The translations under genes were made by a program, and so were the position numbers. Shown in pieces: positions 1 to 36,321 of a DNA stretch of 36,321 nucleotides; the stretch's first letter is position 1, and each line of letters begins with the position of its first letter. Under the pieces are notes generated by a model. It saw only the letters and a program-made list of their open reading frames with translations. It was not told where the DNA came from and did no database searches. Source of the DNA: a virus; IMG/VR virus record IMGVR_UViG_3300005613_000206, positions 1 to 36,321 of that record; one strand, 5' to 3'.

Positions 1-984
1 CAAATCGACAGAAGCCATGTTTGCTACTTCTGTAGACTCGGCAGAAGAGATTCTTGTTTCCAAGGAACCGTCACCAGCGACGCGGAGAGATGCTTCGGTA
101 GAAACAGCAGCGGCGCGGTTGACTTCTTCGTCAGAAAGTCTTGTTTCAAGAGAGTTGTCGTCTGCGAGACGTGTAGACTCTTCAGCAGACATTCTCAAGT
201 CAGCAGATGCCATAGCAGCAGTCTCTGCGGACTCAATTGTGGAGATTCTTGTTGCCAAGGAAGCGTCAAGTGCTGCGAGATCAGACTCGTCAGCAGAGAC
301 TCTTGCATCGATGGAAGAGAAGTCTACTGCGACAATCGCGAGAGAGTCGATAGCAGAATCCAAAGAATCTTCAACAGAGTTGATGTAGCCAAGGTTGACC
401 ATTGCCTCATCCTTGTTTGCTACCTTAGCAGCAGACAATTCAGCGACTGTCCAACCGACCTTGAATGCCTTCATATCAAGAAGTGCTGTTTCAAGCTCGC
501 CTGGATCGACAACGCCAGCAGCTTCAGCAGCAGCCATTGTGTCGTAGACGTTACCAGCGGAGTCTGTGATTTGAAGATCAAGCTGCTTGTCGGCACGGAC
601 GCGAGTCTTGCGGACAGCGTTAGCAGCGTAATCTGTGCCATTGTCGTGGAACGCTGGGTGACCAGATGGGGAACCTGTCAAAGCAGAAATGTCGCCATCG
701 AGGTCATATGATGTGCTATCGACGAGATTCGCCATGTAAAGAACATCATAAGAACCAGCAGCAAACTCAGCGTCTGTTGCGATAACGAACTTTGGATAAA
801 GATAGTTAGCAACTGAGAACGCATTGTAAATCTCAGCGACTGTAGAACCTACGTTGTCGTTGAGATAGGAATCAAGCTCACCATCAAATGCGACTGGTGA
901 GATCTTTTCGAAACCATCGCCGTTACCGAAGTCAATGAAGACGTAGGAATTGGCAGAATAGTTGGAAAATGTAAATGTAGCCAT
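1..984 (-). CDS. Partial tail-fibre-like protein (N-terminal 328 residues; C-terminus outside window)
   Basis: This frame is open from an ATG at 984 (after an AGGAG Shine-Dalgarno) to the window edge; I checked every codon and found no stop. Residues 1 to about 190 form a unique N-terminal region containing an FGNGDGFE stretch. The rest is rich in Ala, Ser, Asp and Glu, with units such as SLATRIS, SLETRLS and SLETRIS followed by EE/ES and Arg. The same repeat type occurs in the fibre genes at 17801-20299 and 33921-36320, so this is most likely a trimeric coiled-coil stalk behind a virion-attachment domain. Receptor-binding role is inferred; the tip lies outside the window. The gene is separated from the neck gene cluster by a 214-nt leader. 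Long plus-strand frames here are shadows of the repeats. Confidence 0.82.
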   Translation of the reverse strand, partial: MATFTFSNYSANSYVFIDFGNGDGFEKISPVAFDGELDSYLNDNVGSTVAEIYNAFSVANYLYPKFVIATDAEFAAGSYDVLYMANLVDSTSYDLDGDISALTGSPSGHPAFHDNGTDYAANAVRKTRVRADKQLDLQITDSAGNVYDTMAAAEAAGVVDPGELETALLDMKAFKVGWTVAELSAAKVANKDEAMVNLGYINSVEDSLDSAIDSLAIVAVDFSSIDARVSADESDLAALDASLATRISTIESAETAAMASADLRMSAEESTRLADDNSLETRLSDEEVNRAAAVSTEASLRVAGDGSLETRISSAESTEVANMASVDL

Positions 985-1198
985 TATTATATTTTCTCCT
1001 CTTAATGATAATACATTTTGGACCTTTTGAAAAGCAAAGTTTTTCAAAAAAACCAGAACAGGAATACAGGGTACACCCGTTCACCCATAGATATACCTGC
1101 CCCATCTTAACAGAAGAGAAAAATGAACCCTAGCATAAAAAAGTTGCGTTAGAAATTTAAAAAGACTATTTAATATTTTTTTAATTGATTTTTAAATT
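985..1198 (-). other. AT-rich leader/intergenic region upstream of the fibre gene
   Basis: This is the longest gene-free stretch in the window. It holds two perfect inverted repeats (annotated separately), a possible 14-codon frame at 1044-1088 that starts ATG and ends TGA (MGERVYPVFLFWFF) with only a weak ribosome-binding site, and the fibre-gene Shine-Dalgarno. No canonical intrinsic terminator and no exact copy of the 10-nt upstream motif was seen on the minus strand. Confidence 0.5.
1025..1049 (-). repeat. Inverted repeat (9-bp stem) in fibre-gene leader
   Basis: TTTTGAAAA at 1025-1033 pairs perfectly with TTTTCAAAA at 1041-1049, with a further G-U pair and a 5-nt loop. No T-run follows the stem in either direction, so it is a leader hairpin, processing site or attenuator candidate and not a standard terminator. 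Confidence 0.5.
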
Positions 1199-1199
1199 T
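1153..1199 (-). repeat. Perfect 11-bp AT-only inverted repeat downstream of the 86-aa gene
   Basis: AAATTTAAAAA at 1153-1163 is the exact reverse complement of TTTTTAAATTT at 1189-1199, with a 25-nt AT-rich spacer. It begins at the stop codon of the 86-aa gene. A weak transcription-end or RNA-stability role is possible, but base composition alone could favour it. Confidence 0.45.
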
Positions 1200-1459
1200 T
1201 ATCCGACAATTCTTATAATTTCAAGCATCAATCTGGAGTTTGATTCGATCTCGTTTGTATTGAAGATTTTGTTTCCTATAACACAAAACTCACCAGTCAA
1301 AGTGGATACACTAACAAGCGACCTAACACCATTCAAGAACATATGGGCACCCTGAACATAAAGCTCTCCATCGAATCCCAAAAGAGGGTTCAAATTTGTA
1401 TTAGGAGCAATTGTTGAGTCACCGGTCTCATATGTATAAATTTCTCTGTATACTTTCAT
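1199..1459 (-). CDS. Small protein homologous to the C-terminal domain of the adjacent gp14-like protein
   Basis: This 86-residue protein aligns over nearly its whole length with residues about 218-302 of the gp14-like protein encoded just upstream. Shared features in order are a PPNT/APNT turn, a G(Y/F)xG segment, a xxNG(L/V)R motif, LTGE(Y/F), a (D/K)I(Y/F)NT motif and a final L-LE(V/I) strand. The pattern suggests a small all-beta domain. No family name was recognised. The start at 1459 lies 10 nt after the upstream stop, with a weak ribosome-binding site, so translational coupling is likely. It looks like a duplicated, free-standing copy of a virion surface domain; function is inference only. 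Confidence 0.75.
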   Translation of the reverse strand: MKVYREIYTYETGDSTIAPNTNLNPLLGFDGELYVQGAHMFLNGVRSLVSVSTLTGEFCVIGNKIFNTNEIESNSRLMLEIIRIVG

Positions 1460-1469
1460 TATTTTTTAA

Positions 1470-2378
1470 TCACTCAATGATTGTTAACACTTCTAAATAC
1501 AGTCTCGTTCCGGATGGTAGTTCACTGGTATTATATATGTCTCCACCTAAAACATAATACTCACCTGTCAATGGGCTCGCTGTGAGAACTTTTCTTAGAC
1601 CGTTTTGGTATATGGCTGCTGTCTGAACCATTAAAGGATCGCCAGTGTAGCCAAAAAGGGCTGACAAAGGTGTATTGGGTGGTATATCGGAAGTTGCGTC
1701 ATGAACATAAACTGTCCAGATAATGTCTTGAACTGTGAGTGTTCCTACCGATCCTCCGGTTGCTGGTGCGGCTGCTGGTGCGGCTGCTGGTGAAGCAGAA
1801 GGAGATGAGGACGAAGCGGGTTCTGATTCTAAACCTCCCCCCTCTTGATAGGACTCGTTAAGGGCATCAATAACATCTTGTGCCATATTATCAAGAGACA
1901 TGACGCCCTTACGGGTTTTGATACATGTTGCTTGGATTTGGAAAAGATGATCAACTTGTCCAAAGAGTTGGCGACCTTCGTTCAGGGAAACAATTTCATA
2001 AAAAGAGTTTCCGTATCGAACATAATCACCTTCACGAACATAAAGATCTTGGTCCTCTGCTAATCTTCTTTTATGAAAGTTGACTACAATCTTATAATCC
2101 TTATCTAGACCGTAGTGAGAAGTTGTGGTTTGAATCCCCTCAAACTCAACAAGAGCGTGAACCCTTACTGGTCCAAGAAAGCTTTTGTGAATTGCCTCGC
2201 CATAGAGAGGATGAAAGTTTGTTCTTTCACGAGAGACTGGAAGGTAAAGTATCTGTTGTCCAATGACTCTTTCAATAAGCTCATCATTAACTTGTTTTAC
2301 AAGATCTCTTTCAGATTTCCCAAGAAACAAGGGAGGAGGAGGATTTGATGGTCTTGACCACTTATTATCATTAGACAT
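1470..2378 (-). CDS. Neck protein, T4 gp14-like, with extra C-terminal domain
   Basis: The 302-residue product has an N-terminal region (about 25-175) that follows the pattern of T4 gp14: an xxYxP(V/R)xR strand, a (Y/F)GE segment, an (A/x)xxxxFEG strand, then EGDYVRYxNSFYEI and a QLGQ-like QLFGQ turn. T4 gp14 joins with gp13 to complete the head and form the neck for tail attachment. Residues 183-210 form a Ser/Ala/Pro-rich linker partly encoded by 12-bp tandem repeats. Residues 211-302 are an added beta-type domain present again as the free 86-aa protein next door. The start ATG overlaps the previous stop by 1 nt (TAATG) and follows a GAGGGAGAGAG ribosome-binding stretch. The gp14 assignment rests on remembered family pattern and neighbourhood with gp13- and gp15-like genes. 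Confidence 0.68.
   Translation of the reverse strand: MSNDNKWSRPSNPPPPLFLGKSERDLVKQVNDELIERVIGQQILYLPVSRERTNFHPLYGEAIHKSFLGPVRVHALVEFEGIQTTTSHYGLDKDYKIVVNFHKRRLAEDQDLYVREGDYVRYGNSFYEIVSLNEGRQLFGQVDHLFQIQATCIKTRKGVMSLDNMAQDVIDALNESYQEGGGLESEPASSSSPSASPAAAPAAAPATGGSVGTLTVQDIIWTVYVHDATSDIPPNTPLSALFGYTGDPLMVQTAAIYQNGLRKVLTASPLTGEYYVLGGDIYNTSELPSGTRLYLEVLTIIE
1761..1792 (-). repeat. 12-bp tandem repeat encoding an Ala/Pro linker
   Basis: The plus-strand unit TGCTGGTGCGGC is present about 2.7 times in perfect tandem and encodes AAPA units in the linker between the gp14-like core and the added C-terminal domain. Such a repeat can change linker length by slippage. Confidence 0.8.
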
Positions 2379-3250
2379 TAATCTCTCTCCCTCTTATCTC
2401 CATAAACAACTCTTTCTCTTGGGATTCTAACTTCAACGGCGTTTTCACGAATTGTAAGCTTTGGCTGGTTGTCGTTTTTATCTGACCCAAGGAGATAGCC
2501 CAGAATCTTTAAATTAATTGTTGTCTTGAATGTTCTTTCTTCTTGGTCAAGATTTGATAAATTGTTATCAATTGAAAAGTCGTTCTCAATAAAACCTTCA
2601 AACTTGTGTCCGTCGCGATGAATAAAGAAGTTATTGATCTGGCCCGTTGTTGTCATAAATGGAGTGAATATTTCATTCATTTGTTGTTGGAATTCTGTTT
2701 GGATTGTTACAACATAGTTTGCTACAACATAAGTTGGGATAGGCATTGTTACAGTTTGATAAACAACCTTTTTGTTTTTGAATGGAAAGTTTATTTGACC
2801 GAATCTTCTTTTTGATGTAGCATTCGCAAAATTTGATGTTTTATCTTGGTTAATGAATCTGGCAACTTCTATTGTTCCACCTCTGGCGTCATTATATCTT
2901 GGAAGGTGAGACCAAGCAACACCTTTCATGTTTGGGTCTTTTATAACAGAGTTGCGTTCAACTGAAATAACTGGGAAAGTAAAAACATTTTTTCTGTTTC
3001 TCAAATCTTTGTTGTCTTTGATTTGAAAAGATCTTTCAGGCATTGACCAGATAAGAGGAACCTTTTTCCATCCTTCGTTTGTTGTACAGAAAATATCAAG
3101 CTCTTCATTTAACCAATCATAAAGAGCCAAATCAATTGTTTCAATTGTGGATGGCATGATAGAAACTTCCCTTACGTTTGGATCCTGAGTTTGCTTCTCT
3201 TCTCCAAAGTAAGGTCTATAACCGGCAAATTGTTCTTTTTCGCTTGACAT
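2378..3250 (-). CDS. Tail completion/sheath stabiliser protein, T4 gp15-like
   Basis: The 290-residue product has a central region resembling T4 gp15, which caps the contractile tail and contacts the neck: a WKKVPLIWS strand, a FPVISVER segment, a (P)IPTYVVANY strand leading to TIQTEFQQQMNEIFTPFM, then an acidic FEGFIENDFS stretch and a final ERTFKTTINLKILGYLL strand. T4 gp15 shows the same order of VPI, P-I-L, IYELSIFTRY, MFQI-EQILPYF and RRIEWSL-FEVNGW elements. It lies between gp13-like and gp14-like genes, as expected for a head-tail joining block. The start at 3250 follows the previous stop by 8 nt, with AAGG at a rather long distance. The assignment is moderate: unlike the capsid or terminase there is no single diagnostic motif. 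Confidence 0.6.
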   Translation of the reverse strand: MSSEKEQFAGYRPYFGEEKQTQDPNVREVSIMPSTIETIDLALYDWLNEELDIFCTTNEGWKKVPLIWSMPERSFQIKDNKDLRNRKNVFTFPVISVERNSVIKDPNMKGVAWSHLPRYNDARGGTIEVARFINQDKTSNFANATSKRRFGQINFPFKNKKVVYQTVTMPIPTYVVANYVVTIQTEFQQQMNEIFTPFMTTTGQINNFFIHRDGHKFEGFIENDFSIDNNLSNLDQEERTFKTTINLKILGYLLGSDKNDNQPKLTIRENAVEVRIPRERVVYGDKRERD

Positions 3251-3258
3251 ATATTATA

Positions 3259-4530
3259 TTAACCTTGATAAATAAAGTTTGGCATTTTCTTTTGTATTTC
3301 TTCAACCGCATTAACCTTTTCAGCATCTGACTTAGCCAACTCTGTATAAGTTAATTGATCCAGGATATCTTTAAGTTCATTTCTCAACATATCTTGTTCT
3401 TCTTTTGCTTGACTCAAAAGAGCATCAGCATTAAGATTTACGGACTCGCCTGGGATTGGGATTGAAGTAAACTTACCTCTAATTTGACCAAGCGTTTCCT
3501 TAGAAAGAGCGAGTGCGAATCGGCGAATCCATTGCTTACCAATCGCATTAATGTTTTCATATGGGACATTATCAAACGGAAGTGTGTTCACATTATTAAT
3601 GCCCTTGGTTCCAGTATCGTATTCTGTGTTCTCATCCCAACTGTTTGGAATAACAGAGAACTCAACCCACATGTATTGTTGATCACTAAATGTTTCTGGC
3701 ATTGGGAACAATCTAAGTTTATTATCTTTTAGTTCAAAAGAGTAATGAGACAGTCTTGTATACAAGTGGTCTTCATAAGCCATGGCTTGAAGCTTGTTTT
3801 GCCAAACTGGAACAATCTCAAATGTTGAATCGTCTGTATACTGACCATAATAATTTAAGTTGCCTACAACGTTTAATCCACCATAATAACCAAAGAATCT
3901 CCACATGGCGCTTGGAGTTTTATAAAACACTTTCTTAATAATAACCCTTTTGTCTCCAACAACTCCTTGATATGGAGCACCAGCACCACCAGCAGGATCA
4001 ATACCAGTGGCTGATGATTGTGATAGAATAGCTTGAAGATCATAATCTTGTTGAAGATTGTTCACCTTGAAAGAAGCAGAATAGATTGGAATTGTTCCAC
4101 CGATTCCTGCTTCGAAAGAAAAGCCATCGCCTACTCGGCGAGCATATTCGAACATAGTTCTTGGATATCTAAGATTGACACTTTCTGGACCTGTTACAAG
4201 TTCGCCATCTTGATCAAAAGTGCCTGTTGTTTGCCCGAGAACATCAGAAAGAATATTCTTGGACTGGTGAAGGTTAATAAGATAACTGTACTCCAAGCAA
4301 GCTTCTTCATAATTGGCATAAACATTTGTTGTTTTCAATTCGATATCAAGAACATCTCCACCGAGTTTCTTGTATGTATAAGCAACTTGATCAACAGCGC
4401 CGGATATAAATGCTGACGAACTTGCGTAGATACCAAAAGGAAGTGAATCGGCGACCTCTGAATAGGTGCCGGTTGGAGCAAGAATAGATTTGCTCATTTG
4501 ACTTGTTGGAGTGAGAACGGGAAGAGCCAT
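3259..4530 (-). CDS. Neck protein, T4 gp13-like
   Basis: The start is taken at the ATG at 4530 (MALPVLTPTS), preceded by AGGAG, giving 423 residues; an upstream in-frame extension would run through the capsid-gene terminator and is rejected. Near residues 50-75 there is a TYKKLGGDVLDIEL segment, and near 345-385 a RFALALSKETLG...KFTSIPIPGESVNLNADAL region followed by a Glu-rich helix. These match the T4 gp13 layout (YTRLGG...ELT near the N-terminus and YAIAKLRQQWG...KYTGVTLPGG...LNGE near the C-terminus). T4 gp13 binds the portal side of the neck. The gene follows the major capsid gene after a terminator and begins the neck block. It is longer than T4 gp13 (about 310), with an insertion in the middle. 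Confidence 0.68.
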   Translation of the reverse strand: MALPVLTPTSQMSKSILAPTGTYSEVADSLPFGIYASSSAFISGAVDQVAYTYKKLGGDVLDIELKTTNVYANYEEACLEYSYLINLHQSKNILSDVLGQTTGTFDQDGELVTGPESVNLRYPRTMFEYARRVGDGFSFEAGIGGTIPIYSASFKVNNLQQDYDLQAILSQSSATGIDPAGGAGAPYQGVVGDKRVIIKKVFYKTPSAMWRFFGYYGGLNVVGNLNYYGQYTDDSTFEIVPVWQNKLQAMAYEDHLYTRLSHYSFELKDNKLRLFPMPETFSDQQYMWVEFSVIPNSWDENTEYDTGTKGINNVNTLPFDNVPYENINAIGKQWIRRFALALSKETLGQIRGKFTSIPIPGESVNLNADALLSQAKEEQDMLRNELKDILDQLTYTELAKSDAEKVNAVEEIQKKMPNFIYQG

Positions 4531-4571
4531 GGGTAAAATTTCTCCTAACACTAAGTAGTGCCTCAAACAAC

Positions 4572-4598
4572 AAAACCCCCCCACAATAAGTGGGAGGG
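4572..4598 (-). terminator. Intrinsic terminator after the major capsid gene
   Basis: On the minus strand a 9-bp G/C-rich stem (4590-4598 with 4576-4584, one G-U pair) closes a 5-nt loop and is followed by TTTT at 4575-4572. It lies 26 nt after the capsid stop codon, as expected for ending or thinning the head-gene transcript. Confidence 0.8.
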
Positions 4599-4623
4599 CT
4601 GTTGATGACTACGTTACGTTAGA

Positions 4624-6327
4624 TCAGACGAGATCTTGGATAACGACCAAGCCGTACATATCTGGACGGACCATCTTCTTAGCGTAGCGTGTCATGACGC
4701 CCTTACGAGGCACGAAGTCCTCGACGCCGAAGATTGTCGGAGTCATTTGGAGTGGAACGTATGGAGCGTAGACATAGCCGCTTTCAAGGAAGGAAGCGCC
4801 CTTACGACCGCAAAGAACAACGTTTCTTGGGAAGTATGGATCAACGTAAACGTCGAACTTCTTGCTCAAGTTTCCAACTCTGACTGCGCCAACTGTGCCG
4901 CGTGCGTCTTCGTGAGTAACAGAGCCACGGAAGCCTGCGGTGAACTCAAGAAGGTTAGCAACTTCTGGGGAGACGACAATGAAGTTAGCGCCGCCGCGAA
5001 GTGTCTTGCGGTGAATTTGAGCAGAAACATCGTTGATTGTTTCAGCAAGTGTCTCGTACCATTCAGAGACATTACCAGTGAAGTCTGGGTAGCCGAGAGA
5101 TGTTGGGTCAAGCGCAGCGCCTGTCTCACGGTTAACGAACTTACCTGGAAGTCTGGACCAATACAACTTGGAAGCAGTTGCGCCCTTGACAAGATCTTCA
5201 AGGATTTCTTGGTCGATTTCGAGAGCAATGTGCTCGGAAAGAACAGAAGTCAACTCAACTTCTGCGTCAAGGTTGTGGTACGCATTAAGGTCTTGTGCCA
5301 ATTCTGGTGTCCACTTAGCCTTGAGCTTCTTGGTCTTCGCTGTGACGGAGACGGAATCGACCTTGATGTCGATCTCTGGGATTTCTTCACTGTTTTCAAG
5401 ACCCCATGTATCCGCACCAACAACAGCACCGAGAGTACCAGCAGCTTGGAAATTATCGTCGATGACGAAGGAAGCTGTGGTGACTGTTGCCATAGAAGCA
5501 GTAGCAGCACCGATGCTAGAACCAGTCATAACAACGATAAGGTCACCAGCCGAGACAGAAGCAGCCAATGAGGCAGCAATATCATTTGCGTCAGCATCAC
5601 GAGTAAGACGACGAATCATTCCGCCAACCTTTGTAGAAGCGGCAGCGCCGGTCTGAGCAGAGATTGTGACATAATCCTTAATATTGAACTGACCATTTGT
5701 GAGGGTGGAAAGCGCAACCTTACCGACAGCAACGGAAGTGCCAACAAGGTCCGGATCATAACGGACAAGGCGATCAACATCATCACCAGCGCTAGGTGTT
5801 CCAACAGTACCAGAAGCAAGGAGTGTAAATGATGCCTTGATGGAGGCTGTTGGAGAGGAATAACCATTGTTGAGCGCATAGAAGCTTTGCTCCGCATTGC
5901 GACCAGACAAGGAAACACCACCTGTGATTTGAGAACCAACAACGCCGCCGCCGAAGACGGAATCTCCTGCTCTCGCAGAAAGACGTGCGCGTTCAATTTG
6001 GAAATCAAGGAAGAAAATGAGACCAGATGGAAGGCTCATTGGCTGAACGGAAACGAGGTCGTTTGCGATCAATCCGCCGAAAACGCGGCGAACAATTGGG
6101 AATGCGACAGAAGCAAAACCTTCAACGTCGCCACCAGCCATAGAAGAAGCTTCGCGAAGAAGTTCCTTAGCTTGGTTTTCAAGAAGGGACGCCATACCAT
6201 GGCGAGTTCTTTCGTCTGTGAGACCTTCGAGAAGACCTGTCTTTTCCCACTTGGAGAGAAGAGCAGCACCTTCCTTGGAGAGATCTCTACGAACGATGCC
6301 TTCTGTAAGTTTTTCAAGAATAGACAT
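4624..6327 (-). CDS. gp23: Major capsid protein, T4 gp23-like (HK97 fold)
   Basis: The 567-residue product carries the T4 gp23 signature near residues 76-108: AFPIVRRVF...LIAND(L)VSVQPM followed by LPSGLIFFLDF. Near 491-526 it has VYVDPY, a GRKG turn and GYVYAPYVPL, and near the end a TRYAKKMVRPDMYG segment, all typical of gp23-type capsids. The N-terminal 59 residues are helical and charged, as in the removable gp23 propeptide; LRE|A at residues 57-60 fits the prohead-protease consensus (L/I-x-E before a small residue). It forms the hexameric shell. The start follows AGGAG. The gene lies directly after scaffold and a short distance after the protease, and ends at a strong terminator. Its G+C is visibly higher than that of neighbouring genes, consistent with an abundant protein. 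Confidence 0.95.
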   Translation of the reverse strand: MSILEKLTEGIVRRDLSKEGAALLSKWEKTGLLEGLTDERTRHGMASLLENQAKELLREASSMAGGDVEGFASVAFPIVRRVFGGLIANDLVSVQPMSLPSGLIFFLDFQIERARLSARAGDSVFGGGVVGSQITGGVSLSGRNAEQSFYALNNGYSSPTASIKASFTLLASGTVGTPSAGDDVDRLVRYDPDLVGTSVAVGKVALSTLTNGQFNIKDYVTISAQTGAAASTKVGGMIRRLTRDADANDIAASLAASVSAGDLIVVMTGSSIGAATASMATVTTASFVIDDNFQAAGTLGAVVGADTWGLENSEEIPEIDIKVDSVSVTAKTKKLKAKWTPELAQDLNAYHNLDAEVELTSVLSEHIALEIDQEILEDLVKGATASKLYWSRLPGKFVNRETGAALDPTSLGYPDFTGNVSEWYETLAETINDVSAQIHRKTLRGGANFIVVSPEVANLLEFTAGFRGSVTHEDARGTVGAVRVGNLSKKFDVYVDPYFPRNVVLCGRKGASFLESGYVYAPYVPLQMTPTIFGVEDFVPRKGVMTRYAKKMVRPDMYGLVVIQDLV

Positions 6328-6347
6328 TTTTAATTTCTCCTATAAGG

Positions 6348-7328
6348 TTATTTGTGTGATTTAATACCGGCCAGAATCTGCATTCTATCCATTGCTGGGC
6401 TTCCAACAGTTCTGTCCGCTCTTCTAGGCAAGTTGGCAGAGGGTCTTTCAATAGTCTCACGAAGTGATTGTGGCTGCGCCTTACCTACAACACTGCCCAC
6501 TGCGTTTTCTAGAGTCTCGAAGATTACCTTTGCTTCTTCAACCGAACGAGCCTCTGACAAAGCATCAACAATTTTATCTTTTTGTCGCTCATTCAGGGAG
6601 CGGTTTGTCAAAGTCTTGTTCGTATAAACAAGTCGAGCATTGGAAAGATTAACCTTTTCCATGCTTTCCTTTAAAGTGTTAACTGAGTCGATCAAAGTGG
6701 AAAACTTAGTTTTAAGATCTTTGTTTTCCTTTGTCAACTCTTTGTTGGCTGCGATAAGTGCTTCATTTTCTTCTTGTGCCTTCGTAGAAGCCATGCGCGC
6801 CATTTCAAGTTCTTGCTTGAAGTCCATAATATCATCAGGTGTACCAGCCCAGCCTTCTTTTTGGGGCTCGATGTCGACAATCAACTCTTCGATGATTGCT
6901 TCAAGATCTACTGTATCAATCTCTTCTTCGAGAGCAACAGCAACATCAACAGGAGCAATTTCATCACTTGCTTCTGCTGGTGGAGTAAGGGTCTCTTCTG
7001 CTGCTGCTTCGTGAGAGACTGGCTCTCCCATAAGGCTTTCATCTTCGGCAGCCAAGGTATCAGCCATCTTTTGAAGCTCATCCATATCGAGAGTAATCAT
7101 TTCTTCGTCAGAAGCTTCATCTTCGGGGTCGGCAGCAAGAGGAATATCGCCAGATACAGTTTCGGCTTCTGCCTCAGCACCTACTTCTTCTTCTTGTTCC
7201 AGAAGATTTTCAACTGCTTCGCGAATATCATTGGAATACTTATCCAAAAGAGCAGATTCTGCGTTTTTGATTGCCGCATCTTTAAGTGCTGCGGCATCGA
7301 TGATTGCTTGTTCTAACAATGAAGACAT
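6348..7328 (-). CDS. Prohead core scaffolding protein, T4 gp22-like
   Basis: The 326-residue product is highly acidic and helical. Residues about 1-55 form an Ala/Glu-rich helix, 55-165 are a strongly acidic region with many Glu, Asp and Ala, and 165-235 are a predicted coiled coil (repeated E-K-L-N patterns with LTKENKDLKTKF). A basic C-terminal tail with RADRTVGSPAMDRMQ follows. This composition, and its place between the protease and the major capsid gene exactly as in T4 (21-22-23), supports an internal scaffold that is degraded during maturation. Scaffold sequences diverge quickly, so the call rests mainly on composition and position. The start follows AAGGGGA. Confidence 0.75.
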   Translation of the reverse strand: MSSLLEQAIIDAAALKDAAIKNAESALLDKYSNDIREAVENLLEQEEEVGAEAEAETVSGDIPLAADPEDEASDEEMITLDMDELQKMADTLAAEDESLMGEPVSHEAAAEETLTPPAEASDEIAPVDVAVALEEEIDTVDLEAIIEELIVDIEPQKEGWAGTPDDIMDFKQELEMARMASTKAQEENEALIAANKELTKENKDLKTKFSTLIDSVNTLKESMEKVNLSNARLVYTNKTLTNRSLNERQKDKIVDALSEARSVEEAKVIFETLENAVGSVVGKAQPQSLRETIERPSANLPRRADRTVGSPAMDRMQILAGIKSHK

Positions 7329-7357
7329 AGAGACTTCCCCTTATAAAATGGTTCAAA

Positions 7358-7367
7358 AATAAATAGT
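7358..7367 (-). promoter_or_regulatory. Repeated 10-nt upstream motif ACTATTTATT (scaffold gene)
   Basis: On the minus strand the exact 10-mer occurs about 30 nt before the scaffold start and downstream of an AT-rich hairpin. The same 10-mer precedes two other genes (16435-16444, 17728-17737). A promoter element is the simplest reading; on the opposite strand the core reads AATAAATAGT, close to the T4 late-promoter core. Confidence 0.5.
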
Positions 7368-7374
7368 TGTGGAA

Positions 7375-7400
7375 ATTATAAAAAGACGTTTTTTTATAAT
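7375..7400 (-). terminator. AT-rich hairpin, possible weak terminator
   Basis: A perfect 10-bp inverted repeat (ATTATAAAAA with TTTTTATAAT, 6-nt loop) lies 5 nt downstream of the stop of the 125-aa gene and just before the motif at 7358. The stem has no G-C pairs and no clean T-run after it, so termination is uncertain. Confidence 0.4.
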
Positions 7401-7404
7401 GATA

Positions 7405-7782
7405 CTATTCGGTTATACCTGAACCTGTAAGGGTGAACATCTCTTCTGAGTTAATACCTGTTAAGGAAGCAAAGATTCTAAATTGAAGACCACTTCCTGA
7501 AACATATATCTCTTTACATTTTACATCAAACTGCGCAGATGAAGGATGTGATCCTGTTTTTTCTAAATGAAATTTGTTAAGATTTGTTGCGTTTTCATTA
7601 AAGTAAAAATACAAATCATTTGAGCCAGCGCTATCTATATGGAAAGTAACAAGTTTTGTAACTCTGGGAAACTCGATCTTCATGACGCCACTAAGACTAT
7701 CTGATCCTGTGACGAAAGGTGTCCCGGAAGCCATATAAGATGAGGCGTTGTGAACCCCTGGTCTGTATTGATAAATTGACAT
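7405..7782 (-). CDS. Conserved small virion protein, probable head-associated
   Basis: This 125-residue protein begins MSIYQYRPGVHNASSY and has alternating hydrophobic/polar strands (KLVTFHID, DLYFYFN, KEIYVSG, LQFRIFASLTGI), suggesting a single beta-sandwich domain. It has no membrane segment or signal peptide. It sits inside the head cluster between the bS21-like gene and the scaffold gene. A capsid decoration or head-completion role is plausible by position and fold type, but no diagnostic motif is present. The start follows AGGAG with 7-nt spacing. It ends at an AT-rich hairpin. Confidence 0.7.
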   Translation of the reverse strand: MSIYQYRPGVHNASSYMASGTPFVTGSDSLSGVMKIEFPRVTKLVTFHIDSAGSNDLYFYFNENATNLNKFHLEKTGSHPSSAQFDVKCKEIYVSGSGLQFRIFASLTGINSEEMFTLTGSGITE

Positions 7783-7812
7783 TTCTTTCTCCTGAAGTAA
7801 GTAGTTTGCCTG

Positions 7813-8127
7813 CTACCTTCTTCTTCTATTCTTTTTAGGTTTCGGAAGCTTATCGTCCGTACCAACTCCACCGTCTCTCATTTGCTCATATCTTTCTTGT
7901 GCTTTGTCGAGAACTTTTTGTCTTCTCTTACCCGCCATTCTTCTCTTGACGGAGGGCTTTTCAAATTCACCACGAGCACGATACTTTCTAACAATATCTT
8001 GCTTCTTGCTTTTTCTCAAAAAACGACGAATCATTCTGTCGACTGAATCGTTTTTGTGTCTCAACTTTTCTGAAACATTTACTGCCCTCTTTGTTTGGGG
8101 CTCTCTACCGTGTGTCCTGTTAGACAT
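7813..8127 (-). CDS. rpsU: bS21-like ribosomal protein (phage-encoded)
   Basis: The 104-residue, strongly basic product contains a bS21 core at residues 28-75: SVDRMIRRFLRKSKKQDI, then RARGEFEKPS followed by KRRMAGKRR. In bacterial bS21 the equivalents are the ALRRFKR motif, a spacer of about 14 residues, R-R-x-F-Y-EKP and a basic tail. The hallmark RRF and EKP elements have the right spacing. An N-terminal extension of 27 and a C-terminal tail ending KKNRRRR make it longer than the usual 70. bS21 binds the small ribosomal subunit near the anti-Shine-Dalgarno region and helps initiation; phage copies are known and thought to bias translation. Here the gene lies among head genes with a GGAG ribosome-binding site. 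A DNA-binding internal head protein is the main alternative. Confidence 0.72.
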   Translation of the reverse strand: MSNRTHGREPQTKRAVNVSEKLRHKNDSVDRMIRRFLRKSKKQDIVRKYRARGEFEKPSVKRRMAGKRRQKVLDKAQERYEQMRDGGVGTDDKLPKPKKNRRRR

Positions 8128-8138
8128 TATAACTCCAA

Positions 8139-8573
8139 TTAAATCATTTTCTTCCAGTTCTGTCCAGAACCGATTGCCATAATTCCGCTGATATCGACAC
8201 CAGCATCGTTTGGCGCATATGCCGAAAGAGGGCTTGAAACCTTTGAATCACTAGATGGACTTCCACCCGAAGAGAGTGGCTGCGTTCCTTCAAACACAGA
8301 TCCAATCCCAACTGCTTCTTCCAGCCTCTTTCTCTTACTATCCATCTCCGCTCTCGCATCTTGCTGTAATTGATAATCTTGAATTGGTTGACGCTCAATC
8401 TGTGTAGATTGAGTTTGTGGAGCGACTTGGCGTGTTTCCACAATTGTCTGGTTTCCAATTCCAACAGCGACTTCTTTAATGATACCAGAAAGAACACCTT
8501 CTTCGAAGATGACTTCCTTGATACATTGCTTAATGAGTGGCTTTAAGACTTCTTGTAATTCTTTCTTTTTCAT
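8139..8573 (-). CDS. Conserved hypothetical head-cluster protein
   Basis: The 144-residue product has an N-terminal amphipathic helix (KKKELQEVLKPLIKQCIKEVI), a Gln-rich middle (residues about 50-80), a charged helix and a Ser/Gly-rich tail that ends with DAGVDISGIM and a WKKMI terminus. No enzymatic motif, membrane segment or signal is visible. Its start overlaps the stop of the prohead protease gene by 1 nt (TAATG), so it is co-translated with the protease. A small internal scaffold or core component would fit the position, but this is inference. Confidence 0.7.
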   Translation of the reverse strand: MKKKELQEVLKPLIKQCIKEVIFEEGVLSGIIKEVAVGIGNQTIVETRQVAPQTQSTQIERQPIQDYQLQQDARAEMDSKRKRLEEAVGIGSVFEGTQPLSSGGSPSSDSKVSSPLSAYAPNDAGVDISGIMAIGSGQNWKKMI

Positions 8574-9184
8574 TATTCATCCAAGATTTGTTTTAGGGCA
8601 CGATTGATTCTATCGGCTTTTGTGAAAATATTTGGCTTGTCGTATTCCTTGCCTTCTTTGAGTGCCATAAAAGCATTTGGTGTTGAAGGTTCAGAAACAA
8701 AATCAAAGCAGATTAGTTGGAAATCATCTTCAACAATCGTGCCTTGCATGGACTCGCGAACAGAACCAAGACCACGAGAAGAGATGCCAAGCTTGACTCC
8801 GGAATCAACAAGAGATTTCAAAATCTGACCTGATGGGGTGTTCAAGACCTTGACAGTTCCCATGACCTTTGGTCCATCCATCCAAATGTTTGTGACCATA
8901 TGAGAAGCGTTTTTAAGGTTGATAACAGAATCATCTGGGTGATCGAGTTCACCGAGTGCCCTCTTTTCTCTTACAAGCTTCTTATAAACTTCAATCTCTC
9001 TTTTGAGAACATCTTCTGGATAAACTCTGCCGTTTCCGTTTTTGACTCCGCACTGTTGCATAAGTCCGGTCAAATACATGGCATTGTTTTCTTGAATATC
9101 TCTTTTTTCTTCTTCTGTTAGAAGGTCTCTACAAACTCCGCCTTCGCAAAGTTCATAGTATTCTCTTAGCAATACTTTGCTCAT
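8573..9184 (-). CDS. gp21: Prohead core protease, T4 gp21-like (peptidase S77 type)
   Basis: The 203-residue product shows the prohead-protease layout: an NGR(V)YP segment at residues 51-56, GELDHP with the likely catalytic His82, MVTNIWMDG and VMGTVKVLNTPSGQ, then LGISSRGLGS with the likely nucleophile Ser135 or Ser136, and a DFVSEPS segment. These are conserved in T4 gp21 and related herpesvirus-assemblin-fold proteases. It cleaves scaffold and capsid propeptides after head assembly, usually after L/I-x-E. It starts at an ATG preceded by GAGGA. Placement between portal and scaffold/capsid genes matches T4 order. Confidence 0.93.
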   Translation of the reverse strand: MSKVLLREYYELCEGGVCRDLLTEEEKRDIQENNAMYLTGLMQQCGVKNGNGRVYPEDVLKREIEVYKKLVREKRALGELDHPDDSVINLKNASHMVTNIWMDGPKVMGTVKVLNTPSGQILKSLVDSGVKLGISSRGLGSVRESMQGTIVEDDFQLICFDFVSEPSTPNAFMALKEGKEYDKPNIFTKADRINRALKQILDE

Positions 9185-9240
9185 TTTATTTCCTCTTTAA
9201 AGTAGTCAACAACCTGCTTTGCAGCGTCTAACTCCGCGAA
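9181..9240 (-). other. Open 19-codon tail out of frame after the 108-aa gene; possible frameshifted C-terminus
   Basis: In the frame -1 relative to the 108-aa gene, codons from 9240 down read FAELDAAKQVVDYFKEEIK and stop at a TGA that forms an ATGA overlap with the protease start. No start codon exists in this frame, because a TGA precedes it at 9241-9243. The amphipathic-helix character and the typical coupling overlap suggest the real C-terminus of the upstream protein, reached by a frameshift or hidden by an indel. Confidence 0.4.
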
Positions 9241-9554
9241 TCATCCATCTTTTGAGTGACATTCTTGGTCTCCAAGTTTAATCCAGAATCTCCGAATACC
9301 ATGTTGAGGATATATGAAGTTCCAGAACTTATGAAACCACAGAGAATTATGTTTACTACTGTGATCTCAAACATAAATAGTTGGGTTAATGGATTAATGA
9401 CGCACAAAAACATACCAACCCAGAAACCGATACACATTGGACAAGACCAGAAATAACCCTTTGGTCTGATTCTATTAAAGATTCTACCATAACAAAGAAT
9501 CTGGGTCAGCCCGTAAGCAGACAAAACAAAATAAGCTAATTCTATAAATGACAT
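9228..9554 (-). CDS. Small integral membrane protein with a CPMCIGFWVG motif
   Basis: The 108-residue product has an N-terminal hydrophobic segment (4-20), a YGxTxILCYGRIFNRIRPKG segment, a CPMCIGFWVG motif starting near residue 38 and leading into a second membrane helix, and a third hydrophobic stretch (about 60-90), then a polar tail. The CPMCxGFW-type motif is reminiscent of small phage membrane proteins of the DUF1360 type, but I could not verify the family. It overlaps the 184-aa gene by 1 nt. A membrane protein between portal and protease genes is odd; it could anchor early prohead assembly at the membrane, as T4 gp40 does, but that is speculation. The C-terminus may be frameshifted (see 9181-9240). 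Confidence 0.75.
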   Translation of the reverse strand: MSFIELAYFVLSAYGLTQILCYGRIFNRIRPKGYFWSCPMCIGFWVGMFLCVINPLTQLFMFEITVVNIILCGFISSGTSYILNMVFGDSGLNLETKNVTQKMDDSRS

Positions 9555-10108
9555 TAGTCTTCCTTCTGTAAGTTTTCAAGCATGTAGCTCATCCAATAAG
9601 GTTCGTATGTGTAACCTGGACGAATAGAGCCTTTCTCTGTTGCTTGTGGGACTTCGCCAAGTTCTGTGGAGTCTTCCTTTGTTGGATCTGTGTAATAATC
9701 ATCAAGCATTTCTTCGTAGCTTTCGAGATAGTTGTAATATGGAGCTTCTTGTTGGACAAATTGGTAGATTCCATAAAGCGCATAATCAAAACGGTTCTTT
9801 TGTGGATCCTCGGATTCACAAATCAAGCCTTCGATAGAACCGTAAATATTTCCGCCGCGAACTGTGCCGAACTGAACAAGCCCCTTCGTATTCATGAACT
9901 CAAAAAATCGGTCTTGCGCTGCGTAAACAGAATCGGATGGCTCTTTCTTGGCAAATGTGACAATCTTGTTTTTCTTCGGCATTATAACAATATCCATTTC
10001 TTTGTGATCAAAAATCATAATGTTACCGTCCAAAGACTTTCGTGCTTCTAGTTGGATCTCGAATCTGTCTTTCTGTTCTTGACCAACGCGGACTGTCATA
10101 AGTGCCAT
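9554..10108 (-). CDS. Conserved hypothetical protein between portal and protease genes
   Basis: The 184-residue product starts MALMTVRVGQEQKDRFEIQLEA and has a compact N-terminal mixed alpha/beta region (NIMIFDHKEMDIVIMPKKNKIVTFAKK), a helical part (YAAQDRFFEFM) and an acidic C-terminal region with DDYYTDPTKEDSTELGEVP and GSIRPGYTYEPYWMSYM. No catalytic motif is recognised and there is no membrane segment. It overlaps both neighbours by 1 nt (TAATG), which places it firmly in the portal-protease operon. A structural or assembly role is likely from position only. Confidence 0.75.
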   Translation of the reverse strand: MALMTVRVGQEQKDRFEIQLEARKSLDGNIMIFDHKEMDIVIMPKKNKIVTFAKKEPSDSVYAAQDRFFEFMNTKGLVQFGTVRGGNIYGSIEGLICESEDPQKNRFDYALYGIYQFVQQEAPYYNYLESYEEMLDDYYTDPTKEDSTELGEVPQATEKGSIRPGYTYEPYWMSYMLENLQKED

Positions 10109-10929
10109 TATTCTTCAATCTCCTTCGCAAGATTTTGGATTTTGAGAACATCATGGATAAACTTGTTATCGATATCTCTTTGCTTAAAGCCATCAATGAC
10201 ATCAAGAACCTTTTGTGTTCCTTCTAAGATAGTCTCATCTTGCTTAACTTCTGTAAGTTGGGTTGAGCTTTCAACAACTTCACGAAGACGACCAATCTCT
10301 TCACTCAAAAAAGCTTTAAGATCGATTCCGTTGTCTGAGAAAGAACCGATATAATGTTTGAGGAGTTCCTTCTGTTCGGAGAGAAGAGATTCGCCATACT
10401 TTTCATTGAACTTCTTGACAAATGTTTTGTATGTTAAGTTATCGATTGGCTTAATTGATTCTCTTTCCCTTGCTTCACCGGAGAGCATATTTTCAATGAC
10501 TTGATTTTCAAGAAGAACTCTTTGTTTTGCTTTTGTTCTTGGATGAAAAATCTGGAAGACTGTTGCTAAATCTTTGTAGTTCGGAACGAAATTGTTGAAA
10601 ACTTCTGGTGAGACTTCTTTGTTGATAAGATCAATGACTTCACTTTGCTTTTCGAAAAGAACTTTATGATTAATCGACATCTTAATCATTCTTGCTTCAA
10701 AGATGAGCTTTTCGGCAGTCTTTTTATCAAGATCTTTTGATTCAAGAATAGTCTTGTATGCTTCAAGGTCTTTTGCGAGAAGAGTTCTTCCTTTGAAGTT
10801 TTCTCTAATGATCCTAACAATCTTCCTTTGCTTTGACTTGTCCTGAGCAACAACAGCTTTTGTTAACTCTCGAATCAAAGCCTCAAAGATAAAAGCGGTG
10901 TTGCGCTTTTTATTATGCTTCATTTTCAT
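10108..10929 (-). CDS. Conserved helical protein downstream of portal
   Basis: The 273-residue product is almost entirely helical and rich in Lys and Glu. It begins with a basic stretch (KMKHNKKRNTAFIFEALIRELTKAVV) and contains several charged helices, including one near residues 140-175 and an acidic C-terminal helix. The start ATG at 10929 lies inside the end of the portal gene (17-nt overlap) behind GGAG with long spacing; an ATG two codons later is an alternative. No domain is recognised. Coupling to portal and position before the protease suggest a role in portal or prohead core assembly, which I cannot confirm. Confidence 0.75.
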   Translation of the reverse strand: MKMKHNKKRNTAFIFEALIRELTKAVVAQDKSKQRKIVRIIRENFKGRTLLAKDLEAYKTILESKDLDKKTAEKLIFEARMIKMSINHKVLFEKQSEVIDLINKEVSPEVFNNFVPNYKDLATVFQIFHPRTKAKQRVLLENQVIENMLSGEARERESIKPIDNLTYKTFVKKFNEKYGESLLSEQKELLKHYIGSFSDNGIDLKAFLSEEIGRLREVVESSTQLTEVKQDETILEGTQKVLDVIDGFKQRDIDNKFIHDVLKIQNLAKEIEE

Positions 10930-12865
10930 TTATTTCAGTCTCCGATTTTTCTAGATCAGCAATCAAGTCTCGAATTTCAGTCGATACTTCGAATAGTAGC
11001 TTTTCATCGCTGTCGTAAGTAGTTTGTTGTGATTCGTAAATTCCACGAGATAGTTGTTTCATATCTGAATATCCTGAGACAACATCTTTTGGCTTTGGGA
11101 TCGCAATGTTTGTGTAATTCTGAATTCTGCCGTTTCTACCATCACCGCCGCGCTTAGTGGTGGAAACATACTTTTTGCCTTTTGCTCGCTTACCCTGAGA
11201 GTTCTTTGTTGTTTTACGATCTCTATCGTCTCTCTTAGCGGGGGCGGCGAGAAGTGGTCCCTCTTCTGCCTCTTCGGCGGCGGGTTCTTCTGTGGGCAAT
11301 TCAGGCACTGCCTCTTCTTCACCGCCAATATCAAGTTCTTCTTCACCGCCAAGCTCTGCCGCGCCCAAGTCTTCTTCGTCACCAGCGCCGATGGCTGCGT
11401 TAAATTCTGCCGTAGCTGCTTCTGCGACAGCGCCAAGCTCAGCCTCAAATTTACGATCATGGAACATCTCTCTTTGATTCCTGACAAACTCTTCTTCCGA
11501 AAGGTTGAAGATATTTTTAGAAATCCAACGACGAGAGAAGAAGTTTTCTGTTGCGCCGCCTGCGATTTCAAACTTAGTTTTCCACTCTTCCAAGTCTTGA
11601 AGCTCAGCAATCTTTGAAGGGTTGTTCAACTTGAGCTTAAAGCTAACCAAATCGTCTCCACGGAAACCGAGAGTATACAAGTGAACAATACCAATCTTTT
11701 CCAATTCAGTGATAACAGAGCGTTGAAGTCTTTGAATTGTTCTTGCGAAACGAACGTCTTTTTGAGCCAAAGTTGTTTTATCTTCTTGTGCTTCGGAATC
11801 ACTTGATAGATAAGCAGATGGAATCTTCAAAGCTGAAAACATCTTATCTCTTAGGTATTTAACGTCGTCGATATCGCCAGTAAACTGACCGCCAGCAAGA
11901 GTATCAATTCTTGAAGATTCTCCGCCGCGAACTGGAATAAAGTAATCTTCTTCAACGTTTAGCGGATTGTAACGAAGATCGACGCGACCTGTGCTGGCAT
12001 CAACAACTTGATTACGCTTCATAGATGTGATTGTTTTTTGAACAAACTGTTCAACGTCCTGCGGCGCGATAGATCCAACGTCAATATAAAAGACTCGTCT
12101 TTCAGAAGAACGAACGATACGATAAGCCATCATTGCGTCTTCCATAAGAACTAACTGTCTCCAAATTCTACGAGCAGGATCAAGAACAGAAGTTCCATAT
12201 GGAGCATACTTATCGTTTCCGAGAATCCTAAAATGAGCAATTTGCCAGTTTTCGAAAGTCATCCCAGCAGAGTTCCACTGATACTGGACATAGTTTGGAT
12301 TCGATGGGTCTTCGCCTTCTAATCTTTCAACTTCTCGGAGAGGAATAGGAATAACAGACTTTACACCGATTCTATCATCAATGTCCAAATAAAGAATGAA
12401 GTCTCCATTCTTGACCATAGAACGAGACCATCCGAAAAGATTGTGTTCAAGATTCAAAACATTAATATAAAGAGATTGAAGAACTGCCCTAATCTCCTCG
12501 TTCGGACAATCAATACGAAGCATAGGGCTCAGAGAAGAGTGAGTTGTCATTTCATCTGCGTAGATATCAAGAGCAGAAGCAATCTCCGGCATATATTCCA
12601 TTTGGTCATAATCGATATATCTTTCTGATCTGTTTTGATTTGCCATGATTTTACTTTGCATGACATCAAATGGGCTGTATGCTGCCTTTTTGAATTGTTG
12701 ACCAGAAGCAGATCTGAACTCTGTTGCGTATTTATCAAGCTCAACTCTTCTGATTTTTCTGTTTGTTTGCGTTCTCCAATTTGTGATTGGTCCGGAGAAA
12801 AGTCTCGTCAAACGACGGAATAACTCAGACTGAGGATTGTTTGGATTCTTTGTATTATCTGCCAT
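10913..12865 (-). CDS. gp20: Portal vertex protein, T4 gp20-like
   Basis: The 650-residue product matches portal features: residues 80-110 ERYIDYDQMEYMPEIASALDIYADE, then VKNGDFILYLDIDD near 151-164, PIPLREVERLEG near 173-183, ILGNDKYAPYGTSVLDPARRIW near 214-235, SSERRVFYIDVGSI near 253-266 and ALKIPSAYLS near 345-354. These are conserved in gp20-type portals of T4-like phages. Twelve copies form the DNA entry vertex and nucleate the prohead. The last 155 residues are unusual: an acidic stretch (496-537) is followed by a Lys/Arg-rich stretch (544-580) and then a final helix. The start lies 3 nt after the terminase stop, whose last codons supply the AAAGGA ribosome-binding site. Confidence 0.95.
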   Translation of the reverse strand: MADNTKNPNNPQSELFRRLTRLFSGPITNWRTQTNRKIRRVELDKYATEFRSASGQQFKKAAYSPFDVMQSKIMANQNRSERYIDYDQMEYMPEIASALDIYADEMTTHSSLSPMLRIDCPNEEIRAVLQSLYINVLNLEHNLFGWSRSMVKNGDFILYLDIDDRIGVKSVIPIPLREVERLEGEDPSNPNYVQYQWNSAGMTFENWQIAHFRILGNDKYAPYGTSVLDPARRIWRQLVLMEDAMMAYRIVRSSERRVFYIDVGSIAPQDVEQFVQKTITSMKRNQVVDASTGRVDLRYNPLNVEEDYFIPVRGGESSRIDTLAGGQFTGDIDDVKYLRDKMFSALKIPSAYLSSDSEAQEDKTTLAQKDVRFARTIQRLQRSVITELEKIGIVHLYTLGFRGDDLVSFKLKLNNPSKIAELQDLEEWKTKFEIAGGATENFFSRRWISKNIFNLSEEEFVRNQREMFHDRKFEAELGAVAEAATAEFNAAIGAGDEEDLGAAELGGEEELDIGGEEEAVPELPTEEPAAEEAEEGPLLAAPAKRDDRDRKTTKNSQGKRAKGKKYVSTTKRGGDGRNGRIQNYTNIAIPKPKDVVSGYSDMKQLSRGIYESQQTTYDSDEKLLFEVSTEIRDLIADLEKSETEINENEA

Positions 12866-12868
12866 TGC

Positions 12869-14458
12869 TTATCCTTTGATTAGCCAAGAGTATTGGTTGT
12901 ATTGCTCTTGTTGTTTGAACATTTTATCTTCTAATGCTTCGCTTTTTTTATACCCTTGTTGTCCGGGTATCGTAGTGTTAATCTTTGTATTTACTTTAAC
13001 CATAGATGTCAAGCAAGCTTTCTTATATTCTTGTTCCCTCGAATTAACCGTGAGTGCTGTATCTCTGATCCAACATCCAATAGCCAAAGCCATAATCAGA
13101 TCATCGTTATAGCCCCTCATTGATTGAGGCTTGCCATTTTTCCAAATGAAAGTTCTCAGTTCGTTAGTAAAACGCACAGAGTTTATTTTAATTAGTTTGT
13201 TTCTGATGAATTCTTCCAGTTTTGCGACAATCAATGGTCTCGTCTTTGACGAGGTTGTAAAGCCAGGAACAGCACCAGAATGATTTTCGCCTTGATGGCT
13301 TTCAACAAACTCGTGAGTTGATTTGATGGAATAATAAATGTTTGGATACCCAAGGTCTATCAATTTCTCCAAAACTGAAATACCGATGCCAACATTCTCG
13401 ACAACCAGAAGACAATTTCCATATTCTTTTCCAGTTGAATTGAGGATGTCAGCGTATAAATCCAGACTGGGCTTGCCTTGATATTCAGCAACAATTTCCA
13501 TTGTTTCCAGCTTTATAACATGGAAAACAGAAAAGTCTGCACCGTCACCTCGCGCCACGTCAGCAACAAGTAAGTAAGTGTTCTCATTATTGTATTGCTC
13601 CCAAATCCAAAGGTTTCTATCAAATCCAGTTCTATATTTTGGTTCTGATACTTGCTGCTCAAGATAGGTGATATCTTCTGGGTGGATAACACTATCACCA
13701 GAAGTATTGAAGTTACATTCAAGCTCTTGGGCGATTTCCCTTCGAGACATGTTTCTGGTTTCTCGCTCGAACCATTCTTGGTCTCGCTCTGGGTGAATGT
13801 TCCACGGAAGGATTACCGGGTGAAAATCATTTGCTGACTCTTCTGCTTCAACATAAGTTTTGTGAAACCAGTTACCAACACCATTTGGTGTACTCAGGGC
13901 AATACAGCGACCACCGGTAGAAATCGTAGGATAAAGACCGGCCCACAACTCTTCAAGGTTATCAATGTGAGCAGCCTCGTCAAGCACCAGAAGAGAAAGG
14001 GCTTCCGAACGTCCAGCGTCCCCTGAAGTGCTCGCAGCCTTGATTTGAGAGCCGTTTGAGAGTTCAAACGATGCGCGGTTGTCAATTGATATCTCGGCTA
14101 ATACGAGCCATTCTGGAAGGTTTTTCATAATAGCCTTAACCTTCTTGACCAAGTTTGCTGCGGTCGCAAACTTTGTAGCCATAACCAAGATATTCTTATC
14201 TCGATAGAAAAGCATCAGCCAAACAATGTAGGCTGCGGCAATTGTAGAAATACCAAGCTGACGTGCTTTTAGGATAACTGTAAATCGATAATCGTTGAAA
14301 TCTTGCAGCAAGTCCGCTTGATACGGATAGGTCTTAAAGGGAATTAGTCCCTTAATAGGATGCGAAATTCTCGCATAATTGTTTGTAAAGTAAACCGGGT
14401 CTTTACCGCATTTGACGATTTCTTTTACTATCTCTTTTTTGGATAGCTTATAAGACAT
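12869..14458 (-). CDS. terL: Terminase large subunit (ATPase and nuclease), T4 gp17-like
   Basis: The 529-residue product has an N-terminal packaging ATPase: adenine-binding TYPYQ near 43-47, a Walker A variant KARQLGIST at 64-72, Walker B LLVLDE with D160/E161, and coupling motif STPNG at 189-193. The C-terminal RNase H-type nuclease carries likely metal ligands D300 (VAD), E354 (VVEN) and D452/D453 (GYNDDLIMAL). It cuts concatemeric DNA and drives it through the portal encoded next. It is a little shorter than T4 gp17 (610). It starts at an ATG behind AAGGA. All key residues appear intact. Confidence 0.96.
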   Translation of the reverse strand: MSYKLSKKEIVKEIVKCGKDPVYFTNNYARISHPIKGLIPFKTYPYQADLLQDFNDYRFTVILKARQLGISTIAAAYIVWLMLFYRDKNILVMATKFATAANLVKKVKAIMKNLPEWLVLAEISIDNRASFELSNGSQIKAASTSGDAGRSEALSLLVLDEAAHIDNLEELWAGLYPTISTGGRCIALSTPNGVGNWFHKTYVEAEESANDFHPVILPWNIHPERDQEWFERETRNMSRREIAQELECNFNTSGDSVIHPEDITYLEQQVSEPKYRTGFDRNLWIWEQYNNENTYLLVADVARGDGADFSVFHVIKLETMEIVAEYQGKPSLDLYADILNSTGKEYGNCLLVVENVGIGISVLEKLIDLGYPNIYYSIKSTHEFVESHQGENHSGAVPGFTTSSKTRPLIVAKLEEFIRNKLIKINSVRFTNELRTFIWKNGKPQSMRGYNDDLIMALAIGCWIRDTALTVNSREQEYKKACLTSMVKVNTKINTTIPGQQGYKKSEALEDKMFKQQEQYNQYSWLIKG

Positions 14459-14467
14459 TCTTCCTTC

Positions 14468-14977
14468 TTATTCGAATGAGCCCTCTTTCAAGAACTTCTG
14501 AAATTTAACATCCATTGGATTAGTAACTGCTTCCCCAAGTGTGTCGACTTGTGTCAACTGAGCAACCTTGAAAAGTCTGTGCGCCATAACAAATGTTCTA
14601 ACGCGACTTGTGTTCTGAACGATACAAGTACATTCACCTTCTGGCGTAAGAGTAAGGGTGCTGCCTGTGATTGCTCTATATTCTTTTGTGAGAAAGTTTG
14701 CGATTTGTTGAAGCTTCATTTCACATTCTTCTTCGAATCTTCCTGCGTAAACATCTTTGAGGCGAACATTTGCTTCATAGTTGATTTGAAGCATGTTGCC
14801 GATAAGCTTAACACCGAAGCCATCGGAGACTCTTGAATCAATGATTGGGCAGCCTTCTTCTCTGGCGAGACCGATCTTCTTTGCTTCGCCATCGACAAAG
14901 CGCTCATCATGAGCACCATCATAAGCGTTCGCTGCCGCTTGTGAAATTCCTTGAATGATTTCTAGTGTTGTAGCCAT
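14468..14977 (-). CDS. Unknown protein directly before terL; possible small-terminase position
   Basis: The 169-residue product begins MATTLEIIQGISQAAANAYDGAHDE and continues with a mixed alpha/beta pattern (GFGVKLIGNMLQINYEANV, EMKLQQIANFLTKEYRAI, STLTLTPEGECTCIVQNTSRVRTFV). I do not recognise the family. It sits 9 nt before terL and is almost the size of T4 gp16 (small terminase), but no DNA-binding helix-turn-helix or long coiled coil is evident, so small terminase is only a positional suggestion. The start follows AGGAG with 9-nt spacing. Confidence 0.7.
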   Translation of the reverse strand: MATTLEIIQGISQAAANAYDGAHDERFVDGEAKKIGLAREEGCPIIDSRVSDGFGVKLIGNMLQINYEANVRLKDVYAGRFEEECEMKLQQIANFLTKEYRAITGSTLTLTPEGECTCIVQNTSRVRTFVMAHRLFKVAQLTQVDTLGEAVTNPMDVKFQKFLKEGSFE

Positions 14978-15358
14978 TTATTTATCTCCTGGTCTCCATC
15001 CGGTTTTCCACCGTTCTTCTCGACCTTCAACCCACTGAATGTAGCATTTAAAGCAACAATCAAACTTTGTCATATACACATCATCACGCAAACTGAACGA
15101 ATATGTGTGACATGTAGGACAAACCCTGTTGTCATCCTTATTAATTAGTTTTTTTGATACTAAAACACCATCAATTTCTACCTTTTCGTCTCGCTCTGCT
15201 TGGCGAAGCTCTTTTTGGTATAAATCTTTGATTTGTTTTTGATATTCTTTCTCTTTTTCATCATCCCAATCTGCTTTGGGATGCTTTATTGCTTCTTTAC
15301 CATATTTCTTTGAAATGGCGATTTCGTATTTAGCAATTTCATTTAAATCTTTCTTCAT
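14978..15358 (-). CDS. Small zinc-ribbon protein of unknown function
   Basis: The 126-residue product has a highly charged helical N-terminal half (Lys/Glu-rich, residues 1-60) and a C-terminal four-cysteine module: CPTC at 80-83 and CCFKC at 101-105, spaced 18 residues apart, followed by YIQWVEGREERWKTGWRPG. The two CxxC pairs strongly suggest one structural zinc. Nucleic-acid or protein binding is likely for such a ribbon, but the target is unknown. Its start overlaps the previous stop as ATGA, and it ends directly before the 169-aa gene, linking it to the packaging genes. Confidence 0.75.
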   Translation of the reverse strand: MKKDLNEIAKYEIAISKKYGKEAIKHPKADWDDEKEKEYQKQIKDLYQKELRQAERDEKVEIDGVLVSKKLINKDDNRVCPTCHTYSFSLRDDVYMTKFDCCFKCYIQWVEGREERWKTGWRPGDK

Positions 15359-15798
15359 TGACTCACCTGATTCACTGCGTAGACTATGCTAATTGTCCCT
15401 ACTGTGCCTGCTGCGAATCCTCCAATGATTGCCCAAGCAACAGCATTTCTTCCTGGCTTTTTCTTAATGATGTCGTTTAGTTTCTCGATTTCTTTTGTCT
15501 TTGCCTCGATAATGGCTTTATCTCTTTCCTTTTGAGAGTCGAATGTAATTTGGAGTTGTTCGATTTTCAACTTAAACTCTGTTTCTTGCTTGTTGAGTTC
15601 AAATTTCTTATCAAGTTCGCATTTCTGCTTTAAGAACTCATCGTTTGCCAAGATTTCAGCAACAGCATCTTCGTTTAAAAGCATCCCATCGAACGGGCAG
15701 ATGTTTCCTCTCTCAACAAAAGTGAATTTGCCATCGTCAGCAACAGAAGCTACCGACAACATAAGGAATATAGCACACTTTAATAGATTAGTCAACAT
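15355..15798 (-). CDS. Exported coiled-coil protein with C-terminal membrane helix; possible spanin-type partner
   Basis: The 147-residue product has an N-terminal signal-like sequence (TNLLKCAIFLMLSVASVA) with an AxA-type cleavage site before DDGK. A CPFDG turn follows, then a long charged coiled coil (about 50-112) and a C-terminal hydrophobic segment (118-141, AVAWAIIGGFAAGTVGTISIVYAV). This predicts a periplasmic coiled coil anchored at its C-terminus. The start lies inside the preceding gene (11-nt overlap). Pairing with another membrane coiled-coil gene and a holin-like gene suggests a lysis function, but no outer-membrane lipobox is seen, so it is not a classical Rz1. Confidence 0.65.
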   Translation of the reverse strand: MLTNLLKCAIFLMLSVASVADDGKFTFVERGNICPFDGMLLNEDAVAEILANDEFLKQKCELDKKFELNKQETEFKLKIEQLQITFDSQKERDKAIIEAKTKEIEKLNDIIKKKPGRNAVAWAIIGGFAAGTVGTISIVYAVNQVSQ

Positions 15799-16189
15799 AT
15801 TTTATTCCAAATCTTTGTTCAAGTTCATTAATAATCTTGCTTGGTTTGTTTTTGAAGTCATTCTTGAACTCTTCTTTCTTTTCTTCTTTACTTTTCTCCA
15901 ACTCTTCGCTGGCTTCTGTGTACTTCTTGTTTAGATCTTCGATTTCTTTTTGATAATTCAAGATTGCTTCTTCTTTTCTTCTCAACTCTTCTGTGTGGAT
16001 CTCTTGGAGTTTCTGGATTTGCTCTTCATAACTTTCGGACATCGCATCCATACTCTTTTTGAGAGAAGCATAATCGTTTCTCGTCAAAACGATGAAAGCC
16101 AAAGCAATAACGAGGCACACTCCTTGCCAGTTTTTGGTAAGGAATGCGCCAATTGTTTTTGCTAAGCTGGCAAAATCAATGTTAATCAT
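15788..16189 (-). CDS. Membrane-anchored coiled-coil protein, Rz-like inner spanin candidate
   Basis: The 133-residue product has one N-terminal transmembrane helix (about 21-37, WQGVCLVIALAFIVLTR) followed by a long, highly charged coiled coil (about 42-115) and a short C-terminal tail. This is the layout of Rz-type inner spanins that span the periplasm and help disrupt the outer membrane at lysis. The start overlaps the holin-like gene stop by 1 nt and the end overlaps the next gene, giving a compact three-gene set. No sequence motif is unique to spanins, so function is inferred from topology and context. Confidence 0.6.
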   Translation of the reverse strand: MINIDFASLAKTIGAFLTKNWQGVCLVIALAFIVLTRNDYASLKKSMDAMSESYEEQIQKLQEIHTEELRRKEEAILNYQKEIEDLNKKYTEASEELEKSKEEKKEEFKNDFKNKPSKIINELEQRFGIKYVD

Positions 16190-16416
16190 TATCCGTTCTT
16201 AAGTTTGACGATAGCATCAATAACAGATTGACCGCCGATGTAAAGAGCGCTGAGGTATAGCCAATGCTCGGATTCAATGTTCGCATTAAACATAAGGAGT
16301 GTTGCGACAATCCAAACTGTAAGTTTACGAGAGATAACCTTTTCAAGTGTCCTATCGACAGCAGCCATTGTTACTGCGGTGGCTTTTTCTGTTGCCTTTT
16401 TAATATGTTCAGTCAT
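16189..16416 (-). CDS. Small two-helix membrane protein, holin candidate
   Basis: The start is set at the ATG at 16416, preceded by AGGAGGT with ideal spacing; an upstream in-frame extension of 12 codons has no ribosome-binding site. The 75-residue product has a charged amphipathic N-terminus (1-31), a first hydrophobic helix (32-47, LTVWIVATLLMF), a short acidic loop (ESE) and a second hydrophobic segment (51-69, HWLYLSALYIGGQSVID), ending KLKNG. Size and topology fit a two-helix holin that times lysis. The following genes are membrane coiled-coil proteins. An endolysin is not visible in the window. Confidence 0.6.
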   Translation of the reverse strand: MTEHIKKATEKATAVTMAAVDRTLEKVISRKLTVWIVATLLMFNANIESEHWLYLSALYIGGQSVIDAIVKLKNG

Positions 16417-16434
16417 TTTATAGACCTCCTTGGC

Positions 16435-16444
16435 AATAAATAGT
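16435..16444 (-). promoter_or_regulatory. Repeated 10-nt upstream motif ACTATTTATT (holin-like gene)
   Basis: The exact 10-mer lies 18 nt upstream of the holin-like start, directly before its Shine-Dalgarno. It is embedded in a block of about 29 nt (GGGGTTTTCCTTTGGT, then A/G changes, then the motif) that is nearly identical to that upstream of the 407-aa fibre gene. Confidence 0.55.
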
Positions 16445-16457
16445 CTTACCAAAGGAA

Positions 16458-16477
16458 AACCCCCAAGTGATGGCTTG
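16458..16477 (-). terminator. Weak terminator-like structure after the 407-aa fibre gene
   Basis: On the minus strand CAAG (16477-16474) can pair with CTTG (16467-16464) around a 6-nt loop, followed by GGG and a short T-run. It occupies the same place as the strong hairpin after the 832-aa fibre gene and may be a degraded copy. Confidence 0.35.
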
Positions 16478-16485
16478 TCGATGTC

Positions 16486-17709
16486 TTATAGACCAAGAAG
16501 CTGTTTTAAGGTCGTGAGAAATTCATCACCACCATTAGAAGAGGCAGCCGCTTGAATAAGAGCATTGCTAATTTGTTCTGTTGCCGACAATCTGGACTCA
16601 TGGTCTGAAACAGAACTGCTTAATGAAGATAAATCTTCTCCTATTGTGTAAGGTAAATTCATTTCCTGGATGGATCCAGATTCATCATTGACAACCATTA
16701 CCATTCTGTTATTTGCGTGATCGCTTGCAAACATATAAGAAGCGAAATTATCACCATTAACAGTTGTGCCTGCGACCATAGATCCAGTTTCTGCGATGCT
16801 GAGTGGTGGAGCAATTGCATTCCACCCTTCATTGTGACTAAAACGCCCAATTTGTCCGTATCCAACATTTGTGTTAAGTCCTGAATTTGTACGACATGCT
16901 TCAAAGATATATCTTGTTCCGTTTCTGGATGTATAACTCCAGGTTTCAGTTGCCTCAACATAAAACTTGGCTGCCGTTCTTGGTCCTTGGTTATTAGCAT
17001 ATCCTCCAAACTCAAATTGACCAAGGTTTTGCCCAGATAATGGGCGCTTGCCACCTACGGAAGTGGCGTCGTAAGCATCAACCGATGCATACATTTGAAG
17101 AACTGATGTTCCGCCCCAAGAAATTAAACGAACAAGAGCATCTGCTCCATCAGCGCTAGATCCGGCTTGTGTTCCGTCTCCTATTGCATGTGCCGAAATA
17201 AGAGGCATAACCTCTTCTGTGACAGTATCATAATCACCCTCGCTCATTTCTCTTTCAACATGAAGCACTCCTCGACGGCCTATATCAAAATTTGTAAGCG
17301 GACTTGGGAATGCAGTATCTTCACGACCATGATCATTTGCTTGTCTAATAGTAACGCGGGGGGCACCATCCCAAGAACTAGACAAATCAACCATAAACAT
17401 TGGAGAAGTGTCACCAGCATTATAGATCGCAAATGGAATATCAGAAGAACCCGAAATTGTGACCGCTGTTGTTGTCAAAGAGGAACCACCTGATGAAATA
17501 TTCTCAGGAGCAACTTTCTTTAATGAGCCATCAGTATTATCCAAGATAAGCAACCTATCATTAACAGCATCAACTTCTGTTATTTCTGCTTGCTCGCTTA
17601 TTGCTTCTGAACTAAGTTCATCAACCTTAACAGCACCTGTTCCAATATCATCTTCTGTGACGGATCCGTCTTTGATTTGATCTCCGCCAATCCTTGTACG
17701 GTTTGACAT
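16486..17709 (-). CDS. Tail-fibre/receptor-binding protein, paralogue of the C-terminal module at 17801
   Basis: The start is placed at the ATG at 17709 behind GGAGG, giving 407 residues. Residues 1-76 form a phage-fibre-type N-terminus (RIGGDQIKDGSVTEDDIGTG, then a NDRLLILDNTDGSLKKV segment). Residues 77-407 are closely similar to residues 500-832 of the neighbouring 832-aa protein, sharing SLTTTAVTISGSSD, PFAIYNAGDTSP, SSSWDGAPRVTIRQANDH, GGKRPLSGQ, APP and NLPY(T/S)IGED and the end LLGL. More than half of aligned positions are identical by eye. The module probably forms a distal fibre tip or baseplate-proximal fibre; host binding is inferred. Its upstream block carries the repeated motif and follows a strong terminator, so it is probably a separate transcription unit. 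Confidence 0.85.
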   Translation of the reverse strand: MSNRTRIGGDQIKDGSVTEDDIGTGAVKVDELSSEAISEQAEITEVDAVNDRLLILDNTDGSLKKVAPENISSGGSSLTTTAVTISGSSDIPFAIYNAGDTSPMFMVDLSSSWDGAPRVTIRQANDHGREDTAFPSPLTNFDIGRRGVLHVEREMSEGDYDTVTEEVMPLISAHAIGDGTQAGSSADGADALVRLISWGGTSVLQMYASVDAYDATSVGGKRPLSGQNLGQFEFGGYANNQGPRTAAKFYVEATETWSYTSRNGTRYIFEACRTNSGLNTNVGYGQIGRFSHNEGWNAIAPPLSIAETGSMVAGTTVNGDNFASYMFASDHANNRMVMVVNDESGSIQEMNLPYTIGEDLSSLSSSVSDHESRLSATEQISNALIQAAASSNGGDEFLTTLKQLLGL

Positions 17710-17727
17710 ATTCAGCCTCCAAACTGT

Positions 17728-17737
17728 AATAAATAGT
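17728..17737 (-). promoter_or_regulatory. Repeated 10-nt upstream motif ACTATTTATT (407-aa fibre gene)
   Basis: The exact 10-mer is 18 nt upstream of the fibre start and 11 nt after the T-run of the strong terminator at 17749-17778. A promoter immediately after a terminator is a natural arrangement. The surrounding 29-nt block is duplicated at the next gene downstream. Confidence 0.55.
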
Positions 17738-17748
17738 TTCACCAAAGG

Positions 17749-17778
17749 AAAACCCCAGGCGAACCTCGTCGCCTGGGG
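17749..17778 (-). terminator. Intrinsic terminator after the 832-aa fibre gene
   Basis: On the minus strand CCCCAGGCGA (17778-17769) pairs perfectly with TCGCCTGGGG (17762-17753) over 10 bp around a 6-nt loop, followed by TTTT at 17752-17749. It starts 22 nt downstream of the fibre stop codon. Confidence 0.88.
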
Positions 17779-17800
17779 TTTATCATTCTGTCAGGGAATC

Positions 17801-20299
17801 TTATGGAAGACCCAAAAGATTCTTCAACTCTTGAACGAACTGAACTGCTTCCGTTGTACCAACGGGTCCAGGAGGAAGAGTACCGAGAGCATTGACAAGA
17901 GCGCTGGTAATGGTTTCATGCTGGTTGACTGCCGCAGAGTTATTAGCAACGTCTTCGCCAATTGAGTATGGCAAGTTCATTGTTTGAAGAGTGCCTGCTG
18001 AGTCCTTGACGTACATAACCATTCTGTCATTTGCGCCGTCGGAGGCGATCATGTAAGAAGCCCAACCGTCATTTGTCTGATTAGCATTAAGCACAAGCAT
18101 ATTACTTGTATCAGCATAAGCAACAGGAGGAGCAATAACATTGAATCCTCTATTGTGACTCATTTGGGCGATGTGATCAATGCCACCCTGAGCATATCCG
18201 TTGCCAGAACCCTCGCGAGTACTTCTGAATTGGAAGAGTGTTCCATTTGTATTGGTGTATGACCAAGTTTCGGCTGCTACAACACGCATCCAAGCTGCTG
18301 GAAGTGGTCCTTGGTTTGTCGCGTAACCACCGAATTCAACTGCGCCAAGCACCTGACCAGAAAGTGGGCGCTTTCCTCCGATGGAAGTTGCTTCATAAGT
18401 GTCGGCAGCAGCATACATTTGGATTTTTGAGTCGCCACCCCAAGAAACCAAACGAATGAGGGCATCTCCGCCATCGGCTGCGGATCCACCATTTGTGCCG
18501 TCACCCATTGCGAATGCTGAAATAAGTGGCATATTTTCTTCTGTAGTGGAATCATAATCACCTTCACTCATCTGCCTTTCAACGTGGAATACACCGCGAA
18601 CAGCTAAATCTGTGTTAGAGGTTGCTGGATAAGCGGTATCGCCCTGGCTGTGGTCATTCGCTTGTCTAATGGTGACACGAGGAGCACCGTCCCAAGAACT
18701 GGAAGCGTCGACCATGAACAATGGGGAAGTATCGCCAGCATTGTAGATCGCAAACGGTGTATCAGAAGAACCTGAAATTGTGACCGCTGTGGTTGTCAAG
18801 CTTGTAGCCAAAGCAGTAGCCAAGGAGGCATCAGCAGAAGCAAATGCTGTTGCTAAGGAAGCGTCAGCGGTGGCGCGTGCGCTCTCTTCGGCGGCGACTC
18901 TTGTTGTTAAAGAAGAATCAGCAGCAAGGCGAGCAGCTTGTTCATCAGAGATATCGGAACCAGCATTTGCTTCATTTTGGTCAACGTCAGCTTGAACTGC
19001 GGAAATTGCTGTCGCAAGAGATGACGCCACAGAAGCACGAGAGGATGCCTCGCCGGAGATAGAAGTAGCCAAAGAAGAATCAGCAGCAGATCTGGAAGAT
19101 GCCTCGCCAGAAAGTGCGGTATCGAGGGAACTAATATCTGCGTTTGTAGCAGAGATTTCCGCATTGAGGTTGGAAACAACAGAAGCAACTGCGTTATCAC
19201 CGTCTGTGTCAACTGCGTTAATCAAGGAAACAACTTCAGCGAATGTGTCCTTGTCTGCGTCAGCGGACGCGAGAATCGCATCAACACGAGCTTTCTCTGT
19301 GGAGACTGCTGCGGAGATGAGTGTATCAACAGAGGCACGAGCGGTTTCTTCTGCTGCGACTCTTGTTGTCAAGGATGAAGAGGCAGTTTCTTGTGCGCCA
19401 ATTCTTGTTGCCAAAGAAGAAGAAGCAGTCTCTTCGGCACCAACTCTTGTGGAAAGAGAGTTAACAGAATTTGCCAAGCCGGTGTCGACTGTTGCCAAGG
19501 AGGTAACTGCTGTGGCGCGGACAGCTTCTTCTGTGGAAATTCTTGTTGTCAAGGAAGAGTCGGCTGTGCCGCGAGTCGCCTCTTCAATAGAGACTCTTGA
19601 AGCAAGAGAAGTATCAGCACCCGCAGAGGCGTCAATTCTTGTAGAAAGAGAGTTAACAGAATTAGCCAAGCCAGTATCAACTGTCGCCAAAGAAGAAACC
19701 GCAGTAGCACGGGTTGCTTCTTCTGTGGAGACTCTTGTTTGAAGTGAAGCATCTGCTGTGCCGCGAGTTGCTTCTTCGACAGAAACTCTTGAAGTAAGAG
19801 AAGTATCAGCGGCTGCGCGTGCTGTTTCCTCAACACTCAATCTTGTTTGAAGAGAGGCATCGGCGTTTTCAAGAACCCCAACTGCGCCACCAGAAAGTGA
19901 ACCAAGAACTGTATAAACTTGGTCGCCGCCAGAGATAAGAGTATCTGGTGTGTTAGTGTCGTCAGAAAGGTCGCCATCAATATAGATTGGACCGGTTCTT
20001 GGATAAAGGTAAGCAACGTGGTCAGCTTCGGATGTCTGCATATAGAATGCTGTGTAATCACCCCAAGCGAATGTGAAAGAAGTTGGGAAGTTACCAGCAG
20101 AAAATGCCTTTACGGAAGTCCAAGAACCATCAGCATTCTTGAACCAGGCTGTGTAAGCCTTAGCTGAGTTAACATAGATACCGGTTTGACCGGCTTCCTT
20201 GACGGCACCGACTGTTACATTATCGGTTGGTGCCGCCGAACCGATAACTTCTGTGTCATTACCCAATGCGACGGTAATGTTAGAGCTAAAATCTGCCAT
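17801..20299 (-). CDS. Long tail-fibre protein with coiled-coil repeat stalk and duplicated C-terminal module
   Basis: The 832-residue product has three parts. Residues 1-141 are a unique N-terminal domain, probably for virion attachment. Residues about 142-499 are low-complexity repeats (SLxTRVSxEEATRxTAD type), including exact 18-residue periods and a larger duplicated unit with SLATVDTGLANSVNSLSTR; this predicts a trimeric coiled-coil stalk. Residues 500-832 are the module shared with the 407-aa protein downstream. The start at 20299 is behind GGAGGA. A motif variant lies 84 nt upstream and a strong terminator lies downstream. Host-adhesion function is inferred from architecture. Plus-strand frames over the repeats are shadows. 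Confidence 0.88.
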   Translation of the reverse strand: MADFSSNITVALGNDTEVIGSAAPTDNVTVGAVKEAGQTGIYVNSAKAYTAWFKNADGSWTSVKAFSAGNFPTSFTFAWGDYTAFYMQTSEADHVAYLYPRTGPIYIDGDLSDDTNTPDTLISGGDQVYTVLGSLSGGAVGVLENADASLQTRLSVEETARAAADTSLTSRVSVEEATRGTADASLQTRVSTEEATRATAVSSLATVDTGLANSVNSLSTRIDASAGADTSLASRVSIEEATRGTADSSLTTRISTEEAVRATAVTSLATVDTGLANSVNSLSTRVGAEETASSSLATRIGAQETASSSLTTRVAAEETARASVDTLISAAVSTEKARVDAILASADADKDTFAEVVSLINAVDTDGDNAVASVVSNLNAEISATNADISSLDTALSGEASSRSAADSSLATSISGEASSRASVASSLATAISAVQADVDQNEANAGSDISDEQAARLAADSSLTTRVAAEESARATADASLATAFASADASLATALATSLTTTAVTISGSSDTPFAIYNAGDTSPLFMVDASSSWDGAPRVTIRQANDHSQGDTAYPATSNTDLAVRGVFHVERQMSEGDYDSTTEENMPLISAFAMGDGTNGGSAADGGDALIRLVSWGGDSKIQMYAAADTYEATSIGGKRPLSGQVLGAVEFGGYATNQGPLPAAWMRVVAAETWSYTNTNGTLFQFRSTREGSGNGYAQGGIDHIAQMSHNRGFNVIAPPVAYADTSNMLVLNANQTNDGWASYMIASDGANDRMVMYVKDSAGTLQTMNLPYSIGEDVANNSAAVNQHETITSALVNALGTLPPGPVGTTEAVQFVQELKNLLGLP
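18802..19876 (-). repeat. Coiled-coil-encoding repeat region of the 832-aa fibre
   Basis: Many imperfect units code for SLxTR-(V/I)S-xEE-xxR-xxAD, with a clear 54-bp (18-residue) period at the start and a second, longer direct duplication of SLATVDTGLANSVNSLSTR with its flanks. Related units occur at 36163-36320 and in the gene at 1-984. This is protein-coding repetition, not a CRISPR array. Confidence 0.85.
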
Positions 20300-20437
20300 T
20301 TATTATTCCTCCGAAAATGTATTTTGCAAATTAATTTTACAGATTCTCCCGCTACACTTCTTATGATGGGGAAGATTCCGACTTTAAATAGTCATCCTTG
20401 GGGCAAGAAAGTGGGTATTTTTGAGCATTTCAAAAAT
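20300..20437 (-). other. Intergenic region between the SbcD-SbcC gene and the 832-aa fibre gene
   Basis: This 138-nt gap holds an AT-rich inverted repeat (20418-20436, TTTTTGA/TCAAAAA) just after the upstream stop codon, a variant of the repeated motif at 20383-20392, and the fibre Shine-Dalgarno. It is the boundary between the recombination genes and the fibre genes and likely contains a promoter. Confidence 0.5.
20383..20392 (-). promoter_or_regulatory. Variant of the repeated upstream motif, ACTATTTAAA
   Basis: Eight of ten bases match ACTATTTATT, including the first eight. It lies 84 nt before the 832-aa fibre start, at the point where the gene class changes from recombination to structural. 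Confidence 0.4.
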
Positions 20438-23400
20438 TCAGATATTAACATGGGCAAAGCCATCTTTTTTGTCAATTGTAATCTGCATGTCCACACAATC
20501 TTTGAGGCTGTCTAAGTGCGAAATCAATAGGACTGTCTTGAAATAAGACTTAACCAAGCTCAAAATATCAATGAATCCCTGCATATTCTCTTCATCAAGC
20601 GCTGTCCCTGGCTCATCAAGAATGAAGATGTCAGACTTTGGTAGAGACGAAACACTGAGGAGTGCGAGGCGAATTCCCATTGCGGCAATCGTCTTTTCTG
20701 CTCCAGAGCCCATCTCAAGAGGGCGTGGCTCATATGAAGGATGTTTGATAAAGATATTGAGCCTGTTCCCATCATCTTCAAAGAAGACTTCAAAGTCACA
20801 AATGTTTGCCAAGATTTTAGCAATCTCGCCATTGATGACTGGAAGTTTTCTTTTGATAACGTCATATGCGATTCCATTCGGATGCATACAGCGCATATAA
20901 AGATCATAAGCAGAAAACTCAGCTTGAAGATTTAAGAACTCTTCTTTTTGATCTTTAATTGTTTGGACCCTTTGCTCGAAAGAGCCAACCTCCTTGTAAA
21001 AGTCCATAATTTTTGACTGAGATTCAGCCAAGTTTGTTTCAAGAGATGCCTTGGTGTATTTCAGATTTTTCATTTTCTGATTGTATTCTTCCAGGTTCTC
21101 GATTACTTCCTTATTAAGTTCGTAATGAGAAAGCTGGGTCTCCAACTGTTCGATCTCTTGAATCAAAGTTTTAATAATTGTTTCGTTCTTTTCAATCTTC
21201 AAATCATACTTTGTGATTTGGTTTGAAAGAGTGTTCTTCTTGTTGATAAGTTGGTTGTATTTGTCAAGATCATCATTAATCTTGTTTGAATCAAGCTCTT
21301 TCAACTCGTCTGAGAGGTTTTCTGTTTCTTCTGTAATCCGATCAATTTCTTTTTCATTGCTCGGAATCTTTGCTTTCGCAGCATAAGCGTCCTTAATGAA
21401 CTTACAAGTTGGATACGAAGAGCCACAAGGAATCTGACTTAGAATCTTTGTCTTATCGTTGTTTCGTCCAAGTTCTTTTTTGAGGTCTTGAAGCTCTGAT
21501 TCTGCTGTTTGAAGTTCTGAAATCAACTCGTCTGCCTTTTCACGCTTTTCCTGTAATGATTGTAAATCAAAAGCAGACTCAAAGTCAAGGATTTTTTCGT
21601 AAGTTGCCTTATCTTTTTTCCTCTTATCTTCAAGTTCGGTGTTTTCATCTGAAAGAGAAATCATTTGATTCTTCTTGTCTCGAAGATCATCTTTGAGACG
21701 AATTGTGTCGATTGCTTCTGATGGAATCGAATCGATCTTCTCTTTCAGGACCGCAATCTCTTCTGTACAGTTTGCGATTCTTTCGTTGATCTTTTCACAA
21801 GCTTGTTTCTTAGCTTCAAGATTTTCATTTATTTCGTCGAGTTTACCTTGTGTCTCTTCGATTTCTTGGTCGTAATCGCGGTTTTCAAGGCGACGAATAG
21901 CAGCGCGAGTATCAGCAGCATCCTCCTTTGCGAGCTTAAACTTCTTCTCAAAGAATTCGAGGTCAAGGAACTTGGCCAGGATTTCTTTGCGTTTTGTTGA
22001 GCCTTCTTTAATGAAAGCAAGAGAGTCCATTTGGGTCGACATAGAGGAATACATAAAGTCATCAAGTGTTCCAAAGACTTTCTTGATGTTCTTATCTGTT
22101 TCGTTTCTCGTCATTCCGTTCAGGCTCTTCACATCGTCTGTAACTGGGTCATAGACGCTGAACTCTACGTTTGTTTTTGCTTCGAGGGTTTCTTCGCCTT
22201 TGAGTCTCTTGGTGTATTTTTCAGACTTTCGCTCAATGTAATAGTCTCGCTCTCCAACAGAAATCATAACACGACCAGCGCCGTAATCTCGGTTCTGGTT
22301 GATGATGTTTAAGTTCTTTCTGTCGTTCTTTGAAGTCGAGTTGAAGACTGTGTAAAGCAGAGAATCAATTGTGCTTGACTTTCCTGAGTAGTTCTTTCCA
22401 AAGATTCCAATAATGCCTTCAACATTATCAAAGTCAATGCGGTTATTCTCTCCATAGTTGAAAAGGTTATCCCATTCGAGGCTTCGGAGTCTCCAATTGA
22501 CGTTGCGCATAATCTCTTCGTTTTCTTCTGCGAGAGTATTATATTTGAGATTAAGGCTGTATACTTTTTCAAGAGTTTCTTTATCGATCTGGAAATCTTC
22601 AAGGTATTCTTTGATAAGATTCTCTTGAATTTCAATGTTGCGAAGATCTTCCGTCAGCAGATTCTTTGTTGAATCCTCAACATCACCTCGTGTACCTGCT
22701 GCGCGATTCAAGAACACAACGGTTTCTGGGTTGAATCGCTTCTTCGCAACCTCTGTTGCCTTTCGCATACGATCAACTGTGAGATTGTTTTCAGAAACCA
22801 AGCGTAGGCGACAACCTTCTGGGACTTTGACGTTCTTCGGCATCTTTCCAGCAGGAGTAAGAACGACCGTAACAAACGGTTTTGGATTTTTAAGCTCGAT
22901 ATGCTCACAAGTAAAGTTTTCTTTATCTTGAATATCCCAAATCAAGAATCCTTTATCATTGGTTTCGCCGTGATTCTGCTGAATTGTAGAACCACAATAT
23001 CGAATGCGTCCATCTTCATCAAGGCGTTGGTTTGTCTTGTGAATATCGCCCAAGAATCCGTAGTCGTGACCCTCAAAGATATCAATCGGGTGCTCTCCGT
23101 GCGTCATTACCCATCCAGTATCCGTCGTAACGCCAGAAATAGAGCCGTGATAAAGAGCGATATTAACATTTTCTTCATTGGAGGGAGAAACCCAGTTATC
23201 TTCGTCAAAAACAGACAAAACATTTAGGGCAAAGCCATTTCCAAGGTCAGTTTCACCCGCATTCTTCAAAAGATGAAGATTTGGGTGTTCAAGAGCATCG
23301 ACAATAGGAGAAATAGCGTCTTGACGACTGGAATTCTTCAAGTTTCCGTCGTGATTACCGAGAATGACGTAGGTTGGAGCAATACCCGCTAAGTTTGAGA

Positions 23401-23590
23401 GAAACTTGGAGCACATTTCAACAAATTCTGGTGAGATTTGTGTCTTTGTATGGGCAATATCACCGCAATGGATGATATAATCCACCTTTTCTTGTCGTAA
23501 AATTTCATACATCTTCTCAAATACGATATTATACTCGTAATGATATTTGAGGTTTTTGATGTGTGTATCACCCAAATGTGCGAACTTCAA
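20438..23590 (-). CDS. Fused SbcD-SbcC-type recombination nuclease/ATPase (T4 gp47+gp46 equivalents)
   Basis: The 1050-residue product joins two proteins that are normally separate. Residues 1-300 are a metallophosphoesterase: D8-x-H10 in LGDTHI, GD at 43-44, GNHD at 78-81, YHGS at 147-150, THGEH at 163-167 and GDIH at 181-184. Residues about 362-1050 are an SMC-type ATPase: Walker A GKNYSGKSS at 398-406, long coiled coils (about 555-890), a hook PCGSSYPTC with C722 and C729, signature MGSGAEK at 960-966 and Walker B FILDEP at 989-994. The complex resects DNA ends and opens blocked ends for recombination-dependent replication. It begins with TTG at 23590, behind AGGAG at 7-nt spacing. No internal stop or restart is seen at the junction. 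It follows the primase gene. Confidence 0.95.
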   Translation of the reverse strand: MKFAHLGDTHIKNLKYHYEYNIVFEKMYEILRQEKVDYIIHCGDIAHTKTQISPEFVEMCSKFLSNLAGIAPTYVILGNHDGNLKNSSRQDAISPIVDALEHPNLHLLKNAGETDLGNGFALNVLSVFDEDNWVSPSNEENVNIALYHGSISGVTTDTGWVMTHGEHPIDIFEGHDYGFLGDIHKTNQRLDEDGRIRYCGSTIQQNHGETNDKGFLIWDIQDKENFTCEHIELKNPKPFVTVVLTPAGKMPKNVKVPEGCRLRLVSENNLTVDRMRKATEVAKKRFNPETVVFLNRAAGTRGDVEDSTKNLLTEDLRNIEIQENLIKEYLEDFQIDKETLEKVYSLNLKYNTLAEENEEIMRNVNWRLRSLEWDNLFNYGENNRIDFDNVEGIIGIFGKNYSGKSSTIDSLLYTVFNSTSKNDRKNLNIINQNRDYGAGRVMISVGERDYYIERKSEKYTKRLKGEETLEAKTNVEFSVYDPVTDDVKSLNGMTRNETDKNIKKVFGTLDDFMYSSMSTQMDSLAFIKEGSTKRKEILAKFLDLEFFEKKFKLAKEDAADTRAAIRRLENRDYDQEIEETQGKLDEINENLEAKKQACEKINERIANCTEEIAVLKEKIDSIPSEAIDTIRLKDDLRDKKNQMISLSDENTELEDKRKKDKATYEKILDFESAFDLQSLQEKREKADELISELQTAESELQDLKKELGRNNDKTKILSQIPCGSSYPTCKFIKDAYAAKAKIPSNEKEIDRITEETENLSDELKELDSNKINDDLDKYNQLINKKNTLSNQITKYDLKIEKNETIIKTLIQEIEQLETQLSHYELNKEVIENLEEYNQKMKNLKYTKASLETNLAESQSKIMDFYKEVGSFEQRVQTIKDQKEEFLNLQAEFSAYDLYMRCMHPNGIAYDVIKRKLPVINGEIAKILANICDFEVFFEDDGNRLNIFIKHPSYEPRPLEMGSGAEKTIAAMGIRLALLSVSSLPKSDIFILDEPGTALDEENMQGFIDILSLVKSYFKTVLLISHLDSLKDCVDMQITIDKKDGFAHVNI

Positions 23591-23599
23591 AATGGTCTC

Positions 23600-24529
23600 C
23601 TATATAGACATAATTTGCTCAACTAAGCTATCAATCTGCTCGATCTTACGAGCTTCAACAGACAACTTGTGAACTTCTTCTTTCGTCATATCTCCCAAAT
23701 CTTTGTCAATCTGAGGATATGTCATTTCTCTCACTTGAATTCCGTATTTTAGTAATAAGTTTTTGATATTTAGCGATTTGTATTTGGCGTCAGGATCAAG
23801 AGCGAGCAAGACGGGAGTGTCGTGCTTTGCGATTTTCCTAAAAAGTTTTGAGTTTTCTCTTATTGTTGAGCCGAGAATTGGAACTGCGTTTGTTGTCTTA
23901 ATAGCATCGAAGACACCTTCTACAATTGTTATTTCTTCATCGAAGTCTAAGTAAAGTTCGTTAAAGATTATATCACGACTCACGGAAGGGTTCAAGTATC
24001 TTCTGTAATCATTTGTAAACGTTCTGGCGACAAAGTAATTAAGGTCTCCGCTTGCGTTAAAAGAAGGAATAATAATGCGACCATCATAAGGACCGCCTGA
24101 GCAGTATCCTATTTTCCATCGAAGAATGTCGATCTCGTCAATTCCTCGCTTTTTGAGATAAGCCAAAGGTCTTCGTGATTTGTTTTTATTACACAAACTC
24201 ACAAAGTTAGGCGGCATTTCCAAAATTTGTTCTCTTGCTTCCTCTTGTTCGTCCTCCGCGAAAAGAGATTCGAAGTCTGTTAGGTCTGTTCTCGTTCCAG
24301 AAATCACTTTCCAGCGCTGCTGGTCATCGATGGAACCAAACTTGCGAATGATTCTGTAAAGATTTTTACCACGAGCATCGCAGATCCAACACTTGTAGAC
24401 GCCCTTCTCGACGTTGACGGAAAGCTTGTTCTTGTGGTGACCACAATACGGACACTTAAACAAGTATTCCGTGTTTGACATATAATACGCGCCGAGCACG
24501 TTCTGTAAAATTGAAAGCTTTTCCGTCAT
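23600..24529 (-). CDS. DNA primase, DnaG-type (zinc-binding and TOPRIM domains)
   Basis: The 309-residue product has an N-terminal zinc-binding module with CPYC at 26-29 and CWIC at 47-50, the usual primase spacing. A TOPRIM domain follows, with IVEGVFDA (Glu204) and LLALDPDA (Asp245, Asp247), and then DKDLGDM near 275-281. It makes RNA primers for lagging-strand synthesis. It lacks a DnaB-like helicase domain, so a separate helicase must exist elsewhere. It is shorter than bacterial DnaG and closer in size to phage primases. The start at 24529 lacks a strong ribosome-binding site; an in-frame ATG at residue 17 is a possible alternative that keeps both Cys pairs. It lies between the resolvase and the SbcD-SbcC gene. 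Confidence 0.92.
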   Translation of the reverse strand: MTEKLSILQNVLGAYYMSNTEYLFKCPYCGHHKNKLSVNVEKGVYKCWICDARGKNLYRIIRKFGSIDDQQRWKVISGTRTDLTDFESLFAEDEQEEAREQILEMPPNFVSLCNKNKSRRPLAYLKKRGIDEIDILRWKIGYCSGGPYDGRIIIPSFNASGDLNYFVARTFTNDYRRYLNPSVSRDIIFNELYLDFDEEITIVEGVFDAIKTTNAVPILGSTIRENSKLFRKIAKHDTPVLLALDPDAKYKSLNIKNLLLKYGIQVREMTYPQIDKDLGDMTKEEVHKLSVEARKIEQIDSLVEQIMSI

Positions 24530-24560
24530 ACAAACAACTTAACGTGCCTCAACCTGTCTG

Positions 24561-25079
24561 TCAAGGATTATTTTCACCCAAAATGGCTTTACCTGCCCTT
24601 GCGACGACCACTGCGTCGGCGATATCGTAGCAATACTTTTGGATATTGCCCGCTCTGGTGTATACAATCTCAAACTCATTTTTTTCAATCATGTGCTCCA
24701 TGACGACATCTTTTGCCTTTTTGCCTCTGGGGACTTTTATGTCTACTTTGGACCTTGCGGAGATTGGAGCGATGTATTCTGGCTTCAATCCAAAAGTCTG
24801 ATAACATTGCCAAGAGACTGTGCCGTTAAATCTTTGAAGGATTGACATCGTTTTCGCCGTTGAGCCGCCGCGCTTAAAGAACATCAAGGCTTGCTCGATA
24901 AAAATATGCTCAATCTTATGAGTTTCACAAAGATTTTTTAGATACTCTTCTGTTTTCTGAGCTTTCTCAAAGAAGTCTCCTGCTTTTCGCAAATCAATAT
25001 AATCTGCCAAAACAATTTCTTCGTCTTTCAAAACACAAACACCAATAATGCTTGTGCTTATATCAAGTCCTAAAATCAT
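24561..25079 (-). CDS. RuvC-like Holliday junction resolvase
   Basis: The 172-residue product has the RuvC-type RNase H fold pattern: GLDIST with Asp6 near the start, IFIEQ with Glu62, and YDIADA with Asp152 and Asp155 near the C-terminus, spaced as in RuvC. A basic segment (RSKVDIKVPRGKKAKD, 109-124) is typical of the DNA-binding loop region. It cuts branched DNA; in phages such nucleases debranch DNA before packaging, as T4 endonuclease VII does. The ATG is only 3 nt after the stop of a structural gene, with no clear ribosome-binding site, so translation is probably coupled. The primase and SbcD-SbcC genes follow. Confidence 0.9.
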   Translation of the reverse strand: MILGLDISTSIIGVCVLKDEEIVLADYIDLRKAGDFFEKAQKTEEYLKNLCETHKIEHIFIEQALMFFKRGGSTAKTMSILQRFNGTVSWQCYQTFGLKPEYIAPISARSKVDIKVPRGKKAKDVVMEHMIEKNEFEIVYTRAGNIQKYCYDIADAVVVARAGKAILGENNP

Positions 25080-25082
25080 ATA

Positions 25083-26249
25083 TTAGAAGTCCACTTTCAA
25101 TTTAAATGTGTATTGCTGATTCTCAGTCTTTTTAACCGGCTTAGCAACTGTTGCGATACCGATGAGGTTCTTGTTCTCGTCATAAATGCCGATTTTTGAA
25201 ATATAAGTTGTCTTTTGGAAAGAGCCTGTTGGGTCAGGGTATGGAGAATAGGTTGTATTCTTGATTTGCTGTTCTGGCTCGACATACCCAAGAGAACCCG
25301 TTGAAGGATTCTTATTTTGACCATACTCAACATAAGTTGGATTATTTGAGTGATTGAATTCACCCTTCTCAGCATGAGCGAAAAGAGTAACCACAGGGAC
25401 ATTATTCTGTCCAAGAAAATCCATTTCATAACTGGAAGATGGGATGATGCCTGGTGTGCTTCCATCATTTGCTCCAACGCCATAAAACAACCAAGAAGAA
25501 GTTTGAAAGTTGGAAATATCATCCAAATAGTTTCTTCCAATACCAGTTTCTAATGGCCAAGAGCCTGTGAGAATGACAAACCCTTCTTTATACAATACAG
25601 AGCCAGCCACAGAACCAGAGCCGGTGCTTCCGGACGGTCCAGTCTGGATGAGATCTCCGTTTTGCCTTGTATCTTGAAGTCTGCCTATCAGACTACCTGA
25701 TATATAAAATTTAAGATCGACTGTGCCTTTCTTGATCGCCGAGCCATAAAAGACCGATGGTATTGAAATTAGATTTAATCGATCATCTGATTTATCGCCA
25801 AGACTGGAACTATACGCATAGTGCGGACTCAGATACTTATAATAATTTAAAGTGTTTTTAAGAGCAGCAACGTGGGGTCTTGCTTCGCCCTGCTGGTAAT
25901 ATTCTCTTTTTATCGAAGAAGTCAGAGGATAAGATCCAGTTATAACATCTCCGTATTGAAAATCAGAGTTATATGCTGTTGTCGATACTGTCTTAAAAGC
26001 TGTTAGGGTTCCATTTTTCGTTATAAACGGATAAATCAAGCCAGTGGCTGCCGCAGTTCTGTCGACATTTAACTCATAAGCCGATACGTTACCAGGAGGG
26101 GCGTTTGGTACACTGGCTACAAAAGCGCCAGAAACCTCACCCTGATTTGATTTATAGATTATACTATCGTATATCGCCAAAGAAACTTTTGGGTGAGTCT
26201 TTAACGTGTTGTAGATAATATCATTTTGATTAAATTTCTTGTATGACAT
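25083..26249 (-). CDS. Virion structural protein, related at the C-terminus to the 325-aa protein
   Basis: The 388-residue product begins MSYKKFNQNDIIYNTLKTHPKVSLAIYDS and is Ser/Gly/Tyr-rich with a predicted beta structure. The C-terminal part has a GEFNHSNNPTYVE motif and a final segment YISKIGIYDENKNLIGIATVAKPVKK...KLKVDF, which parallels NEFNYSSNPTYLS and YVTSIGLYSADNELLAVAKLSEPLKK...RVRLDY in the next protein upstream. The pair looks like diverged paralogues, each with its own N-terminal part. A baseplate or tail role is likely from location among structural genes; the family is not recognised. The start lies 9 nt after the previous stop with a weak ribosome-binding site. Confidence 0.78.
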   Translation of the reverse strand: MSYKKFNQNDIIYNTLKTHPKVSLAIYDSIIYKSNQGEVSGAFVASVPNAPPGNVSAYELNVDRTAAATGLIYPFITKNGTLTAFKTVSTTAYNSDFQYGDVITGSYPLTSSIKREYYQQGEARPHVAALKNTLNYYKYLSPHYAYSSSLGDKSDDRLNLISIPSVFYGSAIKKGTVDLKFYISGSLIGRLQDTRQNGDLIQTGPSGSTGSGSVAGSVLYKEGFVILTGSWPLETGIGRNYLDDISNFQTSSWLFYGVGANDGSTPGIIPSSSYEMDFLGQNNVPVVTLFAHAEKGEFNHSNNPTYVEYGQNKNPSTGSLGYVEPEQQIKNTTYSPYPDPTGSFQKTTYISKIGIYDENKNLIGIATVAKPVKKTENQQYTFKLKVDF

Positions 26250-26258
26250 GACATTATC

Positions 26259-27236
26259 TTAGTAATCCAATCGTACCCTCAAAGTCAATTCGTTATTTTG
26301 GTCTTTTTTGAGTGGTTCGCTCAATTTAGCAACCGCAAGAAGCTCGTTATCTGCCGAGTAAAGACCAATCGATGTGACGTAAGCAACAGAAGGATCTGTG
26401 GACTTTTGTTTTGTAACAATCTTACTTCCGCTCAAATAAGTTGGGTTTGAACTATAATTGAATTCATTGTTATTGAGGCGGCAGAAGTAAACTGTGCTGT
26501 TCAATTCTGTTGTATTGTTGAAATCATTATCAACCCACTTGCTTCTTACGTTGTCTGCTGTACCAGAGATAGTGAGTGATCCTGTGAATGATTCATAGCT
26601 ATCGAAAATACCAGCAGATGCTGTCAGAACAGCCACGCCTGCTTGATAATAAACCAAACCAACTCCGGTTCCAGGAGTAGCGGCTGATGCCGTGTAAAGG
26701 ATGCCGTACTCACCAGTTGGAGAATTGACCCTATAATCATTTTGAGCGCCATAATCGCCAATGGTGACCTCAGTTGAACCAGAAAGAACCGTAAGTCTGT
26801 AACTTCCCTTCTTGATTTCATCCTTGGTCAATAGCCTGGAATAATTCAAGAAAACGCAATTTTCGAGTTTTGCGTTATTTCCTGTTGTCGCGAAGTCTCC
26901 ATCGCGGTCGAACTTTCTAATTGAGCCTGTAACATCATAACCAACAAGAACCTGAGCCATTTGGTTGTAAATGTTAAGTTTCTTTGCGTTCTGGGCATTT
27001 GCCGAAGAAGAATAGTTGCTGGTATACCCGTAAGTAATATCAAAAATGTGGTTTGCCGAGGAGCTTAGATAAGGATAATCATAGACTGATTGAAACATTC
27101 CATGAGCATAGTTTTTGATATTGAGATCACTATAAGTTCCAGAAACAATTGTACCAGTAATCGGAATCGCTTCATTCAAGAGCGTTCTTGTTGTTGCGAT
27201 GTCGTTACTCAATAAATTTTTAAATACTGTTGCCAT
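26259..27236 (-). CDS. Virion structural protein (paralogue of the 388-aa protein)
   Basis: The 325-residue product begins MATVFKNLLSNDIATTRTLLNEAIPITG and is rich in Ser, Thr, Tyr and Asn, with many short beta-strand patterns and no membrane segment. It shares the C-terminal NEFNYSSNPTY, IGLYSADNELLAVAKLSEPLKK and final RLDY elements with the downstream 388-aa protein, and both have a middle GxxxYxxGVAVLT/GFVILT strand. The gene is 11 nt after the 302-aa gene with AGGAT as ribosome-binding site. A tail or baseplate component is likely, but the exact T4 equivalent is not evident. Confidence 0.78.
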   Translation of the reverse strand: MATVFKNLLSNDIATTRTLLNEAIPITGTIVSGTYSDLNIKNYAHGMFQSVYDYPYLSSSANHIFDITYGYTSNYSSSANAQNAKKLNIYNQMAQVLVGYDVTGSIRKFDRDGDFATTGNNAKLENCVFLNYSRLLTKDEIKKGSYRLTVLSGSTEVTIGDYGAQNDYRVNSPTGEYGILYTASAATPGTGVGLVYYQAGVAVLTASAGIFDSYESFTGSLTISGTADNVRSKWVDNDFNNTTELNSTVYFCRLNNNEFNYSSNPTYLSGSKIVTKQKSTDPSVAYVTSIGLYSADNELLAVAKLSEPLKKDQNNELTLRVRLDY

Positions 27237-27247
27237 GTTATTTTATC

Positions 27248-28156
27248 CTATTGCTTCTTAATAAATCTAACAGGAATATCCAGCCTTGTTCCTGTTGTCG
27301 CGCCTGTTACGCGAATGTTGGAATCGATATAGTAATAATCTGTGCCGCTCAAATTAACTGTTCCACCCAATTCTGTGAAAAGGAATGTGCTGGTTTGAAG
27401 ATCGATGCTGGCAAGGATTTTAAACTTCAAGAGAGTCCCAAGTGGACCGTCAATGATCATTTTTGGAGATGGAACATCAGCCGGAATCGAAATAGTCTCA
27501 ACAAAGTCTGTATCAGTTCCCAAGGAAAGATAATAACTTGCTATTTGGTCATCGTCGATAAATGAAATTGTAGCAGTAGACCCACCACCTGCGTCGACAG
27601 CTTGGGTAACCTCTCCAAGCCTTGTGTCCAATTCGATGATATACTGTGTCTCCACAAGGTCAGAATCAAGATTTCTTTTTTGAGATACCTCTGTCGTATC
27701 AAGTCCTTGGTCAACTCGAACATATGAGCCACCACTGTTGTCAAAACCGTTAATGGTTCCTCGTACACCATTTAATGCGGTGGTTGTGTCGTTATCAACC
27801 GTAACGTAGAACATGTTGATAGATTCATTCAACTTAGTATCATCGCTCAAATTGGTGTTTACCGCCATTGTTGGCAAGTAAAGCAAATTTGTTCTGGCAA
27901 TCGAAATCAGTTTAGAGTTAAGATTTGCCGTATTATTCGTAAAAGCCTCCAAGACAGGCGTTTGGAGGATTTGTAAATCAAAGTATGCCGACCCACTTGG
28001 GTTATTGTTATCATACAAGGCGTAGTCAATTTCATCGTCACCAAGTGCGAACTTAGCAATTCTGAATGTTCCGTCGCCTTTTGCTAATCGAGCACGACCT
28101 GTATCGGTCAAAACTGCGTCGAGAATAATATCTCCACTGTTATCTAAGAATCCCAT
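27248..28156 (-). CDS. Virion structural protein with MGFLDNSGDIILDAVLTDTGR N-terminus
   Basis: The 302-residue product opens with a motif seen, as I recall it, in structural proteins of T4-like marine phages: FLDNS-x-I-LDA-LT-x-x-G-R near the start, and FALGDDEIDYALYD near residues 36-50. The rest is beta-rich (Ser/Thr/Asp/Asn) with a Gly-rich SGGSYV turn. The N-terminal motif is diagnostic enough to call a conserved virion protein but the position in the particle is not known to me. It starts behind GGAAGG and begins a run of three small-gap structural genes followed by the resolvase. Confidence 0.82.
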   Translation of the reverse strand: MGFLDNSGDIILDAVLTDTGRARLAKGDGTFRIAKFALGDDEIDYALYDNNNPSGSAYFDLQILQTPVLEAFTNNTANLNSKLISIARTNLLYLPTMAVNTNLSDDTKLNESINMFYVTVDNDTTTALNGVRGTINGFDNSGGSYVRVDQGLDTTEVSQKRNLDSDLVETQYIIELDTRLGEVTQAVDAGGGSTATISFIDDDQIASYYLSLGTDTDFVETISIPADVPSPKMIIDGPLGTLLKFKILASIDLQTSTFLFTELGGTVNLSGTDYYYIDSNIRVTGATTGTRLDIPVRFIKKQ

Positions 28157-28224
28157 TAGACCTGTTCCCTTCCTTTACTATGTAATTAGTATCTAAAAAT
28201 TTTAGTTTTGTAAAAAACTTGTTT

Positions 28225-30696
28225 TTAGTTTTTGTTAACTTCAACATTAAATCGAACATTAAGATCGACCTGTTTTCCTGTATGTTTCGATGTCAGCCTT
28301 ATTTTGAACCTCTTGCCAAAAAGAGATTTCTCTTCAACACCAAGAACAATATTTGTTACATCCTTAACAGAAGCGCCGGTACCTAAACTTGATAATGCCT
28401 GATTTATGATTGTCTGGGAAAGTCTTGGTTTGATATTCAAGAGCTTTTTGAGGCTCTTGCTTGCCTCTCTTGGCTTTTCTTGCCTTATTTCATAAACTTC
28501 AAGCAGCGGGTAAACAGCACCACTGTTCTCTACCATAATTAGTCTGTAAATAGCAGATGGGTTTGAAACTTTTCCGTGAATATCGATTGTTCTGAAAGTA
28601 TAATAATATTCTTTATTTGGCTCGATATCATCAACGAACGAAGCAGAAGAGACTCCCCTATTTGATTCCGAAACTGTCAGAACGTTTCTCAAATTTTGAG
28701 AAAAATCTTCTATTTTCTCAGGTGGCGTCTCCATTCTATAAATCTCGTATCTTGAAACATAATCATCTGTTGTGAATGTGATTGGTTCATCAGAGAATAA
28801 ATCTTTCGTATTTCTGATATCATCAACGATAAGCTGTTCAGCGTTGTTGAAAACAACTGGCTGTAATTCGTATTCACCAACAGTTGGACTCAGATTTATC
28901 AAAATCTTGTCTTTTACTCCACGATATGGAATCAAATCAACATTGGGGAATACCGGTGGATCATCGATAATCTTTCCGACGGAAGAGAAGAACGGAACTT
29001 CGGCAATCTTTACAGATGGAGTTGATCGTAAGAAAATATTAGCTTTGTAGTTCTCGTCTGTATTGACTGCCTGCTTTTCTTTTGCCGCCACAAATAGTCT
29101 ATTTCCATAAGCTGTCTTAAAGATATCTCTATCTGTGACCTCCTCTCCATCAAAAGATGGTAGTTCGTATTCGCCACTAAGGTATTCAAACGGCATTGTG
29201 TACGTAACATATTCATATTCAGTTCCGATAACCATTTGACAAGCGAATACCTCATAGGTATATTCTTTATTAAACTTCACCTGCGTGTCCACATACTTGA
29301 TAACATCAATTTCATTTGTGTTTGGAAGCCAAATGGTTTGTATTGGGTCATCTCCACCAGCATATTTAAGAACCTTATAACATATCGTCTCGGAATAACA
29401 CTTTTGACCATCCGAAATATCGATAAAGTTTCTATTATGCCTTTTAATGAATGATTTTAGCTTGCCTGAGAAAATAATCAAATACAGCGTCTTTTCAAAC
29501 TTTGACATCGTGCGAGTGTTGATATTATCCTCGAAATAAATGGCGTCTTCATTTTCTTCTGGTATGGTTCCATTAAAGACGCCTTCAATCCATTTATTTA
29601 TATCAATAAGGTTTACATTGACATTATCCGCCAGTGCTGATGCGCTGGTTCTTCTTTGCCCCATTTCATCTTCAACAATAAGTGTCTGCTCGTAAGCTCT
29701 GAACATTGGTAATCTTTCTATGAAGTATGTACTGCTGCTCGCCTCTGTCTGTGGGGCATCAGATAAATAAGAGAACAAAGATTTACTTAGCTTGGAATCT
29801 TGAAGAATTTCTGTTACTTCATTAGCAGAATCTGTTGTGAATTGAAGTTCGGTATACATCGGGAAAAATGCTTTATATTCATCCCCTGTTTTCAGAATTT
29901 CGTTGCTATCAACATCGAAAATAATATTCTTCATGTAAGACGCAACTTCATCCAAGTTCGCATCTTCTTGGGCGTTTCCAAACCCATCAAAGTAACTGAA
30001 ATAATCTATGTTTGTTTCGCTCTGTGGTTTGTCGGAAAAGGTTTTCAACAAGGCTTCGTCAATTTGTCCACCAGCCGTGAGGGCTCTGAAAATCTTATCA
30101 TCGATTCCATCAGAATTCGCATACGACAAGAAGTTATACAAGTTTGGTAAAACATTCTCCGAAGAGGTTCCTGCTTGTATTTTTGTTTCATAAATCTTTG
30201 AGTAATAATTGTATTCGAAATCTGTTCTCTTGTAAACACTCGTCGCTTTGGAGTCTTCGATAAACCTTGTTTGGATCTCGCTTAGAGGATTCTCAACATC
30301 GAATGAAAAATCGGAGAACTTTTTCCCAATAGAAGAAGAAATAATTGGAACGAAATAATCAGTAAAGTTTCTATCTTCGTTAAGGAACTTGCTTTTTGGA
30401 GCAAAAATCTCAATCTCTTGTGTTGTTTCAAAATAAGGATAGCTATCCGTTTCCTTAATAACAGTTTTTCTTGGTATGATTCGAAATGTGTCGACCTTTG
30501 GGGTTGATACACGGGCTCTTCGGATAGGAGGAGCGTCTGGTACTAATATGTTTGCTGTTTCGGTATCGCCGTAATTTGAGAAAATAGGTTTTTTGAGCCA
30601 ATAGCTGCCTATGGCTCTGCGGAATAAGTCACCATCGTTAGGCGGAAAACCATAGAAATCCTTGAAGATATATGTATTTTTATTCGATCTTGACAT
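28225..30696 (-). CDS. Large virion structural protein with fibronectin-III-like domain
   Basis: The 823-residue product begins MSRSNKNTYIFKDFYGFPPNDGD. Most of it is aromatic- and acid-rich with no known motif. Near residues 630-725 there is an FN3-like segment: SRYEIYRMETPPEKI, then FVDDIEPNKEYYYTFRTIDIHGKVSNPS. This has the usual conserved Tyr, the P-N-x-x-Y-Y-Y-x-F strand and the G-x-x-S-N-P-S end. A basic beta tail (KRFKIRLTSKHTG) closes the protein. FN3 domains are common in exposed tail and baseplate proteins. The start follows AAGGAA; it lies 12 nt after the 1052-aa gene and was probably expressed with it. Confidence 0.8.
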   Translation of the reverse strand: MSRSNKNTYIFKDFYGFPPNDGDLFRRAIGSYWLKKPIFSNYGDTETANILVPDAPPIRRARVSTPKVDTFRIIPRKTVIKETDSYPYFETTQEIEIFAPKSKFLNEDRNFTDYFVPIISSSIGKKFSDFSFDVENPLSEIQTRFIEDSKATSVYKRTDFEYNYYSKIYETKIQAGTSSENVLPNLYNFLSYANSDGIDDKIFRALTAGGQIDEALLKTFSDKPQSETNIDYFSYFDGFGNAQEDANLDEVASYMKNIIFDVDSNEILKTGDEYKAFFPMYTELQFTTDSANEVTEILQDSKLSKSLFSYLSDAPQTEASSSTYFIERLPMFRAYEQTLIVEDEMGQRRTSASALADNVNVNLIDINKWIEGVFNGTIPEENEDAIYFEDNINTRTMSKFEKTLYLIIFSGKLKSFIKRHNRNFIDISDGQKCYSETICYKVLKYAGGDDPIQTIWLPNTNEIDVIKYVDTQVKFNKEYTYEVFACQMVIGTEYEYVTYTMPFEYLSGEYELPSFDGEEVTDRDIFKTAYGNRLFVAAKEKQAVNTDENYKANIFLRSTPSVKIAEVPFFSSVGKIIDDPPVFPNVDLIPYRGVKDKILINLSPTVGEYELQPVVFNNAEQLIVDDIRNTKDLFSDEPITFTTDDYVSRYEIYRMETPPEKIEDFSQNLRNVLTVSESNRGVSSASFVDDIEPNKEYYYTFRTIDIHGKVSNPSAIYRLIMVENSGAVYPLLEVYEIRQEKPREASKSLKKLLNIKPRLSQTIINQALSSLGTGASVKDVTNIVLGVEEKSLFGKRFKIRLTSKHTGKQVDLNVRFNVEVNKN

Positions 30697-30708
30697 TAAC
30701 TATTTCCT

Positions 30709-33700
30709 TTACTGCTGCGCAACACGTTGATCCAAAAGTGTTTCGTTTAGTGTCAACAAAAATACCCCATCGTATATCGGCATTTGAGACTCAGAATAAG
30801 CGCCGATATTTAAGATATCATTTTTATACAATTCCATTTTACACAATAAAACTCTTTGTGATTCTGTTGCTGCTTGTACAACTTCATCCGTAAGCATCTC
30901 AAACTTTGGTTTCATAATAATATTATTTCCATCTTTGTCTTTTTCAAATCCAGCAAAAACACTTATCTTAGCAATTGTTTCATAATTAAATCTCATCATT
31001 TGGGCTGTTTCTGGGGATTTCAGAGGGTCTTGTTCGAGCTTTGACCAATCATTCTTGACTGCTGTTGTTGAAGCAAATATCAAAGAGCGAGTTTGGTTTG
31101 GTACCTGATCGATGGTTACGGAATCCAATGGAGAATTCCTTAAAGAGTCTACCACATTAACAGGATTTAGCAAGTCATATTGTTGTAAAGAATTTATTTT
31201 TGCGGGCTTAAAGTTACTTTTCTTGCTTGCCGAATCCGAAAATCCGAGGGCTTGCGTTGCCGTTAGGTTGTTGACCAATATATTACCAAGCGCAAACTTG
31301 TTTTCTAAAACCTTGTTTTTAACAGCAGTCTTCTTTCTCTGTTCAATTTCTGAGTTATCCGTCTCGGCTTCATTGAAGGTTCTTGTTTGGATAATTTGAT
31401 TTACAGGATCGGCAGACCCAAAAAGATTACCGGCTGGAATTGAGACAGCAGAGTTTGGCGTATCAGTCGTAGTAGACTGCTCTTCACTATCAACTATAAT
31501 CACGCCAAGTTGAGAAAGCACATTTTCCAAAGCACGGTCACGAGAATCTTGGAACCCTTCTGGAAAAGTATTGGATGGAGAAAAGATGGGAGTTCCGCTA
31601 CCCTGAATTGCTACAATTTTAGCAGCAATAGAATTATAATATGTTGTATCCCACAATTTTGATCCTGCGTCTATTCTACCAAGCGTAAGAGGGTTAGCAA
31701 GTATGTTTGCTGGTGTTAAATAAGCCAATCTTGTTTTGGTAAGATTAAACAAGCTATCATCATTGATCGATACATTATCACCACCTGGTGTTCTCTCATT
31801 GATAAGAGTTTCTGTAAGAGCCTCCATATCCGTCGAGGTCCAGTAAATTTGTGTTTCTTCGTCTGCTCTCCGGAACATATCTTCAAATAAGATTGCTTTT
31901 GTTCCGTATTCTTGTTTTCCTTCTTTTCCGAGGAAATCAAAACCAACATCTCTATAAATGTTGCTATCATGAACATTCTTAAAGAATTTCTTAATTCCTA
32001 ATGAAGAAACTTTGGCTACATTCTTTGTCGAGGATTTTGTTAAATTAAAACTACTTTGCTTAACAATTCTCTTTGAGTCAAGTGTTGTTTCGAGATAATC
32101 TACAACTGAATTTATTATTTTCAAGAAAGCATAAATACCCTGTGAACTACCATTTTCTGGATTCGTCATCGACAACAAATTGATAGCAAGAGTCTCTGTG
32201 TCTTTTGTTTGTCTTCCTGGACGGCGAATTGTGGAGCCACCAACAGGAACAATACTGGAATAAACATCAACAAAAGCATCAATTGATGCTTTCCACGGTT
32301 CTTGTTCTAAGGTCTTGTACTTGTTCGAAAATTCTTCTGAAAAACTACCATCTTCAAGCAAATACCTGGCTGAAAGAGAGTCTTGATAATAGAGTTGTAA
32401 GCCTTTTTGGGCTTCTATCAACTTGTCTAATTGATTATTTAAGAATATCACTGAGCCGTCTTCTGCTTCAATTTCCACACCGTATTGATAAAACCCATCT
32501 GTTACCCCACTCATTTGATTATCGGAAACAGTAAAGGCTCTTGTGTTTTCGGACATTCTGAGGTTTGGAACTTCTTTTAAGGCGAAATTGTTGTTTTCTT
32601 TTTTCTCCAATGTACCATCGACATCAGCAGAGTAAATCAAGGTTTCTTCGATGTTTCTTGAAGCATCAAACAAGAAGGAATCTACTTTTGTTCCAAGTCT
32701 ATTAATTGACTTAACTTTACTAATTCTTCTTCTCAAAATTTTTAAGTTCTTGATCACTGAAAGACGGTAAATTTCTTCTCTTGCTCCAAGCATGGCTGGT
32801 GTGGGATTTGGGATTTCAAAAAGACTACCAAAAGCACTTTGTTGTCTTACCATCTTTCGAAGGTCAACTTGAAATAATAAATTCACATCCCCTTCTCTCG
32901 TTGGTGAGAGGTATGCGGTAGAAACATAAGATTCTTCTGAATCAAAGTGAAGTTGATCTCTGTTAAGAAGTTTTTTGGTGGATTTTTGGAACTCTCTAAG
33001 TGCTGGCTTTAAGTTCGGTAGCGCCTGCTGTGTTTGAGTAATCTGTCTGTAATCTTTTAATATGTTATTCGGGACTGTTTCTTTTCTCAAATTTTTCGAA
33101 GCAGGATTATCTTGTGGTGGTCCTACGAGACGCGGAAGTGGCTTTCCTGATTTATATGTTAATCCATCCTCTGAGAGATACACTGACCCAAGCCATTGTG
33201 CCCCAGTTGTTTCATCATAATAAACATCAATAAATTTTACAGTCTCACCATCTGTAATGGCTCTTTCCTGAGTAACACTGCTTATCGTTGAGGTTAAATC
33301 TATAAGAGATAAGCCATAGTCTGCCGCCATCTGGACAAGATCAGCCTGAACAAATGCCCAATAATTTAAGTGATCTTTTTTCGGAAGATCGAAAGTCATG
33401 AAGTATTTTATTTCATAAATCTTTTGACCAGTGGTTGCCGTGGTACTTGAAAACTTTTTAATATCGAAAGTATTACCACTACCTACAACACTCTCAACGG
33501 AAGTATCAATTCTTGTAAAATCAGGATATTCATACTTGTCTCCTCGACTGAGAATGAATTCGAAAAAGGATGGGTATGTTTCCTTTGTCATGTTTGTGGT
33601 ATGTTCATAAGGCTTATCAGAGTTTAGGGAATCTGTTAAAGTGCTGCTATTACTCTGGAATACAACAACTTTCAGGTATTTTGTGAAATCGCTATTGTAA

Positions 33701-33867
33701 AACCAAGTATTGTTTGAGTCTTTTTCAATAACATCTTTGATAGAAACTCTTAAATCTACTTTTGTTGTTCCACCAGGATCATCATTGTCTCGAATTGCTA
33801 TCTCAGTTATATAAACCTTGGGCAATATCGAGTCCGTCAATGAACTGGTATCTATATTATCAGCCAT
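30709..33867 (-). CDS. Very large virion structural protein, family not recognised
   Basis: The 1052-residue product begins MADNIDTSSLTDSILPKVYITEIAIRDND. It is a mixture of beta-rich and charged segments (for example WFYNSDFTKYLKVVVFQ near residue 55, KYFMTFDLPKKDHLNYWAFVQADLV near 150-175) with no catalytic motif, signal or transmembrane segment that I can see. Its size, its place between fibre and other structural genes, and its 12-nt spacing from the FN3-containing gene suggest a baseplate or tail-tip component. Nothing diagnostic distinguishes between these. The start follows AAGGGA. A motif variant lies upstream. Confidence 0.8.
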   Translation of the reverse strand: MADNIDTSSLTDSILPKVYITEIAIRDNDDPGGTTKVDLRVSIKDVIEKDSNNTWFYNSDFTKYLKVVVFQSNSSTLTDSLNSDKPYEHTTNMTKETYPSFFEFILSRGDKYEYPDFTRIDTSVESVVGSGNTFDIKKFSSTTATTGQKIYEIKYFMTFDLPKKDHLNYWAFVQADLVQMAADYGLSLIDLTSTISSVTQERAITDGETVKFIDVYYDETTGAQWLGSVYLSEDGLTYKSGKPLPRLVGPPQDNPASKNLRKETVPNNILKDYRQITQTQQALPNLKPALREFQKSTKKLLNRDQLHFDSEESYVSTAYLSPTREGDVNLLFQVDLRKMVRQQSAFGSLFEIPNPTPAMLGAREEIYRLSVIKNLKILRRRISKVKSINRLGTKVDSFLFDASRNIEETLIYSADVDGTLEKKENNNFALKEVPNLRMSENTRAFTVSDNQMSGVTDGFYQYGVEIEAEDGSVIFLNNQLDKLIEAQKGLQLYYQDSLSARYLLEDGSFSEEFSNKYKTLEQEPWKASIDAFVDVYSSIVPVGGSTIRRPGRQTKDTETLAINLLSMTNPENGSSQGIYAFLKIINSVVDYLETTLDSKRIVKQSSFNLTKSSTKNVAKVSSLGIKKFFKNVHDSNIYRDVGFDFLGKEGKQEYGTKAILFEDMFRRADEETQIYWTSTDMEALTETLINERTPGGDNVSINDDSLFNLTKTRLAYLTPANILANPLTLGRIDAGSKLWDTTYYNSIAAKIVAIQGSGTPIFSPSNTFPEGFQDSRDRALENVLSQLGVIIVDSEEQSTTTDTPNSAVSIPAGNLFGSADPVNQIIQTRTFNEAETDNSEIEQRKKTAVKNKVLENKFALGNILVNNLTATQALGFSDSASKKSNFKPAKINSLQQYDLLNPVNVVDSLRNSPLDSVTIDQVPNQTRSLIFASTTAVKNDWSKLEQDPLKSPETAQMMRFNYETIAKISVFAGFEKDKDGNNIIMKPKFEMLTDEVVQAATESQRVLLCKMELYKNDILNIGAYSESQMPIYDGVFLLTLNETLLDQRVAQQ

Positions 33868-33883
33868 TTTGAAAATCCCTTAA

Positions 33884-33893
33884 TATAAATACT
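33884..33893 (-). promoter_or_regulatory. Variant of the repeated upstream motif, AGTATTTATA
   Basis: It differs from ACTATTTATT at two positions and lies 17 nt before the start of the 1052-aa gene, in the only gap between it and the upstream fibre gene. On the plus strand this copy contains an exact TATAAATA. Confidence 0.4.
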
Positions 33894-33920
33894 GCTGAAT
33901 ATAAAATATTGGTCACTTAT

Positions 33921-36321
33921 CTAAACTGAGACCTTGGCAACTTCAACGACAGCAACCCATTTGACATTGGTTCCACCGCCTGCGCCAACATTCTGTACTT
34001 CAAGTTTAAGAGAACCATTTGTTGTATCGGCAGTTGCTGTGAATGTCCAAGTAGCAGCACCTCCGGTGGCTCCGGTCTCGGTAGTATTGGTACCAACAAT
34101 TGCCGTAGTGGCAGCACCAGTGTCCCTGGTGATTCCACCTCTAACATGCCACCAAGCAGAATCAGTACCAGAAGTATATTCCTTAGCGGTTACCATAATA
34201 TTGAAAGTATACATACTATCGTCATCGAGTGTCAACCTTAGTGTGGACCCATTTAAGAATAGCTCAGTTGCCGTAGCATCGGTTGTAAGGTTTCTTGCGA
34301 CAAATCTTGAATATTGAGCGTCACCGTTGGTAGCGAAGCGACCAGAAGAATGAGAACGCTGACCCCAGCGATCAGAAACGGCACGGAAGCCATGCGCAAG
34401 ACCGTAATCTTCGCTGACTGTGTTATTATTACCGCCAATAGCAACACCATAAGTGGCAGCAGCGGTAACTGAGTTTCCTGAGCCGCCAACAATTGTCGCA
34501 ACGACACCAGCACAGGATAAGCTGGTTCCACCAACAGTCGTAGCAAATTGCCCAGTGGCACTGTTAGAACTTCCGCCGAAGATGCTGGATAGTTGTCCCG
34601 AGGCGGTACTACCTACACCGCCATAAATTGACGAATTAGCACCGCTGGCGGTATTACTGTCACCCATTGCGAGGGCATAATTGTTCGAGGCGACCGAACC
34701 AGAACCAGCAGCAAGGGTATAGATACCCGAAGCAATATTCGTTTCGCCGCCGAGAACGATAGCCTCCTGCCCAGAGGCTGTATTGCCTTGTCCGGCGACA
34801 ACAGCGGCATTGACGCCAGAGGCTGTATTGTCTTGACCGCCAAGAATACCCGCTCGACCAGCACTAACTACATTATTTGTACCACCAACGACAGCACAAT
34901 AATCATTAGAGGCTGTATTCGCAAAGCCGCCGAGGATGACCGCGTAATCATCGCCGAGCGTGATCTTGTTATAGCGTCCAGCAAATATTCCCGAATAGTC
35001 TCCTCTATCATTGTAGTTGTCTGCGCCACCAGCAACAATACCATAATCAGCACCATTAATATCGTTATTGTTACCTCCGATAATAACAGAACCTGACTTG
35101 GCTGTCGAGAATCCATTTGTCATAGAGGCTCCGGTGCCTCCGATGACCGCAGAATTGAAATATCTACTTATTTGGTTATTGTTACCACCCAAAATAGCAG
35201 CATATTTAGAATCAGAACTGATAGAATGGTTATCTCCGATGGCGAAACTTGAACTTCCTGCTGTTGTGCTTGTTTTACCAAGTGCGACGGCATAATCGCC
35301 AGAAGCGACAGCACCAGAGCCACCAGCGATAGCGCCGATGCCTGATGCCGTATTGTTTTCGCCAGCGAGAACGATACCATAATTTGCTGAAACTGTGTTA
35401 TTTTGACCACCGATAGCGGCACCATAATCTGCCGAAACAGTGTTTCCTTCACCGACGAAGACACCGCCCCAATCTGCTGAGACAGAGTTGTTTTGACCTG
35501 CCACAATACCGCCATATGGGGCAGCAAAAGTGACTGAGTTACCTCTTCCGCCGACGATAGTAGTATATGTGCCAGCAGAATTATTGGTATTTCCACCAAG
35601 AACCGTTGCCCAAGCATTCCCTGCTATGTTTGATTGTCCACCAATAGCGGCGGCGGCGAATGATGTAGCCTGATTGGATGAACCAGCGATGACTCCTGCA
35701 TAGTTTCCACCAGCCTGGTTTCCACTACCTCCTCCGACGAAAGAAAAGTCGCCATTAGCAGAAACGGTATTGCTCTGTCCGCCTACGATTGCTGCGTGTT
35801 CAGCATTGGAATTAATTGTGTTAGATTGTCCACCAAAAATTCCTGCATATTCAGAGGTAGAATCAACAGAGTTGGATGTTCCGAATGCGAAACTTGATGT
35901 TGCTGGGGCACTGGATCCACTACCGAATGCAGCCGCATACTTACCAGCCGTATTATCAGCACCGCCGACAATAAGATTTTCGCCGAAGCGCCCATAACTC
36001 GCAGAAATAGTATTGACATGAAGTTCTCTTACTGTGCTTGCGGCGGAGCCAATATCATATGAGTTATCCACTTCTGGAAGAATGTCTCCGCCTACTGAGC
36101 CTGTCCAAGTTGGAAATTGTTCAGAAGGACCAATGGCATCGATTTGCGATTGAAGCCCAGAGTCAGCGGTGGATCGAGTGACCTCTTCGGTGGAAATACG
36201 TGCCGTGAGGCTTGAAGTGGAGCCGGAGACAGAGCCAGAAAGGTTGTTGATTGAAAGTTGGAGGGCACTATCAGCGGTGGATCGAGTGACCTCTTCGGTG
36301 GAAATACGTGCCGTGAGGCTG
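33921..36321 (-). CDS. Partial giant fibre/adhesin: coiled-coil stalk, YadA-like beta-roll, C-terminal tip
   Basis: The frame is open from the TAG stop at 33921 to the window edge, giving 799 visible residues; I decoded the upstream part to the edge and found no stop. The real start lies outside. The first 83 visible residues repeat SLTARISTEEVTRSTAD and end in a linker. A YDIGSAASTVRELHVNTIS segment follows, typical of phage fibre shafts. Then about 525 residues form roughly 30 short units of GGxxNTVSxxYGxxxGGxN type, as in the left-handed beta-roll of trimeric autotransporter heads. The last 160 residues form a tip with RFATNGDAQYSRFVARN, ATELFLNGS and TAKEYTSG segments. It probably forms a trimeric host-adhesion fibre; the receptor is unknown. 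Confidence 0.9.
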   Translation of the reverse strand, partial: SLTARISTEEVTRSTADSALQLSINNLSGSVSGSTSSLTARISTEEVTRSTADSGLQSQIDAIGPSEQFPTWTGSVGGDILPEVDNSYDIGSAASTVRELHVNTISASYGRFGENLIVGGADNTAGKYAAAFGSGSSAPATSSFAFGTSNSVDSTSEYAGIFGGQSNTINSNAEHAAIVGGQSNTVSANGDFSFVGGGSGNQAGGNYAGVIAGSSNQATSFAAAAIGGQSNIAGNAWATVLGGNTNNSAGTYTTIVGGRGNSVTFAAPYGGIVAGQNNSVSADWGGVFVGEGNTVSADYGAAIGGQNNTVSANYGIVLAGENNTASGIGAIAGGSGAVASGDYAVALGKTSTTAGSSSFAIGDNHSISSDSKYAAILGGNNNQISRYFNSAVIGGTGASMTNGFSTAKSGSVIIGGNNNDINGADYGIVAGGADNYNDRGDYSGIFAGRYNKITLGDDYAVILGGFANTASNDYCAVVGGTNNVVSAGRAGILGGQDNTASGVNAAVVAGQGNTASGQEAIVLGGETNIASGIYTLAAGSGSVASNNYALAMGDSNTASGANSSIYGGVGSTASGQLSSIFGGSSNSATGQFATTVGGTSLSCAGVVATIVGGSGNSVTAAATYGVAIGGNNNTVSEDYGLAHGFRAVSDRWGQRSHSSGRFATNGDAQYSRFVARNLTTDATATELFLNGSTLRLTLDDDSMYTFNIMVTAKEYTSGTDSAWWHVRGGITRDTGAATTAIVGTNTTETGATGGAATWTFTATADTTNGSLKLEVQNVGAGGGTNVKWVAVVEVAKVSV
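34403..35981 (-). repeat. YadA-like beta-roll repeat region
   Basis: About thirty degenerate units of 14-18 residues repeat G-G-x-x-N-x-(V/A)-S-x-x-Y-(G/A)-x-(V/I/A). The DNA is accordingly repetitive and enriched for plus-strand runs encoding ACCGCC/CCGCC on the coding complement. The unit length varies, as in real beta-roll heads with loops. Confidence 0.85.
36163..36320 (-). repeat. Exact 50-bp direct repeat in the fibre stalk (108-bp period)
   Basis: Positions 36163-36212 and 36271-36320 are identical over 50 bp, coding for the stalk unit SLTARISTEEVTRSTAD. The period is 36 residues, which is twice the 18-residue unit of the 832-aa fibre. The copy at the edge suggests the array continues beyond the window. 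Confidence 0.95.

Follow-up and report, generated by a model that had tools for sequence, protein, structure and literature searches.

Why would a virus keep a gene for a small-subunit ribosomal protein among the genes that build its head? The question is raised by a minus-strand open reading frame (ORF), 7813-8127, in a 36,321-base stretch of viral DNA (hereafter the window), whose product was taken in the original prediction for a bS21-like protein with correctly spaced RRF and EKP motifs. Descriptions of phage bS21 mostly treat the gene as auxiliary, in contrast to the fixed place that it occupies in the near lineage of this virus.

The identity of the protein was confirmed. The ORF product scores 34.8 bits against NCBIfam TIGR00030 (curated cut-off 28.95) and 28.4 bits against Pfam PF01165 (curated cut-off 27), and it also matches the PHROG S21 family. 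A profile search for a basic phage family with a better match found none, the next-best named families standing at E ~0.03 or worse, far under their own cut-offs. When the window protein alone was searched against PDB sequences, every match was bS21, and a profile of 26 relatives matched 36 sequences, all of them bS21 and including chloroplast and mitochondrial forms. Residues 25-69 align with residues 8-52 of a 71-aa bS21 chain over equal lengths, indicating that the spacing of RRF and EKP is normal. K57, P58 and S59 are invariant across the 26 relatives, and all 26 profile members match TIGR00030, the bS21 equivalog model. Chance or basic composition was ruled out as the source of the match, because the best of 5,000 composition-preserving shuffles reached 9.9 bits, whereas the window protein obtained 23.2 bits with a profile made from the bS21 of other phages only. 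A misplaced start codon was ruled out as well: the ATG is accepted because it is preceded by a Shine-Dalgarno (SD) motif and because three relatives share residues 1-71 unchanged, and no further ATG lies ahead of the core. The AlphaFold2 model contains helices at residues 29-42, 45-51 and 58-84 between low-confidence ends (mean pLDDT 74, pTM 0.36). Foldseek with this model gave ribosomal small-subunit chains, mainly mitochondrial or chloroplast, as top matches, at E > 1 and none significant. Judged by its sequence, the product is a true bS21 homologue, with bS21 as its best family match. Table 1 summarizes the features of the locus.

Table 1. Features of the bS21 gene and of the surrounding head module in the window.
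Feature	Position	Strand	Evidence or remark
bS21 gene, 104 aa, predicted pI 11.6	7813..8127	-	TIGR00030 and PF01165 above curated cut-offs
Shine-Dalgarno GGAG, 5 nt 5' of bS21 ATG	8133..8136	-	Sequence and motif scan
N-terminal extension and segment ahead of helix 1, residues 1-24	8056..8127	-	~17 residues beyond 71-aa bS21 chains
bS21 core (RRF...EFEKPSVKRR), residues 25-71	7915..8055	-	TIGR00030 match 24-72; model helices 29-42, 45-51, 58-84
C-terminal tail, residues 72-104 and stop, ending DDKLPKPKKNRRRR	7813..7914	-	DxLPxPKKxRRR ending
Terminase large subunit	12869..14458	-	phrog_2, 174 bits
Portal protein	10913..12865	-	phrog_213, 224 bits
Prohead protease (gp21-like, S77)	8573..9184	-	PF03420, 108 bits; phrog_207
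Unnamed 144-aa neighbour, between protease and bS21	8139..8573	-	Homologues at that spot in 65 cases
Unnamed 125-aa neighbour, downstream of bS21	7405..7782	-	Homologues follow bS21 in 42 cases; L003 lacks one
Probable scaffold (gp22-like position)	6348..7328	-	Lies ahead of Gp23; coiled-coil match under cut-off
Major capsid protein Gp23-like	4624..6327	-	PF07068, 250 bits

The placement of the gene within the head cluster, as originally proposed, was also borne out. The genes follow a T4-like order on one strand, namely terminase, portal, three unnamed genes, prohead protease, the 144-aa gene, bS21, the 125-aa gene, probable scaffold and Gp23, so that bS21 lies on the strand of the head genes between the prohead protease and the scaffold and major capsid genes, with family-matched neighbours. 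The scaffold call for 6348-7328 uses position and acidic/coiled-coil character only. This placement of bS21 fits late expression. The window carries a single bS21 copy, and no tRNA genes were found in its 36,321 bases. Of the two unnamed neighbours, the 144-aa gene has no Pfam or PHROG match and is nearly always situated between protease and bS21, suggesting a conserved head-module gene, while the 125-aa gene, in spite of its many homologues after bS21, is missing from the close relative L003 (L numbers denote related loci).

To determine how constant this arrangement is, 80 loci were gathered by protease similarity alone; as the best 80 of at least 589, they cover the near lineage only. Since selection was by protease similarity alone, the presence of bS21 had no influence on the choice of loci. 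Among them, a bS21 profile located the gene downstream of the protease and on the same strand in 21/21 loci that reach the scaffold and in 25/25 further loci with at least 3 kb downstream, giving a co-oriented bS21 in 46/46 long-enough loci of the best 80 of at least 589. Shorter fragments carried it in 10/16 cases (1-3 kb downstream) and 2/18 cases (<1 kb), a decrease expected from truncation because the distance between protease and bS21 ranges to 3 kb. Another 80 loci, collected via the divergent bS21 of L005, showed the same gene order. Distances of bS21 and protease are correlated (Mantel r 0.58; none of 2,000 permutations was as high, the maximum being 0.25), which fits vertical inheritance. 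Between the window bS21 and three near relatives, dN is 0.009-0.013 and dS 0.20-0.25 over residues 1-94 (dN/dS ~0.04-0.07; per-segment counts are small), and this low dN relative to dS indicates purifying selection. Because all 46 long-enough protease-selected loci carry a co-oriented copy, bS21 behaves as a core head-module gene of the near lineage, near-universal and co-oriented. Such constancy suggests that the gene has a fixed function tied to virion production.

The original prediction had considered that the protein might be packaged in virions. On this reading, bS21 would be enclosed in the capsid along with head proteins and, once delivered, would act as the next infection begins. The location between protease and scaffold and the very basic character of the protein (pI 11.6) would agree with it. 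The prohead protease of T4 cleaves at the consensus (I/L)xE. At the N-terminus of the capsid protein, an LLRE|A/S/V/T stretch is invariant, which by analogy with T4 gp23 we take to be the place of a T4-type processing site, whereas the N-terminal part of the window bS21 contains only VSE and no [LI]xE site, and [LI]xE occurs in that part in just 2 of 107 distinct bS21 proteins. Targeting of bS21 to the capsid via the prohead protease thus finds no support in these N-termini, and packaging, which might take another route, is regarded as very improbable. Similarly improbable is that the bS21 fold now serves head assembly by binding nucleic acid and plays no part in the ribosome: its invariant place in the head module and the basic C-tail in the window group could be explained in this way, but the conserved bS21 core has been kept and the bS21 equivalog model still matches every family member tested.

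The terminal extensions had been described as 27 and about 29 residues long and as unusual. Compared with 71-residue PDB bS21 chains, the window protein is longer by ~17 residues at the N-terminus and ~16 at the C-terminus, so these lengths had to be revised. Extensions of similar length at the N-terminus occur in L015, L017 and throughout the L005/L088 group, there with a different sequence; this extension is therefore not unusual but common in related phage bS21 genes. The C-tail, on the other hand, is unusual as predicted, though lineage-restricted. Across every ORF of the loci retrieved, the DxLPxPKKxRRR ending was limited to the window, the L002-L004 type (near-identical relatives of the window), L007 and L086, with a slightly altered LPKPKAKRRRR in L003, and the motif was found in no other phage proteins of these loci. 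As far as these sequences indicate, it does not extend beyond close relatives.

In Bacteroidetes, an aromatic residue of bS21 helps to hide the anti-SD sequence (PMC9723584). The position equivalent to Tyr54, set by an ungapped count after KP, is occupied by Phe or Tyr in the L005/L088 group and by Lys in the window protein, which by the same count is without the sequestering aromatic of the Bacteroidetes type. Besides, SD motifs at proper spacing precede 19/30 window genes vs 57/673 control ATGs. Because the protein lacks the hiding residue and 19/30 genes have SD motifs, the host of this phage probably uses SD motifs. The idea that SD use varies with the aromatic residue from locus to locus was rejected as too weak, the SD fraction being 0.60 in aromatic loci vs 0.69 in the others, with first-ATG starts only. 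In L088-L167, whose bS21 is of the aromatic-residue type, an SD motif seems in most cases to be missing ahead of the bS21 start, while other genes there often have one.

It is known that bS21 adjoins the anti-SD and is loosely bound and exchangeable (PMC9578407), that a viral bS21 can be incorporated into E. coli 70S ribosomes (PMC6375957), and that in lake samples phage bS21 is transcribed along with structural genes (PMC9723584). We consider it likely that the phage bS21 is a vertically kept core head-module gene whose product exchanges into the host 30S subunit and supports SD-led initiation on late phage messages. The protein would be made together with the late proteins, would swap with host bS21 on the 30S platform beside the 16S 3' end, and would then probably support SD-dependent initiation on the abundant late phage messages; this last step is suggested because phage genes have SD motifs and the protein lacks the anti-SD-sequestering aromatic. 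For the window bS21, the sequences show homology, synteny, purifying selection and SD motifs, and 30S incorporation, late timing and phage-mRNA preference are what we infer. An opposite effect can be derived from the only viral bS21 assayed in vitro, which cut E. coli ribosome activity on GFP to ~5% (PMC6375957), so the window bS21 might hold translation back instead of steering it. Acting as a poison subunit, it would displace host bS21 and shut host translation down without favouring phage messages. Nevertheless, the position in a late module means that phage late translation would be harmed too, and the assay used a mismatched host according to its authors (PMC6375957); a poison role is accordingly judged improbable. 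A stronger form of the late-translation reading is that, in an SD-using host, the obligatory head-module bS21 with its DxLPxPKKxRRR tail builds specialised late ribosomes favouring particular phage leaders, a mode distinct from Bacteroidetes anti-SD hiding; this is speculative and on balance doubtful.

Head-cluster placement of bS21 is not a special novelty, as it has already been published. In a survey of 900 phages, Chen et al. (2022, PMC9723584) found that many have bS21 next to protease and capsid genes, with co-expression late in infection, and that in 388/900 one or more core structural genes lie no further than ten genes from bS21. The Bacteroidetes-phage clades of that study resemble the window in that terminase, portal, prohead protease and major capsid genes lie close to bS21. 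Nevertheless, bS21 in their five clades is on the strand opposite the structural genes, whereas it shares their strand in the window and all protease-selected loci, which places the window bS21 outside these clades; the Bacteroidetes-phage proteins also carry an aromatic residue at the Tyr54 position instead of Lys. In Microcystis phage Mel-JY01 (PP395634), a bS21 gene annotated as rpsU occupies the same place, in the order protease, unnamed gene, bS21 (RpsU) and, further on, capsid on one strand, but its RpsU is shorter, lacks the C-tail of the window protein and has 32% identity to it. Pelagiphage HTVC008M likewise is a myophage encoding bS21, which was shown to enter E. coli 70S (PMC6375957), although pelagimyophage S21 lies outside any specific gene cluster (PMC7029224), unlike the fixed cluster of the window lineage. 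Functional precedent is provided by Francisella, where alternative bS21 copies lead to heterogeneous ribosomes and altered gene expression (PMC9578407); these copies are chromosomal, whereas the window bS21 is viral. The window is therefore a further example of a known arrangement with added detail, and what it adds is that in this lineage the gene is placed near-universally and co-oriented, with a C-tail that is lineage-specific. With related loci having and lacking the anti-SD-hiding aromatic, and the cultured Mel-JY01 sharing the layout, ribosome re-tooling for late translation becomes testable.

Close cultured relatives sought via bS21 itself gave weak matches only, and the annotated genes between protease and capsid in Flavobacterium phage immuto include no bS21. 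A search for a bacterial donor or host from bS21 gave no useful result: two genome scans yielded a single match, in a Maricaulis MAG, which proved to be a phage fragment. This contig, L177 (NZMJ01000169.1), binned as Maricaulis, carries protease, 144-aa gene and bS21 of a related phage and is a weak host hint only. Elsewhere in the window, two long repetitive ORFs on the minus strand (17801-20299 and 33921-36071), with SLTTRVSTEEATR-type and GGxNNT-type repeats and almost no family match, are possibly tail-fibre- or adhesin-like. In addition, a single 1,050-aa ORF (20438-23590, minus strand) has SbcD-like and SbcC-like PHROG matches and resembles a fusion of both recombination nuclease subunits (T4 gp47 and gp46).
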